From Haematomicrobium sanguinis DSM 21259 (lineage in GTDB: Bacteria > Actinomycetota > Actinomycetes > Actinomycetales > Micrococcaceae), in NCBI RefSeq assembly GCF_000688395.1, contig NZ_JIAG01000010.1, forward strand, positions 1 through 64,000: a stretch of DNA of 64,000 nt. Reading direction: 5' to 3'. The position numbers and the translations under genes are program-made. Positions 1 to 64,000 of the stretch are shown here, piece after piece; positions within the stretch are counted from its first letter, which is position 1, and every line of letters begins with the position of its first letter. Under the pieces are notes generated by a model. It was given only the letters and a program-made list of their open reading frames with translations, ran no database searches and had not been told where the DNA came from.

Positions 1-231
1 CAAGACCGCTTTAGTGACGAAATCGCTGGTCTGCCGAGGATGCGAGAGAGGCTTTCGCGAGCCCTTGAGCGCAGCGTCCTGAACACCCTGCTCGCGCACC
101 AACGCACGGACCCGGTAAAACCACGACCGTGATACTCCATGCCGCAAGCAAAACGCTTCCACATCACCATGAGAGGCGTTCTGCGGCCAGGAGAGAACGA
201 GCTGACGAATTTGATCAGGAATACGAGTCAT
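1..231 (-). CDS. IS481-family transposase, N-terminal part (partial)
   Basis: The frame is open from an ATG at 231 to the window start (77 codons). The protein begins MTRIPDQIRQLVLSWPQ and continues with a helix-turn-helix segment (GDVEAFCLRHGVSRSWFYRV) followed by a basic stretch, RALVREQG...KGSRKPLSHP. This is the usual DNA-binding N-terminus of IS481/IS3-like DDE transposases. The catalytic DDE core would lie to the left of position 1 and cannot be inspected. Whether the element is intact is therefore unknown. Confidence 0.7.
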   Translation of the reverse strand, partial: MTRIPDQIRQLVLSWPQNASHGDVEAFCLRHGVSRSWFYRVRALVREQGVQDAALKGSRKPLSHPRQTSDFVTKAVL

Positions 232-269
232 CCCCGCATTCTCAACCGCCACAAACCAGCACGCTCAAA

Positions 270-314
270 TGTCCACTATGTATTGAGACCTAACTGTCCA
301 CTATGTATTGAGAC
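270..314. repeat. Tandem 20-bp words at the insertion-sequence end
   Basis: TGTCCACTATGTATTGAGAC occurs at 270-289 and again at 295-314, separated by 5 bp (CTAAC). Both lie upstream of the transposase start. They may be duplicated transposase-binding sites in the terminal repeat, or the trace of two nested insertions of the same element. Confidence 0.75.
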
Positions 315-323
315 TTCACAGAC

Positions 324-333
324 CCGTATACGG
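324..333. promoter_or_regulatory. Possible regulator site CCGTATACGG upstream of the catabolic cluster
   Basis: A perfect 10-bp palindrome with a GTATAC core lies between the insertion sequence and the first cluster gene. The two stronger palindromes at 2230-2264 share the CGTATACG centre. It could be a second operator for the GntR regulator at 3808-4500. It lies about 210 bp upstream of the first start codon, so its role is uncertain. Confidence 0.35.
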
Positions 334-542
334 CTCAATTTTTGCGGTACGGGGATGCGAAACGAGAGTGTAATATGGCTCACGTCGGCACCCCGCCCTC
401 GCCACGGTACGCGAAGTCGGGTGCCAGGTTCGAAAAAGGAACCTGAGAGCAGCGGCGCTTCCGGACACACGCCACAAACGCCGCTCCTGCAAGACATATA
501 TGGCCGCCTCGTAGCTCATAATGTCGATCCAGGAGTTCCACC

Positions 543-2204
543 ATGCCCACCACACCCACCGTCGCCGCCGCACTCGCGAACACTCTCGCCACACACAGCG
601 ACATCATTTTTGGCGTCATGGGCAACGGCAACGCCCACTTCCTCGATGCCCTGCTCAAGCACCCCGTCCGCTATGTGGCAATGCGCCACGAAGTCGGCAC
701 CGTCGGCGCCGCGGACGCCTACCACCGCGCAAGCGGCAAACTCGCCCTTGCCACCACCACCTACGGCCCGGGCTTCACCAACGCCGCGACCACGCTCGCC
801 GAAGCCCGCATGGCCCAAACACCGCTCATCATGATGACCGCTCAGTCACCGACTACGGGCCAGCGCCCATGGGATATCAATCAGGAAGCGTTCGCCGCCG
901 CGATGGGCGTGCCCACCCTCGTCGTTACCGGAGACAATGCCGCCACCATAGCCGAGCAGGCCGTCCGCATGGCGCTCACCGACCGCACCCCGGTCATCCT
1001 CGCGCTCCCTTATGACCTAATCGAGAAACCCGCCACTGCAGCGACAGCCACAACGAAAACCACTTCAGCGACCACCGCGGGCACCGACGAAACGCCCCAG
1101 CCCGAGGCGCGCCGCGAGAACATCGCCGAACTCGCGACGGCTCTTCGCAACGCCCGCCGTCCGCTCATTCTCGCCGGACGCGGCGCCATTCCCGCCGCCG
1201 AGTCCGTGCGCGAACTCGCCACAATCGCCCGCGCACTCGGCGTCACAAGCGCTCCCGCCCGCGGGCTCTTCACCGGCTGGGAGCTGGACGCGGGCGTCGC
1301 CGGCGGTTTCGCCTCCGCGCGCACCGCCCGCCTCATCCGCGAATCCGACCTCGCCGTGGTGCTCGGCGCCGGCCTCAACCAGTTCACAATGGCGTTCGGC
1401 GAGACCTTTGCGCCCGGCACCCGGGTTTGGCAGATGGACGACGGCGTGTCCCCCACTCACGCGCGAGTCGATAGCTTTATCCGGGCGGACGTGGGTGACG
1501 GGGCTCGTCAACTCATCGACGCGCTCCGTGGCTCTCATCCTCGCAGCGACTGGGATCACGCGGATGTTGTCGGCGCGCAGGATGACCGCGAGCCTGGGGA
1601 CGCACTTGCACCGGACGGTCGCCTCGACCCGCGTTCGCTCACGCGACGGCTGAACGCGATCTTGCCCGCAGAGCGGATTGTGAACCTGGACGGCGGCCAC
1701 TTCATTGGTTGGCCCAACACCTACCTGGACCTTCCGAACGAGCGCAGCATGATTTTGCTGGGTACCGCTTTCCAATCGATTGGCTTGGGTTTCCAGGCCG
1801 CAGTCGGGGTCGCCGCGGCGCAACCGGACCGTCTCCTTGCCACGTTCGCGGGAGACGGCGGGGCGCTCATGTCCCTGGCCGACCTGGAAACCCTCATCCG
1901 CGAATCCACCCGCACCGTCGTCGTCATTTACAACGACGCCGCGTACGGCGCCGAAATCCACCAGTATGGGGCCCGCGGCATTAATGAGATGCCCATGCTC
2001 ATCGACCAGGTGAACTTTGCCGCGCTCGCCCAGGCGCTCGGCGCTCGGGCGGACGTCGTCACCACCTTAGAAGACCTCGCGGGAGTCGAGTCCTGGATTG
2101 CTAGCGACGCCCAGGGACTCTACCTCCTCGACTGCCGCGTCTCGCAGACGGTCGTGGCCCCGTACATCCAAGAGATCATTCAACGCACGCTCGTAAAGGA
2201 CTGA
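543..2204 (+). CDS. Thiamine-diphosphate-dependent enzyme, acetolactate synthase/2-oxoacid decarboxylase-like
   Basis: 553 aa with the three-domain layout of the ThDP enzyme family. The N-terminal PYR domain has RHEVGTVGAADAYHRASG with the activating Glu, followed by TYGPGFTNAATTLAEA. A central domain follows. The C-terminal PP domain has GDGGALMSLADLETLIRE and IYNDAAYG, the family's Mg-diphosphate motif, here ending ND rather than the usual NN. SD AGGAG lies at 532-536. It stands first in a homoprotocatechuate gene run and points the same way. It may decarboxylate an aryl-pyruvate or another 2-oxoacid to feed the pathway, but that role is inferred from position only. True acetolactate synthase is less likely because no regulatory subunit gene follows. 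The substrate is unknown. Confidence 0.75.
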   Translation: MPTTPTVAAALANTLATHSDIIFGVMGNGNAHFLDALLKHPVRYVAMRHEVGTVGAADAYHRASGKLALATTTYGPGFTNAATTLAEARMAQTPLIMMTAQSPTTGQRPWDINQEAFAAAMGVPTLVVTGDNAATIAEQAVRMALTDRTPVILALPYDLIEKPATAATATTKTTSATTAGTDETPQPEARRENIAELATALRNARRPLILAGRGAIPAAESVRELATIARALGVTSAPARGLFTGWELDAGVAGGFASARTARLIRESDLAVVLGAGLNQFTMAFGETFAPGTRVWQMDDGVSPTHARVDSFIRADVGDGARQLIDALRGSHPRSDWDHADVVGAQDDREPGDALAPDGRLDPRSLTRRLNAILPAERIVNLDGGHFIGWPNTYLDLPNERSMILLGTAFQSIGLGFQAAVGVAAAQPDRLLATFAGDGGALMSLADLETLIRESTRTVVVIYNDAAYGAEIHQYGARGINEMPMLIDQVNFAALAQALGARADVVTTLEDLAGVESWIASDAQGLYLLDCRVSQTVVAPYIQEIIQRTLVKD

Positions 2205-2229
2205 ATCCACCACTACCCGAGATGCACAG

Positions 2230-2264
2230 GATCGTATACGATCGAGAGCAGAATCGTATACGAT
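2230..2264. promoter_or_regulatory. Twin palindromic operators, probably for the GntR/FCD regulator
   Basis: ATCGTATACGAT occurs at 2231-2242 and again at 2253-2264; the first extends to GATCGTATACGATC. The centres are 22 bp apart, about two helical turns, so two dimers could bind the same face. GTATAC-centred palindromes are typical sites of FCD-type GntR repressors, and such a gene lies at 3808-4500. The pair lies just before the SD at 2282-2288, so a bound repressor would block the promoter of the hpaG-like gene onward. The pair also argues against starting that gene at the ATG at 2222. Confidence 0.75.
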
Positions 2265-2293
2265 CTCAGCCGCCGACCAGCAAAGGAGCTCCG

Positions 2294-3808
2294 GTGACCC
2301 ACAGCAACGACGCCAACGAGAAAGCAGAGTCAACCCCCGAGCGCGAGACCGCCGACCCGTCCGGCACCGACGCCCAGCGCGAACTCCCCCTCAGCACGCG
2401 CCCGGGCAAAATCATTGCGGTACACCTGAACTACCGCTCCCGCGCCGAACAGCGCGGCCGCATCCCGGCCCAGCCCTCCTACTTTTTCAAGCCCGCGTCC
2501 TCGCTCGCGGGCACCGGCGAGACAATTACCCGACCGGAGGGCACGGAACTTCTCGCCTTTGAGGGTGAAATCGCGCTCATCATCGGCACCGCAGCCCGCA
2601 ACGTCAGCCCGGAGGACGGCTGGTCCCACGTGGCAAGCGTGAGCGCCGCCAACGACTTTGGGCTCTACGACTTCCGCGAAGCCGACAAGGGTTCCAACCT
2701 CCGTTCCAAGGGCGGCGACGGCTTCACCCCGATCGGCCCGCACATGATCGATGCCGCGAGTATCGACCCCGAGAACCTGCGCGTGCGCACGTGGAAGAAC
2801 GGAGAACTCGTCCAGGAGGACAACACCGCGAACTTACTCTTCCCCTTCGGGCGCCTCATTGCCGACCTCTCGCAAATGCTCACCTTGGAACCCGGCGACA
2901 TCATCCTGACCGGCACCCCCGCCGGTTCGTCGGTGTGTGAACCCGGCGACAGCATCGAGGTGGAAGTGGACGCACCCACCGCGAAAGGCGAGCCAAGCTC
3001 GGGAAGGCTGGTGACCGCCGTCGTACCCGGAAATATCCCCTTTGGCGACTTTGGCAGCAAACCCAGCGTGAATGACGCCCAGCGCGCCGAAGCGTGGGGC
3101 AACGAGCCCGAACCGACGCTCACCGATGCGCTCCGGGACAAGCTCGGCCGGGTCGCGGTCGCGACGCTGAGCGCGCAGTTGCGTCAGCGCGGGTACAACG
3201 AATCCACCATTGACGGCGTGCATCCGGCCGTTCCCGGGCAGCGGATTATTGGCACGGCGCGCACCTTGCGGTTCATTGCGCAACGCCCGGACCTCGACGC
3301 GGAGCGCGGCAAGGGTTTCAACGCGCACAAACAGGTGATTGACTCGCTTAAGCCGGGCGAAGTGCTCGTCATGGAGGCGCGCGGCGAGCCCATGACCGGA
3401 ACCATTGGCGACCTTCTGGCGTTGCGCGCCAAAGTTCTCGGCGCCGCCGGTGTCGTGACCGACGGCGGGGTCCGGGACATTGAGATGGTGCAGGAGATCG
3501 GGCTGCCGACCTTCCACCAGAGCGCGCATCCAGCGGTCTTCGGGCGGCGGCACATCCCCTGGGAGATTGACGCGACCATCACGTGCGGCGGGGCCGCGGT
3601 GCAGCCCGGTGACATTATTGTTGGCGATAACGACGGCGTTGCCGTCCTCCCAGCGCACCTCGCCGAAGAGCTCGCTGACGCGGCGCTCACCCAGGAGCGC
3701 CAAGAACGCTTCATTGCCGAACAGGTGGCCGCCGGTGAGTCCATCAAGGGGCTGTACCCGATGAATGACGCCTGGCGTGAGCGATATGCGGCGTGGGACG
3801 GGCAGTGA
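2294..3808 (+). CDS. FAH-family hydrolase fused to an RraA-like domain (HpaG-like isomerase/decarboxylase candidate)
   Basis: The first half (to about residue 265) is a fumarylacetoacetate hydrolase domain. It has AVHLNYRSRAEQRG, the acidic metal-site segment FEGEIALIIG, AANDFGLYDFREADKGSN and LEPGDIILTGTPAG. The second half is an RraA/HMG-aldolase-like domain with VVTDGGVRDIEMV and GDIIVGDNDGVAVLP. In the homoprotocatechuate pathway HpaG is normally two FAH repeats that isomerise and decarboxylate 5-oxo-pent-3-ene-1,2,5-tricarboxylate. Here one repeat is replaced by RraA, whose relatives include oxaloacetate decarboxylases. The GTG start at 2294 is chosen for SD AAAGGAG at 2282-2288; an in-frame ATG at 2222 would place the operators inside the gene. 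504 aa. The exact reaction is inferred. Confidence 0.72.
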   Translation: MTHSNDANEKAESTPERETADPSGTDAQRELPLSTRPGKIIAVHLNYRSRAEQRGRIPAQPSYFFKPASSLAGTGETITRPEGTELLAFEGEIALIIGTAARNVSPEDGWSHVASVSAANDFGLYDFREADKGSNLRSKGGDGFTPIGPHMIDAASIDPENLRVRTWKNGELVQEDNTANLLFPFGRLIADLSQMLTLEPGDIILTGTPAGSSVCEPGDSIEVEVDAPTAKGEPSSGRLVTAVVPGNIPFGDFGSKPSVNDAQRAEAWGNEPEPTLTDALRDKLGRVAVATLSAQLRQRGYNESTIDGVHPAVPGQRIIGTARTLRFIAQRPDLDAERGKGFNAHKQVIDSLKPGEVLVMEARGEPMTGTIGDLLALRAKVLGAAGVVTDGGVRDIEMVQEIGLPTFHQSAHPAVFGRRHIPWEIDATITCGGAAVQPGDIIVGDNDGVAVLPAHLAEELADAALTQERQERFIAEQVAAGESIKGLYPMNDAWRERYAAWDGQ

Positions 3809-4500
3809 TGGCGAGCGTGACTGCCGTGCAGGAGAGCGCCTCGCAAAGCAAGTCTGAGCGGGCCTACCGGTGGCTTCGCGACCGCATTGTGGGTGGTGAT
3901 TTCCCCGGCGGGCACCGCCTGGTACTAGACCAGATCGCTCGCGAACTCGACGCGAGTCCGGTTCCGGTACGGGAAGCGTTGCGCCGGCTCGAGGCGGAAA
4001 AGCTTGTGGTGTTTACCCGCAATGTGGGTGCGCAGGTCGCTGCGGTGGACAGTAAGGAGTATGCGCACACCATGCAGACGCTTGCGGTGCTGGAGGGCGC
4101 CGCGACCGCGCTCGCCGCACCGCACGTGGACGAACTTTCGCTCGCCAAGGCGGCCAAACTCAACGAATCGATGCGGGCGCTGCTTGACGACGTTGATCCG
4201 CTTGCCTTTTCCGATCTCAATCACGAATTCCATGAGGTGATTTTTGCGCACTGCCCGAATCCGCAACTGCTCTCGGTTCTGCAAGAAACCTGGGCACACA
4301 TGATGCGCATTCGCTGCAGCATTTTCGGGTTTATCCCCGGCCGTCCGCACGATTCCGTGGACGAACACGATGCGCTGCTTGCCCTCATCCGATCCGGTGC
4401 GCCGGGCATGGATATTGAAGACGCCGTCCGGCGCCACCGACTCAACACTTTGAACGCCTACCTCGATACCTCAGGAGCGAACCATGCCGACAATGACTAA
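3808..4500 (+). CDS. GntR-family regulator with FCD ligand-binding domain
   Basis: The winged-helix N-terminus reads YRWLRDRIVGGDFPGGHRL ... DASPVPVREALRRLEAEKLV. An all-helical FCD domain follows, with metal/ligand histidines in NHEFHEVIF, DEHDALL and RRHRLNTL. The ATG at 3808 overlaps the upstream stop as TGATG, so translation is probably coupled; an in-frame start at 3793 is less likely. The 3' end overlaps the hpaE-like gene by 17 nt. Family members usually repress catabolic genes and are released by a pathway acid. The twin palindromes at 2230-2264 are its probable sites. An aromatic or dicarboxylic pathway intermediate as inducer is inferred. Confidence 0.88.
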   Translation: MASVTAVQESASQSKSERAYRWLRDRIVGGDFPGGHRLVLDQIARELDASPVPVREALRRLEAEKLVVFTRNVGAQVAAVDSKEYAHTMQTLAVLEGAATALAAPHVDELSLAKAAKLNESMRALLDDVDPLAFSDLNHEFHEVIFAHCPNPQLLSVLQETWAHMMRIRCSIFGFIPGRPHDSVDEHDALLALIRSGAPGMDIEDAVRRHRLNTLNAYLDTSGANHADND

Positions 4501-5986
4501 GCCAGACAACCTTCCCGAAAAAATCCAGCACTACATCAACGGCGAGTGGGTTGATAGCGCAGACGGGTCCACCTTTGACGTGCTGGAGCCGGTGGGCAAC
4601 GAGGTCTACCTCACCGCCGCGGCGGGTAAGAAAGCAGACATTGACAGGGCCGTTGCCGCCGCGAAAGACGCGTTTGAAAGCGGACCCTGGCCGCGCATGC
4701 TCCCGCGCGAGCGCGCCCGCGTGCTGAACAAGATCGCCGACCTGGTTGAGGCGCAGGACAAGCGGCTCGCGGAACTAGAAACCTTCGATACCGGCCTGCC
4801 GATCAAACAAGCCCTCGGGCAGGCCCGCCGGGCGGCCGAGAATTTCCGGTTCTTCGCGGACCTGATTGTGGCGCAGGCCGATGACACGTTCAAGGTGCCC
4901 GGGCGCCAAATGAACTACGTCAACCGCAAACCCATCGGCGTGGCTGGGCTCATCACGCCGTGGAACACGCCCTTCATGTTGGAGAGTTGGAAGCTCGCAC
5001 CGGCGCTGGCGACCGGCAACACCGTGGTTCTCAAACCCGCGGAGTTCACGCCGCTTTCGGCAAGTCTGTGGGCCGGGATCTTTGAGGAGGCGGGACTGCC
5101 CAAGGGAGTCTTCAACCTTGTGAACGGTATTGGCGAGGAGGCGGGCGACGCGCTCGTCAAGCACCCGGACGTGCCGCTCATTTCCTTTACCGGCGAGTCT
5201 AAGACTGGGCAGATCATCTTCGCGAACGCGGCTCCCTACTTGAAGGGTTTGTCGATGGAATTGGGCGGCAAGTCCCCGGCCGTGGTGTTTGCCGACGCCG
5301 ACATCGACGCCGCACTGGACGCCACCGTGTTCGGTGTGTTCTCGCTCAACGGCGAACGCTGCACGGCAGGCAGCCGCGTGCTGGTCGAGCGTTCCATTTA
5401 TGACGATTTTGTGGAGCGATACGCCGAGCGTGCCAAGAACGTGGTGGTCGGTTTGCCCAGCGATGAGGCGACCGAGGTCGGCGCCTTGGTGCATCCGGAG
5501 CACTTTGACAAGGTAATGAGCTACGTCGAACTGGCCAAGGAAGAGGGCCGGATCGTCGCGGGCGGAAAACGCCCAGATGAGTGGCCGGAAGGCAACTTTG
5601 TGCTGCCAACTGTTGTGGCCGACGTCGAACCTCAGGCCCGCATATTTCAGGAGGAAATCTTCGGTCCGGTGGTGGCAATTACCCCTTTTGATTCGGACGA
5701 GGAAGCGCTTGAGCTCGCGAACAACACCAAATACGGACTGGCCGCCTATATTTGGACGAACAACCTGAAACGCGCGCACAACTTCGCGCAGAATGTGCAA
5801 GCCGGAATGGTGTGGCTCAATTCGAACAATGTGCGCGATTTGCGGACCCCGTTTGGTGGGGTGAAGGCATCCGGGCTGGGCCACGAGGGCGGTTACCGTT
5901 CAATCGACTTCTATACCGATCAGCAGGCCGTGCACATTTCGCTCGACGAAGCGCACACGCCGAAATTCGGGGTTGGCGCCCAGTAA
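4484..5986 (+). CDS. hpaE: 5-carboxymethyl-2-hydroxymuconate semialdehyde dehydrogenase
   Basis: 500-aa NAD(P)-dependent aldehyde dehydrogenase that oxidises the semialdehyde released by ring cleavage of homoprotocatechuate. The fold motifs are complete: GLITPWNTPFMLESWKLAPAL, LKPAEFTPLSA, the general base Glu259 in MELGGKSP and the nucleophile Cys293 in NGERCTAGSR. The oxyanion Asn is in TPWNTP and the cofactor motif EIFGPV is present. SD AGGAG at 4473-4477 sits 6 nt before the ATG, inside the end of the regulator gene. Its place directly before the ring-cleavage dioxygenase supports HpaE over other aldehyde dehydrogenases. A betaine-aldehyde-type specificity cannot be excluded from sequence alone. 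Confidence 0.88.
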   Translation: MPTMTKPDNLPEKIQHYINGEWVDSADGSTFDVLEPVGNEVYLTAAAGKKADIDRAVAAAKDAFESGPWPRMLPRERARVLNKIADLVEAQDKRLAELETFDTGLPIKQALGQARRAAENFRFFADLIVAQADDTFKVPGRQMNYVNRKPIGVAGLITPWNTPFMLESWKLAPALATGNTVVLKPAEFTPLSASLWAGIFEEAGLPKGVFNLVNGIGEEAGDALVKHPDVPLISFTGESKTGQIIFANAAPYLKGLSMELGGKSPAVVFADADIDAALDATVFGVFSLNGERCTAGSRVLVERSIYDDFVERYAERAKNVVVGLPSDEATEVGALVHPEHFDKVMSYVELAKEEGRIVAGGKRPDEWPEGNFVLPTVVADVEPQARIFQEEIFGPVVAITPFDSDEEALELANNTKYGLAAYIWTNNLKRAHNFAQNVQAGMVWLNSNNVRDLRTPFGGVKASGLGHEGGYRSIDFYTDQQAVHISLDEAHTPKFGVGAQ

Positions 5987-6030
5987 TTGCCGGGTGGCCC
6001 CATTGAACACAGACTCAAAGGAGAGTACTC

Positions 6031-7119
6031 ATGAGCACAGAAAAGACCGGCGCGCCAGTTGCCACCGACCAGTCGCCGGCCCCCGATATTTTGCGGGCGG
6101 CCTACGCCGAACTCGTGGTCACTGACCTCGCGAAATCACGTGAGTTTTACGTCGATGTCCTCGGGCTCAATGTCACGTATGAAGACGATCAAGAGATTTA
6201 TCTGCGCAGCGACGAAGAGTTTATTCACCACAATTTGCTGCTGCGGCAGGGTCCGGTTGCGGCCAATGCCGCACTGAGTTTCCGCGTGCGCACACCGGAG
6301 GACGTGGACAAGGCACAGGCGTACTATGAGGCGCTGGGGTGCCGGGTGGAGCGGCGCAAGGATGGCTTCGTCAAGGGCATTGGGGATTCGGTGCGAGTCG
6401 AGGACCCGCTCGGGTTCACCTATGAGTTCTTCTTCGATGTGGATCATCAGGAGCGGCTGCAATGGCATTTTCACCTGCACTCCCCCGGCGCGCTGGTCCG
6501 CTTTGACCATTTCAACCAGGTCACCCCGGACGTGCCGCGCGGCGTTGAATACCTGGAGGGGCTCGGTTTCCGGGTGACCGAGGACATTCGGGATGAGAGC
6601 GGCACTGTGTTTGCCGCGTGGGCGCGCCGCAAGCCGACCGTCCATGACACCGCAATGACCGGTGGCGATGGGCCGCGCCTGCACCACATCGCGTTCAATA
6701 CGCATGAGAAGCACAACATCATTTATATCTGCGACAAGCTCGGCGCGCTCCGCCTGTCGGACGCGATCGAGCGGGGCCCCGGCCGTCACGGCGTGTCCAA
6801 TGCGTTCTACCTGTATCTGCGCGATCCGGACGGGCACCGCGTGGAAATTTACTCGCAGGACTACTACACCGGCGACCCGGATAACCCGCTACGCTCCTGG
6901 GATGTGCATGACAATCAGCGCCGCGACTGGTGGGGCAACCCCGTGGTGCCCTCCTGGTACACCGAGGCCAGCGCCGTGTTGGATTTGGACGGCAATGTCC
7001 GGGAGCTCAATGCGCGCGAAGAGGACAAGGAGATGGACGTGACCATTGGCGCGGACGGTTTCTCCTACACGCGCGAGGGCGATACCGAAAAGGGGTTCAA
7101 ACTTGGTGAACAACTCTGA
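6031..7119 (+). CDS. hpaD: Homoprotocatechuate 2,3-dioxygenase (extradiol, two VOC modules)
   Basis: 362 aa, close to the roughly 365 aa of the Brevibacterium fuscum (Fe) and Arthrobacter globiformis (Mn) enzymes. The metal ligands fall at His160 (RFDHFNQ), His219 (LHHIAFN) and Glu272 (HRVEIYSQDYY). The second-sphere acid/base His is His205 (PTVHDTAM). These match the literature residues 155, 214, 267 and 200 with a constant offset of 5. It opens 3,4-dihydroxyphenylacetate between C2 and C3 using O2 and should act in the cytosol. SD AAAGGAG precedes the ATG. The sequence does not show whether Fe or Mn is used. Its last 14 nt overlap the hydratase gene. Confidence 0.95.
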   Translation: MSTEKTGAPVATDQSPAPDILRAAYAELVVTDLAKSREFYVDVLGLNVTYEDDQEIYLRSDEEFIHHNLLLRQGPVAANAALSFRVRTPEDVDKAQAYYEALGCRVERRKDGFVKGIGDSVRVEDPLGFTYEFFFDVDHQERLQWHFHLHSPGALVRFDHFNQVTPDVPRGVEYLEGLGFRVTEDIRDESGTVFAAWARRKPTVHDTAMTGGDGPRLHHIAFNTHEKHNIIYICDKLGALRLSDAIERGPGRHGVSNAFYLYLRDPDGHRVEIYSQDYYTGDPDNPLRSWDVHDNQRRDWWGNPVVPSWYTEASAVLDLDGNVRELNAREEDKEMDVTIGADGFSYTREGDTEKGFKLGEQL

Positions 7120-7891
7120 ACTGCACACTCAGTTGGCCGACGAGTTGGCCGCGGCGGAGCGCTCTCAGGGGCAAATTCCGCTGATCACCGGGCGCTTCCC
7201 CGATCTGACGGTGGAGGACTCTTACCGCATTCAGGGCGTGTGGCGCTCTCGCGGCGAGGCTGCGGGGCGGCGCGTGGTCGGGCACAAGATTGGGCTGACC
7301 TCGCGGGCGATGCAGCAGGCGACCGGGATTACCGAGCCGGATTACGGGATCATCTTCTCCGATATGGTCTACCAGTCCGGGGCGCGGATTGAGCACGCGC
7401 AATTCTCGGGAGTGCGGGTGGAGGTGGAGCTCGCCTTTGTGCTCTCGGAGCCGTTGTCAGGCCCGGATTGCACCATGTTCGACGTCCTGCGCGCGACCGA
7501 ATATGTGTTGCCGGCGCTGGAGATCCTCTCTTCCCGTATTGAAATGGAGGGCCGCACGATTGTGGATACGATCGCGGACAACGCGGCGATGGGCGCCATG
7601 GTGCTCGGCGGCGTCCCGATGAAGCACGACGGCGTGTCCTTACCTTGGGTGGGCGGCGTTCTGTACCGCAATGCCTCAATTGAGGAGACGGGGCTGGCTG
7701 CCGGGGTGCTTGGGCATCCGGCTCACGGGGTGGCGTGGCTGGCAAACAAGTTGCACCAGCACGGTGAATCATTGGCCGCCGGTGAGATCATTTTGTCAGG
7801 GTCGTTTACCCGGCCCCTGTGGGTTTCACCCGGTGACACCGTGTTTGCCGATTATGGCGAGCTGGGGAAAGTGACGTGTGAGTTTGTATGA
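7106..7891 (+). CDS. hpaH: 2-oxo-hept-4-ene-1,7-dioate hydratase
   Basis: 261 aa, near the 267 aa of the E. coli enzyme, in the MhpD/HpaH branch of the FAH fold. Supporting segments are GHKIGLTSRAMQQATGITEPDYG, the metal-site acids in GVRVEVELAFVLSE, IVDTIADNAAMGAMVLGG and ILSGSFTRPLWVSPGDTV. It adds water to the oxo-heptenedioate formed by the HpaG step. The GTG at 7106 is chosen because the protein should begin just before the conserved helix (NNSELHTQLADEL) and an AAGGGG SD lies about 10 nt upstream; the longer in-frame start at 7046 lies deep in hpaD. The stop overlaps the next ATG as ATGA, so coupling with the aldolase is likely. Confidence 0.92.
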   Translation: MNNSELHTQLADELAAAERSQGQIPLITGRFPDLTVEDSYRIQGVWRSRGEAAGRRVVGHKIGLTSRAMQQATGITEPDYGIIFSDMVYQSGARIEHAQFSGVRVEVELAFVLSEPLSGPDCTMFDVLRATEYVLPALEILSSRIEMEGRTIVDTIADNAAMGAMVLGGVPMKHDGVSLPWVGGVLYRNASIEETGLAAGVLGHPAHGVAWLANKLHQHGESLAAGEIILSGSFTRPLWVSPGDTVFADYGELGKVTCEFV

Positions 7892-8655
7892 ATGCATCGT
7901 TGACTTTTAGAGATGCGCTGGCTGCTGCCAATGGTGGCGGGCACGCGCTGCGCGGCGCGTGGATTGCTTCCGGCAGTGTGGTGTGCGCCGAAATTGTGGC
8001 CTCCTCTGGAATGGGGTTTGTGCTGATTGATGCCGAGCATTCGCCGGTGGGGCTCAGCGAAACGACGCACTTGTTGCAAGCAGTGCACGGGTACGGTGCG
8101 GTGCCGTTGGTGCGTATGCCGGCCAATGGCGTGGTGCTCATTAAGCAGTTCTTGGATGCGGGTGCACGCAACGTGGTGATTCCCATGGTCAACACCGCCG
8201 ATGACGCTGAGTCGGCCGTCGCCGCGACACGGTATCCGCCGCACGGGGTGCGCGGGGTGGGTAGCGCCCTGGCGCGATCCTCGCTGTGGAACGGTGTGCC
8301 GAACTATCTGGAGCGGGCCTCGGACTTCGTGTCATTGAGTGTGCAGATTGAAACCGCGCAGGCCGTGTCCAACGCCAAGGAGATTATCGGAGTGGATGGC
8401 GTGGATTCGGTGTTCATTGGGCCCAGCGATTTGGCCGCATCCATGGGGTATTTGGGGAAGCAGTCTCAGCCGGAGGTTGTCGACGCGGTGTTGTCGGTGA
8501 TTTCTCTGGCTCGTGCCGCCGGGAAGTTTGTGGGTGTGAACGCATTTGATCCCGCAATGGCGGCAAAATATGTGGGCGCGGGCGCTCAGTACGTGTGTGT
8601 CACGGCCGATGTGACCATGCTGGCAAGCGGTATGCGGGAGGCCGCGAACCCGTAG
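7888..8655 (+). CDS. hpaI: 4-hydroxy-2-oxo-heptane-1,7-dioate aldolase (HpcH/HpaI class II)
   Basis: 255 aa. It carries the HpaI pyruvate-aldolase motifs: IDAEHSP (catalytic His region), PLVRMP with the pyruvate-binding Arg, IPMVNTADDAE, the metal Glu in SVQIETAQA, and IGPSDLAASMGYLG. It splits the hydrated seven-carbon acid into pyruvate and succinic semialdehyde, the last step of the pathway. It overlaps hpaH by ATGA and is the final gene of the run; a hairpin follows at 8695-8734. A 2-keto-3-deoxy-sugar acid aldolase role is possible for the family, but the neighbours favour HpaI. Confidence 0.92.
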   Translation: MNASLTFRDALAAANGGGHALRGAWIASGSVVCAEIVASSGMGFVLIDAEHSPVGLSETTHLLQAVHGYGAVPLVRMPANGVVLIKQFLDAGARNVVIPMVNTADDAESAVAATRYPPHGVRGVGSALARSSLWNGVPNYLERASDFVSLSVQIETAQAVSNAKEIIGVDGVDSVFIGPSDLAASMGYLGKQSQPEVVDAVLSVISLARAAGKFVGVNAFDPAMAAKYVGAGAQYVCVTADVTMLASGMREAANP

Positions 8656-8694
8656 ATTCTGTGAGTGTCACCGCTGGGTAGCGCTCACATAAGT

Positions 8695-8734
8695 ACTTCC
8701 GTGAGAGCTAACGCGAAGTAGCACTCACGGAAGT
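8695..8734. terminator. Hairpin between convergent hpaI and VOC gene
   Basis: ACTTCCGTGAG at 8695-8705 pairs perfectly with CTCACGGAAGT at 8724-8734, with an 18-nt loop and a short TTT after it. The position between two gene 3' ends fits a bidirectional terminator. The spacer repeats related words (AGCGCTCAC, AGCACTCAC). Confidence 0.6.
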
Positions 8735-8735
8735 T

Positions 8736-9638
8736 TTACTTGTAGTCCGCGATCACGATCTTTTTCTGATTCATCATGGTGGTGAATGCGTCTGGGGCTT
8801 GCATCAGTTCTTCCATGTTCTCCGGGACGATCTGCCATGACACCCCGAACTGGTCCTTACACCAGCCGCATTGTTCTGATTCGGGGACGGCGGAGAGTTT
8901 GCTCCAGAGGTAGTCGATTTCCTCTTGGTCTCGACAGTTGACTTGGAAGGAGACGGCTTCGTTAAAGGTGAAGTCCTGTTCGGCGCCGGCGTCCATGGCC
9001 GCGAACCACTGGTGTGCGAGCGTGAAGTCTGCGTACATGATGGTTCCGGCCGTTGCCGGGCCCATGTCTTGTTCCCACTTTGCCGTGGTGCCGCGGGCAG
9101 AGCCGGGGAAGACAGAGGTGTAGTACTCGATGGCTTCTTCGGCGCGGTTCTGTGCCGGGCCACCAAACATAAGTGCGGGTACAAGTTTTGGCCTGGGTTC
9201 ACCGGCGGGACCGGCGAGGGTGAGTTGCCAGCTGTAGCCGTACTTGTCCTGCATCCAACCGAAATAGGGGCTGAAAGGATATTCCTGGAGCGGCATTAGC
9301 GCGGTTCCGCCGTCGCCAAGCTTTTCCCATAGCGCGTCGATCTGTTGGCGGGCATCTTTGTCTTGGTTTTCGTCGAAGTTGACCATGATCGAGTGCGATG
9401 GTGTCGGTTTGAACTCGGGTCCAGCGTTAATCGCAACGAGCTGATAGCCGCCGATACTGAACTCAACGACGAGGTCGTCTCCGGCCAGCGGCTCCTGAAA
9501 ATCGAGAAGACCCTCTTCCTTGCTTTGTGGGTATTTGGCTCCCCCAGTGATCTCAGCGTTCGGGAATGCGGACACATAGAATTCGACGGCTTCGCGGGCG
9601 TTCCCGTCGAACCAAAAATTGGGCACGATCTTTTGCAT
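8736..9638 (-). CDS. Tandem VOC (PhnB/glyoxalase-like) domain protein
   Basis: 300 aa made of two similar halves. The first runs from MQKIVPNFWFDGNAREAVEFYVSAFPNAEI to WMQDKYGYSWQLTLAG. The second runs from PKLVPALMFGGPAQNRAEEAIEYYTSVFPGSA to CKDQFGVSWQIVPENM. Each half has the PhnB-type 'x-F-Y-x-x-x-F-P' and 'D-x-[FY]-G-x-S-W-Q' signatures. Function in this family is generally unknown; members are often annotated as 3-demethylubiquinone methyltransferase-like without activity evidence. The start at 9638 is chosen for the AAGGAG SD; an upstream in-frame start at 9674 is less likely. Confidence 0.8.
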   Translation of the reverse strand: MQKIVPNFWFDGNAREAVEFYVSAFPNAEITGGAKYPQSKEEGLLDFQEPLAGDDLVVEFSIGGYQLVAINAGPEFKPTPSHSIMVNFDENQDKDARQQIDALWEKLGDGGTALMPLQEYPFSPYFGWMQDKYGYSWQLTLAGPAGEPRPKLVPALMFGGPAQNRAEEAIEYYTSVFPGSARGTTAKWEQDMGPATAGTIMYADFTLAHQWFAAMDAGAEQDFTFNEAVSFQVNCRDQEEIDYLWSKLSAVPESEQCGWCKDQFGVSWQIVPENMEELMQAPDAFTTMMNQKKIVIADYK

Positions 9639-9815
9639 GGCAGGCTCCTTCGTTGGGGTCAAAAAGGGACTCACACGATGATCCCAACACTACTCCGCGT
9701 TGACTGGGTTTGGGCGGTGTTCGCGGCGGGATTGCAGTGCAGTGTTTCTGGGAAGGCTGCTGTGCTTGTCGCCGGGTATTGCTCGGGGCGTCCGCAACTC
9801 GCGCGGGCTCTACCC

Positions 9816-11813
9816 CTAGACGCCGCTCCGTACTCGATTCGCTTCGCGGAGTTTCGCAAAGACGGCGTGGCTCACCGAATTGGCAGTGGAACTACCTCGG
9901 CCCGGCCGTGGGCTTTCGGCATTGATGGTGTCTCGAAGCGCCTCACGGAATTCTTGCCACAATTGCTCATCCTGGTCGAGAGAGTCGGCGCTGGGGGACG
10001 GCTCGGAAGTTGCTTCGATGCTGCTGGCCCGATCAAGGCGCTGGCCGGCGTGTTCCGTGAAGTACTCATTGCCGAGCGGTGAGCGCCAAGTCAGGGTATT
10101 GTCGGAGTTCTTTGTGCAGGTCCACCCGTAATGGGTTTTCATGTTGTGGTGCTTCCGGCACAAAAGTTGCAAATTGTCCGGGGCGCTAGTGCCGCCATCG
10201 TTCCAATCCTGAATGTGGTCGATATCGGTATTTCTAGCGCTTCGCGAACACCCGGGGAATTGGCAAGTGTGAGAGTGAAGGTGCAAGTAGTCCCGGGTTT
10301 GCCGATCTAAGCGGTAGCTCTTACGTTCCAGATCCAACACGACACCGCTGATCGGGTCCACGAGCATTCGATACAGTGATGGAGCTTGGGCCGCTATTTG
10401 CCTCGCGGTCTCTGCTGGAATGGGACCGTAATCGTGGAGAAGAGCGTGGTCGTCGTTGAGTCCGGCTAACGTCTCGGCAGATACCGTCACAAAAATTTTC
10501 GGTTGCAATCCGGTCGGCACCGGAAGTTCCTGTGCCGCGGTGGAATCGGAGAAGCCAGCATCCTCCCTGAGGACATCGCTGGTGACATCAGAGCCCGGAA
10601 CGCCACCAACGAACCTGCTCGTGTGATCTCCAGTTAGTTCATTGTCGAGCACCGTGACGCGTGCCTTGATCCAAGGCTGTGGAAGAGCCGAGTCGATACG
10701 ATCATGCACCACGCGTCCCGGCTGCGAGAGCAGTGTCGTCGGGTTGAGCACCATGTCGACAAATACGTCTGCACGTATTTGTGCCATCGAGCGGCGCACG
10801 GGCCCAGCGGAGCCAGGATTCGGCGTGCCCGGTAGCCCTGGGGCTCGCGGTTGTTCACGGTGTAATGAGCGGGCGACGTCGTTAAGAGTGTTCATGATTG
10901 CGTGAGCGCTTTCAGCAGGAAGATGCGCAGTGATGGTAGCCATCCCGTCCTGATCTGCGGTCACATAAACATTCCGTCTCTCTACACGGCGCGCTCGACG
11001 CACCTCCAGCGGCTCAGCATGAAGCTCTTCACGAACGTGTTGCGCCTTGCGCCGCACGTGCGCCCGCGATCGGGTGGGTCGAGTTCCTGTGCTTGGCGAC
11101 AAATATTCGGCGAGTTCACTTCCAAATATTTGCAGGCGTTCTTGAGGTAAGTCTTCACTCTGATCAAGCAACTCCTGTGCGTTTCCCCAGCTCATGAGGC
11201 CCTGCCGGTGGACCTTTTCCAGTTGGGGCGACGCTAGGAGCAGCACAGATTGGTGCATGAGTTGGTGTGCGCGCAATTCAGTGCATTCCAGCAGGCACGC
11301 TAGCTCGGTCGAAAGGGTGTAAGTAGCTGTACTAAACGCACGAGCGAGAACTGGATCTCGAACAAATTCGGCGGGCAATCCCTTGAAATTCGCGTGCGCG
11401 CCCTGGGCCTTGCTCTTCAGCTCATCTAATGGGTTGACCGGGCAGACAAACGCGGGCTCGCAATTGGTTGAATCCACGTCAGCGAATTCCTCTGGCTCCC
11501 GCGCGCATGACGAGGAGCTGTCAAGCGAGGCGAGGTTGTTGAGCTCCCGGGCCGCATACTCTTCGACAAAAATGCTGAGCAGTGCGGAAGTGCCCACATG
11601 CTGAGCAGAATCAAATCGTTTGCGCAGTGTATTCCATTGTTTCAAAATGACAGTGGCACGCTTTTCTGTTAAAGCGCTGCCATTGATGTCGATCGGTTCT
11701 TCTGAACTAACCTTTTGATCGAATGTATCGAGAGCCTTTTCCACATCAGCCACCAGTGACTCAAGGGCGAGGATACGCCGCTCGAGGTCTTGGTCAGCAA
11801 GTGGAAAATTCAT
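9816..11813 (-). CDS. DUF222 (13E12-like) protein with C-terminal HNH nuclease domain
   Basis: 665 aa. The long N-terminal part, with RAHQLMHQSVLLLASPQL and VTADQDGMATITAHLPAESAHAIMN, matches the DUF222 family that is multicopy in Actinobacteria. The C-terminus is an HNH finger: CQFPGCSRSARNTDIDHIQ, then NLQLLCRKHHNMKTHYGW. Two Cys plus the DIDH and KHH motifs indicate an intact metal-dependent nuclease site. Biological role is not established for the family; mobile or defence-related functions have been suggested. A TTATCCACA-type box (11874-11882) lies about 60 bp upstream of the start. Confidence 0.8.
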   Translation of the reverse strand: MNFPLADQDLERRILALESLVADVEKALDTFDQKVSSEEPIDINGSALTEKRATVILKQWNTLRKRFDSAQHVGTSALLSIFVEEYAARELNNLASLDSSSSCAREPEEFADVDSTNCEPAFVCPVNPLDELKSKAQGAHANFKGLPAEFVRDPVLARAFSTATYTLSTELACLLECTELRAHQLMHQSVLLLASPQLEKVHRQGLMSWGNAQELLDQSEDLPQERLQIFGSELAEYLSPSTGTRPTRSRAHVRRKAQHVREELHAEPLEVRRARRVERRNVYVTADQDGMATITAHLPAESAHAIMNTLNDVARSLHREQPRAPGLPGTPNPGSAGPVRRSMAQIRADVFVDMVLNPTTLLSQPGRVVHDRIDSALPQPWIKARVTVLDNELTGDHTSRFVGGVPGSDVTSDVLREDAGFSDSTAAQELPVPTGLQPKIFVTVSAETLAGLNDDHALLHDYGPIPAETARQIAAQAPSLYRMLVDPISGVVLDLERKSYRLDRQTRDYLHLHSHTCQFPGCSRSARNTDIDHIQDWNDGGTSAPDNLQLLCRKHHNMKTHYGWTCTKNSDNTLTWRSPLGNEYFTEHAGQRLDRASSIEATSEPSPSADSLDQDEQLWQEFREALRDTINAESPRPGRGSSTANSVSHAVFAKLREANRVRSGV

Positions 11814-11873
11814 AACTTCATTTTACTCTCTTGCTCCGACAATAACCACTTAAATCAAGCTCTTATGGAAATC

Positions 11874-11882
11874 TGTGGATAA
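11874..11882. promoter_or_regulatory. DnaA-box-like sequence TGTGGATAA
   Basis: A perfect match to the DnaA-box consensus (TTATCCACA read on the minus strand), inside CTGTGGATAACTT. The same 13-mer recurs in the opposite orientation at 14950-14962, so the pair brackets the lipoprotein group. One or two boxes do not make an origin. The sequence may be a regulator site or chance. Confidence 0.35.
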
Positions 11883-11982
11883 CTTTTCTCTCAATTGCAT
11901 TTCACATCCCCTTACCGCAAAATCATCCCCTAATTGCATGATTCTGGAGGCGGTTCGAGCTGCGAACCCGGTTGGGGGTGCA

Positions 11983-12633
11983 TCAAGAAGCCGGGCCGAA
12001 CTGGAACACTTTCCATCCGGAATTGACGGGCGTCAATTGGAGGTACCAGACGGATGGCTCAATCCCTTTGCCTGTACCTAGAACGCCCCGGTCGCTGGCA
12101 AGCGCGTAATCTTGGCGAGAAAATTTCAAGTTGCCGCCAATATTTCCCTCTCTGTCAAGAGCCATCAATGCGTCCATATCATGGAGCGAATACACTCCAT
12201 CGACAGGCCATTGATTTTGTTCTGCTACAAAGTTGGTAAAGTGAATTTCAACCCTGCAAAAGTCACAGGCTCCGGAAGCAAGAGCTTCAACCCGGCTCGG
12301 ATCGTTGGTCTCCACCATGTAATTGAGCTCGTCGATGTAATACTTCGCAAAAGCCTCCCATCCTTCTTTGGTTTGTTGCTTGGCGGCCTCGGGCATCATT
12401 GGCACCGGAACGTTCTGGGCGGGCGCCTTCTCCGAAGTGGGCACATATACGGTAGGCGAGGGCGCCGATGCCGAAGTCGACGCAGGCGCGCTTGCTGGTG
12501 GATCCGCACTGGCTGATGACGACTCCAAGCTCCGATTCCCGGCGCTACACCCGCTAAGCAGCGCGAGCCCAGCGGCCACCACTGCGATCATTCGGGCACC
12601 AACTTTCAGCGCGACTATGCCTGGAGCTCGCAT
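11983..12633 (-). CDS. DUF6318-like secreted lipoprotein, copy 1
   Basis: 216 aa. Signal peptide with lipobox ALLSGCSAG, then a Ser/Ala/Pro-rich linker. A conserved core follows: SEKAPAQNVPVPMMPEAAKQQ, TKEGWEAFAKYYIDELNYMV, then ACDFC with a CxxC pair. The shape is that of DUF6318 lipoproteins of Actinobacteria (NTF2-like fold expected; function unknown). The ATG at 12633 overlaps the upstream stop as TAATG, so it is probably coupled to copy 2. Its C-terminal half (GNIGG, SRQ, VWYLQL, GWKVFQFG) resembles copy 3, while its core is identical at DNA level to copy 2 over 75 bp. An in-frame longer start at 12699 would run into copy 2. Confidence 0.75.
   Translation of the reverse strand: MRAPGIVALKVGARMIAVVAAGLALLSGCSAGNRSLESSSASADPPASAPASTSASAPSPTVYVPTSEKAPAQNVPVPMMPEAAKQQTKEGWEAFAKYYIDELNYMVETNDPSRVEALASGACDFCRVEIHFTNFVAEQNQWPVDGVYSLHDMDALMALDREGNIGGNLKFSRQDYALASDRGVLGTGKGIEPSVWYLQLTPVNSGWKVFQFGPAS
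12311..12385. repeat. 75-bp segment identical to 12961-13035
   Basis: Begins TCCACCATGTAATTGAGCTC and matches the partner 650 bp away base for base, including all synonymous positions. Identity stops on both sides. It codes for the AKQQTKEGWEAFAKYYIDELNYMVE region in both lipoproteins (less than the full stretch written here is conserved in copy 3). A recent gene conversion is the simplest reading. Confidence 0.9.
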
Positions 12634-13280
12634 TACTTCACTAGCTCCAACCGATCCACGGCCCAGGCTCCCTGATACCAATACAGAGCCATTGACCAAT
12701 TACTCGATTTGAACCCGGGGCGAACGGGAAGCGCGCCCCGCGCCTCAGTCGGGGTTGAATCGCTGCGAGACATGGTGAGTATGCCGGCAATAGTTCCCGT
12801 TTCGGTCGGCGCCATTTGCGTCATGGCATACTCGAGCGTGAACTTTCCTCCTACCAACCACTGGTTGTACTCGTCGAAGAAGTTCGCGAGCGTTGCCTGC
12901 TCCTGGCAATAATCACAACCCGCGGTCGTAAGTTTTTGGAGCCGTGAAAAGTCATTTGTTTCCACCATGTAATTGAGCTCGTCGATGTAATACTTCGCAA
13001 AAGCCTCCCATCCTTCTTTGGTTTGTTGCTTGGCGACCTCAGGCATCACCGGCACCGGAACATTTTGTGCCGGCGCCTTCTCCGAAGCGGGCACATACAC
13101 CGTTGGCGTGAGCGTAGGGCTCGGCGTGGAGCTTGCGGCAGTCTCCGCCGTATTCCCCGACGCGGAAGATATCGGCGCACTCGTGCCTCCCCCAGTGCAT
13201 GCGGTCAGCAATACCAGGGCAAGGAGGGAAGCCATGGTGCTGAAAAAGCGCCTCACGCCGCGAGAACCACTCATCATCAC
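12633..13280 (-). CDS. DUF6318-like secreted lipoprotein, copy 2
   Basis: 215 aa. N-terminal RRFFSTMASLLALVLLTACTGG gives a membrane signal with lipobox LLTAC. A Thr/Ser/Pro linker and the core shared with its neighbours follow (SEKAPAQNVPVPVMPEVAKQQ, ELNYMVETNDFSR, GCDYC). The C-terminal half is different from both other copies (NQWLVGGKFTLEYAMTQM, ALYWYQGAWAVDRLELVK). It ends in a TAATG overlap with copy 1. Probably anchored outside the cytoplasmic membrane. No function is known; the CxxC pair could form a disulphide or bind a ligand. Confidence 0.75.
   Translation of the reverse strand: MMMSGSRGVRRFFSTMASLLALVLLTACTGGGTSAPISSASGNTAETAASSTPSPTLTPTVYVPASEKAPAQNVPVPVMPEVAKQQTKEGWEAFAKYYIDELNYMVETNDFSRLQKLTTAGCDYCQEQATLANFFDEYNQWLVGGKFTLEYAMTQMAPTETGTIAGILTMSRSDSTPTEARGALPVRPGFKSSNWSMALYWYQGAWAVDRLELVK
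12961..13035. repeat. 75-bp segment identical to 12311-12385
   Basis: Partner of the segment in copy 1, same orientation. The flanks diverge at once: the base before differs (t versus c) and the base after differs (a versus g). Confidence 0.9.
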
Positions 13281-13305
13281 GCTCCCGAAAATCTGTCGTT
13301 GTCAG

Positions 13306-14247
13306 TTATGGTGTTTTAGCGCCGGGGCAGCCCCAACTATCCGGATTCTCCGCACAGGCTTCATCGACGTTTCGAATTTCGGTGCGCCACACGTCGATAG
13401 TCTGTGCGGGTGTCGCCACCTCGCCAGTACCGAGAATCGCTTGGCGCGGTCCGCCGTTCATCGAGTAATCAGCGATGAACTTTGTTGTGAGTCCTACCTG
13501 ATATGTACCTGTTTCCTGATACACATGCGTGTAGGGCGTCTTCTTATCCGCCTCCTCGCCAGGACGCAATGGAGCACCGTTTGAGCCAATGGTGTTTGAC
13601 TCGCCATCACCATAAGTCCACGTGTATTCAATGGGATAAACGTTCACGTCGAACTTTTGGCCGCCAACCGTCATCTGAAAATTCTGAGTCGCATCACTCG
13701 TATAGAAGTTGGTTTCAAACCGAATGAGCGTGTTCGGCGACGGCTCAATATTGATGGGCGACGGTCTTATATCGAATTTCATCACGTCTTCAATCGTGAT
13801 TGTTGGCGCGCCTTCACCTGGGTCAGGTTGCGGAGTATCCGGACCGGTACAGAATGGTGCGCCAACCGAGTACGGATCACTCGGCGGTTCCAGATCTTGC
13901 CTCCAGAGTTGCACGAACATACTTCCCGTTGATTTATCGCACTCTGTGTTATCGAGGCAGCCTCCTGGATCGGCCTTTTCATTGGGACACAGGTAGACGA
14001 GCCACTCCCTATATTTTGGTAGTTCTGGATCCCCGATTCCGCCTTCAGGAGGATCCTCTGGGTCCTGAATGTCCCTGGGAATTACACATAATACTGAAAC
14101 TTCCCCAGTGCCTAATTCTATAAGCGCGTATTTTTCACAGGTAGCGTCCGGTGGCGGAACTTTGACTTCCGGCGATTGTGCGGATTGTGGCGCCAATGAT
14201 CCCACGGTAAGCAAGACTAGGCACATGGTGCGAGTCAAGAGGCTCAT
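13306..14247 (-). CDS. Secreted protein with PKD-like domain
   Basis: 313 aa. A short hydrophobic signal, MSLLTRTMCLVLLTVGSLAP, precedes a Cys-containing region with three likely disulphides (LVYLCPNEKADPGGC, NTECDKS, APFCTGP). The C-terminal half has a PKD-type beta-sandwich signature: YTWTYGDGESNTIG, then THVYQETGTYQVGLTT. It sits between two DUF6318 lipoproteins and its start overlaps the upstream gene as ATGA, so the four genes look like one transcription unit. A cell-surface or matrix-binding role is plausible for PKD proteins, but nothing here identifies a ligand. Confidence 0.72.
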   Translation of the reverse strand: MSLLTRTMCLVLLTVGSLAPQSAQSPEVKVPPPDATCEKYALIELGTGEVSVLCVIPRDIQDPEDPPEGGIGDPELPKYREWLVYLCPNEKADPGGCLDNTECDKSTGSMFVQLWRQDLEPPSDPYSVGAPFCTGPDTPQPDPGEGAPTITIEDVMKFDIRPSPINIEPSPNTLIRFETNFYTSDATQNFQMTVGGQKFDVNVYPIEYTWTYGDGESNTIGSNGAPLRPGEEADKKTPYTHVYQETGTYQVGLTTKFIADYSMNGGPRQAILGTGEVATPAQTIDVWRTEIRNVDEACAENPDSWGCPGAKTP

Positions 14248-14891
14248 TTGGTTTCACCAAACTGAAAAACCCTCCAGCCCGTTTCTGAGGGCTGTAACTG
14301 CAAGTACCACACCGAGGATTCAATTCCCGCGGCCGTACCTAGGACACCGCTTTTGCTCACAATCGAAGATTCTTGACGAGAGACCGCGATATTACCGCCG
14401 ATATTCCCATCCCTATCTGGCGACATAAGGGCATCGATTTTCCCTATGGAGTATTTTCCATTAATATTCCACTGACCGTTGTCGCTGAGGACTGTCGCAT
14501 ACTTGGTCTCGACCCTGCAGAAGTCGCAATCACCTACTGAAAGCTTCTCGACCCGACTAGGATCGTTCGTCTCCACCATGTAATTGAGCTCTTCAATAAA
14601 GTACTTCGCGAACGCTTCCCAGCCCTCTTTGGTTTGCTGTTTAGCGGCCTCGGGCATTACCGGCACCGGAACGTTTTGCGCCGGCGCCTTCTCGGACGCG
14701 GGCACATACGCCGTAGGTGTCGGAGTCGGCGTGGGTGTAGAAGAAGTCTCCTCCGCGCTGCCCGAGACAGACGGAGTTTGCGCGCCGGCATCTCCCCCGT
14801 CGCACCCAGATATAGCCACCAACCCGGCGACCAAAAACATTGACACAACAGCCTTGTGTGCAAACCATCCAACAGTGCGCGCCATTGTCAA
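14244..14891 (-). CDS. DUF6318-like secreted lipoprotein, copy 3
   Basis: 215 aa. Signal peptide with lipobox LVAISGCDGG, a linker rich in Thr-Pro repeats (TPTPTPTPTAYVP), and the shared core ending in the CDFC pair. The core is protein-conserved but carries many synonymous changes relative to copies 1 and 2. The C-terminal half (DRDGNIGGN, SRQES, GVLGTAAGIESSVWYLQL, GWRVFQFG) is closest to copy 1. It is first in the unit, so the promoter is expected within 14892-15001. Function unknown. Confidence 0.75.
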   Translation of the reverse strand: MTMARTVGWFAHKAVVSMFLVAGLVAISGCDGGDAGAQTPSVSGSAEETSSTPTPTPTPTAYVPASEKAPAQNVPVPVMPEAAKQQTKEGWEAFAKYFIEELNYMVETNDPSRVEKLSVGDCDFCRVETKYATVLSDNGQWNINGKYSIGKIDALMSPDRDGNIGGNIAVSRQESSIVSKSGVLGTAAGIESSVWYLQLQPSETGWRVFQFGETK

Positions 14892-14953
14892 TCCCCCTTG
14901 TTTTCACCAAGTGAGATCAAACGCTACCGCAGAACGTCAACGACCGGCAGAAG

Positions 14954-14962
14954 TTATCCACA
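14954..14962. promoter_or_regulatory. DnaA-box-like sequence TTATCCACA
   Basis: Perfect consensus match, inverted relative to the copy at 11874-11882, in the region upstream of lipoprotein copy 3. The surrounding 13-mer AAGTTATCCACAG is shared with the other site. Function uncertain. Confidence 0.35.
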
Positions 14963-15001
14963 GTTTTCTTCTGGACCCACGTGAACTAACGGAGGCGCCC
15001 G

Positions 15002-15862
15002 CTAACCGTCGGCTTCGAGTTCCAACTGAATCCGTCTCTCCAGAGCGACCGTCGCACTCTCGGGCAGGAGCACCAGCCCCTGGACCTCGCGCACCAGACG
15101 CTGATACGCCAATCGACGCTCCGGCGGGGTCGACACCGAGTCCTGTGCAATCGACAGCAACGCCGAAGCCTTCTCCAGACTCTTCAGTTCCGCGGGCGAA
15201 TACGAGTTCCGTTTTAGACTCCGTGCGTGCGCTTCGGCCACTTCAAATGCCTGCTCGAATTCGCGCACGGCCCGTGAATACGCCCCAATATCGGCTCCGT
15301 CCCGCAAATCCTCCGCGCGACGCATCGCCTGAATCATGGTGGCGGTTTGGTCTACGCGAGGATCGGACATGGCGGGATAGTCGATCATGAGCGCCAGGTC
15401 CAACTCGTACGCTCGCCACTTTTTCAGCACGGAGTCATGTAGCAGTTCCGCGCGTCGTCGTTGTTGCTCGGGAGTAGGTCCAGCATCAGAATTCGACGCT
15501 CGCGCCTCGCGAGAGTTCTCGCGCGGCACCTCAGCGGAGTAAACGCTCGAAGCACCCCGGTCCTCGTCTCGCCAGGCACCTTGGCGACCACTCGCCGTCG
15601 TACTTCTGCGACTCCCTCCCGCTCGCTTGCGCGAGGACCGAACCATCACCACCGAAACCGCCAATACACAAACGAATACCGGCCTGAGTTCTCTCAGCAA
15701 GAATATTCCGACGACAGCCGCCACCCCGCTAACGGCGTAAACAAGCACAGCGGCGGTGCCAAGTGCCGTGGGCGGCGTGTCACGCGCGGTCGAGTCGGAG
15801 CCGCTCAAGAGCAACCCGGCGAGGAGCGGTGGGCGCTGCGGTACACGCTTGCCGCGGCTCAC
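15002..15862 (-). CDS. Unknown membrane protein with two N-terminal TM segments
   Basis: 286 aa, not recognised. Two hydrophobic segments lie near residues 34-75 (ALGTAAVLVYAVSGVAAVVG and LRPVFVCVLAVSVVMV). A basic, Ser/Arg-rich linker follows, then a mostly helical region (ELLHDSVLKKWRAYELDLALM ... AEDLRDGADIGAYSRAVREFEQAFEVAEAHARSL). The C-terminal part is probably cytoplasmic. The start overlaps the upstream gene's stop as ATGA, so the two proteins are co-translated and may form a complex. A signalling or secretion-related function cannot be judged from sequence. Confidence 0.6.
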   Translation of the reverse strand: MSRGKRVPQRPPLLAGLLLSGSDSTARDTPPTALGTAAVLVYAVSGVAAVVGIFLLRELRPVFVCVLAVSVVMVRSSRKRAGGSRRSTTASGRQGAWRDEDRGASSVYSAEVPRENSREARASNSDAGPTPEQQRRRAELLHDSVLKKWRAYELDLALMIDYPAMSDPRVDQTATMIQAMRRAEDLRDGADIGAYSRAVREFEQAFEVAEAHARSLKRNSYSPAELKSLEKASALLSIAQDSVSTPPERRLAYQRLVREVQGLVLLPESATVALERRIQLELEADG

Positions 15863-17358
15863 GAGCGGACCTGCTTTCCATTAAAGTCGTAGGTCTCACG
15901 GCGCTCGGGTTGATCGGGTACGGAAACCCGCACATAAATTTCGCCATCGATAATGGTCATACTCGCGTACCGCAACTCCTCGAGCGAATACTTATCCCAC
16001 GGGAAATTTGCGAGAGTGAAAGCGCTATCCATCCGCCCGGTCGCGCCGCCGGTACCAGCGCTACTGCCGGTGGCAACAGTCATGCAACCAATATCGTCGC
16101 AACGTATTTCCTGACCGCCCGGGACAGTTGCGCTGAACTCTTCGGCACTCAGATCCACCCGCGAGACTGCCTTCTCGGCCATCGCAGCGGCAAGATTACC
16201 CCATGCCTTCTCCCGTGTTTCCGGCGCAAACAGCGTCTGAAACACCACCGTTTCACCGCCAGGGAGGAACGCGCGCAACACCGTCCCGTCGTCACGGATG
16301 CTGACCCCGCCGTAACCATATTCCGTGTCCACGTTGAAGCGCCCAATCAAGCTCTTTTCATTAATGCTGGACGCCTCATAAGTCACGGAGTCAACTTCCC
16401 CTGCCGTCAACTCTGACTGCTCCAGCCCACGTTTCAAGCCGTCGGTAAACGCCTGAGCGTCAAAGTTCGAAAAATCGTACTCGCGCCAGACTTCATCCTT
16501 GCTGAGCGTGCGGTAACCTTCCCGCGTGAACGAGTCCCTGAACCCCAGCCGCACGCTATCGACTTCGCGGCCACCCGGCTTTGCCAGCACCTCGGCGGAA
16601 ATGGAACGCGGCGAAACGGTCATCGAACCGAAGGTAGAGGTCCCGCTGGCGTCAATGAGTTTGGTGACCTTCTCCGCAATCCCCTCCGGGGTGAGGACGT
16701 CGGATACGGTTTCTGCCGCGTCCTCGGTGTCATGGCTCGTGCCAAAACGTTCGCCCGAAACCGAGGCATAGAAGCCGCTCATGAGCGAGCCCACAATCAC
16801 GGCGCCGACTAGGAGTGTCCGGGCTCGCATCGCGTTGGCCCGCGGACTTGCGGCGAGGGTGAGCACGCGCGAATTGGGTTGTTTGACCCTTTGGACGGGC
16901 GAATTGGGGTCGCGCCGAATCGGGACCACGAGCTCGGGATACCTCTCCGACACGGCGCACAGCCACGTTTCACCGTTGAGCGGCGGCGCGTCATCCGGGG
17001 TGTCGATGACCGCCCGGTACCGAACCTGGCTGCTCGGTCTGAGAGTCCATTGCGAGGACGGCATCACGGTCACCGCCCAGCGCGTCCAGCCCTTCCCGCC
17101 GCCCGCTTGATTGGACGTGCGCACTATCATCGGAACGAGGTCACGGGACTTGAGCAATTTCCGGTACTCGGGCTCATACCCGGCGTAATAGCGCGGCGGG
17201 CGCCGGGCGCGCCCCCACAACCACACGGCCGCGACCCCCACAGCGCTCACGGCTGGAATCCACGGCCCGACCACCGGTATCTCGAAGATCGGCCAAAATA
17301 CGCCCGAGAGCGCAAGCGCAACAAACGCGCCCATGAGGACATACCGCAGTCCCGCCAC
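15859..17358 (-). CDS. Unknown membrane protein with large extracytoplasmic C-terminal domain
   Basis: 499 aa, not recognised. Two N-terminal TM helices (YVLMGAFVALALSGVFWPI and IPAVSAVGVAAVWLWGRA), a cytoplasmic stretch of about 120 residues, and a third TM (TLLVGAVIVGSLMSGFYASV). A roughly 280-residue C-terminal domain with a Cys pair (IRCDDIGC) follows. The GTG at 17358 is preferred because GGGGAG lies 8-13 nt upstream and the protein then begins at the first TM. An in-frame start at 17538 would add an unlikely Arg/His-rich segment. It pairs with the downstream membrane protein through an ATGA overlap. Confidence 0.6.
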   Translation of the reverse strand: MAGLRYVLMGAFVALALSGVFWPIFEIPVVGPWIPAVSAVGVAAVWLWGRARRPPRYYAGYEPEYRKLLKSRDLVPMIVRTSNQAGGGKGWTRWAVTVMPSSQWTLRPSSQVRYRAVIDTPDDAPPLNGETWLCAVSERYPELVVPIRRDPNSPVQRVKQPNSRVLTLAASPRANAMRARTLLVGAVIVGSLMSGFYASVSGERFGTSHDTEDAAETVSDVLTPEGIAEKVTKLIDASGTSTFGSMTVSPRSISAEVLAKPGGREVDSVRLGFRDSFTREGYRTLSKDEVWREYDFSNFDAQAFTDGLKRGLEQSELTAGEVDSVTYEASSINEKSLIGRFNVDTEYGYGGVSIRDDGTVLRAFLPGGETVVFQTLFAPETREKAWGNLAAAMAEKAVSRVDLSAEEFSATVPGGQEIRCDDIGCMTVATGSSAGTGGATGRMDSAFTLANFPWDKYSLEELRYASMTIIDGEIYVRVSVPDQPERRETYDFNGKQVRS

Positions 17359-17783
17359 TCTCGCTCCCCTTTGTACCCCATGGCCCCGCTCGGACCGGCG
17401 GACGGCCGATCCAGCACAGCGTATTGTACGCGTGATTCCTAGCTTATGCGACGCACACTTATTAGTCGTGACTGGTTCGGTTTGCGGGGCGCGGAGGTGA
17501 ATTACGACGGCGATGCTCGCCCAGTTGCCTCGGCTCACCTTCAGCTTGCCGGAACAGAATTCTCACGACGTCGTGAAGATAAAAGCGTCGCGAAGTCGGA
17601 GTGGGTGTCTCCCTCAGGCCATAAATGAAATGTAGGACCGTCTTAAAATGCAGGCTGTCTTTATGGCCCACAATGAGTCCCACCTTCACGTGGGAAACCG
17701 TGGGCCAACCCCGCACAAAAGGCGAGGTGCGACGGAGATGGAGGCATCGCCGTCGTACCTCAATGCCTGGGTGGCGCGAAACG
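17359..17783. other. 425-bp intergenic region with inverted repeats, no gene recognised
   Basis: It contains a copy of TACGACGGCGATGCTCGCC at 17503-17521 and a separate palindrome built from the same word at 17724-17761. It also contains the inverted pair GGCCATAAA / TTTATGGCC at about 17616-17669. No protein-like frame with an SD was found. It probably holds the promoter of the membrane-protein pair and the end of the oxidoreductase transcript. Confidence 0.6.
17724..17761. repeat. REP-like palindrome built on the ACGACGGCGATG word
   Basis: The left arm GAGGTGCGACGGAGATG (17724-17740) and right arm CATCGCCGTCGTACCTC (17745-17761) are complementary at 15 of 17 positions plus one G-U pair, with a 4-nt GAGG loop. 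It lies 22 bp past the oxidoreductase stop and could act as its terminator or RNA stabiliser. The same word recurs at 53855, 60306 and elsewhere. Confidence 0.65.
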
Positions 17784-20252
17784 CTAGGCGGGGATGCTGT
17801 CCTGGTCCGCGCGGCGCTCAATCTTGATGAGGATGTTTTTCATCAGGGGTTGGTCGCTTTGCGTGGAGTAATCGGCCCAGCCGAGGAGGACGTTCATTTC
17901 CGGCATGTAGCCGGCCGCCGAGCCCATCGGGATGTTGTATTTCAGGGCGCGGTAGTTCTCCAGCATGCGCTCGGTGCCGTCCTTGGAGAAGGAGCGGATG
18001 TTCACGAGGTCGCCTTCGCCGATGCCGCGGAGCTTCATGTCCTCCTCGTTCATGAACACGAGGGTGCGGAGGTTCTTGACGCCGCGGTAGCGATCGTCGT
18101 CCGCGTAGATGGTGGTGTTCCATTGGTCGTGAGAGCGCATGGTTTGCAGGACGAGCATGTCCTCATCCTCGGGAACCACGTTGGGCAACTTCGCGTGCGA
18201 GAACTCTGCCTTGCCGGTGCTGGTGAAGAACTCGAGTTCGCGCGCGGGCTGCGGGATGCGGAAGCCGTTGCGCTGACGGACTAGTTTGTTGAAGCCCGTG
18301 AATCCGGCGAGGGCGTTCGCCATGACGTCGCGGATACGGTCGTAATCGGCGACGAACCAATCCCACGGGGTCGTGGAGTTCGGAAGGCTCGCTTTAGCCA
18401 TGCCGGCGATGATGGCGAGCTCGGATTTCAGGTCCTCCGAGGCGGGTTTACGGTTGCCGCGGGAGAGATGAACCATGCTCATCGCGTCTTCGACGGAGAT
18501 CGACTGGTTTCCAGCTTCCTGCACGTCGAGCTCGGTGCGGCCGAGGCACGGCAGGATGAGCGCCTTTTTGCCGTGGACAATGTGGCTGCGGTTGAGCTTG
18601 GTGGAGACCTGGACGGTCAAGTCCATTTTGCGCATGCCGTCTTCGCTGTAATTGGTGTCCGGGACGGCCCGCACAAAGTTGCCGCCCATGCCGACGAATA
18701 CTTTGAGGTCGCCGTCATGCATGGCCTTGATAGTGCCAACGGTGTCGAAGCCGGGTTCGCGCGGCGAGGTGATGCCGGTGGCTTTGTCCATGCGTGCGAG
18801 GAACTCTTCGGTCGGGCGGTGGTCGATGCCGCAGGTGCGGTTGCCCTGGACGTTCGAGTGGCCGCGGACCGGTGACGGGCCTACACCCGTGCGGCCGAGG
18901 TTGCCCTTCAGGAGGAGCACGTTCACGAATTCGCGGACGGTGTCCACGCCGTGTTCGTGCTGGGTCACGCCGAGGCACCAGCTAATGATCGACTTCTTGG
19001 ACTGGCGGTAAATTTCTGCCGCTCGGGTGATGGATTCGCGGTCGAGGCCGGACTGGAATTCGAGTTCTTCCCAGGTGGTGTTCTCCACGAGTTGCTTATA
19101 CTCGTCAAAACCGCTCGTGTGTTGGCGGGCGAACTCTTCATCGATAGCCGTGGGATCGGTTTCGGCTTGTTCGAAAAGGTATTTGGCGATCGCGCGCATG
19201 AGGGCAAGGTCGCCGCCCGGGCGGACCTGAAGGTTCAGGTTCGAGGTTTTGGTGGCCTTGAACAGTGCCATATCGACGAACTCGTGGGGCACGATCGTCG
19301 ACTTCGTGGCGGCCTCAATAATCGGATTGATGTGCACGATTTGGGTGCCGCGCCGCTCGGCATCGGCGAGAGCGGTGAGCATGCGCGGGGCGTTGGATGC
19401 CGCATTGACGCCGATGATGAAGAGGGCGTCCGCTTCATCCCAGTCAATGAGGTCGGCTGTGCCCTTACCGGTGCCGATCGACTGCTTGAGCGCACGGCCG
19501 GACGCTTCGTGGCACATGTTCGAGCAGTCCGGCAGGTTGTTGGTTCCAAACTCGCGGGCCCACAGTTGGTAGAGGAACGTCGCCTCATTGGAGAGCCGCC
19601 CCGAGGTGTAAAACGAGACCTGGTTGGGGCTATCGAGACCCTGAAGCGTCTCGGCGACTATCCGGAACGCCTCATTCCAGCTGATCGCCTCATACTTGTC
19701 GGTGTCCGGGTTATAGGACATCGGCGTGGTGAGACGGCCTTCGGCTTCGAGGGCGTAGTCGGTCCAGCTTTCCAGTTCGGTGACGGTGTGATTGCGGAAG
19801 AACTCCGGCGTGGTGCGCTCCGGAACCATTTCCCACGTGGTGTGCTTGACGCCGTTCTCGCAGAGGTCCAGCTTGAGGCCCTTGAGGTCATCCGGCCACG
19901 CGCAGCCCGGGCAGTCGAAGCCCTTGCCCTCCTGGTTCATGTTGAACATTTCCAGGGTGCCGGCCACGGGGACCTTGTTTTCCAGGAGCACTTTTCCTAC
20001 CGAAAGCGCTGCTCCCCAGCCTGCGGCGGGGTGGTTATAATCCTTTTGGCTCCACTTTTTGTTGTCACGCCGGCCGTATCCGCCTTGACCCTGCTCACCG
20101 TCAACGTTGACGGGAGGTTGCTCCGGCACGCGCGAGCGCACTTCCGGATCGGGTTCGATGGACTCCCGCGCCTGGTGCGTGGGGTCGGTGTCAACGTTCG
20201 GTGAGGTTGGCTCCGCGAATTCGGTCTTGGTTGCGTCTGCCTCATCGGCCAT
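17784..20252 (-). CDS. FdhF/YdeP-family molybdopterin oxidoreductase
   Basis: 822 aa, typical for the YdeP/CbbBC branch of molybdopterin enzymes. Segments include HPAAGWGAALSVGKVLLE, the short N-terminal Cys pair FDCPGCAWP, the bis-MGD contact region CSNMCHEASGRALKQSIGTGKG, and LLLKGNLGRTGVGPSPVRGHSNVQGNRTCG. A C-terminal molydopterin-dinucleotide domain carries MRSHDQWNTTIY. Unlike true formate dehydrogenase there is no full four-Cys Fe-S motif and no selenocysteine. The substrate of this branch is not settled; acid resistance and formate oxidation have been proposed for relatives. SD CGGAGG precedes the ATG. A DoxX gene lies upstream in the same direction. Confidence 0.85.
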   Translation of the reverse strand: MADEADATKTEFAEPTSPNVDTDPTHQARESIEPDPEVRSRVPEQPPVNVDGEQGQGGYGRRDNKKWSQKDYNHPAAGWGAALSVGKVLLENKVPVAGTLEMFNMNQEGKGFDCPGCAWPDDLKGLKLDLCENGVKHTTWEMVPERTTPEFFRNHTVTELESWTDYALEAEGRLTTPMSYNPDTDKYEAISWNEAFRIVAETLQGLDSPNQVSFYTSGRLSNEATFLYQLWAREFGTNNLPDCSNMCHEASGRALKQSIGTGKGTADLIDWDEADALFIIGVNAASNAPRMLTALADAERRGTQIVHINPIIEAATKSTIVPHEFVDMALFKATKTSNLNLQVRPGGDLALMRAIAKYLFEQAETDPTAIDEEFARQHTSGFDEYKQLVENTTWEELEFQSGLDRESITRAAEIYRQSKKSIISWCLGVTQHEHGVDTVREFVNVLLLKGNLGRTGVGPSPVRGHSNVQGNRTCGIDHRPTEEFLARMDKATGITSPREPGFDTVGTIKAMHDGDLKVFVGMGGNFVRAVPDTNYSEDGMRKMDLTVQVSTKLNRSHIVHGKKALILPCLGRTELDVQEAGNQSISVEDAMSMVHLSRGNRKPASEDLKSELAIIAGMAKASLPNSTTPWDWFVADYDRIRDVMANALAGFTGFNKLVRQRNGFRIPQPARELEFFTSTGKAEFSHAKLPNVVPEDEDMLVLQTMRSHDQWNTTIYADDDRYRGVKNLRTLVFMNEEDMKLRGIGEGDLVNIRSFSKDGTERMLENYRALKYNIPMGSAAGYMPEMNVLLGWADYSTQSDQPLMKNILIKIERRADQDSIPA

Positions 20253-20378
20253 GTTGATCCTCCGCTACGTCGAAAAATACGTCAGTCCCCTGGTCTCATC
20301 GTATACCCGAGTGGGCGTCGTGGCCGGTGTTGGGTTTGGGCGCCGGTGGGCTTTGGGTGGCAGAGCCTGGAATGCGTT

Positions 20379-20780
20379 CTACTTCGACCCAATGATGTAC
20401 ACGAGGCCACCCATGATGGCGACGTTCTTCAAGACCTGGGTCTTTTGCATGTTGCGCTGCGGGTCTTCCTTGTCCATCTTCCAAAAGGCGTGGCCGGCAA
20501 TCGTGGTAGGGATCAGTACAGCCGCTATCGCGCTGGCGGCGACTTTTGGTAGGACGCCGAGGGACAGCATGGCGCCGGAAGCGACCATGATTCCGCCGTT
20601 GGTGCGCACCACCGCCTCATCATCAAGCGGAATAGTGACTACCTTGCGCATCGTGGCGATCGTGTCCTTGGCCGCGGCTACCCGGCCCCCGGGCTCGGTG
20701 AGCGCCCCATATCCGAGGTAACCCACGGTGGCGCCGATCATGGTGCGGCCAACAAATTTCAACAGTGACGATGAGTTCAT
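20379..20780 (-). CDS. DoxX-family membrane protein
   Basis: 133 aa with about four hydrophobic segments: FVGRTMIGATVGYLGYGAL, NGGIMVASGAMLSLGVLPK, AASAIAAVLIPTTIAGHAFW and LKNVAIMGGLVYIIGS. The HAFWKMDKEDPQRNMQKTQVLKNVAI segment is characteristic of DoxX. Relatives are linked to thiosulphate:quinone reduction or to redox/mycothiol-related membrane complexes. The gene points toward the molybdopterin oxidoreductase with a gap of 126 bp, so the two may or may not be cotranscribed. Confidence 0.8.
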   Translation of the reverse strand: MNSSSLLKFVGRTMIGATVGYLGYGALTEPGGRVAAAKDTIATMRKVVTIPLDDEAVVRTNGGIMVASGAMLSLGVLPKVAASAIAAVLIPTTIAGHAFWKMDKEDPQRNMQKTQVLKNVAIMGGLVYIIGSK

Positions 20781-20803
20781 TCGAGAAGTCTAACGGCACA
20801 AAA

Positions 20804-20829
20804 AATGCCCCGCCAAAAGGCGGGGCATT
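20804..20829 (-). terminator. Strong rho-independent terminator, minus-strand direction
   Basis: AATGCCCCGCC (20804-20814), AAAA loop, GGCGGGGCATT (20819-20829). On the minus strand the stem is followed by six T residues, so it ends transcription arriving from the right. No minus-strand gene lies directly upstream of it, as expected if a tRNA gene once ended here before an island was inserted (see 20840-20868). Confidence 0.9.
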
Positions 20830-20839
20830 CCTGGGAAAA

Positions 20840-20868
20840 ACGTGGACGCGGGCGGACTCAAACCGAAC
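20840..20868 (-). repeat. Possible decayed attachment site related to the tRNA-Ala 3' end
   Basis: Plus-strand GTGGACGCG ... GGACTCAAACC ... CCTTGCA resembles GTGGAGGTA ... GGACTCGAACC ... CCTTGCA in the tRNA-Ala gene at 27377-27449, in the same orientation. On the minus strand it lies immediately before a tRNA-style terminator. The match is partial and the T-arm pairing is poor, so this could be chance. Confidence 0.35.
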
Positions 20869-21129
20869 ACCTTGCAGCGATTCGAGCGGCTGAGTTCCGC
20901 GTGGAATCAGGCGAGACTCGGCATCGATGATGCGCCAGACAATGCCATTGACGACGAGCCAGGGGTCGTCGCGAACCCTAGGAGACGAGCTAAAACACCT
21001 CTGACGGAGAGCCAAGTGGACGCTATCCGAACTGCCCGCAAGAACGGTGAGAGCGTGATCTCCATCTGCCGACGATTCGAGGTGCATCGGATGACCGTCT
21101 GGACGCATACGAAGGATCTGATCGCGTAG
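20842..21129 (+). CDS. Small helix-turn-helix protein, resolvase C-terminal-like
   Basis: 95 aa from a GTG. The C-terminal half, TPLTESQVDAIRTARKNGESVISICRRFEVHRMTVWTH, has the spacing and key residues of the DNA-binding domain of serine resolvases/invertases (HTH_7). The catalytic N-terminal resolvase domain is absent, and no clear SD precedes the start. It may be a decayed recombinase or a short regulator carried by the island. It lies at the left island edge beside the possible attachment site. Confidence 0.55.
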   Translation: MDAGGLKPNTLQRFERLSSAWNQARLGIDDAPDNAIDDEPGVVANPRRRAKTPLTESQVDAIRTARKNGESVISICRRFEVHRMTVWTHTKDLIA

Positions 21130-21363
21130 ACCTCTCGAGTTCAACCCAGGAGGTAGTCCTCGGCGCTAAGCGTCCTTCCGAGTGACACTGCCTCAGTTAC
21201 TCAAAGACGTTGACAACTCCGGCCTATGGGACCGGTCTATCCACCTTGGACCTCGTCTCGGCTAGTCGGAGTGCCATCAGGGTGTGACCGTCCGAACGCG
21301 GCCTCGATCTTCGCGGTCGCGTCGATGTCGATTCTGGGTCGGGGTGTCTCGTCATCCCGCAAG
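21130..21363. other. Island segment without a confident gene
   Basis: 234 bp between the HTH gene and the helicase stop. On the minus strand a short open stretch overlapping the helicase 3' end reads TPRPRIDIDATAKIEAAFGR and stops at about 21240. It looks protein-like, but it lacks a convincing start and may be a frame-shifted tail. Confidence 0.4.
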
Positions 21364-23091
21364 TCATGCCAACACCGGCGCACCCGCTGGGGTCACAAGT
21401 GCCGGAGCGCCGTGCGGCCGAATGATCGCCACCTGGTGTCGCGCGCGGGTGATGCCGACGCGCAGCAGACGTCGCGATGCGGCTCGCTGCACCTCGGTGT
21501 CCGTGTCGCGAAAGAAGTTGCCCTGGTACTGCCCCTCGACGAGCAGGACGCCATCGAACTCCTTGCCCTTGGCCCTGTGGATGGTCATGAGCACGCAGCC
21601 GCGTGGGTCGCGCTGGTCGGCCTGGAGTCTGCCTACCTCGAGCGCGCGACGTACGAGGCCGACGGCGCGGCCGTAGCTACCGTGGAGATCCCACGCCGAG
21701 GCAAGTCGGCTTCCGATCTCATCGGTTGCGCGGAAGAGTCGGACGAACTTGGCGTTCGACAAGAGATCAGACAAGTCATTCCCGGCGCCGAGCAGATCAC
21801 GCGCGTGTAGCCAGTCCTGTGCCGGATCGCCCTGAAGCACTAGACCGCTGTCGTACGAGGCGGTGAGGGCCTTGGCGCTCTTCAACCGCTGAATCTCACC
21901 TTTACGTGCTCGGTCAGCGGCGGTCCGATACCGCTCGCTGGTCTGCCGGGCGGTGTTGCTCGCGTTGGCAGCATTCTTCGCATCAAAATAGTCGGCGATG
22001 CGATCGAAGGTCTGGCCAAGTGCAGCCTCCTTGGGGTGGCTCTGCCATTCCAGAATCGAGGCCACTACCAGGGCGGCCGTTGCGGTGAGGTCTGCGTCCC
22101 ACAGCACGTCGTGCTCAACGGGTCTGATTGTCTGGCCGTTGAAGCTGTGTTCTTGCCCCAGGATTGTCGATAGCTTCCCGATGAGCGCGTTCGTTCTTGC
22201 GAGTACGACGACGGACGGATGGGCGATGCCCGCCTTGCGGAGCGAACTGAGCATCCAGATGACGCCGGCGTGGACGGTGCTGTCGAATACGTTGGCCCAG
22301 TAGGCGCGCGTGATCACGTCCTTGGTGTCCGGGAGAGACCGGTTCATTAGCACTGCGTTGGCGTACTGCAGGATACCGGCGTCAGGGCTTCGGTGGTTCT
22401 CGCCACTGAGGTCGAACTCCGCGGGTCCGAGGTGGTCACGCAGATGGTTGATGCGCTCCGGGTCCACACGCGCGTCATAGTCGAAGATCCGCTGATCCGG
22501 GTCGGCCATGAACACGGTCTTCGAGCGTGCGGACAGCGCCTTGACCAGCGCCCATTGTGCGTCGTCGGTGTCTTGGAACTCGTCCAGGATGATCACGGGG
22601 TACTTGGTGGCGAGTAGGGCCGCAATCGATGAGCTGCCAGCGACGAGTTGGGCAGCGGCTGCGGCGAACTGCCCGAACACGTAACGGCCTTCATCGCGTG
22701 CGAGACGTTCGACTTCAGCGCCCCAGTCACCGTCGAAGGCGGCCTTGGCGAGGTTCTCATCGCCGGGATAGACAATGCGCGGAACGCGTCCGGTGAGCAG
22801 GCGACCATGCGCACGTAGGATGTCCATCGCGAACGCGTGGTAGGTGCGCACGACGATCTGCCGACGCTCGTTCGAGCGCAAGATGTCGCGGCAGCGGATC
22901 TCGACCTGCCGGACGGCTGCTCGGGAGAAGCTGAGGAAGAGGATCTCCTGGCCGGGCTGCAGGACGTGGAGCATCGCTTGCGCTTTCAGGAGCGACAACG
23001 TGGTCTTGCCGGAGCCGGGGCCACCGAGCACCAACACGGGGCAGTCGCGATCCAGGGCTCCCTGGGCGGTCTCGGATAGCTGCACCTCCAC
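21364..23091 (-). CDS. UvrD/Rep-like SF1A helicase (GajB-like)
   Basis: 575 aa with all SF1A helicase motifs. I: VLGGPGSGKTTLSLLKA. Ia: LFLSFSRAAVRQ. II: VIILDEFQDTDDAQW. III: VFMADPDQRIFDYDA. IV: ENHRSPDAGILQYAN. V: MTIHRAKGKEFDGVLL. VI: RRLLRVGITRARHQVAI. It is shorter than housekeeping UvrD/PcrA (about 700-750 aa) and similar in size to Gabija GajB. It begins 5 bp after the TOPRIM-ATPase stop, so the two are one unit. In Gabija the helicase partners the OLD-type nuclease to act on phage DNA; that role is inferred here from gene pairing. Confidence 0.85.
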   Translation of the reverse strand: MEVQLSETAQGALDRDCPVLVLGGPGSGKTTLSLLKAQAMLHVLQPGQEILFLSFSRAAVRQVEIRCRDILRSNERRQIVVRTYHAFAMDILRAHGRLLTGRVPRIVYPGDENLAKAAFDGDWGAEVERLARDEGRYVFGQFAAAAAQLVAGSSSIAALLATKYPVIILDEFQDTDDAQWALVKALSARSKTVFMADPDQRIFDYDARVDPERINHLRDHLGPAEFDLSGENHRSPDAGILQYANAVLMNRSLPDTKDVITRAYWANVFDSTVHAGVIWMLSSLRKAGIAHPSVVVLARTNALIGKLSTILGQEHSFNGQTIRPVEHDVLWDADLTATAALVVASILEWQSHPKEAALGQTFDRIADYFDAKNAANASNTARQTSERYRTAADRARKGEIQRLKSAKALTASYDSGLVLQGDPAQDWLHARDLLGAGNDLSDLLSNAKFVRLFRATDEIGSRLASAWDLHGSYGRAVGLVRRALEVGRLQADQRDPRGCVLMTIHRAKGKEFDGVLLVEGQYQGNFFRDTDTEVQRAASRRLLRVGITRARHQVAIIRPHGAPALVTPAGAPVLA

Positions 23092-23096
23092 GGCGC

Positions 23097-24950
23097 CTAC
23101 TCTTCGGGCTCTGCGGAGCCGGTCGCTGACTGAGCGTCGTCCAGTATTAGTTCAGGCTCGTCCTGGAGCTGTTCGTTGATAGTGAGAAGCGCGTCGCGGA
23201 TGAAGGGAGGCAGCTCGTCCTCGGTCTGACACTGCTCGATGAGCGTGCCGGTGTACCCGAAGCCGAACGCATCACCCTTGCGGGCCTTCAATACCTTCGC
23301 CGCCAGCACGGCCAGGTCATCGTCAGCAACCTGCTCGGCCACGTACGGATAGCTCGTCGGATAGTCATCACGCTGCACGACTTCGTCGAGGAAGCTCCGC
23401 ATCACACGCGTCGGAACCTGCTTCACGAGGATCTGCTCAATGCCCGTCTCCGGCGACTCCCAGAACTCGTCGAACGACTTGATGTTCTCCGTCGCGTCCG
23501 CTGCATCAGGGGCGTTCAGCTTGTCACGTATGCCATAGACCCGCTTGCCGAGAGCCTTGAAGATCGGAGCATACCGCGGCACCTCGCGGTCGTTACCCGC
23601 GTTGAAGAGAGTGACGCCAGTGAGATCAACGTGCGAGTAGTCGCCCCGGAACTGCTCGAGCGCCGATGAGACGGCGTGCACGGCAACCATCTCCGTCTGC
23701 CCCTCAAGGACGAGGACGGCGCGGCTCAGGATCGCCTCAGCAAACTGGCGGCGCTGCGTGCGGTACGTCTTCGGCTTCACGCTTGTAGTGTCGATCGGTG
23801 CGCCGGAGAAGGTATCCCCGTCACGAGAGAGGATCACCACGTTCTCTGGGTCGAACTGCTCGATGATATAGGGCGAATGGGAGGTGACGATCGACTGTCC
23901 CATCTGTTGCACTACAAACTTCGTCACGCGCCGCTGGGTGTGGGGAGGAAGCGCGATCTCCGGCTCCTCCATCACGAAGATGACGGATTGGTCTTGCTTC
24001 AGATCCGCGATGATCGTCAGCAACGCGAACACCAGCAGATTGATCGAGCCGGTGCCCTGCTTGGCGAACGGCACCGAATGGTTGCTCGGTTGCGTCGCAA
24101 CGAAAAGGCGGACGACCTCGCGGAGGTGCTCGCGCGTCAGGTCTGAGGCGAAGAACGCCGCGGAGTCCTCACCTGGGGCCAGGTTGACGAACTTGCCGAG
24201 GCGCGTGCGGATATCTTCTCGGATCACCTTGAGCTGTTCGATCTCTCCGATTGCCGGATCAAGATCTTGCAGCGCTCCAAGTGCGTCCTGCCACATCTCT
24301 GCTGCGCCCTCGCCGCCGAGCCGAAGTATCGTGTCGAGCAGCGAACCGCGTTGCAGGCTAAGCGCGCGAGATCCGGTGCGCAGTGCTCGCAGGAAGATGA
24401 AGCCGCAGAGCCGCTTGTGCGCACGGATGAACTGCGCGCGGCCCGATCCGAGTGATGCGCGCTGGTCTTCGTCGAGCTCGTCAAGCTCGGGTAGCGGGTG
24501 GTCGAAGAACGTCTCTCCGATGAAGTCGTCTTCTTCGCGGTCATAGCGTCCTACAAAGATGACAGGGAGCGCCCAGACAGTTCCATCGTCGTCAGCGGAT
24601 TGGACGCTGTCCGGTTCCTCATCGATGAACGAGAGTTCCTCGTCGTCCCAGCGCCGGAGGTGTTGGAAGAACCGGCGCAGCTGCTCGTCCGAAAGGTCGG
24701 TCAGTACGGCACGAACGCGAATCTCGCGTGGGTCGCCCGCGTCGCCAAGATATGTTCCGTGGGAGAAGTCATGCTCGTCGATGACCGGACGACGGTAGAG
24801 GCGCTCCGGACCCAAGACCAGCTCGAGCGCCTCGCACACCGTGGACTTCCCGATGTTATTTCCGCCGACCAGCAGGGTGTGCTGCTGGAAGACGATGCGT
24901 CCCTCTGTGATGCCGCGGAAGTTCTCGATCTCGAGCTGTCTGACCCTCAT
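23097..24950 (-). CDS. OLD-family ATPase with TOPRIM nuclease domain (GajA-like)
   Basis: 617 aa. N-terminal SMC/ABC-type ATPase: VRQLEIENFRGI, Walker A GGNNIGKST (residues 29-37), signature-like GTGSINLLVFALL, Walker B VIFVMEEPEIALP, and SIVTSHSPYIIEQF. The C-terminal TOPRIM domain begins AVLVLEGQTEMVAVH with Glu416 and Glu420 in EGxTE. The usual DxD motif appears as GIRDKLNAPD, so one acidic residue is not obvious. In Gabija, GajA is a nucleotide-sensing DNA nuclease. Its ATG overlaps the AAA+ gene's stop as ATGA, and the helicase follows at 5 bp. Same-family OLD proteins also occur outside Gabija, so identity with Gabija is a proposal. Confidence 0.83.
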   Translation of the reverse strand: MRVRQLEIENFRGITEGRIVFQQHTLLVGGNNIGKSTVCEALELVLGPERLYRRPVIDEHDFSHGTYLGDAGDPREIRVRAVLTDLSDEQLRRFFQHLRRWDDEELSFIDEEPDSVQSADDDGTVWALPVIFVGRYDREEDDFIGETFFDHPLPELDELDEDQRASLGSGRAQFIRAHKRLCGFIFLRALRTGSRALSLQRGSLLDTILRLGGEGAAEMWQDALGALQDLDPAIGEIEQLKVIREDIRTRLGKFVNLAPGEDSAAFFASDLTREHLREVVRLFVATQPSNHSVPFAKQGTGSINLLVFALLTIIADLKQDQSVIFVMEEPEIALPPHTQRRVTKFVVQQMGQSIVTSHSPYIIEQFDPENVVILSRDGDTFSGAPIDTTSVKPKTYRTQRRQFAEAILSRAVLVLEGQTEMVAVHAVSSALEQFRGDYSHVDLTGVTLFNAGNDREVPRYAPIFKALGKRVYGIRDKLNAPDAADATENIKSFDEFWESPETGIEQILVKQVPTRVMRSFLDEVVQRDDYPTSYPYVAEQVADDDLAVLAAKVLKARKGDAFGFGYTGTLIEQCQTEDELPPFIRDALLTINEQLQDEPELILDDAQSATGSAEPEE

Positions 24951-26119
24951 ACCGCAGTCTCCTCGTCATCGGGGGACGTCGGCACGTTGGGATCAGTCGC
25001 TTCGTCCAGAGCCGCTCGGACCAGAAGCAGCGAGATCACCTCGTCGACCAGCTTTCCGAGCTTGCGGACGTTGCCGGTGCCGCTCGCATGAGCGTAGAGC
25101 AAAGACTTGATCTTGTCGCTGTCGAGTGCCGCCTGCTCATCGGTCGAGAGAACTTCAAAGCGACCATCTACCAGCCGATCGATAACCTGCCTAATCTCGT
25201 CGGGAGACAGCGGCTCGAACGGGATCAACGCATCGAAGCGCGAGTACAGAGCATCCCCGAGCGCTTGGCGGACCTCGTCTTCTGAGCCGTAGTTCGATGT
25301 ACAGATGATCAGTGCCGGACCAAGCTGCACCCGATAGTTCTTATCTTCGAAGACGCCTTGGTCAAAGACTTCGTAGAAGGCGCTATGGAAGACGGAGTTG
25401 GCCTTGTCGAATTCGTCGATCAGGATCACACCCGAGGACCGGTCGAGCAGATCCCGCGCGAACGAGCTCTCGAAGTGTGTGCCGCCAAAAACATAGGAGG
25501 CGAATTTGTCACTATGGAACATCGAGAACTGCTTACGAAGCAGCTTGCCACCAAGAAGTCCGTTGATGAACTGGGCAGTCTCGGTCTTGCCCACGCCGGA
25601 CGGACCGTAGAACATCAGGACGACTGGCTTGGTGCGCCGATCCGTAGTCAGGGGGTAGAGGGCAGCCAGCATCCGTTCTCGGACTGCCCGCTGTCCAACG
25701 AGATGCTCCGCGAAGCCGTCGCGGAACTTAACCAAGGTGTCGCGCGTGACGACCGGGTAGGCAAAGGACTCAACCTTCGTCTTGAACACTCGGTCCAGTT
25801 GCGTATGGATGTGTTCTGGCGGGTTGTGTAGGAGCAAGTGCTTTGGGTTGATCTCTCGCACGAGACCAACGAAGTTCGTGATGGCGTGCTCATGGACGCT
25901 CGCGTAGTCACTGGACATCGCGATCAGGCGGTCTGGTCGCGGCGCTGGCGCCTCCTCCTCGGTGCTCTCTTGCCCATCGACAGTGTGCCGGATGCGGCGT
26001 CTGGCTTCGTCGCGTTCGTTGACGGCGTCGAGCAGGTACCGTCGAGATCTCTTGCCGAGTTGCTTCTCGAACCATGAAAGGGGGCCGTAATAGACCTTGA
26101 CCTTCGTGTCACTCCCCAT
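24947..26119 (-). CDS. AAA+ ATPase, ClpB/ClpA D2-type
   Basis: 390 aa. The N-terminal 130 residues are unique. The AAA+ module follows: LVGQRAVRERMLAALYPL, Walker A FYGPSGVGKTETAQFI, FHSDKFASYVFGG, Walker B GVILIDEFDKANSVFHSAFYE, sensor 1 ALIICTSNYG, and a C-terminal small domain. This is the AAA_2/ClpB second-domain type, but with no Clp-N, no D1 and no ClpP loop seen. Start 26119 is chosen for GGGAG 6-10 nt upstream; the longer TTG start at 26134 is weaker. It overlaps the DUF6414-like gene by 11 nt and the TOPRIM-ATPase by 4 nt. It is an extra component relative to two-gene Gabija and may remodel or load the partner complex. Confidence 0.82.
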   Translation of the reverse strand: MGSDTKVKVYYGPLSWFEKQLGKRSRRYLLDAVNERDEARRRIRHTVDGQESTEEEAPAPRPDRLIAMSSDYASVHEHAITNFVGLVREINPKHLLLHNPPEHIHTQLDRVFKTKVESFAYPVVTRDTLVKFRDGFAEHLVGQRAVRERMLAALYPLTTDRRTKPVVLMFYGPSGVGKTETAQFINGLLGGKLLRKQFSMFHSDKFASYVFGGTHFESSFARDLLDRSSGVILIDEFDKANSVFHSAFYEVFDQGVFEDKNYRVQLGPALIICTSNYGSEDEVRQALGDALYSRFDALIPFEPLSPDEIRQVIDRLVDGRFEVLSTDEQAALDSDKIKSLLYAHASGTGNVRKLGKLVDEVISLLLVRAALDEATDPNVPTSPDDEETAV

Positions 26120-26882
26120 ACTCGACTCCCGCAAGGATGACGTCGTACACGTCCAGAAGCGTGTTTGGCTCCGTTGAGACGCCGTCGACCACGTCCAGGC
26201 CTGTCACAGATGCGGGCTCGGCACTGGGAGCCATCTCGGCCTGCATAGTCAGGCTGGATTCCGGGGCCCTGCCGACACGGATGCCGTGAAACACAAGACG
26301 CATCCGACCAAGATCAACCAGTCCATAGTTGTTTCGGAACGCCTGAATGTTGAAGCGCAGGATGCGCTTCGTGCCGTCCGCACTCTGTCCGAGTAGCTCG
26401 AAATACCCCTTCGCCGACGTCAGCGCGCTATCCAATTCGGCAAGATTGACAGGTAGCTCATCTATCTTAAGCATCGCCAAGTACGGCGTGTACATCTTCA
26501 TATACGCCGCGGATTCGCTACGAGCAGTAACCGTCAGGCCTTCAAGCCGCTCGATACCCTTCAGCTCACCAAGCTTGCTGAGGTAGTCGGTCAGGATGGT
26601 ATTCGAGAGCGTCTTGTTGAGGATGCTGCGTCCAACCGCCGACGCACTCGCAGCAGCGCCAGCCTCGGCAGATCCCCCGAAGAAGGGCAGCCAGTTGAAC
26701 TTTGCGGCGGCCTTCGCACGCGCCTCAGCCTCCACCTCAGCTGTCCGTTCCTTGGTCAAGTCCTTCGAAGAAGTCTCTTTGCCCCCCGCCAGGATATCCA
26801 GCAAGTCCGAGGCCGACTCCTCATCGAAGTAGACAATCTTGATCAGAGGCGGATTCGCCTGGTCTTTGCTTGCACCAATCAT
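26109..26882 (-). CDS. DUF6414-like protein
   Basis: 257 aa. It opens PLIKIVYFDEESASDLLDIL, the signature start of DUF6414. A charged helix with an Ala/Lys-rich stretch follows (EVEAEARAKAAAKFNWLPFF), then a mixed alpha/beta region (YMKMYTPYLAMLKIDELPVN, GTKRILRFNIQAFRNNYGLVDL). No catalytic motif is apparent. It could be a sensor or adaptor. The ATG overlaps the stop of the 76-aa gene as TGATG, with GGAGG upstream, and the gene overlaps the AAA+ gene. Family assignment is from memory of the N-terminal motif and is moderate. Confidence 0.65.
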   Translation of the reverse strand: MIGASKDQANPPLIKIVYFDEESASDLLDILAGGKETSSKDLTKERTAEVEAEARAKAAAKFNWLPFFGGSAEAGAAASASAVGRSILNKTLSNTILTDYLSKLGELKGIERLEGLTVTARSESAAYMKMYTPYLAMLKIDELPVNLAELDSALTSAKGYFELLGQSADGTKRILRFNIQAFRNNYGLVDLGRMRLVFHGIRVGRAPESSLTMQAEMAPSAEPASVTGLDVVDGVSTEPNTLLDVYDVILAGVEYGE

Positions 26883-27112
26883 CAGTCTTCACCTCCGGCT
26901 CCGCCGCTCAGCAGCCTGGGCTTGTCGGCCGTGTAGTTGTAGCTGACCGCCCCGTTCGGTACGGCGTCGAAGTGGTGGTCGACAAAGCGGGTACGCGTCG
27001 CCCCGCCCCAGTCCAGGTCGTCGAGGATCATTTCCCCCAGGACTTCGAACCCGACGAGGCTCAACGTGCTTGGGTAACCCCAGGGCCAGATCTGCGGAGA
27101 TACCGCCGCCAT
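26882..27112 (-). CDS. Small protein of unknown function, first gene of the island operon
   Basis: 76 aa, not recognised: IWPWGYPSTLSLVGFEVLGE, then a Trp/acidic segment ILDDLDWGGATRTRFVDHHF and a Gly-rich tail. Its stop overlaps the next start as TGATG, which supports real translation. It may be the surviving C-terminal part of a longer protein truncated when the island inserted beside tRNA-Ala, because the region upstream (27113-27376) looks degraded. Confidence 0.5.
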   Translation of the reverse strand: MAAVSPQIWPWGYPSTLSLVGFEVLGEMILDDLDWGGATRTRFVDHHFDAVPNGAVSYNYTADKPRLLSGGAGGED

Positions 27113-27376
27113 CGTCTGCCTCGCTCTCTGGCGATGGCTCGGCTGCGCGAACTCGCCTGGTGTCAGAGATTCATGTCATCTATCAGTATCTCGAAAAGGT
27201 CGCCGCGAACGGGCGACGACACGACCACGGCAAGCGGCTCGCCAACCAAGCCCTCACCAACGGCATCGACATCAGCGAAGACGAAAGGGCGACGATCCGA
27301 CTCGCTGAGCCCTTCGCCGCCCTCGCACCAACACCGGATTCAACCGATGTCAGGTGTTCTAGTACGTCTTCAATTG
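27113..27376. pseudogene. Degraded coding region between the island operon and tRNA-Ala
   Basis: In the plus-strand frame the sequence reads VSEIHVIYQYLEKVAANGRR, then ISEDERATIRLAEPFAALA, and runs on into the antisense of tRNA-Ala. This is how a tyrosine-integrase 3' end often lies against its tRNA target. No recombinase catalytic residues are visible and no full-length gene is present, so this is at best an integrase tail; it may be unrelated. Confidence 0.3.
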
Positions 27377-27449
27377 TGGAGGTAAGGGGACTCGAACCCC
27401 TGACCCCTTGCATGCCATGCAAGTGCGCTACCAGCTGCGCCATACCCCC
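27377..27449 (-). tRNA. tRNA-Ala (anticodon GGC)
   Basis: 73 nt reading GGGGGTATGGCGCAG at the 5' end, anticodon arm TTGCATGGCATGCAA with GGC, T-arm GGGGTTCGAGTCCCC, and acceptor pairing GGGGGTA with TACCTCC plus discriminator A. CCA is not encoded. Its 3' end faces the island to the left, the normal side for integration. Confidence 0.95.
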
Positions 27450-27569
27450 GCATTCGGCGGATCAATCCGCCGAAAGCAACTTCTCTAGTGTAGTAGACAT
27501 TTTCTGCTCAAACCAAATCGCGCGCCAGGAGGCACACCCCATACGTCACTTCCCCTAAAATTGGCGGGT

Positions 27570-27917
27570 ATGGAGATCATCATCCCCACCGATTGCGGCA
27601 ACGCCCCGCGCAAACTCGTCATCACGGACTTCATTACCGCCTGGGCGCTAGCCGACACCAAAACGCTCAACAGTTGGCTCGCAATAGACGCCGAATGGCT
27701 CACACCCACAGCGCCCGCAGACAGCACGCAACCGCCGCAACACAAGGCTTTGAAACTCGAATTCCTCACCCTCGCCACCCACGGCCGCGAGGCCGCCTGC
27801 AACGGCTACCTTGAGAACGCAAACACCAGGCTGGATTTCGCCCACTTTTTCCATTTCGCCACCACGGCGCGAACCAGCAAAATCACCCTGATCCGCAGCT
27901 ACCTCATCGAGAGTTAG
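27570..27917 (+). CDS. NTF2-like (SnoaL-type) small protein
   Basis: 115 aa. Typical cone-fold features: an N-terminal helix NAPRKLVITDFITAWALADTK, then WLAIDAEWLTP, and a beta-rich C-terminus, HFFHFATTARTSKITLIRSY. Small actinobacterial proteins of this type are common beside core genes and have no known function. Start ATG 27570 is preferred over the in-frame TTG at 27561. Its 3' end overlaps the convergent phosphatase gene by 4 nt. Confidence 0.65.
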   Translation: MEIIIPTDCGNAPRKLVITDFITAWALADTKTLNSWLAIDAEWLTPTAPADSTQPPQHKALKLEFLTLATHGREAACNGYLENANTRLDFAHFFHFATTARTSKITLIRSYLIES

Positions 27918-28573
27918 AGGCCAGCGTCCAATTCGGTCAATTGCCAGTGCGGCTCCGCTACATCGCCAGAGACCCACCGGAACGCATTCCAGTGACAGTT
28001 CCCCAAGTTTGTGAACCGGTTCCACGTGCCTGGCGGCAGTCCCAACATCGCGGCGGTCAAGGAGCGCGAGGAACCGCCGTGAGTAACTAAAACGAGCGTC
28101 CCGCCGTCGGTCACAGCCTCAGAATGTGACTGCAAAGAAGCCAACATCCGCTCGGCCACTTCTTCCCGGGTCTCCCCCGTACCGCCAGCGCGCACACCCG
28201 GCACACCGCCGCTCCAAAACCGCTGCAAATCCGGATCCTCGCGCGCAATATCGGCAAAAAACTTGCCCTCCCAGGGCCCTGAGGACACTTCGCGCAGACG
28301 CGAATCGAACGTCACCGGCACCCCGGCGGCGGCACCAATAATCCGCGCCGTCTCGGCCGCCCGCTCCAAGTCCGAGGAGACGACCGCAGAAATACCCCGA
28401 GCACCCAGCACCTCAGCAACCGCCGACGCTTGCGCAATGCCAGCAGCATTCAGCGGAATATCGGACACACCCTGATACCGCTTCTCCAGATTCCAGTCCG
28501 TCTGCCCATGCCGCAGAATCAGGACGTGTGAGGCAACCACAAATTTAGGAGGCGTCGGCGCCTGTGGAGGCAT
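27914..28573 (-). CDS. Histidine phosphatase family protein (phosphoglycerate mutase-like)
   Basis: 219 aa. It has the LILRHGQTDWNLEKRYQG motif with the phospho-acceptor His, the second Arg in SSDLERAAETARIIG, the acid in LREVSSGPWEGK, and the second His in [15 protein letters not shown]. It probably dephosphorylates a small metabolite; true phosphoglycerate mutase is unlikely given the length and the RsfS neighbour. The start overlaps the rsfS 3' end by 29 nt, consistent with the common actinobacterial nadD-rsfS-gpm order. Confidence 0.88.
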   Translation of the reverse strand: MPPQAPTPPKFVVASHVLILRHGQTDWNLEKRYQGVSDIPLNAAGIAQASAVAEVLGARGISAVVSSDLERAAETARIIGAAAGVPVTFDSRLREVSSGPWEGKFFADIAREDPDLQRFWSGGVPGVRAGGTGETREEVAERMLASLQSHSEAVTDGGTLVLVTHGGSSRSLTAAMLGLPPGTWNRFTNLGNCHWNAFRWVSGDVAEPHWQLTELDAGL

Positions 28574-28934
28574 CGCCGTCGATCTTCAAATCAATGACCG
28601 GCGAGTCATTCCACAATCGCTCGAGCGCGTAAAACGCGCGGTCCTCCTCATGCATGACGTGAATGACCACGGCACCATAATCGAGGAGCACCCAGCGCCC
28701 CTCAGAGCGTCCCTCGCGGCGCAGCGGCTTGTCGCCGCGCTCGGACAGCGCCTCCTCGATCACGTCCACAATGGCGTTCACCTGGCGCTCGGACGGCGCG
28801 GACGCAATCAAAAATGCGTCCGAGAGCGCCAGCCGCTCCGAAACGTCCAGCCCCAGCAAATTCGTGGCCAGCTTATCGGCCGCGGCCGCCGCGGCGACCT
28901 CGACCATCGTGCGCGAATCTTCGCTGATTGTCAC
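28545..28934 (-). CDS. rsfS: Ribosomal silencing factor RsfS
   Basis: 129 aa. Conserved RsfS/DUF143 segments: LDVSERLALSDAFLIASAPSERQVNAIVDVIEE, then GRWVLLDYGAVVIHVMHEEDRAFYALERLW. It binds ribosomal protein L14 and blocks subunit joining under starvation. It sits after nadD and a coiled-coil membrane protein as in related actinomycetes. The last residues (KIDGDASTGADAS) are encoded by DNA carrying the CATCGCCGTCG word found elsewhere in the window. Confidence 0.93.
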   Translation of the reverse strand: MTISEDSRTMVEVAAAAAADKLATNLLGLDVSERLALSDAFLIASAPSERQVNAIVDVIEEALSERGDKPLRREGRSEGRWVLLDYGAVVIHVMHEEDRAFYALERLWNDSPVIDLKIDGDASTGADAS

Positions 28935-28942
28935 TGTTCTCC

Positions 28943-30163
28943 TTAGCGATTCATGCTTTGCAAAATCAGAAAAATACCGGTTGCGAGCGTGCCGAGGCCG
29001 AGGACTAAAAGCACGGCCTGCGCCACATAAAACTTCGTGCGCGAGATCGGTTGCCGCTCGCTGGCCCCCAACGGGTCCAGCCCGTACGCGTCCCGCGCCT
29101 CGACGGGGCTCGCCTGTAGCAATTGCTCGGCGTCCACCCGCTTCAAACGCCCGGTCAACGGCGAGCGAGAGGTACGACGGCGCGTGCTCACCTGCTGCGA
29201 ATTCGTCACCACGGGCACGTGGGACGTCGCCGGACGCTTCATGACCGGACGATCCACGCCGGGAACCTTTTCAAATTCGAGAGGGGTCACCATGGCGAGG
29301 TTGTCGACGTCGGAGGGGGCGGAGCGTTGGGCTTTGGCCGCTTCGCGTGCTGTGCTCGCTTCGGGTGTGTTGCTCGCTTGCGGCGCGGATTCCTTGTGCG
29401 TCTCCGCCCGCGCCGCTTCCGCGGCCATCCGCTCTGCCTCGGCCCGCTGGGTCTCGACCCTTCCTGCCTCAGCGCGTTCAGCTTCGACCCGTTCAGCGGC
29501 AGCCTTTTCCGCCTCGGCTTGCGCCTGCAACTGGGCCTCAATGGCGCGAGCTTTCTCGGCGAGCACCTGGTGCTGTTGAATGTCCGCGAGCGAGAGGGCG
29601 TTCGGATCTTCGCGTCGCACCGCCTCCATGCCCGCGGCCTGATTCAGCACCTGCGCGGCAAGGGCCTCGCGGGCAGCCGAAATCTGCTCCAACGACATCG
29701 AATTAGTAATCGGATCCGTCACCGAGGCCGCAGCGTCTGCGGTCGGTGTCTCGGCGCCCGTTCCGCTAGCGGCGGCAACGGGCTCCTCTTCCTGCGACGC
29801 TTCTTTTGCGCCGGGCCCGCCCTGGTGATTCGCGCGTAACCGCAAGGTTCTGCGCGTGATGGGGGCATCGCCGTCGTTCTCCACGGGCGCGAAGTACTGC
29901 GGTGAGGTGCGGATATATGGCACGTCCACCGGACCGTCTGCCGCGTGGTTGAGGCGAGCACGGCGGCGACGACCGGCCGGAGCGGCTGATTCGCCTTCGC
30001 CCTCGGACTGGGCGGTGCGGCGCGCCGCTTCGACCCGCGCAGCTTCAGCGGCCGCGCGCTTCTCGGCCTCGGCCTCGGCCGCCGCGCGCGCTTCTTCGGC
30101 CAGCCGCGCTTGTTCGCGCAACTGACGCCGGGAAAGGTGGCCGTTGTCTTCGCTCATGCTCAC
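28943..30163 (-). CDS. Coiled-coil protein with C-terminal membrane anchor
   Basis: 406 aa. An N-terminal charged coiled coil (LREQARLAEEARAAAEAEAE), a low-complexity middle with further Ala/Glu/Arg heptads, and a single C-terminal TM (FYVAQAVLLVLGLGTLATGIFLIL). Comparable proteins lie between nadD and rsfS in Micrococcales and have no assigned role. The coding sequence contains two copies of the ACGACGGCG word (about 29169-29192 and 29866-29885), both in poorly conserved regions. Confidence 0.7.
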   Translation of the reverse strand: MSMSEDNGHLSRRQLREQARLAEEARAAAEAEAEKRAAAEAARVEAARRTAQSEGEGESAAPAGRRRRARLNHAADGPVDVPYIRTSPQYFAPVENDGDAPITRRTLRLRANHQGGPGAKEASQEEEPVAAASGTGAETPTADAAASVTDPITNSMSLEQISAAREALAAQVLNQAAGMEAVRREDPNALSLADIQQHQVLAEKARAIEAQLQAQAEAEKAAAERVEAERAEAGRVETQRAEAERMAAEAARAETHKESAPQASNTPEASTAREAAKAQRSAPSDVDNLAMVTPLEFEKVPGVDRPVMKRPATSHVPVVTNSQQVSTRRRTSRSPLTGRLKRVDAEQLLQASPVEARDAYGLDPLGASERQPISRTKFYVAQAVLLVLGLGTLATGIFLILQSMNR

Positions 30164-30166
30164 CCC

Positions 30167-30841
30167 CTATGAATTGTGCAATCGCGGCAGACTGGATGTG
30201 ATGGCCGGCTCGTCGTCGAGATACAGTTTGTACTTAGCGATGTATTGCACTACCCCGTCTGGAACAAGGTACCAGACCGGCTCGTGCTCCTTCACGCGAC
30301 GCCGACAGTCGGTGGAGGAAATCGCCATCGCGGGCACTTCCATCAGACTCACGTCGGTGCGGCCAAGGTTCGTCAGCTCATGCCCGGGCCGCGTCACGCC
30401 GACAAAATGCGCGAGCTTCCACAGTTCATCGACGTCCTTCCAGGACAGGATTTGCGCAAGCGCATCCGCGCCGGTGATGAAGTAGAGCTCCGAATCCGGG
30501 TACAGCTTCTTCAGATCTTTGAGCGTGTCGATCGTGAAGGTAGGCCCAGGGCGGTCAATATCCACCCGACTCACCGTGAACCGCGGGTTCGCCGCGGTGG
30601 CGATGACCGTCATGAGGTAGCGGTGCTCGGGCTTGGAAACCTTTTTGCCCTCTTTTTGCCACGGCTGACCGGTGGGCACAAAGATGACCTCGTCGAGGCT
30701 GAATTTGGAGGCCACTTCGCTGGCGGCGACCAAGTGGCCGTGGTGAATCGGGTCGAAGGTGCCACCCATCACGCCGATGCGGCGAGGACCGTCTTCGCGC
30801 GGGGGCGCGCTAGCGGGTGCGGAGGGGGCGAGTGGATTCAA
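30167..30841 (-). CDS. nadD: Nicotinate-nucleotide adenylyltransferase
   Basis: 224 aa. It has the nucleotidyltransferase motif [20 protein letters not shown], the substrate segment [36 protein letters not shown], and the ISSTDCRRR motif near the end (family ISST-x-[IL]-R). It joins ATP to nicotinate mononucleotide in NAD synthesis. It lies 3 nt upstream of the coiled-coil gene in the same direction. Confidence 0.95.
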
Positions 30842-30855
30842 CGGAACGGAGCCCC

Positions 30856-31086
30856 CTAGTGGGAGGAGTCCGAATGCAAGCCGTGATTATTCGCGTGTTG
30901 CCGGTTGGGATCGAAATGTTCTTCATGCGCTTCGTGCCGCAGGCCGACGCTCTTGAACGCAAAGGTAATGACCAAGAGGAACAGCAGAATGGCAAGAGCA
31001 ATGGCCCCATACATGAAGGTGGGGATGGGAAGTTGGTTGACAACTTCGGCTTCCATCGGGGCGATCGCGGGCAGAATACCAATCAT
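30856..31086 (-). CDS. Small single-pass membrane protein
   Basis: 76 aa with one strong TM helix ([21 protein letters not shown]) and a His-rich cytoplasmic tail ([26 protein letters not shown]). Similar short proteins occur between proA and nadD in Microbacteriaceae-type genomes. The nine histidines could bind metal. Function unknown. It begins close behind proA and ends 14 bp before nadD, so it is probably cotranscribed. Confidence 0.75.
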
Positions 31087-31200
31087 CGGTTCTCCTCAAA
31101 GTGTTGCTGGTGGCGCTCTATACATGGTACTTGCTTGGCCGAGATTCGCCGAGTTTCCCGCGCGATCCGTGACGCGTTTGGTGCGGCGCCGAGTGAGGCG

Positions 31201-32550
31201 CTAGCCGCGCACTTGACCGTCGCCATGCACAACCCACTTGGTGGTGGTGAGCTCGGCAAGGCCCATCGGTCCGCGTGCGTGCAATTTTTGGGTGGAGATT
31301 CCGACCTCGGCGCCAAGCCCCAACTCTCCCCCATCGGTGAATCTCGTGGACGCGTTGACGATCACGGCGGCCGAGTCGAGTTCGGCAACAAACCGGTCGG
31401 CGTTAGCCAGGTCATTGGTGAGGATCGCCTCGGTGTGACCGGTGGTCCAGGTGCGAATGTGCTCCAGCGCCTCATCGAGATCATCCACGACCTTCACCGC
31501 CAAATGCAGATCGAGATATTCGGTTGCCCAGTCCTCCTCGGTGGCCGGCTGGGTTTCCAGGTCCGGGATGAGCGCCTGTGCCCGTTCATCCGCATGAAGC
31601 ACGACGGCGGCACGTGCCAAAGCGCGCAACACACCTTCTCCTTGGGTCACCGCGTCCTTGTGGATCAGGAGCGTTTCGACGGTGTTGCACACGCTGGGCT
31701 TCTGAGTTTTCGCGTTCAGCAGGATCTCGGTCGCTTGCTCGGCGTTGGCGGTCTTGTCGATAAAGATGTGGACGTTGCCTTCACCGGTTTCGATGACCGG
31801 GACGGTGGATTCGGTGACCACCGTTTGAATGAGGTCGTGGCCGCCCCTGGGGATCAGCACGTCCACGAGACCGCGGGCTTTCATGAGTGCCCCGGCGCCT
31901 TCGCGCCCGTACTTGTCCGCCGAGATGATGGCGTCTTCGGGCAGGCCGACGGCGTGGAGCGCATCGCGGAGAATGCTGACAAGAACTTTGTTGGTCTCTT
32001 CCGCCGCGCTCCCGCCGCGAAGGATGGCGGCGTTCCCGCTCTTGATGGCCAGCCCGGCGATGTCCACCGTGACGTTGGGGCGCGCCTCATAAATGGCAGC
32101 GATAACGCCCATGGGGACGCGCATTTGGCGCAGCCGCAGACCGTTGGGCAGTGTCTGACCGCGCACAACTTGGCCGACGGGATCTGGCAGACCGGCGAGT
32201 TCGCGGAGCGCGTCTGCGAGGTCTGCGATCTTGGCTTTGGTGAGGGTGAGGCGCTGAATGAGGGGCGCGGCAACTCCATTCTGCTCAGCGCGCTCAAGGT
32301 CGCGCTGGTTGGCGGCGAGAATCTGGTCTGTTTTCGCGAGGAGTTGCTCCGCCATCTCGGTGAGCGCACGGTCTTTCCAGGCGCGGGTGGCACGCGCGAG
32401 CTTGCGGCTTGCCTTCTTGGCGCGCTGACCCAGTTGGGTGATGCCCTCTTGCGGCGTCAGGGTGGGTTCCAGCGTTTCCGGTGATCCTGGCTCGCTGGCG
32501 GTGTTCTCGAGGTCCGTCTCGGAAGCTGTGTCCTGGATATCCGCGCTCAT
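31201..32550 (-). CDS. proA: Gamma-glutamyl phosphate reductase
   Basis: 449 aa, about 30 residues longer than usual because of an acidic N-terminal extension. Conserved parts are RVPMGVIAAIYEARPNVTVD, SGNAAILRGGSAAEETN, VDVLIPRGGHDLI, the catalytic Cys in TQKPSVCNTVETLLIH, and the C-terminal FTDGGELGLGAEVGISTQKLHARGPMGL. It makes glutamate semialdehyde for proline synthesis. In this genome it is separated from proB by a divergently transcribed winged-helix gene. Confidence 0.96.
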   Translation of the reverse strand: MSADIQDTASETDLENTASEPGSPETLEPTLTPQEGITQLGQRAKKASRKLARATRAWKDRALTEMAEQLLAKTDQILAANQRDLERAEQNGVAAPLIQRLTLTKAKIADLADALRELAGLPDPVGQVVRGQTLPNGLRLRQMRVPMGVIAAIYEARPNVTVDIAGLAIKSGNAAILRGGSAAEETNKVLVSILRDALHAVGLPEDAIISADKYGREGAGALMKARGLVDVLIPRGGHDLIQTVVTESTVPVIETGEGNVHIFIDKTANAEQATEILLNAKTQKPSVCNTVETLLIHKDAVTQGEGVLRALARAAVVLHADERAQALIPDLETQPATEEDWATEYLDLHLAVKVVDDLDEALEHIRTWTTGHTEAILTNDLANADRFVAELDSAAVIVNASTRFTDGGELGLGAEVGISTQKLHARGPMGLAELTTTKWVVHGDGQVRG

Positions 32551-32583
32551 CCCCCCATCCTAGTCCGCGCCCCTCCCCCCGCG

Positions 32584-32650
32584 AATTTCATGACGTAACT
32601 CACGTTTCATGGCCTCCAGAGGTCATGAAAAGTACGGGAAGCCATGAAAA
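32584..32650. promoter_or_regulatory. Four TTTCATGRC sites between proA and the winged-helix gene
   Basis: TTTCATGAC at 32586-32594 and TTTCATGGC at 32605-32613 are forward; GTCATGAAA at 32622-32630 and GCCATGAAA at 32641-32649 are the reverse complements. Successive sites are 17-19 bp apart. The inner two form a near-perfect 26-bp palindrome (32605-32630, 11 of 13 positions). This is a regular operator array, probably for the adjacent winged-helix protein. Confidence 0.7.
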
Positions 32651-32671
32651 TTGCCCTGGCAGAATGGGGAG

Positions 32672-32923
32672 ATGAGCACTGAACCGGATCGAAACTCTGT
32701 CAAGGTCACCGAGCGAGTCAACGCGATCGCGCTTGAACTGCTCGACAATGCGCCCGAGGGCATTCGCTGGAGCGAGCTCAATAAAGCGATCAAGAACGAG
32801 GACCCGTCGCTACACCCCAAAACCATCAACGGCGGAGTGTGGAAGCTCATCGAAAAGTTCCCAGACCGCGTTTACAAGTCCGGCAAGGGCGTCTTCCGCT
32901 CCACCAAATTCCGCTCACACTAG
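32672..32923 (+). CDS. Small winged-helix (HARE-HTH-like) protein
   Basis: 83 aa: VNAIALELLDNAPEGIRWSELNKAIK, then LHPKTINGGVWKLIEKFPDRVYKSGKGVFRSTKF. The pattern of three helices, a recognition helix and a beta wing resembles the HARE-HTH/winged-helix modules attached to nucleases and transcription factors. Here the domain stands alone. Start ATG 32672 is preferred over an in-frame TTG at 32651. The four TTTCATGRC sites directly upstream suggest that it represses itself and perhaps proA. Confidence 0.65.
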   Translation: MSTEPDRNSVKVTERVNAIALELLDNAPEGIRWSELNKAIKNEDPSLHPKTINGGVWKLIEKFPDRVYKSGKGVFRSTKFRSH

Positions 32924-32997
32924 GCAAATTTAAGCGTCTTGTTCACGGTTAAGCGTCCTATATGGCGCTGAAAACCTCGAAAGGCGCTTAAATTTGC
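32924..32997. terminator. Long-looped inverted repeat between convergent genes
   Basis: GCAAATTTAAGCG (32924-32936) and CGCTTAAATTTGC (32985-32997) are perfect complements with a 48-nt loop. The repeat fills exactly the gap between the winged-helix stop and the proB stop, so it probably ends both transcripts. The loop contains another TTAAGCGTC. Confidence 0.6.
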
Positions 32998-34128
32998 TCA
33001 GAGGAGGACGAGGTCGTCGGCGTGGACCACCGCGCGCTCGAAACCGTGCCCCAGCTCCGCGCCAAGCTCGTGCGTTGACCTGCCGAGCATCTGCGGCAAG
33101 TCGTCATCGGCGTAACTCACGAGTCCGCGCGCCACAACAGCACCGGACTCGTCCACCAGATCCACCGCGTCGCCGGCGTCAAAATGCCCGGTCACCTTGG
33201 TAATTCCAGCAGCAAGTAAGGAACGACGGCGCGTGGTCACCGCCCGCACGGCGCCTGCGTCCAGCGTGAGCGAACCTTTAGTGTTCGCGAGGTGCGCGAG
33301 CCAGAGTTTGCGCACCGGCATCTTGGCACCCGTCGGCTCAAACCAGGTGCCCACATCGTCACCAGCAAACGCCGCGGCAACATTTTTCGCCGAGGTCAAG
33401 AGCGTCGGGATTCCGGACGCGGCGGCAATCGTCGCCGCCTCGACCTTGGTCTTCATGCCCCCTGTGCCAAGACCCGCGCTCCCCGTCCCGCCAATATTGA
33501 GCGACTCCAGCAGCGCCAAGTCCTCCACAAAGGGGACACGCAAAGCGCCTTCGGACGGCGGCCCGTCATACAGCGCGTCCACATCGGAGAGCAACAGGAG
33601 CGCCTCAGCCTTAATAAGGTGCGCTACCAGAGCGGCCAGCCGATCGTTGTCGCCAAATCGAATTTCGTGGGTTGCTACGGTGTCGTTCTCGTTCACGATC
33701 GGCAGTACCTTGAGATTCAGCAACCGCTCCAGCGCCCGAAATGCGTTGGCGTGTTGCTGACGGCGCATCAAATCCTCTGCCGTCAGCAAGACCTGACTCG
33801 CGGTTATCCCATGCCCCGCAAACGCTCCGGTATACCGTGCCACCAGCAATCCCTGGCCCACACTTGCGGCAGCCTGTTGCGTCGCCAGATCCCGCGGACG
33901 TTTAGCCAATTCGAGGGGCGCCAACCCGGCAGCGATCGCCCCGGAGGACACCAGCACAATCTCGACGCCACGACCATAGGCGGCCGCCAACGCGTCGACA
34001 AGTGAGCCTATCGCCTCAGTGGATAACCCGCCGGTCAGCGAAGTGATAGAAGAGGATCCGACTTTCACCACGACGCGCCGAGCGCGCGGCAGGGCATTTC
34101 GGTTCTCGGTTGGAGTAGTCATTGCCAT
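32998..34128 (-). CDS. proB: Glutamate 5-kinase with C-terminal PUA domain
   Basis: 376 aa. Kinase motifs: RVVVKVGSSSIT, LVSSGAIAAGLAPL, QVLLTAEDLMRR, PIVNENDTVATHEIRFGDNDRLAA and GTGGMKTKVEAA. The PUA domain covers the last 80 residues (GSLTLDAGAVRAVTTRRRSLLAAGI). It phosphorylates glutamate in the first step of proline synthesis and is usually feedback-inhibited through this domain. The gene is normally directly after obg; here an aldo/keto reductase-MerR pair lies between. An alternative ATG two codons in (34122) is equally possible. Confidence 0.95.
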   Translation of the reverse strand: MAMTTPTENRNALPRARRVVVKVGSSSITSLTGGLSTEAIGSLVDALAAAYGRGVEIVLVSSGAIAAGLAPLELAKRPRDLATQQAAASVGQGLLVARYTGAFAGHGITASQVLLTAEDLMRRQQHANAFRALERLLNLKVLPIVNENDTVATHEIRFGDNDRLAALVAHLIKAEALLLLSDVDALYDGPPSEGALRVPFVEDLALLESLNIGGTGSAGLGTGGMKTKVEAATIAAASGIPTLLTSAKNVAAAFAGDDVGTWFEPTGAKMPVRKLWLAHLANTKGSLTLDAGAVRAVTTRRRSLLAAGITKVTGHFDAGDAVDLVDESGAVVARGLVSYADDDLPQMLGRSTHELGAELGHGFERAVVHADDLVLL

Positions 34129-34180
34129 TGAGTTTACGTGCCCTCCGGCCGACGCGTTTCATTCCGCACGTCACGGTTGC

Positions 34181-34204
34181 GTTGAACCGAGGTCCAGGGT
34201 CAAC
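34181..34204 (+). promoter_or_regulatory. MerR-type operator before the aldo/keto reductase
   Basis: GTTGAACC-8 nt-GGGTCAAC is a dyad with 7 of 8 matching positions, beginning with a -35-like TTGAAC. MerR regulators bind such dyads within promoters with long spacers. It lies only 10 bp before the ATG at 34215, so the mRNA would have a very short leader. The MerR gene itself is at 35175-35531. Confidence 0.5.
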
Positions 34205-34214
34205 ACTTGTTCTC

Positions 34215-35162
34215 ATGGATGCTAAAGAAAACACGTTTGTCAGCCCCGAAGCCTTTATCGGGACCATGTACTGGGGCACCAGGGTCGCCGAGTCGATGGC
34301 GCACCGAGTCATCGGTCACGCACTATCCAACGGGCCAGCCTTTCTGGACACCGCCAACAATTACGCCTTCTGGCTCGGCTCAGCAACCGGCGATGAATCT
34401 GAACTGGTTATCGGATCCTGGATCGCCAAACACCCAGAATCCGTTGCCGACGGCTCTCTTCGTATAGCTTCGAAAGCCGGAGCACGTCCCGTGGCGCAGG
34501 GTGGCGACCTCAGCAACATCATGGATTTGAAACCGGAGTCGATCCGCGATCAGCTTCATGGGAGCCTATCCCGCCTGAACGTAGAGAGAATTGATCTGTA
34601 CTATGCCCACATTTATTCGAGAACTGTTCCGCAAAGCGAGGTTATTGGTACGCTCCAAGACCTCGTCAGCGAAGGGTTAATAGCTCATTACGGCGTCAGC
34701 AACTACACCTCTACGCAACTCCCGGAAGTCTTGGACTTCACCGGAAACCAGTTGTCTCCGGTCTCGATCCAGAATTACTTCACCTATCTGCAGCCCAAAA
34801 ACTTCACTCCTTACCTCCAGGACCTCATGACTGAAGAAGTGATTAGTACAGCCCAGGACCATGGCATCACTCGTGCCGGATATTCGCCACTCCTCTCCGG
34901 TGCGTACGATGCCAAGGGCAAGGATTTTCCCGATATGTATGAGGCCAGTGCCATTGAGACACCCCTCTCTGCACTCCGAAGAATTGCCCAAGAGTACGGG
35001 TTAGCTTCAGGACAAGTCGTCTTGAGTTGGGCGACTCACAGACACCGGTCGGTGACACCTATAGTGGGCATCTCTTCACCGGAGCAGTTTGATTCCATGT
35101 CTCACGCCATCAAAACGGACTTGCCCGAAGCGGTTTATCTAGCCCTGGACGCCGCCCGCTGA
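34215..35162 (+). CDS. Aldo/keto reductase
   Basis: 315 aa, the standard length for the family. Catalytic tetrad positions are visible: Asp/Tyr in FLDTANNYAFWLG, Lys in RIASKAGARP, His in DLYYAHIYSRT. Late cofactor segments are VLSWATHRHRSVTPIVGISSPEQF. It reduces carbonyl compounds with NADPH; the substrate is unknown. Start 34215 is chosen because the conserved strand begins at once (FIGTMYWGT); the longer frame from 34122 would run over the proposed operator. A MerR regulator follows at 12 bp. Confidence 0.82.
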   Translation: MDAKENTFVSPEAFIGTMYWGTRVAESMAHRVIGHALSNGPAFLDTANNYAFWLGSATGDESELVIGSWIAKHPESVADGSLRIASKAGARPVAQGGDLSNIMDLKPESIRDQLHGSLSRLNVERIDLYYAHIYSRTVPQSEVIGTLQDLVSEGLIAHYGVSNYTSTQLPEVLDFTGNQLSPVSIQNYFTYLQPKNFTPYLQDLMTEEVISTAQDHGITRAGYSPLLSGAYDAKGKDFPDMYEASAIETPLSALRRIAQEYGLASGQVVLSWATHRHRSVTPIVGISSPEQFDSMSHAIKTDLPEAVYLALDAAR

Positions 35163-35174
35163 CAGACTCTAGTC

Positions 35175-35531
35175 ATGAGAATCGGAGAAGTATCCCAGAG
35201 GCTTCACATAGGCGAGGACACCATCAGGTATTACGAACGGGAGGGAGTACTACCTCAACCTCGCCGAGACGCGCTTGGTCACCGGGATTACACGGAAGAG
35301 GATCTGGAGTTCTTAGACGCCCTCATCCGGCTGAAAGAAACCGGCATGAGTCTGGCTGACATCGCGAAGTTTACGCATTGGGTGCAGGGCGATCCAGATT
35401 TTGTCGCTGAGCGTCTTCAGCTTCTGCGCGGTCACCGGGAAAGCATCCTGGCACAGCAAGAAGTTCTCAACCGAGCGCTCTCGGTGATCGACCACAAAAT
35501 TGAGGTCTACAGTTCGCGACTGGATCCCTAA
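35175..35531 (+). CDS. MerR-family transcriptional regulator
   Basis: 118 aa. Classic MerR N-terminus MRIGEVSQRLHIGEDTIRYYEREGVLPQPRR, wing GHRDYTEEDLEFLDALIRLKETGMSL, and a dimerisation helix (QLLRGHRESILAQQEVLNRALSVIDHKI). No metal-binding cysteines, so an organic ligand or redox stress is a better guess than a metal. It probably controls the reductase just upstream through the dyad at 34181-34204. Confidence 0.88.
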   Translation: MRIGEVSQRLHIGEDTIRYYEREGVLPQPRRDALGHRDYTEEDLEFLDALIRLKETGMSLADIAKFTHWVQGDPDFVAERLQLLRGHRESILAQQEVLNRALSVIDHKIEVYSSRLDP

Positions 35532-35534
35532 CGA

Positions 35535-37109
35535 CTATTCATCATCGAGGTCACCCTCGCGGGCGAGCCGCTCGGCGCGCCGCGCATCCACGGACTCGGT
35601 CCAAATCCCGGCCTGACGCTGCTCTTCCAATTCCTCGCGCGCGGCAGCCTTAGCGTCCTTGCGCTCCTGGTACTCCTCGCGCTTTTGCGCGCGCGTGGGC
35701 CGGGCGAACTCTTCCAAGCGAATATCGGTGCCGCGCGGCGACGCCAGCAGTTCGGCACCGCCGACCATGGTCGGCTCCCAGTCAAAGACCACCGCGTCCT
35801 CTTCGCCAATGACCACGGCATCCCCTGGCTTAGCGCCCTGCTTGAAGAGTTCATCTTCGACACCGAGCTTGTTGAGCCGGTCCGCCAAATAGCCGACAGC
35901 CTCATCATTATTGAAGTCGGTTTGCTTGACCCACTTCACCGGCTTGTCGCCAATGACTCGGAAGAGCGGTTCTAGGTTCTTTTCCTCGCGCCGGATCGTG
36001 AACTCGCGACGGTTCACCGCCCGCGGACGCAGCACTGGCGGCGTCACCACAGGGGCGGCAGTTTCCAGTTTTTCGCGCGCCTGCATGACCAAATCGGCCA
36101 TCGCGAACCCGAGTTCGCGCAAGCCCTGATGCGTCACTGCTGACACTTCGAAGACTCGGTACCCTTCTGCTTCCAAGGGCTCGCGCACCATGTCCGCCAT
36201 CGCCTGGCCATCGGGCAAATCCACCTTATTGAGCACCACCAAGCGTGGCCGTTCGTTGAGGGGAATCACCTCGGAGTCCCCACCAAAACCCAAATCGGCG
36301 GAATACTTCTCCAACTCCGCCTCGATGGTGTGCAGATCATCCACAGGGTTCCGCTCGCTCTCCAGGTTCCCGGCATCCAGCACGTGCACAATCACCGCCG
36401 TGCGCTCCACGTGCCGCAAAAAGTCCAAGCCCAGACCGCGCCCCTCGCTCGCGCCCTCGATCAGCCCGGGAACGTCGGCAATCGTGAACCGCACATCCCC
36501 CGCCTGCACCACGCCGAGGTTCGGCACTAAGGTCGTGAACGGGTAATCGGCAATCTTCGGCCGCGCGGCGCTCATCGCCGCAATCAGACTCGACTTCCCG
36601 GCAGAGGGGTACCCCACCAGTGCCACATCGGCAATCGACTTGAGCTCCAGCACAATGTCTTGCGAGTCGCCCGGAATCCCGAGCAACGCGAAACCGGGCG
36701 CCTTCCGCTTTTGCGAGGACAACGCCGAGTTACCGAGGCCGCCCTGGCCGCCAGAAGCCACCACATACTCGGCACCTTCACCCACGAGGTCGGCAAGGAT
36801 GTTCCCCGAACGGTCTTTGACCACCGTCCCGTCAGGCACGGGCAGCACCAACGTTTCGCCAATCTTCCCGGCGCGCCAATCCCCCATACCCGGCCCGCCG
36901 TTGCCGGCTTTCCGGTGTGGAGAGTGGTGGTAGTCCAGAAGCGTTGTCACCTGTGGCGATACCCGCAAGATAATGTCGCCACCGTCCCCGCCGTTACCCC
37001 CATCGGGGCCACCGAGTGGCTTGAACTTCTCGCGCTTAATGGAGACACAGCCGTGACCGCCGTTACCTGCCGTGGCATGTAACACCACGCGATCCACAAA
37101 GTTCGCCAC
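35535..37109 (-). CDS. obg: GTPase Obg/CgtA
   Basis: 524 aa. The glycine-rich Obg fold comes first ([33 protein letters not shown]), then the G domain ([52 protein letters not shown]). The C-terminal OCT domain ([20 protein letters not shown]) with an acidic/basic tail is typical of Actinobacteria. It acts in 50S assembly. Start GTG 37109 is chosen for GGAGG 9-13 nt upstream; a GTG at 37124 is less well placed. It follows rpmA in the usual order. Confidence 0.95.
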
Positions 37110-37179
37110 CGACAAAACCTCCACCTACGTTAAGAAGCTGGCCCATCGCCGTCGTGCTTCTTTTTCTATATTAAATGCG

Positions 37180-37215
37180 AACGGTGGGCGGACCGCTTTG
37201 GGCCCACCCACCGTT
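37180..37215 (-). terminator. Hairpin after rpmA
   Basis: AACGGTGGG (37180-37188) pairs with CCCACCGTT (37207-37215). It follows the rpmA stop by 14 bp on the minus strand, with only weak T content after it. It may attenuate read-through into obg. A second small stem, AAGAAGC / GCTTCTT (37132-37162), encloses a copy of CATCGCCGTCGT. Confidence 0.6.
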
Positions 37216-37228
37216 GAGTAAAACTTTT

Positions 37229-37492
37229 TTACGCGCTCACAGTTTCGGCAACCACGTTGACCACGCGGCGGCCACGGCGAGTACCGAATTCCACGGCACC
37301 GGCCTCGAGCGCGAACAAGGTGTCATCCTTGCCGCGGCCCACGCCTGCGCCCGGGTGGAAGTGGGTGCCGCGCTGGCGCACGATGATCTCGCCGGCCTTG
37401 ACGACCTGACCGCCGAAGCGCTTCACACCCAAGTACTGCGGGTTGGAATCACGACCGTTGCGAGTCGAGCTCGCACCTTTCTTATGTGCCAT
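37229..37492 (-). CDS. rpmA: 50S ribosomal protein L27
   Basis: 87 aa beginning [20 protein letters not shown], the universal L27 start, followed by [27 protein letters not shown] and [11 protein letters not shown]. The N-terminal tail reaches the peptidyl-transferase centre. It is 13 bp behind rplU in the same operon. Confidence 0.98.
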
Positions 37493-37505
37493 GTGTCAGG
37501 CTCCC

Positions 37506-37814
37506 TTACTTAATTCCGGTGATCTTCACACGGGTCAGCTCGGAACGGTGTCCCTGACGCTTCTTGTACCCGGTCTTGTTCTTGAACTTCTGAATGACGA
37601 TCTTCTTGCCACGGAGATTCTCGATAATCTCTGCGGTCACCTTGACCTTGTCGAGGCTCTTCGCGTCACTGGTCACCTTGTCGCCGTCAACCAGCAGCAA
37701 GGCTGGGAGCTCAAAGGTGTCGCCAGCGGAGCCCTGAACGCGGTCAAGAGTCACGAGGTCTCCCACGGAAACCTTTTCTTGGCGGCCGCCTGCGCGGACA
37801 ATCGCGTACACCAC
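37506..37814 (-). CDS. rplU: 50S ribosomal protein L21
   Basis: 102 aa from the GTG at 37814 ([20 protein letters not shown]), ending with [20 protein letters not shown]. That start gives the exact length of other actinobacterial L21 proteins; frames starting at 37826 or 37889 would add residues not seen in the family. First gene of the rplU-rpmA unit. The promoter should lie in 37815-38104. Confidence 0.95.
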
Positions 37815-38104
37815 TTGAGTACTCACTTCTTTCGACAATACGTTTGAATGTGCGGCCTCAATGAAAGACGACCACAAAGGTGGAGCCAAGATAGATTATC
37901 TGGCTTTCACACCGACAAACCAGTCTACTTGATACGCGCCAATCGGCGCAATTCGCGGGTGCCGCGTGTCGTCCGGGTTTTCCGGTCCTGATGCACGACG
38001 GCGTTGCTCGCCTTCCGCGCGGGCGGCCGGGCATGGCGCCGCTCGCAGAAAAGGCCCGGTGGACGGCCCTCGGGCTCATGCGCAAGACGATGCTGACGTG
38101 CTCG
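37815..38104. other. rplU leader/promoter region, no gene seen
   Basis: 290 bp. It holds a GCGCC-AATC-GGCGC hairpin (37936-37949) and a copy of GCACGACGGCGTTGCTCGCC at 37993-38012. No L21 autoregulatory leader could be identified with confidence. Confidence 0.5.
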
Positions 38105-38482
38105 TCAGTAGGGCGCCACCAGAGAGTCAAACATCGGAAAGTGCTTGACGTTTTTGGTGCGCAAGCGCGCGCTGAGCGAAAACGCCGTGGCGGCGATGGC
38201 CAGGTCTGCCGAGTCGATTCCACGATTGCGCGGTAACCATTCTCGCCCCAGTTCTCCGGCGATCTCTGCAATCCTCTCATCCACCGGGTGCCACACGAAG
38301 GCCCGAAAGAGCGCACGAGTCGCGCTTTCTTCCTGTGGACGCATTCCCGCAAGAACTTCTAGCCTCGTGATTTCGCTGGCGTGCAGGGGGCCATCGTCCA
38401 GGGCCTGGCGAAGAACCGCCGCCGCAGATGCATTGCCGCGCAAGAGGTCGATGAGGATCGAGGTGTCGACGAGCACTGTCAT
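38105..38482 (-). CDS. vapC: PIN-domain toxin, VapC type
   Basis: 125 aa starting MTVLVDTSILIDLLRGN. The PIN acidic residues are present: Asp in VLVDTS, Glu in ITRLEVLAGM, Asp in NRGIDSADLAIAA, and a late RTKNVKHFPMF motif. It is expected to be a Mg-dependent RNase cleaving tRNA or rRNA. The ATG overlaps the antitoxin stop as ATGA. A longer in-frame start (38572) lies within the antitoxin gene and is unlikely. Confidence 0.88.
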   Translation of the reverse strand: MTVLVDTSILIDLLRGNASAAAVLRQALDDGPLHASEITRLEVLAGMRPQEESATRALFRAFVWHPVDERIAEIAGELGREWLPRNRGIDSADLAIAATAFSLSARLRTKNVKHFPMFDSLVAPY

Positions 38483-38736
38483 GGAGCGGATGTCCGGCTC
38501 AGCCTGCGACCGGATCTCACATTCTCCACGTAGCGCTCCCCATCTTCGCTCCGCGCTTCCCATGCGCCCCACGCGGACTCGATGATCTTTCGGTCCCTGT
38601 CGAGATCGCGTGATTCTCCGTACCGCGCAGATACGGCTTCCCGAATCAATGACGAAATCGATCGCCCAGTGCGGGCCGCCTCCCGATCGAGAAGTCGACG
38701 CTCTTCGGGTGTGAGCGAAATCTGGGTACGTAGCAT
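38479..38736 (-). CDS. vapB: Ribbon-helix-helix antitoxin, VapB type
   Basis: 85 aa: MLRTQISLTPEERRLLDREAARTGRSISSLIREAVSARYG is a ribbon-helix-helix DNA-binding domain. The Trp-rich tail (IIESAWGAWEARSEDGERYV) is the expected toxin-binding part. It precedes and overlaps vapC. Start ATG 38736 is preferred; two in-frame starts up to 38760 would lie within the palindrome at 38736-38753, the likely operator. Confidence 0.85.
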   Translation of the reverse strand: MLRTQISLTPEERRLLDREAARTGRSISSLIREAVSARYGESRDLDRDRKIIESAWGAWEARSEDGERYVENVRSGRRLSRTSAP

Positions 38737-38753
38737 GATGTAATCATACATCA
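38736..38753. promoter_or_regulatory. Operator palindrome of the VapBC pair
   Basis: TGATGTA-ATCA-TACATCA is a perfect 7+7 palindrome directly at the antitoxin start codon. RHH antitoxins bind such sites to repress their own operon. Overlap with the ATG suggests a leaderless or near-leaderless message. Confidence 0.65.
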
Positions 38754-38782
38754 CATTCACTTTAAGGTGCCGGTCCCCACCT

Positions 38783-38846
38783 CGTCTGTGTAGCGCGACA
38801 CGCCGAGGTTTTCGCGCGACACTCGGCGTGTCGCGCTACACAGACG
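38783..38846. terminator. Perfect 25-bp hairpin after the thiD-tenA gene
   Basis: Arms 38783-38807 (CGTCTGTGTAGCGCGACACG...) and 38822-38846 are exact complements with a 14-nt loop. There is no T-tract. It lies 7 bp past the thiD-tenA stop and before vapB, so it probably ends the thiD-tenA transcript. Confidence 0.75.
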
Positions 38847-38853
38847 GGAAGGG

Positions 38854-40386
38854 TTAGGGGGTGCGCCAGGTGGTGGGCATCTCAAAAAACTCGCGCTCGA
38901 GTTCGCACGAGTACAGAAACGCGATATCCATCTGCTGGCGTGTGAGCGCATCGGCGGCGCGCCATTCGCTGTCGAAAATGTCGATCACGCGCCGAGTGGA
39001 CGCTTCAAACGCGTCATCCGCGTAAGCCTCAATCCACTCGCCAAAATCGTGCGGATCCCCCAGGCGATAGGTGTCAACCAGGTGCTTGCCAATTTCCGAG
39101 TACAGCCAAAAACAAGGCAGTACTGACGCGACGGCCCCCGCATAATTCCCGCGAGCAGTCGCCGCGGCTAAGTGATCGGTGTAGCGGCGGGTTGTCAGGT
39201 TCAACACCCCGATGTCTTGCGCCAACCGCGCATCGTTGGCCGAACGCTCTGCCGTAGCAAGCACCGGCTCCACCCATTTGTTGTGTAGTTCGCGCTCTTC
39301 ATATGCGCACGCGTGAGCGGCCTCACGGAAAAACTCCTGCTCTTCCTCCGTTGGTGCCAGTGCCGCCGTCGCTTCCAGAGCTTGCGCATAGATACCCAAG
39401 TAATAGGAGTCTTGAGCCAAATAATACGTGAACACGTTCCGATCCAGCGTCCCGGCCGCCAACTGTCGAATAAACGGCAGCTCAAGCGTGGCCTCAAAGG
39501 TCGGGCGAATGTGCCGCCACCAGTACGCGTGCGCTGGTTCTGCCACATTGCGCGCGGCGTGAAAATGGTGAATCGGACCGTGACCGGTGCCCACTTCCAG
39601 AGCATCCGCCTGCGCGACGGCCTCATACAACCACGGTTTCACCTCCGCCATCGCCGCATTCACGTCCCCGTACTGGGCTATCGCGGTGGCCAACGCGGAG
39701 GAAAGCGAACACCCGGTTCCATGCGTATTCTTCGTCTCGACCCGCGCCGAAGGATACTCGGTGTACTCGAGAGTTTCGCCGCGCGCATCCACGACGGCAT
39801 CCGGCGCCTGGTCACCGGCCAAATGGCCGCCCTTGAGAATCACCACGGCTCCGTGCCGCCGCGATACGGTCTCCGCCTGTGAGCGCGCTTCATCCCACGT
39901 CGAGGCCTCGGCGGCTTCGGCGAGCACGGCCAATTCGGGCAGGTTCGGGGTGATGACGTCGGCAAGATTCAGGAACTCGCGCAACGCAGATTCCGCAGAA
40001 GCGTCCAAAAGCCGGTCGCCGCTGGAGGCGATCATCACCGGATCAACGACGGCGATGGGCCGGCTTTGCGGGTAGGTTTCCAAGAGCCACCTGGAGACAG
40101 TGTGAATAATTTCCGTGCTCCCCAACATCCCGATCTTGATGGCGTCAATGGCGACGTCGTCGCTGACCGCGTCGAGTTGCTCACGCAAAAAAGCCATTTC
40201 GGGGATGTGCACGCTGCGCACGCCGTACGTATTTTGCGCTACCAGCGCCGTGACGACGCCCATGCCGTAACCGCCCATCGCCGCGATGCTCTTCAAGTCG
40301 GCGTGTAGTCCGGCACCACCGGTCGGGTCGGTACCGGCAATGCTGAGCACTCGTGGCACGGCGCGCGTTGTAGTGACGATTTCCAT
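38854..40386 (-). CDS. Bifunctional HMP(-P) kinase ThiD fused to TenA
   Basis: 510 aa. The N-terminal half is ThiD: LSIAGTDPTGGAGLHADLKS, VVDPVMIASSGDRLL, VITPNLPELAVL, VILKGGHLAG, KNTHGTGCSLSSALA. The C-terminal half from about residue 300 is TenA (AYWWRHIRPTFEATLELPFIR, FTYYLAQDSYYLGIY, LPCFWLYSEIGKHL), with the active Cys in LPCFW. ThiD phosphorylates hydroxymethylpyrimidine; TenA salvages pyrimidines from degraded thiamine. Such fusions are common in Actinobacteria. A TPP riboswitch lies directly upstream. Start 40386 is chosen after the riboswitch; 40407 would lie within it. Confidence 0.93.
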   Translation of the reverse strand: MEIVTTTRAVPRVLSIAGTDPTGGAGLHADLKSIAAMGGYGMGVVTALVAQNTYGVRSVHIPEMAFLREQLDAVSDDVAIDAIKIGMLGSTEIIHTVSRWLLETYPQSRPIAVVDPVMIASSGDRLLDASAESALREFLNLADVITPNLPELAVLAEAAEASTWDEARSQAETVSRRHGAVVILKGGHLAGDQAPDAVVDARGETLEYTEYPSARVETKNTHGTGCSLSSALATAIAQYGDVNAAMAEVKPWLYEAVAQADALEVGTGHGPIHHFHAARNVAEPAHAYWWRHIRPTFEATLELPFIRQLAAGTLDRNVFTYYLAQDSYYLGIYAQALEATAALAPTEEEQEFFREAAHACAYEERELHNKWVEPVLATAERSANDARLAQDIGVLNLTTRRYTDHLAAATARGNYAGAVASVLPCFWLYSEIGKHLVDTYRLGDPHDFGEWIEAYADDAFEASTRRVIDIFDSEWRAADALTRQQMDIAFLYSCELEREFFEMPTTWRTP

Positions 40387-40391
40387 GTGAC

Positions 40392-40466
40392 ATCCCTTCG
40401 CTGGCATTACCCAGACAGGTTCAACGGGTTTGGATTCTCAGCTCGCCTTCGCTCGCTCCCCGTGTC
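40392..40466 (-). promoter_or_regulatory. TPP riboswitch (THI element)
   Basis: On the minus strand the conserved blocks appear in order: CACGGGG, GCTGAGA, ACCCGTTGAACCTG, GGGTAATGCCAGCG, AAGGGA. This is the TPP aptamer. The final AAGGGA is also the likely SD for the ATG at 40386, so binding should hide the ribosome site; no terminator hairpin is seen. It controls thiD-tenA. Confidence 0.93.
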
Positions 40467-40477
40467 TATTGAAATTG

Positions 40478-43234
40478 TTACAGCTCCGAGGCGGGCACTC
40501 CGACGCCGAAAATCAGCGGCTCAGCGGCGTCCTTCTTCGGCTCGGCGGCCTTGGGCGCTTCGGCTTTGCTCGTGTGCACAGCGGTTCCATTTGCTGACGC
40601 ATCGTTACTGACCTGAACCGTCGTGACCTGGGCGGTCTCGGCGTTGCCTTGGGCGCTTCCAGCGGCCCGGCGGCGCCGGGGCTTACGTGCCGGACGGCCG
40701 GACTCGCCGGATGCGCCCTGTTCGCGCTCCCCCATCGCCGCGCTCAGCGTTTCGAGAGTAACGTCAGGAGCCGCGCTGCCGTCGGCACCGCTCGAAGCAC
40801 CCCGGTCCGAGGTGCCCTCCGGTGCGGAAGGCGCGGTCTCGCCGTCGTGCTTAACCGGGATTTCTACCACGTCATCGCCAAAGGTGATGACCGGGCGCTT
40901 TTCGGTGGAGTCGCCGTCCTGCTCGCCATCGTGGTCATGCTCGTGGGCGTGCGCGGTCGCGGCGGCGATGTTGGCCAGCGCGGCGCGAGCGGCCTCAGCC
41001 TTGGCCTGCGCCTCGGCGTCCTGGGGCTCGGCGGGCGCCTCGGCAGCGTTGTCCTTGCTCTTACGATTGCGGCGGCGCTCGTTGCGCGAGGGCTTTTCGC
41101 TGCGCGGCTGATGCGGGGACTCCTCACTGACGTGGCGGTGGTGGTTGACCGGCTCGTCATAGGTGACCATGCCGCGTCCCTGGCATTCGCTGCACTGTTC
41201 GCCGAAGACTTCCAGCAGGCCGGTGCCCATGCGCTTGCGCGTCATTTGGACGAGGCCGAGCGAGGTGACCTCGGCGACCTGGTGTTTGGTGCGGTCGCGG
41301 CCCAGGCACTCGACGAGTCGGCGGAGCACCAGGTCTCGGTTGGACTCCAATACCATGTCGATGAAGTCGATGACGATGATGCCGCCGATGTCGCGCAGGC
41401 GCAGTTGGCGGACCACCTCTTCGGCGGCCTCGAGGTTGTTTTTCGTGACGGTTTCTTCCAGGTTGCCGCCGCTGCCGGTGAATTTGCCGGTGTTCACGTC
41501 CACCACGGTCATGGCTTCGGTGCGGTCAATCACCAGCGAACCGCCCGAAGGCAGGTACACCTTGCGGTCCAGGGCCTTCTTGATCTGCTCGTCGATGCGC
41601 TTGGCTTCGAAGACGTCCTGATCCCCGGTCCACTTTTCCAGGCGGCCCACGAGGTCCGGCGCCACGTACATGACGTAGGCCTCGATGGTGTCCCAGGCGT
41701 TATCGCCCTCGACAATGAGCTTGGAGAAGTCCTCGTTGAACACGTCGCGGACCACCTTGATGGTCAGGTCCGGTTCGCTGTGCAGGAGTTCGGGGGCGAG
41801 GGTCTTCTTGGAATTCGCCTTCTCCTCGATGCCTTCCCACTGGGCGCGCAGGCGGTTGATGTCATTGGTGAGCTCTTCTTCGCTCGCGCCCTCGGCGGCG
41901 GTGCGCACGATCACACCGGCGTCCTCGGGGAGGCGATCCTTCAGGATCTTCTTCAGCCGATTTCGCTCCACATCCGGGAGTTTGCGGGAAATACCGGTCA
42001 TCGAGCCACCCGGAACAAACACCAGGTAGCGGCCCGGAAGCGAGATTTGGCTGGTCAGGCGTGCGCCCTTGTGCCCGACGGGGTCCTTAGTTACCTGAAC
42101 AAGGACCGAGTCGCCGCTCTTCAAGGCGGACTCGATCTTGCGCGGCTTGCCATCCAGCTGGACGAGGTCCCAGTTCACCTCGCCGGCGTAGAGCACGGCG
42201 TTGCGGCCCTTGCCGATATCCACGAACGCGGCCTCCATGGAGGGCAGTACGTTCTGTACCTTGCCAAGGTAGACGTTGCCGATCAGCGAGTCTTGCTGGG
42301 TCTTGGACACAAAGTGCTCGGCGAGAATGCCGTCTTCCAACACGCCAATCTGGATGCGGTCGGCACGCTCGCGCACAATCATCTGGCGGTCTACCGACTC
42401 GCGGCGTGCCAAGAATTCGGCTTCGGTAATGACTTGGCGGCGGCGGCCGGAATCGCGGGACTCGCGGCGGCGCTGCTTCTTGGCTTCTAGGCGGGTTGAA
42501 CCCTTGACCCCGACAACCTGATCGGGGGCGTTGTCCGAATGCGTGCGCGGCGCGCGCACCCGGGTGACGGTGCCTGGCGGGTCATCGTCCAGACCGCCGA
42601 CGAGCTCAATATCGGCGTCTCCACGGCGACGGCGGCGGCGACGCTTGGACGAAGTTTCCGACGCGCCCTCCTCCCCTGGAGTGTCCTGGCCGTTGTCCTT
42701 GCCTTCTGCCCCGGCGTCCTTTTCGCCCGAGCCGTTCGCGCCCTCACCGTCGTCGGTGTTCTTGCGGGCGTTGCGGCGCTGGCGGCGGGATTTGTTGCTT
42801 TGAGAGGAATTGTCGCGCTCGGCACCATCACGGCCTGAGTCCTCGCGAGTCTTGGCGTCTTCGGCGGAATCGCTCTCGGTGTTGTCGCTACGATCGCTCT
42901 TGGGCGAGTCCACCTTTTTGGGCTCGCGCTTCGGGCGCGGAGGGATCGCGCTCAGGTCTGGCGCTTGGAACAAAAGGGAAAAGGTATCGGCCGGCGCGGC
43001 AGCCTCCGCAGGCTCGGCGGTCTCGCTCTCGGCCGCTACCGGGCCGGCAGCTTCGCTGTGGCTTCCCCCGCTAACGGATGCGGCGTCGGGAAGCTGATCA
43101 TCGCCGTCGTTCTTCTTTTTGCGCTTGGGCTTTTTCTTTGGCGCGTCCTCCGCGCTCTTCTTGCGCTTCTTCGGCGCGGACTCGGCCGCGGGGGCCTCGA
43201 TCGTCTGGTTGTCCGACTCTTCGGAAGTATTCAT
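40478..43234 (-). CDS. rne: Ribonuclease E/G family endoribonuclease
   Basis: 918 aa. A long charged N-terminal region (about 280 residues with KKRKK and a run of Arg, SKRRRRRRRGDAD) precedes the catalytic core. The core has S1 domain ILAEHFVSKTQQDSLIGNVYLGKV, ARLTSQISLPGRYLVFVPG, the catalytic acids in VVDVNTGKFTG and IVIDFIDM, and the Zn-link CSECQGRGM. An Ala/Glu-rich tail follows. This N-extended layout is normal for actinobacterial RNase E. It processes rRNA and mRNA, probably as a tetramer joined by the Zn-link cysteines. Confidence 0.95.
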   Translation of the reverse strand: MNTSEESDNQTIEAPAAESAPKKRKKSAEDAPKKKPKRKKKNDGDDQLPDAASVSGGSHSEAAGPVAAESETAEPAEAAAPADTFSLLFQAPDLSAIPPRPKREPKKVDSPKSDRSDNTESDSAEDAKTREDSGRDGAERDNSSQSNKSRRQRRNARKNTDDGEGANGSGEKDAGAEGKDNGQDTPGEEGASETSSKRRRRRRRGDADIELVGGLDDDPPGTVTRVRAPRTHSDNAPDQVVGVKGSTRLEAKKQRRRESRDSGRRRQVITEAEFLARRESVDRQMIVRERADRIQIGVLEDGILAEHFVSKTQQDSLIGNVYLGKVQNVLPSMEAAFVDIGKGRNAVLYAGEVNWDLVQLDGKPRKIESALKSGDSVLVQVTKDPVGHKGARLTSQISLPGRYLVFVPGGSMTGISRKLPDVERNRLKKILKDRLPEDAGVIVRTAAEGASEEELTNDINRLRAQWEGIEEKANSKKTLAPELLHSEPDLTIKVVRDVFNEDFSKLIVEGDNAWDTIEAYVMYVAPDLVGRLEKWTGDQDVFEAKRIDEQIKKALDRKVYLPSGGSLVIDRTEAMTVVDVNTGKFTGSGGNLEETVTKNNLEAAEEVVRQLRLRDIGGIIVIDFIDMVLESNRDLVLRRLVECLGRDRTKHQVAEVTSLGLVQMTRKRMGTGLLEVFGEQCSECQGRGMVTYDEPVNHHRHVSEESPHQPRSEKPSRNERRRNRKSKDNAAEAPAEPQDAEAQAKAEAARAALANIAAATAHAHEHDHDGEQDGDSTEKRPVITFGDDVVEIPVKHDGETAPSAPEGTSDRGASSGADGSAAPDVTLETLSAAMGEREQGASGESGRPARKPRRRRAAGSAQGNAETAQVTTVQVSNDASANGTAVHTSKAEAPKAAEPKKDAAEPLIFGVGVPASEL

Positions 43235-43614
43235 CTATAAATCTCCAAGTCCCCAATGCCGCGCCACACCACGCATCAAGGCGTTATCGGTGAGGTCAGG
43301 CCCGGGGCCGCGGCACTCGCCGGAAGTCATGTCTGCTCGCGCGCCACAATATGCGTGCGGTGGCAGGCCGATAGCGGGAGGAGTCGTTGTCTCTCGACTG
43401 AACAAAGCCGCGCGGATCAGGTGGTCTCCGTCCTCGGAGCCTCTCACCAAAGCATCGCGCTGCTCAAAAGCTATCGGGGCGTTCGGGGCGTGTGGACCCC
43501 GTTCGCTCCTAGTCATTGTCTCACACCGAGGTGACATTGGCGGCGAAGCTGGGCGCCGGGTTCGATTTCGTTGGATATAATCGGGGCAGTTGACGCGAAA
43601 ATCCAGGAGATCAT
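43235..43614. other. 380-bp divergent region between rne and the VKOR gene
   Basis: No gene seen. A TATAAT hexamer at 43576-43581 lies 33 bp before the VKOR GTG and is a plausible -10 site, though no good -35 was found. The rest should contain the rne promoter and 5' leader. Long leaders are usual for rne because of autoregulation. Confidence 0.5.
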
Positions 43615-44325
43615 GTGAGCAAGGGCAAGTCACGTTCCACGCAAGGCGTAAAGCACGACGGCGATACTCGCCTTTCTCGCGCATCTTCCGCGGGCACCGA
43701 GGTGCTGGAGCGCTCCGGTTCGGATGAGGCGTCTTTGCCATGGTTCGCGCGGGCGAGGGGCACGGCGTGGATGTTGTTAGTGACCGGCGTGGTGGCGTGG
43801 CTGGCGTCCGGCGAACTGGTGCTGGAGCGGTTGCGGCTATACGAGAATTCCGAGTACGTCACCTCCTGCGACATCAACCCGTGGGTTTCCTGCGGCTCGG
43901 TGATGGAACGCTGGCAGGCCGCGCTGTTTGGTTTCCCGAATCCGCTCTTGGGGATTGTCGGCTTCGCCATCATCATTACCATTGCGATGGCGCTCTTTGC
44001 CCGTGCCCGCTTTGCCCGCTGGTATTGGTGGGGAATTCAGGTGGGTGTCACGCTCGCGATGGCATTCATTGTGTGGCTGTGGAGCCAGGCGCTCTTCGAT
44101 ATTGCGATTCTGTGCATCTACTGCATGATCGTGTGGGCGATGATGATTCCGATGTTCCTGCTCGTCACGTTCCGGAACATCATTCACGGAGTGATTCCGG
44201 CGTCTGCTGGTGTGAAGCGGTTTGTCGGCGACTGGGCGATGCTCATGGTGGTATTGGTCTGGCTCGCGACCGCGGCCAGCGTACTCATCCGTTTCTTCCC
44301 AATGTTCTTCGGTAGCGGTTCCTAA
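43615..44325 (+). CDS. Vitamin K epoxide reductase (VKOR) family membrane protein
   Basis: 236 aa. After a charged cytoplasmic tail come four or five TM helices. The VKOR residues are present: the loop Cys pair in VTSCDINPWVSCGSVMERWQ and the membrane redox pair in IAILCIYCMIVWAMM. It reoxidises a DsbA-like partner using quinone to make disulphides outside the membrane. The GTG at 43615 has AGGAG about 9 nt upstream. The N-terminal tail (KHDGDTRLS) is encoded by a copy of GCACGACGGCGATACTCGCC (43653-43672). Confidence 0.9.
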   Translation: MSKGKSRSTQGVKHDGDTRLSRASSAGTEVLERSGSDEASLPWFARARGTAWMLLVTGVVAWLASGELVLERLRLYENSEYVTSCDINPWVSCGSVMERWQAALFGFPNPLLGIVGFAIIITIAMALFARARFARWYWWGIQVGVTLAMAFIVWLWSQALFDIAILCIYCMIVWAMMIPMFLLVTFRNIIHGVIPASAGVKRFVGDWAMLMVVLVWLATAASVLIRFFPMFFGSGS

Positions 44326-44397
44326 GCTTTCTGCTACGTTTGGCGCGAATGCGTCGCGGGACTCTCGTGGTACGCCTTTTCCGTTCCGCACACCACT

Positions 44398-44460
44398 CCG
44401 CCGTTAGACACATCTGCACGTAATTCCTGATCAATTACGTGCAGATGTGTCTAACGGCGG
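44398..44460. terminator. Perfect 28-bp hairpin between convergent VKOR gene and ndk
   Basis: Arms 44398-44425 (CCGCCGTTAGACACATCTGC...) and 44433-44460 are exact complements with a 7-nt loop CCTGATC. There is no T-tract on either side. Probably a bidirectional terminator. The next 19 bases complete a 23-mer (44457-44479) found also at 344-366. Confidence 0.8.
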
Positions 44461-44483
44461 TACGGGGATGTGAAACGAGGGGG

Positions 44484-44900
44484 TTAGGCGAACCAGATCG
44501 CGATCTCGCGCACGGCAGACTCGACCGAGTCGGAGCCGTGCACCAGGTTCTTTTGGACCTTCTCGCCCCAGTCCCGGCCAAAGTCGCCGCGGATACTTCC
44601 GGGTGCAGCGGTGGTCGGGTCGGTTGCCCCAGCCAGAGTACGGAATCCTTCGATGACGCGCTCGCCCTCGAAAATCGCGGCCACGACCGGGCCGGACATC
44701 ATGAACTCGACCAGCGGCTCGTAAAACGGCTTGCCCTCATGCTCGGCGTAGTGTGCGGCGAGCATCTCCCGGGTCGCGTTGACCTTCTTCAGTTCGGCAA
44801 GTGTGTAGCCCTTTTGCTCGACACGGGCGAGTATCTGCCCGGTCAGGTTGCGCTCTACGCCATCGGGCTTGACCAACACGAGCGTACGTTCGGTGCTCAC
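44484..44900 (-). CDS. ndk: Nucleoside diphosphate kinase
   Basis: 138 aa: TERTLVLVKPDGVERNLTGQI, then the active-site His in KNLVHGSDSVESAVREIAIWF. It equalises nucleoside triphosphate pools. Start GTG 44900 has SD AAGGAG 5 nt upstream; longer in-frame starts (to 45095) lie in the next gene. It follows DUF4233 and folC in the usual actinobacterial order. Confidence 0.97.
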   Translation of the reverse strand: MSTERTLVLVKPDGVERNLTGQILARVEQKGYTLAELKKVNATREMLAAHYAEHEGKPFYEPLVEFMMSGPVVAAIFEGERVIEGFRTLAGATDPTTAAPGSIRGDFGRDWGEKVQKNLVHGSDSVESAVREIAIWFA

Positions 44901-44940
44901 AGTTCTCCTTAAGTTCTTCAGTTCAGGGTTCGGAATTAGT

Positions 44941-45402
44941 TTAGGGGGAAACGGGCGGCGGCGCGTCTTTGGGTCCCGTGCCGCGCTTGCCCAACGCTTC
45001 CTCTTGCGCGGCGCGTTCCTTGTTTTCCCGGTCCAGGCGCTTTCCGGTGACCACGGCGTACCACCAGGCGCCGGCGAACATGGCACCGACCACAAACATC
45101 ATCGGTTCCACGAATCCGAGCGCAATCAGCAGCACCTGGAGAATCCAGCCAAGCGCGGTCCCCCACGGTTTTGTCAGGAAAGCGCAGGACGCAATGAGCA
45201 CGCCGGAGAATAGCAATCCGTCGATGATGATGACGGGACCGGGAATCATGTCCTGGCGGAGCCCAAAGGACACCAGCGTTGCGAAAAACACGACAAACGC
45301 TTCCAGCGTCAGCACCGCCGAGGCGAACATGACATAAATGCTGCGCGGCTTCTTCGGCTGATCGGGACGCCACTCGCGTTGCGCCTTGGTTTGGCGTACC
45401 AC
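44941..45402 (-). CDS. DUF4233 membrane protein
   Basis: 153 aa with four TM helices: SAVLTLEAFVVFFATLVSFG, GPVIIIDGLLFSGVLIASCAF, LGWILQVLLIALGFVEP and FVVGAMFAGAWWYAVV. This DUF4233 protein is almost always between folC and ndk in Actinobacteria; function unknown. Its GTG overlaps the folC stop as TAGTG, so it is translationally coupled. Confidence 0.9.
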   Translation of the reverse strand: MVRQTKAQREWRPDQPKKPRSIYVMFASAVLTLEAFVVFFATLVSFGLRQDMIPGPVIIIDGLLFSGVLIASCAFLTKPWGTALGWILQVLLIALGFVEPMMFVVGAMFAGAWWYAVVTGKRLDRENKERAAQEEALGKRGTGPKDAPPPVSP

Positions 45403-46775
45403 TAGGAATCCTCTCCCGGACGCACCAACAGGGTACGCGCCTCGCCCACCACCGTGATAGAACCGGTGATCAAGACCCCAGAGGCCAGGTCACCGGTCGC
45501 TTCGGCCAACTGCACCGAGGTTTCAATGGCGGTGTCCAACCGCTCTGCGACCTGCACCTGATCCGCGGGGAACCCCGCCTCGACCGCGAAGCGCACCAGA
45601 TCCTCGGCCGGAATCGCGCGCGGTGAGGAGGATTGCGTGACCACCACGTCTCGGATCAGTTCGCCTAGCTCTTCGGCGAACGCCGCAAAAATGGCTGCAG
45701 GATCCTTCTCCTGCAGAATCCCAATCACCAGCACCAGGGCAGAGAAATCGAAGGACTCGGCAATCGCGCGGGCGGTGGCGCGGGCCCCAGCCTCGTTGTG
45801 TGCGGCATCCACAATCATGGTCGGCGCCGTGCGGACAACCTCTAAGCGACCGGGGCTTGTCACGTTGCGCATTGCCTCGCGGACTGCCTCGACATCCAAC
45901 TCCGTGTCGCCGCCACCGATAAATGCCTCGACCGCGGCAATCGCCGTCGCCGCGTTCTGCGCTTGGTGCTCTCCCAGCAACGGCAGCAAAATATCGGTGT
46001 ATCTCCCTGCCAGACCGTCGACGGTGATCTGCTGTCCGCCAACCCCGGGCAACCGGGATTCTACGCCGAAATCCACGCTTTCGAAGGCGTGCGGGACGCC
46101 GAGTTCGGTCGATTTCTCCAGCAGAATTTCGGCCGCGCCCACCGGTTGCACAGCGCTCACCAAATACCCAGCGGGCTTCACAATTCCGGCTTTTTCGGCG
46201 GCGATATCCTCCACGGTATCGCCCAGCAAGTCCGTGTGATCCAGGCTGATCGGCGTCACTACCGACACCTTGCCGTCCATCACGTTGGTCGCATCGGTAA
46301 TCCCGCCGAGGCCCACCTCAATGACCGCCACGTCCACCGGAGCGTCGGCGAAAATAGCGATTCCGAGGATCGTCAACGCTTCAAAGTAGGTGATACGGGG
46401 TTGACCGGCCGCTACCAATTCGGCATCGACCATATCCAGAATGGGGCTGATCTCATCCCAGACTCGCACAAAGGTTTCATCCGACACGGGCGAACCATCA
46501 ATGCTGATTCGCTCGGTCACCCGGCTCAGATGCGGCGAGGTGTAGCGTCCGGTGCGCAATCCGAGAGCCAGGAACAGTTGCTCGATCATGCGCGCAGTTG
46601 ACGTCTTGCCGTTGGTCCCGGTCAGATGCACCACCGGGAACGCCTTGTTCGGTTCGCCAAGCAACTCCATGGCGCGCCACATCGGTTCCATGCGCGCTTC
46701 CATCTTGTTCTCCGGCGCACGCGAGAGCAGTTGGCCGTAGACGCTCTCCACCGAGAATTCATCGATATCGCTCAT
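45402..46775 (-). CDS. folC: Dihydrofolate synthase/folylpolyglutamate synthase
   Basis: 457 aa. Mur-ligase-type ATPase: [93 protein letters not shown] and [13 protein letters not shown]. It adds glutamate to folates. The start overlaps the ileS stop as ATGA, giving the typical ileS-folC-DUF4233-ndk unit. Confidence 0.96.
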
Positions 46776-49700
46776 GCCACTCTCACTTTCACGTTCGTCT
46801 TGCCTTCAGCACCGGCACCAGCAGCTTCCAGCACCAGTTCCACCGACAGTGTTTCACCCTTGACCAGTTCTGCGTGAGCCTGGACGGCCTCCATCACGCT
46901 CGAGGGACCCACCAGCCGCGTCACAATGCGATCGCTCACCTGCAAACCGGCATCCTTCCGGGCCTGCTGGATCAGCCGGATCGTATCCCGGGCCACGCCT
47001 TCCGCTTCCAGTTCCGGGCTCACCACGGTATCAAGCACCAGGAAACCACCTCCTGGCAGAACCGCCGCGGAGAAGGAGGCATCGCCGTCGTTCTCTACCT
47101 TGGTTTCCAGCGAATACTCCCCCGGCTCCAGCTCAAGTCCGCCAGCCACCACGGCGCCGGAATCGGAGACGCTCCAGTCCCCGCTCTTGGCATCCTTGAT
47201 GGCCTGCTGCACATCGCGGCCCAGGCGCGGCCCCGCGGCGCGCGCGTTGACCACCAGCTGCTGCGAAATACCGAAATCCGCGGGCGACGTCTCGGCCGCA
47301 TCCAGCACGCGCACATCCTTGACGTTGAGTTCGTCCGCGATGATCTCGCGCAGATCCGCGCCCAACCCGGAGGCGCCAGGCACCACCGCTGTCAGCGACG
47401 CGAGTGGCAAGCGCACCCGCAGCTTGGCGGCCTTGCGCAGCGCCAAACCTTGGGAGGCAATGGTCCGGGTCAACGTCATTGCGTCCACCAGTTCCGCGTC
47501 GCGTTGGAAATCGGCGGGATCGGGCCAATCGGTCAGGTGCACGCTGCGCTCACCGGTCAGCCCGCGCCACACCTGCTCGGCCAACAGCGGCAACAGCGGC
47601 GCAGCCACGCGCAACATTGTCTCCAGGGCCGTGTAAAGCGCGTCAAACGCGTCGGTCGACTCGTCGAAGAACCGCTGGCGCGAGCGGCGCACGTACCAGT
47701 TGGTGAGCACGTCCACGTAGGAGCGCAGGGCGTCTGCGGCGTTCGCAATGTTGTAGGCGTCTAGCTCCGCGCCCACGCGCTCCACCAGGTCCGCGGTCGC
47801 GGACATCAAAAACACGTCCAGCGGATCCGTGTAGCCGCTCCCGCGCCACTGCGCCTCATAACCGGCGCCGCCCGCCGCGGAATTCGTGTAGAGCGCAAAG
47901 AAGCTGTACACATTCCAGATGGGCAGCATCATGTGCCGCACGGCCTCGCGGATACCCTCCTCGGTGACAATAAAATTGCCGCCGCGCAGGATCGGCGATG
48001 ACATCAGATTCCACCGCACCGCATCCGAGCCGTACGTATCAAAGGACTCGTTGACGTCCGGGTAGTTGCCAAGCGACTTGGACGCCTTCAATCCGTCATT
48101 GCCCAAGATGATGCCGTGGCTGATCACGTTTTTGAAGCTTGGCCGGTCAAAGAGCGCGGTCGAGAGAATGTGCAACATGTAGAACCAGCCGCGCGTCTGG
48201 CCGATGTACTCGACAATGAAATCGGCCGGGTTATGCGTGTTGAACCAGTGCTCGTTTTCAAACGGGTAATGATTTTGCGCGTACGGCATGGAGCCCGAGT
48301 CGAACCACACGTCCATCACATCGCTGACGCGGCGCATCGTCGAGGTGCCGCTCGGGTCATCAGGGTTGGGGCGGGTCAGTTCGTCGATGAACGGGCGGTG
48401 CAGGTCGACGTTGCCGTTCGCGTCCACGGGCAGGCGCCCAAAATCGGCCTCGAGCTCGGCGAGCGAGCCGTACACGTCAACGCGCGGGAACTCGGGGTTG
48501 TCCGAGACCCACACCGGGATCGGGCTGCCCCAATACCGGTTGCGGCTGATCGACCAGTCGCGCGCGTTCTCCAGCCATTTGCCGAATTGGCCGTCCTTGA
48601 CGTTCTCCGGGATCCAGTTGATCTCTTGATTCAACTCGATCATGCGGTCCTTGAACTTGGTCACCTCGACAAACCACGAGGTCACAGCCTTGTATATCAG
48701 CGGGCGGCGGCAACGCCAGCAGTGCGGGTAGGAGTGCTCATAGCTGGCCTCGCGCACCAGCCGTCCAGCGTCCCGCAGATTGCGGATGATCGGCCGATTC
48801 GCGTCAAAAACCTGCAGCCCGACGATTTCGGCAAGCGGCCCCTCGCCAAACATCGGCAGGAACTTCGCCCCGTCATCCACGCTCAGGATCACCGGGATCC
48901 CGGCGGCCTCGCTGGAGCGCTGATCCTCTTCACCGTAGGCGGACGCCTGGTGGACAATGCCGGTACCGTCGGTGGTGCTGACGTAGTCCTCGGCGAGGAC
49001 TTGCCAGGCGTTTTCGGTGCCCCACTTCTCGGTGTCCTGGTAGTAATCCCACAGCGGCTGGTATTTCAGGCCGGCTAAGTCCCGGCCCAGGTAGTGACGT
49101 ACGACGGCGTTGCTCGCCTCCTCGGGGTCGGCGAAACCGAGGTCCTTCGCGTAGTTAGCGACGAGGTCTTGGGCCAACAAATATTGTTTGCCATCCGGCG
49201 CCTGGACAAGGGCATAGCTGATGTCTCGGCCGACCGCAGCGGAAAAGTTCGTTGGGAGGGTCCATGGGGTGGTGGTCCACGCCAGCAGGTTCACTCCCTC
49301 GAGTTCTTGATCGAGCGCGTGGCCGGAGGCAAGGATCGGAAAGGTGACCGTGACCGAAGGGTCCTGGCGCATCTGATAGACGTCATCATCCATGCGCAAC
49401 TCATGGTTGGACAGCGGCGTCTCATCATTCCAGCAGTACGGCAGAACCCGGTAGCCGTTATAGACCAGTCCCTTTTTATACAGTTCCTTGAACGCCCAAA
49501 GCACGGACTCCATGAATTCGACGTTCATGGTCTTGTAGTCGTTGTCGAAGTCCACCCAGCGCGCCTGGCGGTTCACGTAGGCTCGCCACTGGTCGGCGTA
49601 TTCCATGACGGATTCGCGGGCCTTGGCGTTGAATTTGTCGATGCCCATTTCTTCGATTTGGGCTTTATCGCTCATGCCCAGTTGCTTCATGGCTTCCAAT

Positions 49701-50071
49701 TCGGCGGGCAGCCCGTGCGTGTCCCAGCCGAAACGGCGCTCCACGCGGTGCCCGCGCTGAGTTTGGTAGCGGCCAATCAGGTCCTTGGCGTATCCGGTCA
49801 AGAGATGGCCGTAGTGCGGCAGGCCGTTGGCGAAGGGTGGGCCGTCATAGAACACGAACTCGTTGGCGCCGTCGGTGCCCGCATCGCGGTTGTCAATGCT
49901 CGCCTGGAAGGTATTGTCCTTGGCCCAGTAATCCAGGACGCCGACTTCGATGACCGGGAACTCGGGGCGCGTGAAAGATGAGCCCACAGCCGAGGTGTTG
50001 ACCTTGGGGTAAATATTCGCGCTGGCGGCAGGGGCAGCGGTTTCAGAGACGTGCGGTTCGGTGGTGGTCAT
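46772..50071 (-). CDS. ileS: Isoleucyl-tRNA synthetase
   Basis: 1099 aa. The HIGH motif appears as [15 protein letters not shown], the editing domain contains [18 protein letters not shown], and the KMSKS motif as [13 protein letters not shown]. The anticodon-binding region and a long C-terminal domain follow. The KASKS form and length resemble the IleRS2/eukaryote-like type, which in other bacteria tolerates mupirocin; this is a family inference. Start 50071 lies after the T-box leader; the in-frame ATG at 50155 falls inside the conserved T-box sequence and is rejected. Confidence 0.96.
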
Positions 50072-50100
50072 CGTACTTCCAAAGGACGCGGGTTGTCTTG

Positions 50101-50315
50101 GGGAACGTGAGGACGAGACTGCCAACCACATGCGGTTGGTGACCCGCGGTACCACCTCTGTTGTCGCCGTCGTACCTCTTGTATTCAGGCGACCACTTAT
50201 TTGCTGCTGTGACGGGCTTACCCGTCCGGTTCTACTGGGGCGCCGCGAAAGTAAAAGCGGGGCCGGTTCTTCCGGATGCTCGCCGGTGATTGCCGGGTCA
50301 ACGCGCGTGCTTACA
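50101..50315 (-). promoter_or_regulatory. T-box leader controlling ileS
   Basis: On the minus strand the T-box core TGGTACCGCGG lies at 50144-50154, preceded by AAGTGGTCGCC and a stem III-like region. A CCAACC/GGTTGG hairpin follows. Two ATC triplets (50275-50277 and 50288-50290) are candidates for the isoleucine specifier. Actinobacterial ileS T-boxes act on translation: uncharged tRNA-Ile frees the SD. No terminator T-run is present, consistent with that mode. Confidence 0.88.
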
Positions 50316-50320
50316 GTGTA

Positions 50321-51091
50321 TCAGCGCGGCTCGCGTCGAATGACCTTGTGCTGGGCCGCTTGCGCTAGGGGCCGAATGACGATTTCGTCGAGGTTCACGT
50401 GATGCGGGAGTTCCAGGGCATAGGTGACGACGTCGGCGACGTCCTCGCCGGTCAGCGGCTTGTCGACGCCCCGATAGATTTTGTCCGCCTTCTCCTGAGA
50501 CCCCAGTCGCATCAGCGAGAATTCGGGCGTATGAACCATGCCCGGAAGTACCTCAATGACGCGAATATTGTGTTCGACCTCCTCCAGGCGCAGCGCCCGG
50601 GTGATGGCGCGTTCGCCCCATTTCGCGGCGTTGTAGCCGGCGCCGCCCTCATAGCCGGCCAGCGCAGCGGTGGAGGTGAGGTTGAGGATGGTGCCGTTCC
50701 CGTGGTCGCGGAGCATGGGCAGGAACGCGCGTGTCAATTTCATGGTGCCGATTACATTGACCCGGTACATCCATTCCCAGTCCTCGGTTTTCGCATCCGC
50801 GATCCAGTCTTGGCCGCGGGCGCCGCCGGCGATGTTGACGAGTGAGTCGATGCCGCCGTGATCGGTGACGGTCTTGAGGATGCGCTCGACGTCGGCGTCT
50901 TCGGTGATGTCGCCCGGGACTTCGATGGCGCCGGTTTCTTCGGCAAGCGCGGCAATGCGCTCGGCGCGCCGGGCGGTAGCGAAAACCGTCCAGCCGTTTT
51001 TACGTAGCTGGCGGACGGTTGCTTCGCCGATGCCGGTGCTCGCGCCGGTGACCAATGCCGAACGTTGGGTGCGAGATGCGTTTTCAGTCAT
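50321..51091 (-). CDS. Short-chain dehydrogenase/reductase
   Basis: 256 aa. Rossmann motif ALVTGASTGIGEATV, NIAGG, and the catalytic LTSTAALAGYEGGAGYNAAKWG with the Ser-Tyr-Lys triad. It oxidises or reduces an alcohol/carbonyl with NAD(P). Substrate unknown. The stop lies right at the beginning of the ileS T-box leader, so the ileS promoter must overlap the end of this gene or transcription reads through. Confidence 0.87.
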   Translation of the reverse strand: MTENASRTQRSALVTGASTGIGEATVRQLRKNGWTVFATARRAERIAALAEETGAIEVPGDITEDADVERILKTVTDHGGIDSLVNIAGGARGQDWIADAKTEDWEWMYRVNVIGTMKLTRAFLPMLRDHGNGTILNLTSTAALAGYEGGAGYNAAKWGERAITRALRLEEVEHNIRVIEVLPGMVHTPEFSLMRLGSQEKADKIYRGVDKPLTGEDVADVVTYALELPHHVNLDEIVIRPLAQAAQHKVIRREPR

Positions 51092-51135
51092 AGTTCTAGC
51101 GTAAAACTAGTTCGACAGCATGAAACAATAGATGC

Positions 51136-53760
51136 ATGGCTGAAACTACTCAGGGCACAGACACGCCCAAAAACACGACCGTCCCGGACAAACCAGCGTT
51201 GGAAGGGCTCGAGTCCAAGCTCCACGAAGCGTGGCAAGCCGAAGGAATCTACACCTTCGATCGCAACGCGGACCGCGGCGAGGTCTACTCGATCGACACT
51301 CCCCCGCCCACCGCGTCCGGTTCGCTGCACGTCGGCCATATTTTCTCTTACACGCAGACGGACGTGATCGCCCGTTACCAGCGCATGCGCGGCAAAAAGG
51401 TCTTCTATCCGCTGGGCTGGGATGACAACGGCCTGCCCACCGAGCGGCGCGTTCAGAACTATTTCGGCGTTCGCTGCGATCCGGCCATCCCGTATGACCC
51501 GACCTATCAGCCCCCGGCGAGCCCGGCCAAAAATCAGCGCGACTGGGACGTCGTGTCCCGGCGCAACTTCATCGAGTTGTGTGAGGAACTTGCCAGCGAG
51601 GATGAGAAGGTCTTCGAGGATCTCTTCACGCGCATCGGGCTTTCGGTGGACTGGAACCTGGGCTACCGCACCATTGACTCGCACTCTCGCGCCGTCTCGC
51701 AGCGCGCTTTCCTCAAGAACTTCTCTGCCGGCGACGCTTACATGGCCGAAGCTCCCACGCTCTGGGACGTCACCTTCCGCACCGCGGTGGCGCAGGCAGA
51801 GCTGGAGGATAAGGAAGTTCCCGGCGCCTATTACCGCTACGGATTTACCAAGAACGACGGCGATGCCGTCCTTATCGAAACGACTCGCCCCGAGCTTTTG
51901 GCCGCCTGCGTGGCGCTTGTGGCGCACCCCGATGATGAGCGGTACCAATCCTTGTTCGGGCAAACCGTCACGTCCCCCATTTTTGGGGTGGAGGTCCCAG
52001 TCAAGGCACACCCGTTGGCCAAGCCGGACAAGGGCTCGGGTATTGCGATGGTGTGTACCTTCGGCGACTTGACCGACGTGACCTGGTGGCGCGAACTCAA
52101 CCTGCCAACACGCGCCATCATTGGCCGCGACGGCCGCATCACCGCCGAGGTTCCCGAATGGATCACCTCGGAATCCGGCCGGGAAGCGTACCGGCAATTG
52201 GCCGGTCTCACCGTGTTCTCTGCCAAAGAAAAAATGGCCGAAATGCTCACCGAAGCGGGTCTGCTGGATGGCGAACCGCGGAAGATCACGCACCCGGTTA
52301 ACTTTTACGAAAGGGGCGATAAGCCCCTGGAAGTGGTGACCAGCCGCCAGTGGTACCTGCGTAATGGCGGGCGTGATGCGGATCGGCGAGAGCAACTCAT
52401 TGAGCGCGGGCGCAAGGTCGACTTCCACCCGAGCTTTATGCGCTCGCGCTATGAAAATTGGGTCGAAAACTTGAACGGCGACTGGCTCGTGTCGCGTCAG
52501 CGTTTCTTCGGCGTGCCGATCCCCCTCTGGTATCCGTTGGACGACTATGGCGATCCCGACTATGACAACCCGATCGTCCCCGATGACGCCGCGCTTCCGG
52601 TCGATCCGGCTGCGGAGGCGCCGGAAGGCTTTGATTCCTCGCAGCGCGGGGAACCAGGTGGCTTCATTGGCGATCCGGATGTGTTGGATACCTGGGCAAC
52701 GTCCTCGCTGACCCCGCAGATTGCCGGTGGTTGGAGCACCGACGATGAGCTGTTCAACCGCGTCTTCCCCTTTGATCTGCGCCCTCAAGGCCACGACATC
52801 ATCCGCACCTGGTTGTTCTCCACCATGGTTCGCGCCGACGAATTGCAGGACTCGGTTCCGTGGCAGAACGCGGCCATTTCCGGGTGGATCTTGGACCCAG
52901 ACCGCAAGAAGATGTCAAAGTCCAAGGGCAACGTGGTTGTCCCCACCGATGCTCTCGATCAGTTCGGGGCGGACGCGGTACGGTACTGGGCGGCCTCCGC
53001 CAAGCTGGGTGCGGACACTGCTTACGAGACGGCGCAAATGAAGATCGGCCGCCGCTTGGCGATCAAGTTGCTCAACGCGTCCAAGTTCGTGTTGGGTCTC
53101 GGTGCCACGGCGGATTCTATCCTGAGCGAAGCGAACGCCGCGTCGCTGACCGAAGCACTGGACACATCACTTCTGGCTCAGCTTGCCACCGTGATCGAAG
53201 AAGCCAGCGCCGCACTGGAGAATTACGACTACGCCCGCGCACTCAGCTTCATTGAGTCGTTCTTCTGGAATTTCACCGACGACTATGTGGAACTTGTCAA
53301 GGACCGCGCCTACGGTTCGCACGGTGAGGAGGGGAAAACCTCCGCGATCATCGCGCTGGCCACCACGCTCGATGCGCTCCTGCGTCTGTTGGCGCCGTTC
53401 CAACCGTTCGCTACGGACGAGGTCTGGCGCTGGTGGCGCTCGGGATCCGTCCACGCGACCGGGTGGGCTTCCGCTGAGCAGGTCTCCCGTTTTGTCTCCG
53501 GTGCCGACCCGAGCACGCTGACCCTGACGGGGCAGGCTCTCGCCGGTCTGCGCAAGGCCAAGAGCGAGGCGAAAGTCAAGCAGCGCACGCTCGTCACCAA
53601 TGCGGTCATCGAAGGTTCCGACGCACAGGTGGCGCAACTTGCCAGCGCCCTCGATGACCTCAAGGCCGCGGCCAACGCCGAGAACATTGAGCTCAAGACC
53701 GGAGCTGAGTTCGCGGTCAGGGACGTCGAACTCCAGCCGGAGGAAGCCCCGACCGGCTAG
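51136..53760 (+). CDS. valS: Valyl-tRNA synthetase
   Basis: 874 aa. HIGH motif TASGSLHVGHIFSYTQTD, editing domain with LIETTRPELLAACVALVAHPDD, ILDPDRKKMSKSKGNVVVP (KMSKS), then the anticodon-binding domain and a short coiled tail. It charges tRNA-Val. It is divergent from the SDR gene with only 44 bp between them, and it ends in a long hairpin at 53790. Confidence 0.97.
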   Translation: MAETTQGTDTPKNTTVPDKPALEGLESKLHEAWQAEGIYTFDRNADRGEVYSIDTPPPTASGSLHVGHIFSYTQTDVIARYQRMRGKKVFYPLGWDDNGLPTERRVQNYFGVRCDPAIPYDPTYQPPASPAKNQRDWDVVSRRNFIELCEELASEDEKVFEDLFTRIGLSVDWNLGYRTIDSHSRAVSQRAFLKNFSAGDAYMAEAPTLWDVTFRTAVAQAELEDKEVPGAYYRYGFTKNDGDAVLIETTRPELLAACVALVAHPDDERYQSLFGQTVTSPIFGVEVPVKAHPLAKPDKGSGIAMVCTFGDLTDVTWWRELNLPTRAIIGRDGRITAEVPEWITSESGREAYRQLAGLTVFSAKEKMAEMLTEAGLLDGEPRKITHPVNFYERGDKPLEVVTSRQWYLRNGGRDADRREQLIERGRKVDFHPSFMRSRYENWVENLNGDWLVSRQRFFGVPIPLWYPLDDYGDPDYDNPIVPDDAALPVDPAAEAPEGFDSSQRGEPGGFIGDPDVLDTWATSSLTPQIAGGWSTDDELFNRVFPFDLRPQGHDIIRTWLFSTMVRADELQDSVPWQNAAISGWILDPDRKKMSKSKGNVVVPTDALDQFGADAVRYWAASAKLGADTAYETAQMKIGRRLAIKLLNASKFVLGLGATADSILSEANAASLTEALDTSLLAQLATVIEEASAALENYDYARALSFIESFFWNFTDDYVELVKDRAYGSHGEEGKTSAIIALATTLDALLRLLAPFQPFATDEVWRWWRSGSVHATGWASAEQVSRFVSGADPSTLTLTGQALAGLRKAKSEAKVKQRTLVTNAVIEGSDAQVAQLASALDDLKAAANAENIELKTGAEFAVRDVELQPEEAPTG

Positions 53761-53789
53761 AGCCGATCCCCGAGTTTCAGTTGCGCGGT

Positions 53790-53849
53790 TCATCCGCTAA
53801 TTTCGTTTTCATCCGGCAATTGCGGGATGAAAACGAAATTAGCGGATGA
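53790..53849. terminator. Perfect 25-bp hairpin between convergent valS and hydrolase gene
   Basis: Arms 53790-53814 (TCATCCGCTAATTTCGTTTT...) and 53825-53849 are exact complements with a 10-nt loop. No T-tract. Probably ends valS and the alpha/beta hydrolase transcript from the other side. Confidence 0.78.
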
Positions 53850-53854
53850 GCCGA

Positions 53855-53877
53855 GAGGTACGACGGCGATACTCACC
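53855..53877. repeat. Single copy of the ACGACGGCG word
   Basis: GAGGTACGACGGCGATACTC followed by ACC, 5 bp after the valS hairpin. It is the best full-length example of the recurring word described in the findings. Confidence 0.6.
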
Positions 53878-53936
53878 ACCCAGCCACATCTCACCGAACT
53901 TTCCCGCGCTGAGAAGGTGTTTGCGGGAGGGCCGCG

Positions 53937-54755
53937 CTACTTGGAAGGGAGGGAGGCGCGAATGAGGTTGGCCGTCTCGGAAGGGTGGCTGAAGTGCATG
54001 GCGTGCGCGGCGCGCTTAACGAAACCATCCTCCACGTTGGACTCGTTGTCCCGCACCCGATCCAGCCAACTCGGTGGGCAAATCGGATCCGCGTCGCCGC
54101 CGATGAGCATGACGGGGTACTCAATCTTGGCCAGCCGATCCCGCATGTGGTGATTCAACATTTCGGTGAGCGTCTTGAAGAACCAGGGCAATCCGCAGCG
54201 CAGGTAACTCAAGACCACGATCGGGCCGAGCTCGGGCGACTCCCGGTAGGAATCCTCCAGAAGGCGCAGGCTCTGCTGCCAGCGAGTGGACTCCCGGTCA
54301 TTGACGGTCGGCGCCATCAGTACCACTGCTTCGGGCTCGACCGGAGTGTCCAAGGCCATCTCGACCGCGACCTGGGTTCCCATCGAGTGTCCGACCACCA
54401 CCACATTTTCCGGCTGCATGTAGCGTTGCTTCCACATCGCCACCATGCCTTGCCATACCGAGTCGGCGAACTCGGCCATGCTCAGCGGTCGAGGCGGCTT
54501 GTCATTGCGGGAAAACCCGGGAAGCTCCACCAAGAAAACTTGCGCATCCTCGGACAAGATGTTCGCCAAGGGAAGGTAATACTTGGCCGACATGCCGATA
54601 CCGTGTATGAGGATGTATGCGCGCTCCCCGCGCCCACGATGGCGGATGCGCAGATCCTTACTTGCCAGCCCGGGCAGGTTGAGCACAAACTCCCGATATT
54701 GCGGATCCAGGGCCTCGCTCATCGGGACGTCGGTGATGTAGACGTCCGTGGGCAT
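53937..54755 (-). CDS. Alpha/beta hydrolase
   Basis: 272 aa. HGIGMSAKYYLPL oxyanion region, nucleophile elbow VVVGHSMGTQVAVEM with Ser, Asp in LIGGDADPICPPSW, and His in RAAHAMHFSHP. A soluble serine hydrolase with unknown substrate. Its ATG overlaps the stop of the DsbA-fold protein as TGATG, so the pair is co-translated and may act on related compounds. Confidence 0.85.
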   Translation of the reverse strand: MPTDVYITDVPMSEALDPQYREFVLNLPGLASKDLRIRHRGRGERAYILIHGIGMSAKYYLPLANILSEDAQVFLVELPGFSRNDKPPRPLSMAEFADSVWQGMVAMWKQRYMQPENVVVVGHSMGTQVAVEMALDTPVEPEAVVLMAPTVNDRESTRWQQSLRLLEDSYRESPELGPIVVLSYLRCGLPWFFKTLTEMLNHHMRDRLAKIEYPVMLIGGDADPICPPSWLDRVRDNESNVEDGFVKRAAHAMHFSHPSETANLIRASLPSK

Positions 54756-55384
54756 CAGTCGAAGGTCGGGCTCTCGGTGCGGGTCCGCTTGAGCTCGAAG
54801 AAATACGGGAAGCTCGCCAATTCGACCGACGCATCAAACAGTCGTCCAGCATCCTCGCCGGTGGGAACACGCGTGATGACCGGGCCGAAGAAGGCCGCGC
54901 CGTTGAACGCGACGACCGGCGTACCGACGTCCTGACCCACACGGTCAATACCGTCGGCGTGGCTGGCGCGTAGTTTCTCATCAAAGTCGGCGCTACTCGC
55001 GGCGTCAATGAGATCGGCAGGCAGGTCCGCCTCGGGCAGCGCCTTCGCTAGCGCGTCCAGGTTGTCGTCATTTTTGGCATAGTGCAACTGGGAACCAATG
55101 GCGGTGTAGAACCGGCCAAGCGCCTCCTGCCCAAACTTCTCTTCCACCGCAATCGCCACCCGAACCGGACCCCAACCCTTGTCCAGCATGTCGCGGTAGC
55201 GCTGGGGCAGATCGTCCTTGCCCTCGTTGAGAACGGACAAGCTCATGACGTGCCAGGTGACCGAAACCGGGCGAACCTTTTCGACTTCCAACATCCACCG
55301 GGAAGTAGCCCAGGCGAACGGGCAGATCGGATCGAACCAAAAATCGACGGATTGCTTGTCTTGATTGGCGGGGGCGGTGCTCAT
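54755..55384 (-). CDS. DsbA-fold protein, mycothiol-dependent nitroreductase (Rv2466c)-like
   Basis: 209 aa, close to Rv2466c of Mycobacterium along its whole length: [74 protein letters not shown], and [19 protein letters not shown]. Rv2466c uses a CPWC site. Here the site is CPFA, so the resolving Cys is replaced by Ala and chemistry must use a single Cys, perhaps with mycothiol. SD AAGGAG precedes the ATG. It supports a mycothiol-producing host. Confidence 0.85.
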
Positions 55385-55395
55385 GAAAGCGCTCC

Positions 55396-56685
55396 TTAAG
55401 CGGACTTGGGGCGGCGCTTGGCCGCTTCCTTGTGGGTGACGAGGGTCGGTTCGCCCTGCTTACGCACGGAGTCCGCGGTCACGATGACCGAGTGCAAATC
55501 GTCACGGCTGGGTGCCTCAAACATGACCGGGAGCAAGATGTCTTCCAGAATCGCGCGCAGTCCGCGCGCACCGGTTCCACGCTCCAAGGCAAGATCGGCA
55601 ATGGCGTCCATCGCCTCATCGTCAAAGACCAACTCCACGCCATCCAGATCCAGCATCTTCTGGTACTGCTTGACGAACGCGTTCTTCGGCTCGGTCAAAA
55701 TCTTGATGAGCGCCGGGCGGTCCAAGTTGGACACGGTGGTGATGACGGGAAGACGGCCGATAAATTCGGGGATGAGGCCGAACTTGAGTAGGTCCTCGGG
55801 CAGAACCTCGCCGTAATTGTCCACGTCCTTGGACGCGTCCTTGAGCGGTGCACCGAACCCGATTCCGGTTCGCCCGGCGCGCGCGCCAATGATTTCCTCG
55901 AGACCGGCAAACGCACCAGCCACAATGAAGAGGACATTCGTGGTGTCGATCTGAATGAACTCTTGATGCGGATGTTTGCGCCCGCCCTGCGGAGGCACGG
56001 ATGCCACGGTACCTTCCAGAATCTTCAACAGCGCCTGCTGCACGCCCTCGCCGGAGACGTCTCGGGTAATCGACGGGTTCTCGCTCTTGCGGGTGATCTT
56101 GTCGATTTCGTCAATGTAAATGATGCCCTGTTCGGCGCGCTTGACATCATAGTCGGCGGCCTGAATGAGCTTGAGCAAAATGTTCTCGACGTCCTCGCCG
56201 ACATAGCCTGCCTCGGTCAACGCGGTGGCATCGGCCACAGCAAATGGCACATTTAGCCGGCGCGCCAAGGTCTGCGCCAAATAGGTCTTGCCGCAGCCGG
56301 TCGGTCCAATCAGCATGATGTTCGACTTGGCGATCTCCACCTCCTCGGCGGATGCCTCGTCATTGAGCTTCTTCGGCTTTGCGTTGGCCTTCGCCTGGAT
56401 GCGCTTGTAATGGTTATAGACCGCGACGGCCAAGGTGCGCTTCGCGGTTTCCTGCCCGATCACGTACTCCTGCAGGAAGTCGAAGATTTCGCGGGGCTTG
56501 GGAAGTTCAAAGTTTCCCAGGTCTGAGACCTCGGCCAGCTCTTCTTCAACGATCTCGTTGCAGAGTTCGATGCATTCGTCGCAAATGTACACGCCGGGCC
56601 CGGCGATGAGCTTGCGCACTTGCTTCTGGCTCTTCCCGCAGAACGAGCACTTGAGCAGATCAGTGCTTTCGCCCATACGTGCCAT
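55396..56685 (-). CDS. clpX: ATP-dependent Clp protease ATP-binding subunit ClpX
   Basis: 429 aa. N-terminal Zn finger ([20 protein letters not shown], then ICDECIELC), Walker [21 protein letters not shown], Walker [20 protein letters not shown], sensor and VISxx-like region [12 protein letters not shown], and ClpP loop IGF in [10 protein letters not shown]. It unfolds tagged proteins for ClpP1P2. ATG 56685 has GGAGG 8-12 nt upstream. It lies after clpP2, separated by a 14-bp hairpin. Confidence 0.97.
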
Positions 56686-56782
56686 AGTGGTGCCTCCGAT
56701 AATTCCTCTACAACAAAACCGACGCGAAAAACGTGTCCGTCTTCCACTCTAGAGCACCGAGCGGAAACTTTCGCTAAACACG

Positions 56783-56815
56783 CAGGTGGGCTGTGCATGA
56801 CGCACAGCCCACCTG
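56783..56815 (-). terminator. Hairpin between clpP2 and clpX
   Basis: CAGGTGGGCTGTGC (56783-56796), loop ATGAC, GCACAGCCCACCTG (56802-56815), a perfect 14-bp stem 15 bp past the clpP2 stop. It can end or attenuate the clpP1P2 transcript before clpX. Confidence 0.75.
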
Positions 56816-56829
56816 GATTTCACGGATTT

Positions 56830-57519
56830 TTACTCGACGTTGATGGCCGGTTTGACCAGCTTGCGGGAGTCGAGAACCTGGTCGATCAGCCCGTAGTCCA
56901 GGGCCTCGGATGCGGTCAGGATCTTATCGCGCTCAATGTCGCGGTTGACCTGCTCGCTGGTCTTCTTGCCACCCGAGTGCAACGCCAAGGTGTCCTCAAG
57001 CCAGGTGCGCATACGCATGACTTCGTTGGCCTGGATTTCCAGATCGGACGCTTGACCTTGCTGTCCGCCGCCCAATGCCGGCTGGTGGATCAGCACACGC
57101 GCGTTCGGCAGCGCCAAACGCTTGCCCGGGGTACCGGCCGCAAGCAACACGGCCGCGGCGCTGGCCGCCTGGCCCAAGCACACCGTCTGGATTTCCGGGC
57201 GGATGTATTGCATCGTGTCGTAGATCGCGGTCATGGCCGTAAACGAGCCGCCCGGTGAATTGATGTACAGGGTGATGTCGCGGTCCGGGTCGGTCGCTTC
57301 CAGCACCAGCAACTGCGCCATGATGTCATCGGCGGAGGCGTCATCAACCTGCACGCCCATGAAGATAATGCGATCTTCAAAGAGCTTGGTGTAGGGGTCC
57401 TGGCGCTTAAAACCGTACGGGGTGCGCTCCTCAAACTGCGGCAGCACGTAACGCGAGGACGGCATCACCGGAAGGTTCTGGTTGGGCAGTTCTCCTGCCG
57501 AACGAAAATCAAAGTTCAT
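56830..57519 (-). CDS. clpP2: ATP-dependent Clp protease proteolytic subunit ClpP2
   Basis: 229 aa. [41 protein letters not shown], the catalytic Ser in [16 protein letters not shown], His in [13 protein letters not shown], and Asp in the [11 protein letters not shown] region. The longer N-terminus and the AASAAA serine segment mark the ClpP2 type. It forms a mixed tetradecamer with ClpP1 in Actinobacteria. Confidence 0.95.
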
Positions 57520-57558
57520 CTCTATTTCTCACACTTTCGAAAATTTGTGGTGACGATG

Positions 57559-57574
57559 CCCCGAAAAGTCGGGG
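57559..57574. repeat. Small hairpin between clpP1 and clpP2
   Basis: CCCCGA-AAAG-TCGGGG in the 70-bp gap, followed by CACGCCGTCGTGCAT. It may modulate the relative output of the two subunits or be structural only. Confidence 0.5.
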
Positions 57575-57589
57575 ACACGCCGTCGTGCA

Positions 57590-58210
57590 TTAATTGGCTG
57601 CCGTGCCGCCGCCGCCCGGAAGGGTGGAGGCGTTGGTGGAAATGTGGTCGAAGAAGCCGTATTCCAGCGCCTGCTGCGCGGTGAACCAGTTGTCGCGGTC
57701 GTTGTCCTCGAGGATTTGCTCGACGCTCTTGCCGGTTTGTTCCGCGGTGAGCTCGGCCATGACGCGCTTCATGTCCAGGATGAGTTCGGCCTGTGTCTTG
57801 ATGTCCGAGGCGGTGCCGCCAATTCCGCCGAGCGGCTGGTGCATCAGGATGCGGGCGTGCGGGGTGGCGTAGCGCTTGCCCTTGGTGCCCGAGGACAAGA
57901 GGAACTGTCCCATCGAGGCGGCGAGGCCGGTGGCGACGGTCACGACATCGTTCGGGATGAACTGCATCGTGTCGTAGATCGCCATGCCTGCGGTGATGGA
58001 GCCGCCGGGCGAGTTGATGTAGAGGTAGATGTCCTTCTCCGGGTCTTCGGCCGAAAGCAGGAGCAGCTGGGAGCAGATCAGGTTGGCGTTCTCGTCGCGG
58101 ACTTCGGAGCCGAGCCAGATGATGCGCTCTTTGAGCAGACGGTTGTAAATGAAATCGTCACGACCCACGAGCTCGGTAGCCATCGTCGGCGTGTTGGGTG
58201 AATCTGTCAT
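57590..58210 (-). CDS. clpP1: ATP-dependent Clp protease proteolytic subunit ClpP1
   Basis: 206 aa. [40 protein letters not shown], the catalytic Ser in [14 protein letters not shown], His in [11 protein letters not shown], and Asp in [18 protein letters not shown]. It is the first of the clpP1-clpP2 pair. Partner of ClpX and ClpC. Confidence 0.96.
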
Positions 58211-58370
58211 GTGTCTCTTCCTAGTCGAAATTGTCCGGGATCCTTATGTGGACACTAACCCGTTTCCGGGGCGATTTGCTCCCGGTTTTGCACCTGTTCG
58301 CTGATGGCGCATACTCCCGGCGGGCTTGCACGGCGGGCTTGTTCGCTGGGCGCTGCCCACCGCACGCAAA

Positions 58371-58405
58371 AGTGGGGCGCGCACCTCTATGGTGCGCGCC
58401 CCACT
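58371..58405 (-). terminator. Terminator of tig
   Basis: AGTGGGGCGCGCACC (58371-58385), 5-nt loop, GGTGCGCGCCCCACT (58391-58405): a perfect 15-bp stem followed by TTTT on the minus strand, 25 bp past the tig stop. The 160 bp to clpP1 hold nothing else recognised. Confidence 0.85.
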
Positions 58406-58430
58406 TTAAGTCTCCCGCGGGTAGCGGGAA

Positions 58431-59897
58431 TTAGAACTTGATGTTGGCCGGGTCGTCGGCGTCGCCTTCACCCTTGAGGTCCTTGCCCGCCTGAGCGTCC
58501 TCAGTGCCCTCGGCAACCTCGGTAGCCACAGCCTCGGCACCGGCTTCTCCCTCAGCTGCTTCGAGATCGGCGCCCTCGGCGGCAGCCAGGTCCTCTTCGC
58601 TCACGCTCGGGGTCACGAAGGAGGACAGGTCAACCTCATCGCCGTTAGTGTCAACCACCTTCGCGGACTCCAACACGGTGGAGAGCGCCTTGCGGCGGCG
58701 GACCTCGCCAATCATCATCGGCACCTGGCCGGATTGCTCCAGCACCTGCGCGAACTGCTGCGGCTCCATGCCGTACTGGCTCGCCATCGTCACGATGTAC
58801 TCGATGAGTTCCGGCTGGGAAACCTGCAGGTCTTCCTTGTCCGCAATCGCGTCCAGTATCAGCTCGTTGCGGAACGCGCTCTCGGTGTTCTTGCGGACCT
58901 CGGCGCGGTGCTCTTCGGTATCGTGGTCGGCTTCGGCGTTCTCGGCGCCCGGGCCGGAGAAGTGCTGCTCCACCTGCTCCTCGATGACAGAATCCGGCAC
59001 CGGCACATCCACCAGTTCCACGAGCTTGTCGATGACCTTGTCGCGAGCCTCAATGCCCTGGCCGACAATCTTCTGTTCCTTGGCCTGCTCGGCCAGGCTC
59101 TCGCGCAGCTCTTCGATCGTGTCAAACTCGCTGGCAAGTTGCGCGAAGTCATCGTTCGCCTCGGGGAGCTCGCGCTCCTTGACGGCGGTGACCTTCACGG
59201 TGACCGAAGCGTCTTCGCCGGCGTGCTCGCCGCCGACCAGCTTGGTGTCAAAGGTGGCATCCTCATCGGCGCTCAGCCCAGTGAGCGCCTCATCCATGCC
59301 GTCCAGCATGTTGCCGGTACCGATCTGGTAGGAGAGCCCCTCGGCGGAGTCGACCTCTTCGCCATCGATCTTCGCGGCCAGGTTAATGGTCACGAAATCA
59401 TCGGCAGCGGCGGGACGGTCCACCGGCTTCAGGGTGCCGAAGCGGCTGCGCAAGGCGTCCAGTTCGGCGTCGACATCGGCTTCGTCGGTTTCGATGGCGT
59501 CCACGGTGATGTCCAGACCGGTGTAATCCGGCAGATCAATCTCGGGGCGGGTTTCCAGCTCCACGCTGAACTTCAGTTCGCCGCTATCGGCGGTGGGGTC
59601 GGGAACCTCGGTGATCTCCACCTCGGGTCGGGACAGCGGACGGATCTCGGTCTCCGCCACGGCCGCCTGGTAAAAGTCGTTGAGACCTTCATTGATGGCG
59701 GTTTCCAGCACGTATCCGCGGCCGACGCGCTGATCGATGATGCGCGTGGGAACCTTACCCTTGCGGAATCCCGGAACCTGGATTTGTTCAGCGATGCTCT
59801 TATAAGCCTGATCGATGTGCGGCTTGAGCTCTTCAAGCGGAACTTCTACGTTGAGTTTCACCCGAGTAGGTGTGAGGTTCTCGACAGCGCTCTTCAC
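58431..59897 (-). CDS. tig: Trigger factor (ribosome-associated chaperone)
   Basis: 488 aa. Ribosome-binding domain with [17 protein letters not shown] (the GFRxGKxP motif), a PPIase-like domain ([21 protein letters not shown]), and a helical C-terminal domain. An acidic, Ala/Glu-rich tail ([20 protein letters not shown]) is typical of actinobacterial trigger factors. Start GTG 59897 ([18 protein letters not shown]) has GGGAG upstream; the longer frame to 59987 reads into tRNA-Pro and is rejected. Confidence 0.95.
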
Positions 59898-59953
59898 GAC
59901 GAGGTGCTCCCTGAGGTTGTTTGTGTTGGGTTTTTCTGTAAAGACGATACAGA

Positions 59954-60029
<76 letters not shown>

Positions 60030-60167
60030 AATTTAGTGCAGTGGAAAGTCTACGTAATGGCCCGGTGGTTCACCTAATCCGCGGGATTCCGGCGCGCTGA
60101 TTTGTCAGGTGGCGCGCGGGTGTGGTGTAGTTATATCTGGTTTTTTACCGTGCCGAGAGGCGTAAGC

Positions 60168-60241
60168 GGGGACGTAGCTTAATGGTAAAGCCTCAGTCTT
60201 CCAAACTGATTACGCGGGTTCGATTCCCGTCGTCCCCTCCA
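60168..60241 (+). tRNA. tRNA-Gly (anticodon TCC)
   Basis: Acceptor GGGGACG pairs with CGTCCCC. D-arm TAGCTTAATGGTAAAGC, anticodon arm TCAGTCTTCCAAACTGA with TCC, T-arm GCGGGTTCGATTCCCGT, discriminator T, then an encoded CCA (60239-60241). Confidence 0.95.
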
Positions 60242-60244
60242 CTA

Positions 60245-60281
60245 GGCTCCAGCCGTTCGCGGCTGGGGCCTTCAATTTTTT
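60245..60281 (+). terminator. Terminator of tRNA-Gly
   Basis: GGCTCCAGCC (60245-60254), loop GTTCGC, GGCTGGGGCC (60261-60270), then TTCAATTTTTT. A classic rho-independent terminator 4 bp after the tRNA (one G-T pair in the stem). Confidence 0.9.
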
Positions 60282-60305
60282 CTCGCCTTGGCGAGTGACG
60301 CACCA

Positions 60306-60350
60306 GGTGAGGCACGACGGCGCGGCCGCATCGCCGTCGAACATCTCACC
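60306..60350. repeat. Palindromic element with GGTGAG / CTCACC ends and CGACGGCG core
   Basis: Left arm GGTGAGGCACGACGGCG (60306-60322), right arm CGCCGTCGAACATCTCACC (60332-60350). The outer 6 and inner 8 bases are perfect complements with a small internal bulge. Second palindromic form of the ACGACGGCG word, after the tRNA-Gly terminator. Confidence 0.65.
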
Positions 60351-60457
60351 GGGCATTGGGGTGCTTCGAGCGCCTACGCAACCCTTGATTGATCTGATCT
60401 TTAGCGCTAGATTCGTGCACTAACGACGAATTCATCCGCGCCGTTGCCACCTTTAGT

Positions 60458-60471
60458 CGGATGATCATCCG
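60458..60471. promoter_or_regulatory. Palindrome CGGATGATCATCCG, probable operator
   Basis: A perfect 14-bp palindrome 34 bp before the solute-binding protein start. CATCCG half-sites also occur at about 60433 and, upstream of the second binding protein, near 63695. A sugar-responsive repressor encoded elsewhere could bind here. Confidence 0.55.
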
Positions 60472-60504
60472 GCAGTGGCCGACGATTCCACAGGAGCAAA
60501 CTTC

Positions 60505-62268
60505 ATGAGCACTCGCACCAGTTTCCCGACGCCATCCCGCCGAGCATTTCTGGGCGCCACGCTCGGCGCCGCACTGGCCGGAGGCGCCCTCACTGCCTGC
60601 TCCCCTAGCACCCCAACCAAACCCGCCGGACCATCCCTAGACCCGAGCCGTCTGCTCCCGCCCGAGGGCGGACCGGCAAAGACACCGGTAGACGGCGTGG
60701 TGTACCCGCCGGACTACGACGGCCCACAGGCATACACCCCGGAAAAGCTCGTCACCGAGGCGTTCACGCTCAGCGTGGTCGCAATCCAGGACCCGACGGT
60801 CGGCGACTGGAAAACCAATGCCATGACCAAGTGGTATGAGGAGCGCACCGGCATCTCGGTGGACTGGACCGTGATCCCCGCGGGCGACGAAGGGCTGACC
60901 AAACTCAACGCGATGATCGCCTCGGGGAACCTCCCGGACGTCGTGCTGATGAACCCGCTCAGCAGATCCGCGCTGTACGCCAATGCCCAACAGGGGACGT
61001 TCATTGACGTGAAAGACATCGTGGCGAAGTACGCACCCAATACCCAGATGATGTTAGATACCTTTGCCGAGGAAGCGAAGGCGCTGTTTGCCCCCGATGG
61101 CGGGCTGTATGGCGTCCCGCAGCTCAACGATTGCTACCACTGCCGCTGCTACTGGGACCGCGTGTGGGTGCACAAACCGACGATGGACGAGTTGGGGCTG
61201 AAAATGCCAAGGACCACCGAGGAGTTCAAGCAGGTGCTCCTGGACGCGAAAAAGGCGCGCCCGAACATCCAGACGTACACCACCTACGCGAATGAAACGC
61301 CCGGTAGCGCGCTACGTTACGACATGATGCCGCTTGGCGCCTTTGGCTACTACCCGGGGACGGTCAATGCATTCCAGCAGAACTATTTGGCGACCGGCGA
61401 GGACGGCAAGGTGTACGTCAGTCTCACCGGGGACTCGGCGCGCGAGGGCCTGAAATACCTGTCGGACTTGCGCGAGTCCGGTGCGATTGACCCGGCAAAC
61501 TTCAATCAGACCGGCGATCAGCTCAAGCGCCAGGTGGCTCAAGGCAACGTGCTCATGATCGCGGCCGGGTATCAGGGCGAATTCATGAACATTGGCGATC
61601 CCAAGTACCGCGACTGGGTGGCACTCGAACCGTTTTCCGCTCCGGGTACCAAAGCCGTCGTCAGTTGGGACTATTACGGCGGCATGTCCGTGGCGAGCCT
61701 CATTTCCAAGACCTGCAAGACCCCAGAAATGGCGGCGGCGTGGATCGATCTCATGTTTGAGGCCACCGCGACGAGCGCCAGCCAACTGGGTGTCCAGGGC
61801 GAGGGCTGGGATTGGTCTAAGCCGGGCGCCGAGGGGTTGATTGGCGGTCCGGCCATGTATTGGAGCAACTTTGATGACAAAGCCCGCAAGGACAAGTGCT
61901 GGAACCAGTACGGCCCCACCTACCGCTCCACCATGTACCGCGACGCGCAGGAAAGCGACCCGAAGGATCCCTCCTTTGAAGCGACCCTGCGCACCGTGAG
62001 TGAAGATCTGTACTTCCCCTATGCGCAGCCGCAAGAGATGCAGGTGCCCCCGCTCTACCTTGACGAGGCTCAAGCGGGCTCGATTGCCACCCAAATTTCG
62101 GATGTCTCCACCTTTTTGCAACAGGCGGTTTTCGAATTCACCTCCGGTAAGCGGAACGCAAACGACGACGGCGCGTGGCAAGCTTTTAAGGACGAGGTCG
62201 CCTCACGCGGGGCTACTCAGATTATCGAGGTCATGCAGCCTGCCGTCGATGCCTTCCGTAACGCCTAG
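60505..62268 (+). CDS. Extracellular solute-binding lipoprotein (ABC importer, family 1 type)
   Basis: 587 aa. N-terminus SRRAFLGATLGAALAGGALT with a twin-arginine pair and lipobox LTACS indicates Tat export and lipid anchoring. The mature protein looks like large sugar-binding proteins (LplA/AlgQ type): WYEERTGISVDWTVIPAGDE, MIASGNLPDVVLMNPL, YGVPQLNDCYHCRCYWDRVWVHKPTMDELGLKMPRTTEEF. Start ATG 60505 has AGGAG upstream; an in-frame start at 60475 lies near the operator. No permease gene is next to it; a paralogue begins at 63774. Substrate probably an oligosaccharide, inferred. Confidence 0.85.
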   Translation: MSTRTSFPTPSRRAFLGATLGAALAGGALTACSPSTPTKPAGPSLDPSRLLPPEGGPAKTPVDGVVYPPDYDGPQAYTPEKLVTEAFTLSVVAIQDPTVGDWKTNAMTKWYEERTGISVDWTVIPAGDEGLTKLNAMIASGNLPDVVLMNPLSRSALYANAQQGTFIDVKDIVAKYAPNTQMMLDTFAEEAKALFAPDGGLYGVPQLNDCYHCRCYWDRVWVHKPTMDELGLKMPRTTEEFKQVLLDAKKARPNIQTYTTYANETPGSALRYDMMPLGAFGYYPGTVNAFQQNYLATGEDGKVYVSLTGDSAREGLKYLSDLRESGAIDPANFNQTGDQLKRQVAQGNVLMIAAGYQGEFMNIGDPKYRDWVALEPFSAPGTKAVVSWDYYGGMSVASLISKTCKTPEMAAAWIDLMFEATATSASQLGVQGEGWDWSKPGAEGLIGGPAMYWSNFDDKARKDKCWNQYGPTYRSTMYRDAQESDPKDPSFEATLRTVSEDLYFPYAQPQEMQVPPLYLDEAQAGSIATQISDVSTFLQQAVFEFTSGKRNANDDGAWQAFKDEVASRGATQIIEVMQPAVDAFRNA

Positions 62269-62277
62269 TTGGCGAGG

Positions 62278-62757
62278 CTAGTTTGCTGCGGCAATCGTGC
62301 CGGTGTCTTCGTATTCCTTGATCTGGTTAATGCGGCGGATGTGGCGCTCTTCATTGCTGAACGGGGTTTTCAAAAATTCCTCGATGATGGCGGTTGCCTC
62401 TTCGATGGAATGTTGGCGTCCGCCCACGGCAACGACGTTCGCGTCGTTGTGTTGGCGGGCTAGGCGCGCGGTCTCGAGGTTCCAGGCGAGCGCCGCGCGG
62501 ATGCCCTTGACCTTGTTGGCCGCGATCTGTTCGCCGTTGCCGGAGCCGCCCAGAACAATGCCGAGCGCGTCGACGCCGGCCTCTTGATCGGCGATGACTG
62601 CCTCGGCGGCGGCAATGCAGAAGGCGGGGTAATCGTCCAGCGGGTCATATTCTCTGGGGCCGTGATCAATCATCTCGTAGCCTTGCGAGCTCAGAACTTT
62701 GACCAGGTGCGCCGAGAGTTCCATCCCTGCGTGGTCGGTAGCAATGTGTACGCGCAT
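62278..62757 (-). CDS. rpiB: RpiB/LacAB-family sugar-phosphate isomerase
   Basis: 159 aa. MRVHIATDHAGMELSAHLVKVL, DHGPREYDPLDDYPAFCIAAAEAV, GIVLGGSGNGEQIAANKVKGIRAALAWN, and HNDANVVAVGGRQHS. It interconverts ribose-5-phosphate and ribulose-5-phosphate, or a related sugar phosphate. The usual catalytic Cys position is Ser here (GGSGNG), as in actinobacterial RpiB. Start 62757 has AAAGGTG upstream. It is convergent with the binding-protein gene. Confidence 0.92.
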   Translation of the reverse strand: MRVHIATDHAGMELSAHLVKVLSSQGYEMIDHGPREYDPLDDYPAFCIAAAEAVIADQEAGVDALGIVLGGSGNGEQIAANKVKGIRAALAWNLETARLARQHNDANVVAVGGRQHSIEEATAIIEEFLKTPFSNEERHIRRINQIKEYEDTGTIAAAN

Positions 62758-62796
62758 GATCACCTTTCGCGCCAAAAGAAGTGTGTGAGTCCCAGC

Positions 62797-63636
62797 CTAA
62801 ATGAAACGGGTTGCCAGTCGCACCGCGGGGTCGAGGTCCGGGGCATGACCGGACGGCAACGCGATACCGCCTCCAGCCAGCGCAACCAGTGCGGCGAGTA
62901 GGGCTCTGGCCGTGAGGCCGCTGGATTTGGGATTTTCCGGGTTGACCTCGTTGTCGATGCGGAAATCGTAGCTACCGGCACTCCCCGACGCCTGAATGCG
63001 GTGCACTGTGCGTTCGGCACTCCCGTCGGCGATGACCTCCACCTCAACGGGCACGCCGGGTGCGGACAGGGAGAGCGCCACCGTGACGTTCGCGGTCGCC
63101 GGGAATGCCTGGATCGCCTCATCGGGAGTGCCGCGAAAGATCGTGCGCCTGCCCTCCCCCAGCCCGGCAACCAGGGCGGGGTTGAAGGCTTGGGCGCGCT
63201 TCGCCGTCGTAATTTTGATGCCGGTGAGGCCGCCGGACAGGGCGGCCGCGCAGATGAGGTCAAGACCGCCGATGGCACCTGTGGTGAGCCAGAACGAGGT
63301 GGTGGACGCTTGTAGCGTGTGGCGCAGCGCTTGGTTGGCGAGCGCACCGACTGAGGTAATGATCAGCGGTGTGCCGCTCGCGAGAACGCGAGGTGCCCAG
63401 GTGGAGACCGCGTCGACGCTCGCGCATTCGATGACGATGTCGGCGCTCGCGCAGAGCTCGGTGAATTCGGTGCCGTTGGACCCAGCGCTTCGGCCAATTG
63501 ATCCGATGATTGTGAGCGGGTAGTCCGAGGCGCCGATGAGCGTCTCTAGGTGACCCGCTATGGAGCCGCGGCCTATCAGCCCCACGCGGAACCGGCGCTG
63601 CGCTGGCGGGGCACCCGAGGTGCGGGCATGCGTCAT
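62797..63636 (-). CDS. Aspartate dehydrogenase-like protein (DUF108)
   Basis: 279 aa. N-terminal NAD-binding domain, FRVGLIGRGSIAGHLETLIG, with SADIVIECASVDAVSTWAPRVL. The catalytic-region segment GAIGGLDLICAAALSGG and the DUF108 part ANVTVALSLSAPGVPVEVEVI with SGHAPDLDPAVRLATRFI are also present. Family members make iminoaspartate for NAD or act on other amino acids. Start ATG 63636; the frame up to 63747 has a Cys/Arg-rich segment unlike the family. It follows no NAD-synthesis genes, so a catabolic role is also possible. Confidence 0.82.
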   Translation of the reverse strand: MTHARTSGAPPAQRRFRVGLIGRGSIAGHLETLIGASDYPLTIIGSIGRSAGSNGTEFTELCASADIVIECASVDAVSTWAPRVLASGTPLIITSVGALANQALRHTLQASTTSFWLTTGAIGGLDLICAAALSGGLTGIKITTAKRAQAFNPALVAGLGEGRRTIFRGTPDEAIQAFPATANVTVALSLSAPGVPVEVEVIADGSAERTVHRIQASGSAGSYDFRIDNEVNPENPKSSGLTARALLAALVALAGGGIALPSGHAPDLDPAVRLATRFI

Positions 63637-63773
63637 GTCACCACTAAAGCAAACCCGTCGGCGACACGCTATGCCTCCCGAAGATAAGCCTTGATTCATC
63701 CGATGTTTTGCGGTAGCTTGACCGACAACAGATGTGAACAGAATCACACCGAAATAAACATTAGGGGGTAATT

Positions 63774-64000
63774 ATGCGCAACTCAGATTCGACCTTGGCC
63801 AGCCACACGAAACCGGGAGCAGTGGGGACCAGCCGCCGAACCTTCCTGGGCGGGATGGCGCTCTCGTTAGCTGCCGTGGGACTCGCCGGCTGTAGCGGTG
63901 GAGGCGCTGCGGCGAGAAGCGACCTGGACCCGAACCGAATCTTGCCCCCGGAAGGCGGACCGGAGTTCACCCTGATCGACACCGTCCAGTACCCGCCGAA
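63774..64000 (+). CDS. Second extracellular solute-binding lipoprotein (partial at window end)
   Basis: 75 codons visible. GTSRRTFLGGMALSLAAVGL with lipobox LAGCS is a Tat lipoprotein signal. The following DPNRILPPEGGP matches DPSRLLPPEGGP in the protein at 60505, so the two are paralogues. AGGGGG lies 6-11 nt before the ATG. The gene runs past position 64000, where permease genes might follow. Confidence 0.85.
   Translation, partial: MRNSDSTLASHTKPGAVGTSRRTFLGGMALSLAAVGLAGCSGGGAAARSDLDPNRILPPEGGPEFTLIDTVQYPP

What the first reader, a model, noticed from the sequence alone, without database searches (positions are those of the whole stretch)
21364..27112. Five-gene island operon: small protein, DUF6414-like, AAA+ ATPase, OLD/TOPRIM nuclease and UvrD helicase - an expanded Gabija-like system
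Seen: five minus-strand genes joined by TGATG, an 11-nt overlap, ATGA and a 5-bp gap, lying beside tRNA-Ala in otherwise conserved housekeeping surroundings. Known: the pair OLD-type ATPase/TOPRIM nuclease plus UvrD-like helicase is the Gabija defence system (GajA-GajB). Inference: the DUF6414-like protein, the ClpB-D2-type ATPase and the 76-aa protein are extra obligate parts of a larger, perhaps new, antiviral system in which the AAA+ protein loads or controls the nuclease-helicase.
Basis: partly seen in the sequence, partly recalled or inferred. Interest (0 to 1): 0.88.

Follow-up and report, generated by a model that had tools for sequence, protein, structure and literature searches.

The report
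Two phage-defence systems in one operon
Two known bacterial anti-phage systems, Dodola and Gabija, sit here in one mobile four-gene operon, and related bacteria carry a closely similar Dodola gene pair joined to other antiviral genes instead, so Dodola looks like a portable core with exchangeable partners.

Summary
The four large genes are real, but the pair beside Gabija is the known two-gene system Dodola: DolA (DUF6414), DolB (Clp-type AAA+), then GajA, GajB. The fifth gene (76 aa) is best read as a relic: it carries the last 46 residues of a type III restriction subunit whose complete relative in L046 meets dolA at the same junction. The operon lies in a mobile island by tRNA-Ala, 98.8% identical over 6.4 kb to one in another family. 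Linkage to Gabija is not obligate: 6 of 38 DolB loci have GajAB. Nor does it look accidental: 15 of 38 have a downstream gene of 261 aa or more overlapping dolB by exactly 4 nt: GajAB (6), PrrC-like AAA_13 (4), Ymh (2), SEFIR/TIR, ApeA-type, HNH. Restriction-modification or CBASS genes lie upstream in several. Closely related DolAB pairs carry different partners, with sharp breakpoints just inside both ends of dolAB. Best reading: DolAB is a movable AAA+ hub with exchanged partners, GajAB being the one here. Control of GajAB by DolAB is inferred, not shown; two independent co-transcribed systems remain a strong rival.

The parts
20842..27229 (.). mobile defence island, as the block shared with another family of the same order
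   Evidence: 98.84% identity over 6388 bp without gaps to L033; aligned housekeeping stretches beyond tRNA-Ala only 70-74%
21364..23091 (-). gajB: UvrD/Rep-type helicase of Gabija
   Evidence: PADLOC PDLC00104 655 bits; GGPGSGKTT, DEFQDT and C-terminal helicase motifs present
23097..24950 (-). gajA: OLD-family ATPase/TOPRIM nuclease of Gabija
   Evidence: PADLOC PDLC00086 789 bits; ABC-ATPase motifs and the TOPRIM Glu and first Asp present; GajA is the top match among solved structures, 29.7 bits
24947..26119 (-). dolB: Clp D2-type AAA+ protein of Dodola (longer ORF starts at TTG 26134)
   Evidence: PADLOC PDLC03838 449 bits; Walker A/B, YxFG, Arg-finger and sensor-2 motifs conserved; model of mean pLDDT 86.5 matches ClpA/ClpC/ClpB
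24947..25017 (-). dolB 3' end, exchanged together with the downstream partner; encodes a predicted disordered C-tail
   Evidence: homology to L043 and L046, which have another partner, stops at 25017, i.e. 61 nt before their own dolB ends; the same offset in four comparisons; residues 376-390 pLDDT under 50
26109..26882 (-). dolA: DUF6414 protein of Dodola
   Evidence: Pfam PF19952 125 bits; PADLOC PDLC03837 248 bits
26882..27112 (-). 76-aa ORF; about 26888-27025 is the 3' remnant of a type III restriction (Res) gene
   Evidence: 59% identity over 46 aa to residues 880-925 of the 925-aa Res of L046 (57.8 bits; E 2e-14 against a 510-base subject); same 1-nt overlap with dolA there
27221..27370 (+). 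remnant of the 3' end of a serine-recombinase-type gene between tRNA-Ala and the operon (in ORF 27070-27558; bounds approximate)
   Evidence: 87.6% identity of 27221-27453 to L033 11831-12063, within or beside a 531-aa ORF with Recombinase and Zn_ribbon_recom domains
27376..27449 (-). tRNA-Ala(ggc), probable integration site
   Evidence: ARAGORN and Rfam; a tRNA-Ala also lies in L033, L043 (both ggc) and L046 (cgc)

Best explanation
This is a composite Dodola-Gabija operon on a tRNA-Ala-associated mobile defence island. DolA and DolB form a movable core to which a partner system is attached by a 4-nt start/stop overlap; here the partner is GajA-GajB. Proposed mechanism: DolA (C-terminal half weakly OB-like) recognises an infection cue or partner; DolB, a Clp-type AAA+ ATPase expected to form a ring, remodels its target using ATP; this gates or reinforces the coupled effector, here the GajAB nuclease-helicase, in other loci a PrrC-like, SEFIR/TIR, ApeA-type, Ymh or HNH protein. 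Shown: gene identities by profile, gene arrangement, the 4-nt overlap, partner exchange around a conserved dolAB, near-identity of the island across families, and that the 76-aa ORF carries a Res remnant. Inferred: co-expression, that DolAB acts on the partner, and the sensing role of DolA.
For: Family matches. A downstream gene of at least 261 aa with exactly 4-nt overlap in 15 of 38 DolB loci: GajAB 6, AAA_13/PDC-S06 4, Ymh 2, SEFIR/TIR 1, HNH 1, ApeA-type 1; one further locus (L056) has a 100-aa ORF with that overlap, not counted. In a DolA+DolB tree of 29 of the 38 loci a clade of 12 (100/100) is coupled in 12 of 12, against 3 of 17 outside (4 of 17 if L056 is counted). The GajAB label needs 4 changes on that tree, at least 3 forced by starred branches; L109 (GajAB) pairs with L043 (AAA_13) and L042 (GajAB) with L046 (AAA_13), at supports 86/80 and 93/86. 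L042 and L043 align at 88-90% upstream and through dolAB up to 61 nt before the dolB end, then differ; L046 and L043 align at 93% from 1890 nt before the dolB end through the effector, with different Res genes upstream. The 6 DolAB-linked GajA rows form one clade (92/95; GajB SH-aLRT 99) among 20 rows; all 6 overlap dolB by 4 nt, and none of 14 unlinked gajA has an upstream gene of 100 aa or more with a 4-nt overlap (L098 not assessable). In 396 genomes of the order, DolA is in 10, an intact GajA of this subfamily (E <= 1e-30) in 4, both in 3 (Fisher p 5e-5).
Against: DolAB is reported to work without such a partner: two-gene Dodola protected broadly in one Streptococcus study and is cited as active in Bacillus (passages), though another Streptococcus study saw only minimal effect (passage). 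22 of 38 loci show no downstream ORF of 80 aa or more with a 4-nt overlap, and L056 only a 100-aa one. Gabija of this subfamily occurs as two genes elsewhere. Separately encoded Dodola and Gabija were additive in S. thermophilus (passage). The partner-specific DolB tail may exist only because the partner's ribosome-binding site lies in it. No expression, binding or phage data exist for this locus. The OB-like match of DolA is weak (best Z 6.4; Foldseek had no match at E <= 0.001). Counts are of loci with shared ancestry, not independent events.
Confidence: 0.5

Rival explanations
1. Two complete, independent systems (Dodola and Gabija) are co-transcribed in a compact defence cassette; the 4-nt overlaps reflect compact mobile operons, and protection is additive.
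For: Both modules occur without the other (for DolAB; for GajAB). Passages read report separately encoded Dodola and Gabija as additive in S. thermophilus. Upstream neighbours are also complete systems: type III and type I R-M, CBASS.
Against: One DolAB lineage is coupled in 12 of 12 rows against 3 of 17 outside. GajAB linkage persists at 62% GajA identity in L035. Coupled DolB have longer C-tails (Mann-Whitney p 4e-4, not corrected for kinship).
Confidence: 0.38
2. An obligate five-protein expanded Gabija system.
For: The gene arrangement, and the fact that the DolAB-linked GajA rows form one clade with no unlinked row inside it.
Against: 32 of 38 DolB loci have no GajAB; 14 of 20 GajA rows show no DolAB; the 76-aa ORF carries a Res remnant.
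Confidence: 0.04
3. Chance neighbours in an integration hot spot, with no shared regulation.
For: tRNA-Ala site, recombinase remnant and island mosaicism.
Against: Exact 4-nt overlap of dolB with a large gene in 15 loci, and none before unlinked gajA.
Confidence: 0.06
4. A chromosomal DNA-repair operon rather than defence.
For: OLD and UvrD relatives include repair proteins (general knowledge).
Against: Rare and patchy: DolA in 10 of 396 genomes of the order; 98.8% identical island in another family; plasmid relatives.
Confidence: 0.02

Closest known systems
Dodola (DolA-DolB)
   Same: dolA-dolB order, both PADLOC models over nearly full length, AAA+ motifs present.
   Different: Described as a two-gene system (passages); here dolB overlaps gajA, and in relatives other effectors, with R-M or CBASS genes upstream of some. 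PMC11514479 gives the Clp-like structural matches to 'DolA' and the unassigned fold to 'DolB', the reverse of PADLOC's labels used here.
Gabija (GajA-GajB)
   Same: Both genes, order and motifs; GajA is the best solved-structure match.
   Different: A lineage distant from the solved GajA (29.7 bits at best); its DolAB-linked rows form one clade. The second Asp of the canonical TOPRIM DxD (recalled) is missing in 18 of 20 rows aligned; L099 has DLD and L104 is broken there.
PrrC/RloC anticodon nucleases linked to restriction-modification
   Same: An effector next to R-M genes: L044 and L045 place AAA_13 proteins after HsdR and DolAB. Silencing of PrrC by a linked type I R-M enzyme: abstract start in a listing (PMC2610378).
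   Different: Here DolAB stands between R-M and effector, and the effector can be Gabija. The AAA_13 proteins of L043 and L044 match PADLOC PDC-S06 far better than PrrC, so the PrrC label is loose.

Membership tests
Dodola | DolA (DUF6414) present | tested here: met
   PF19952 125 bits; PDLC03837 248 bits over residues 13-254
Dodola | DolB, Clp-like AAA+, directly downstream | tested here: met
   PDLC03838 449 bits, 11-nt overlap with dolA; Clp D2-type motifs
Dodola | two-gene, stand-alone unit | tested here: not met
   gajA overlaps dolB by 4 nt; 15 of 38 DolB loci have a large gene joined this way. It is therefore filed as a variant, not as plain Dodola.
Dodola | protects against phage | not testable with these tools
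   no experiment possible
Gabija | GajA: OLD-type ATPase plus TOPRIM | tested here: met
   PDLC00086 789 bits; OLD-like_TOPRIM PF20469 27.8 bits, cut-off 23.2
Gabija | GajB: UvrD-like helicase directly downstream | tested here: met
   PDLC00104 655 bits, 5-bp gap
Gabija | catalytic TOPRIM residues | tested here: inconclusive
   Glu of the EG motif and the following Asp present in the 6 linked rows; canonical DxD (recalled) incomplete, as in 18 of 20 rows
Gabija | GajA4-GajB4 complex and phage defence | not testable with these tools
   octamer known from an abstract start (PMC10822852); not tested here
Type III restriction subunit (76-aa ORF) | ResIII motor and endonuclease domain | tested here: not met
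   only the last 46 residues are recognisable; no family match
PrrC-like anticodon nuclease (partner in L043-L046) | PrrC-specific family match | tested here: inconclusive
   L043 and L044 scanned: PDC-S06 408-411 bits, PrrC 35-39 bits; L045 and L046 by similarity to L043 only

The most novel reading that the evidence does not exclude
DolAB is a general, transferable AAA+ control module: one lineage has become a socket into which unrelated antiviral effectors (Gabija, PrrC-like, SEFIR/TIR, ApeA-type, Ymh, HNH) are plugged by replacing the gene after dolB together with the DolB C-tail, often behind a restriction or CBASS front line, so that one sensor-remodeller licenses many killing enzymes.
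Probability: 0.3. Interest if true: 0.85.

Novelty: new variant of a known kind. Interest (0 to 1): 0.6.

Why it matters
Dodola has no known mechanism: a 2025 paper lists it as unknown (PMC12322248, passage). Natural loci that keep dolAB closely similar and swap its partner are a ready-made genetic test: matched operons that differ in the effector can show whether DolAB senses, activates or merely accompanies. They also warn that a two-gene definition can miss joined partners, and that annotating Gabija and Dodola separately hides one operon.

Tried and rejected
DolB as a census probe: the DolB model rings in every genome because of Clp-like proteins (59 of 59, and all 14 controls), so DolA (0 of 14 controls) was used.

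Direct-repeat att sites: a scan for a second copy of the 26-nt tRNA-Ala 3' end with 6 or fewer mismatches found none in the window, so integration at the tRNA is inferred from position and the recombinase remnant, not from a repeat.

Phages and viral contigs: no DolB match in phage records at E 1e-20, no GajA or DolB relative in viral contigs by exact peptide patterns of the window proteins.

Fold of DolA: no Foldseek match at E <= 0.001 in PDB or viral models. VIA-align, a second look at Foldseek's list, put many proteins that I know as OB-fold proteins (recalled: SSB, RPA, MCM, AspRS, ExoVII) at Z 5-6.4, mixed with unrelated rows; this range may mean only a common arrangement. Mean pLDDT 69.6.

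Promoter scan: 2 promoter-like sites where shuffles give 1.2, neither upstream of the operon; 6 terminator-like sites against 4.9: uninformative.

Rows dropped or limits: of 38 loci, 29 went into the tree. Left out: L040, L076, L077, L081, L083, L085, L086, L087, L088; none is among the 15 coupled. L056 has a 100-aa ORF with a 4-nt overlap that I did not count. L081 has a broken dolB followed by a phospholipase D-like gene, possibly another partner, not counted. L059 (weak DolB only) and L041 (broken DolA without DolB) were not counted. W and L033 are near-copies, L044 and L045 close kin. PADLOC gave no family for the partners of L110, L057, L058 and L050; their labels rest on Pfam, weakly for HNH (24.9 bits, cut-off 21.4) and ApeA (33.8 bits, cut-off 25.5). 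Of 37 DolB plasmid records 9 neighbourhoods were opened; of 16 GajA plasmid records 13. The genome-contig scan used peptide patterns of the window's own DolB, so it favours close kin.

Novelty searches: no paper in the held library contains DUF6414; Dodola with Gabija 9 papers, Dodola with PrrC 8, DolA+DolB+defense 1. Only passages of PMC11514479, PMC12322248 and PMC10952713 were read; the others were seen as listings. I saw no description of partner exchange in these, but most subscription papers and the bioRxiv library are not held, and the original Dodola paper was not read.

Full report
OBSERVATION. The five minus-strand ORFs and their joins are as described: TGATG between the 76-aa ORF and dolA, an 11-nt dolA/dolB overlap (with dolB starting at ATG 26119), a 4-nt dolB/gajA overlap and a 5-bp gajA/gajB gap. 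tRNA-Ala(ggc) lies just upstream on the same strand. The genome is probably of the Micrococcaceae: the contig of L056 (Arthrobacter sp. SPG23) has the same length, 348155, as contig C7 of G212, which the tool lists in the window's own family.

IDENTITY. PADLOC models give DolA (248 bits), DolB (449), GajA (789) and GajB (655); Pfam agrees (DUF6414, AAA_2, AAA_15 plus OLD-like_TOPRIM, UvrD-helicase). So the two genes taken for extra Gabija subunits are Dodola, a known two-gene defence system. Passages of PMC11514479 cite activity against a Bacillus subtilis phage and report minimal impact in their own Streptococcus assays; passages of PMC12322248 report broad protection against streptococcal phages, mechanism 'unknown', and a growth delay on chromosomal integration.

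THE 76-AA ORF. It has no family match. Its residues 30-75 align at 59% identity (57.8 bits) to the last 46 residues of the 925-aa type III restriction subunit upstream of dolA in L046, and the Res gene there also overlaps dolA by 1 nt. The motor and most of the endonuclease domain are absent. It is best read as the tail of a lost Res gene; the near-identical island L033 keeps the same remnant (63% over 46 aa). Whether a 76-aa peptide is made is unknown.

MOBILITY. Window 20842-27229 is 98.84% identical over 6388 bp, without a gap, to L033 in another family of the order, while aligned stretches beyond tRNA-Ala are 70-74% identical. In L033, tRNA-Ala is followed by a recombinase ORF (Recombinase and zinc-ribbon domains) and an integrase-core ORF, then the operon. 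The window keeps only 233 bp of the tRNA-proximal part at 87.6%. L043 and L046 also hold a tRNA-Ala (ggc and cgc) on the upstream side of their islands. No att repeat was found.

CENSUS. DolA occurs in 10 of 396 genomes of the order (one copy broken), 3 of 396 of the phylum sample, 3 of 398 of the phylum of a Clostridiales genome, 5 of 151 and 2 of 189 in two families; each count includes the centre genome. The GajA subfamily (E <= 1e-30) occurs in 5 of 396 genomes of the order, one of them broken; 3 of the 4 intact ones lie with DolAB. Across 38 loci with DolB, 15 have a downstream gene of 261-870 aa overlapping dolB by exactly 4 nt: GajAB in the window, L033, L035, L042, L047 and L109; an 866-870-aa AAA_13 (PADLOC PDC-S06, loosely PrrC-like) protein in L043-L046; a Ymh protein in L050 and L057; TIR/SEFIR in L048; HNH in L058; ApeA-type in L110. 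L056 has a 100-aa ORF with that overlap; the other 22 have none of 80 aa or more. In the 9 plasmid neighbourhoods opened, all of Bacillota, DolAB or DolB stands without such a gene; one has a TIR gene ending 12 nt before dolA, one an Abi-family gene starting 146 nt after dolB, one a broken dolB before a phospholipase D-like gene.

UPSTREAM NEIGHBOURS. Type III Mod-Res genes precede dolA in L042, L043, L046 and L109, as a remnant in the window and L033; HsdM-S-R in L044 and L045; a CBASS cyclase and Cap15-like gene in L050 and, by similarity to it, L048; RhuM (PDC-S05) in L036; a PDC-S28 helicase in L056.

EXCHANGE. L042 and L043 align at 88-90% upstream and through dolAB (except the middle of Mod), ending 61 nt before the dolB end, then carry GajAB and the AAA_13 gene respectively; L109 against L043 gives the same breakpoint. 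L046 and L043 align at 93% from 1890 nt before the dolB end through the effector, but have different Res genes. L046 against L042, and L046 against the window, stop again 61 nt before the dolB end of L046. In a tree of 611 DolA+DolB columns and 29 rows, the GajAB label needs 4 changes (at least 3 forced by starred branches), L109/L043 and L042/L046 pair across partners (supports 86/80 and 93/86), and a clade of 12 (100/100) is coupled in 12 of 12, against 3 of 17 outside (Fisher p 1e-5, not corrected for kinship). Labels are still clustered overall (10 changes against a shuffled mean of 14.2). Several distant rows have long branches and uncertain places.

GABIJA SIDE. The 6 linked GajA form one clade (92/95) among 20 rows and linked GajB likewise (SH-aLRT 99, quick tree); the nearest unlinked rows are L092, L074 and L093. 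Linkage holds at 62% GajA identity (L035). All 6 linked gajA overlap dolB by 4 nt; of 14 unlinked gajA none has an upstream gene of 100 aa or more with a 4-nt overlap (one has a 19-nt overlap with a 137-aa ORF, one a gene ending 59 nt before; L098 has only 99 bases upstream). ATPase and helicase motifs look intact in the window.

DOLB AND DOLA. DolB matches the D2 ring of ClpA/ClpC/ClpB by sequence and fold. Walker A, the Arg finger and the sensor-2 Arg are present in 29 of 29 rows, as is a Y-x-F-G motif at the place expected for a Clp pore loop (motif names and the pore-loop reading are recalled). Its C-tail is predicted disordered, is longer in coupled loci (median 19 against 10 residues; p 4e-4, kinship not corrected) and changes with the partner. 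A plain alternative is that the tail region only carries the partner's ribosome-binding site. DolA gave a moderate model (pLDDT 69.6) with a weak OB-like C-terminal half.

MECHANISM. Proposed: DolA senses or adapts, DolB remodels with ATP, and the joined partner executes; GajAB would be the executor here, behind a restriction system now lost. Steps shown: identities, junctions, exchange, transfer. Steps inferred: co-expression, physical contact, control. The main rival is two independent systems sharing a transcript; passages in PMC12322248 report additivity for separately encoded Dodola and Gabija, which favours the rival for unlinked pairs and leaves linked pairs untested.

VERDICT. The reading as an expanded, obligate Gabija is not supported; a composite Dodola-Gabija operon is. 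New, as far as my searches go, is the pattern that dolAB is a conserved core between exchangeable partners: I saw no description of it in the listings and passages.

Noticed in passing
L048:7714-12078 and L050:7626-12429: A CBASS cyclase and a Cap15-like effector gene lie directly upstream of dolAB, followed by a 4-nt-overlapping SEFIR/TIR or Ymh gene: an apparent CBASS-Dodola composite.
   Followed up: partly
L082:4791-7119: On an Enterococcus faecium plasmid a TIR-domain gene ends 12 nt before dolA, so a partner may also lie upstream.
   Followed up: no
L081:5986-7790: dolB appears broken into two ORFs and is followed by a phospholipase D-like gene that meets the end of the DolB match.
   Followed up: no
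L099:6001-9579: GajA and GajB are encoded as one fused ORF on a Robbsia andropogonis plasmid.
   Followed up: no
L041:7945-8630, L075:6576-7213, L057:9828-11013: Split copies of dolA, gajA and dolB in other genomes, suggesting decay.
   Followed up: no
window 11983-14891: Three related DUF6318 genes around a PKD-domain gene in a stretch of lower G+C (about 54%).
   Followed up: partly
window 9816-11813: DUF222/HNH protein, of a kind often repeated in actinobacterial genomes (recalled).
   Followed up: no
window 20842-21129: A plus-strand 95-aa ORF at the low edge of the island whose C-terminus looks like a resolvase-type helix-turn-helix by eye; no Pfam match.
   Followed up: partly
L042:4302-6263 against L043:3793-5784: The middle of the type III Mod gene does not align in DNA between otherwise about 90% identical loci, as expected for exchange of the target-recognition part.
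   Followed up: no
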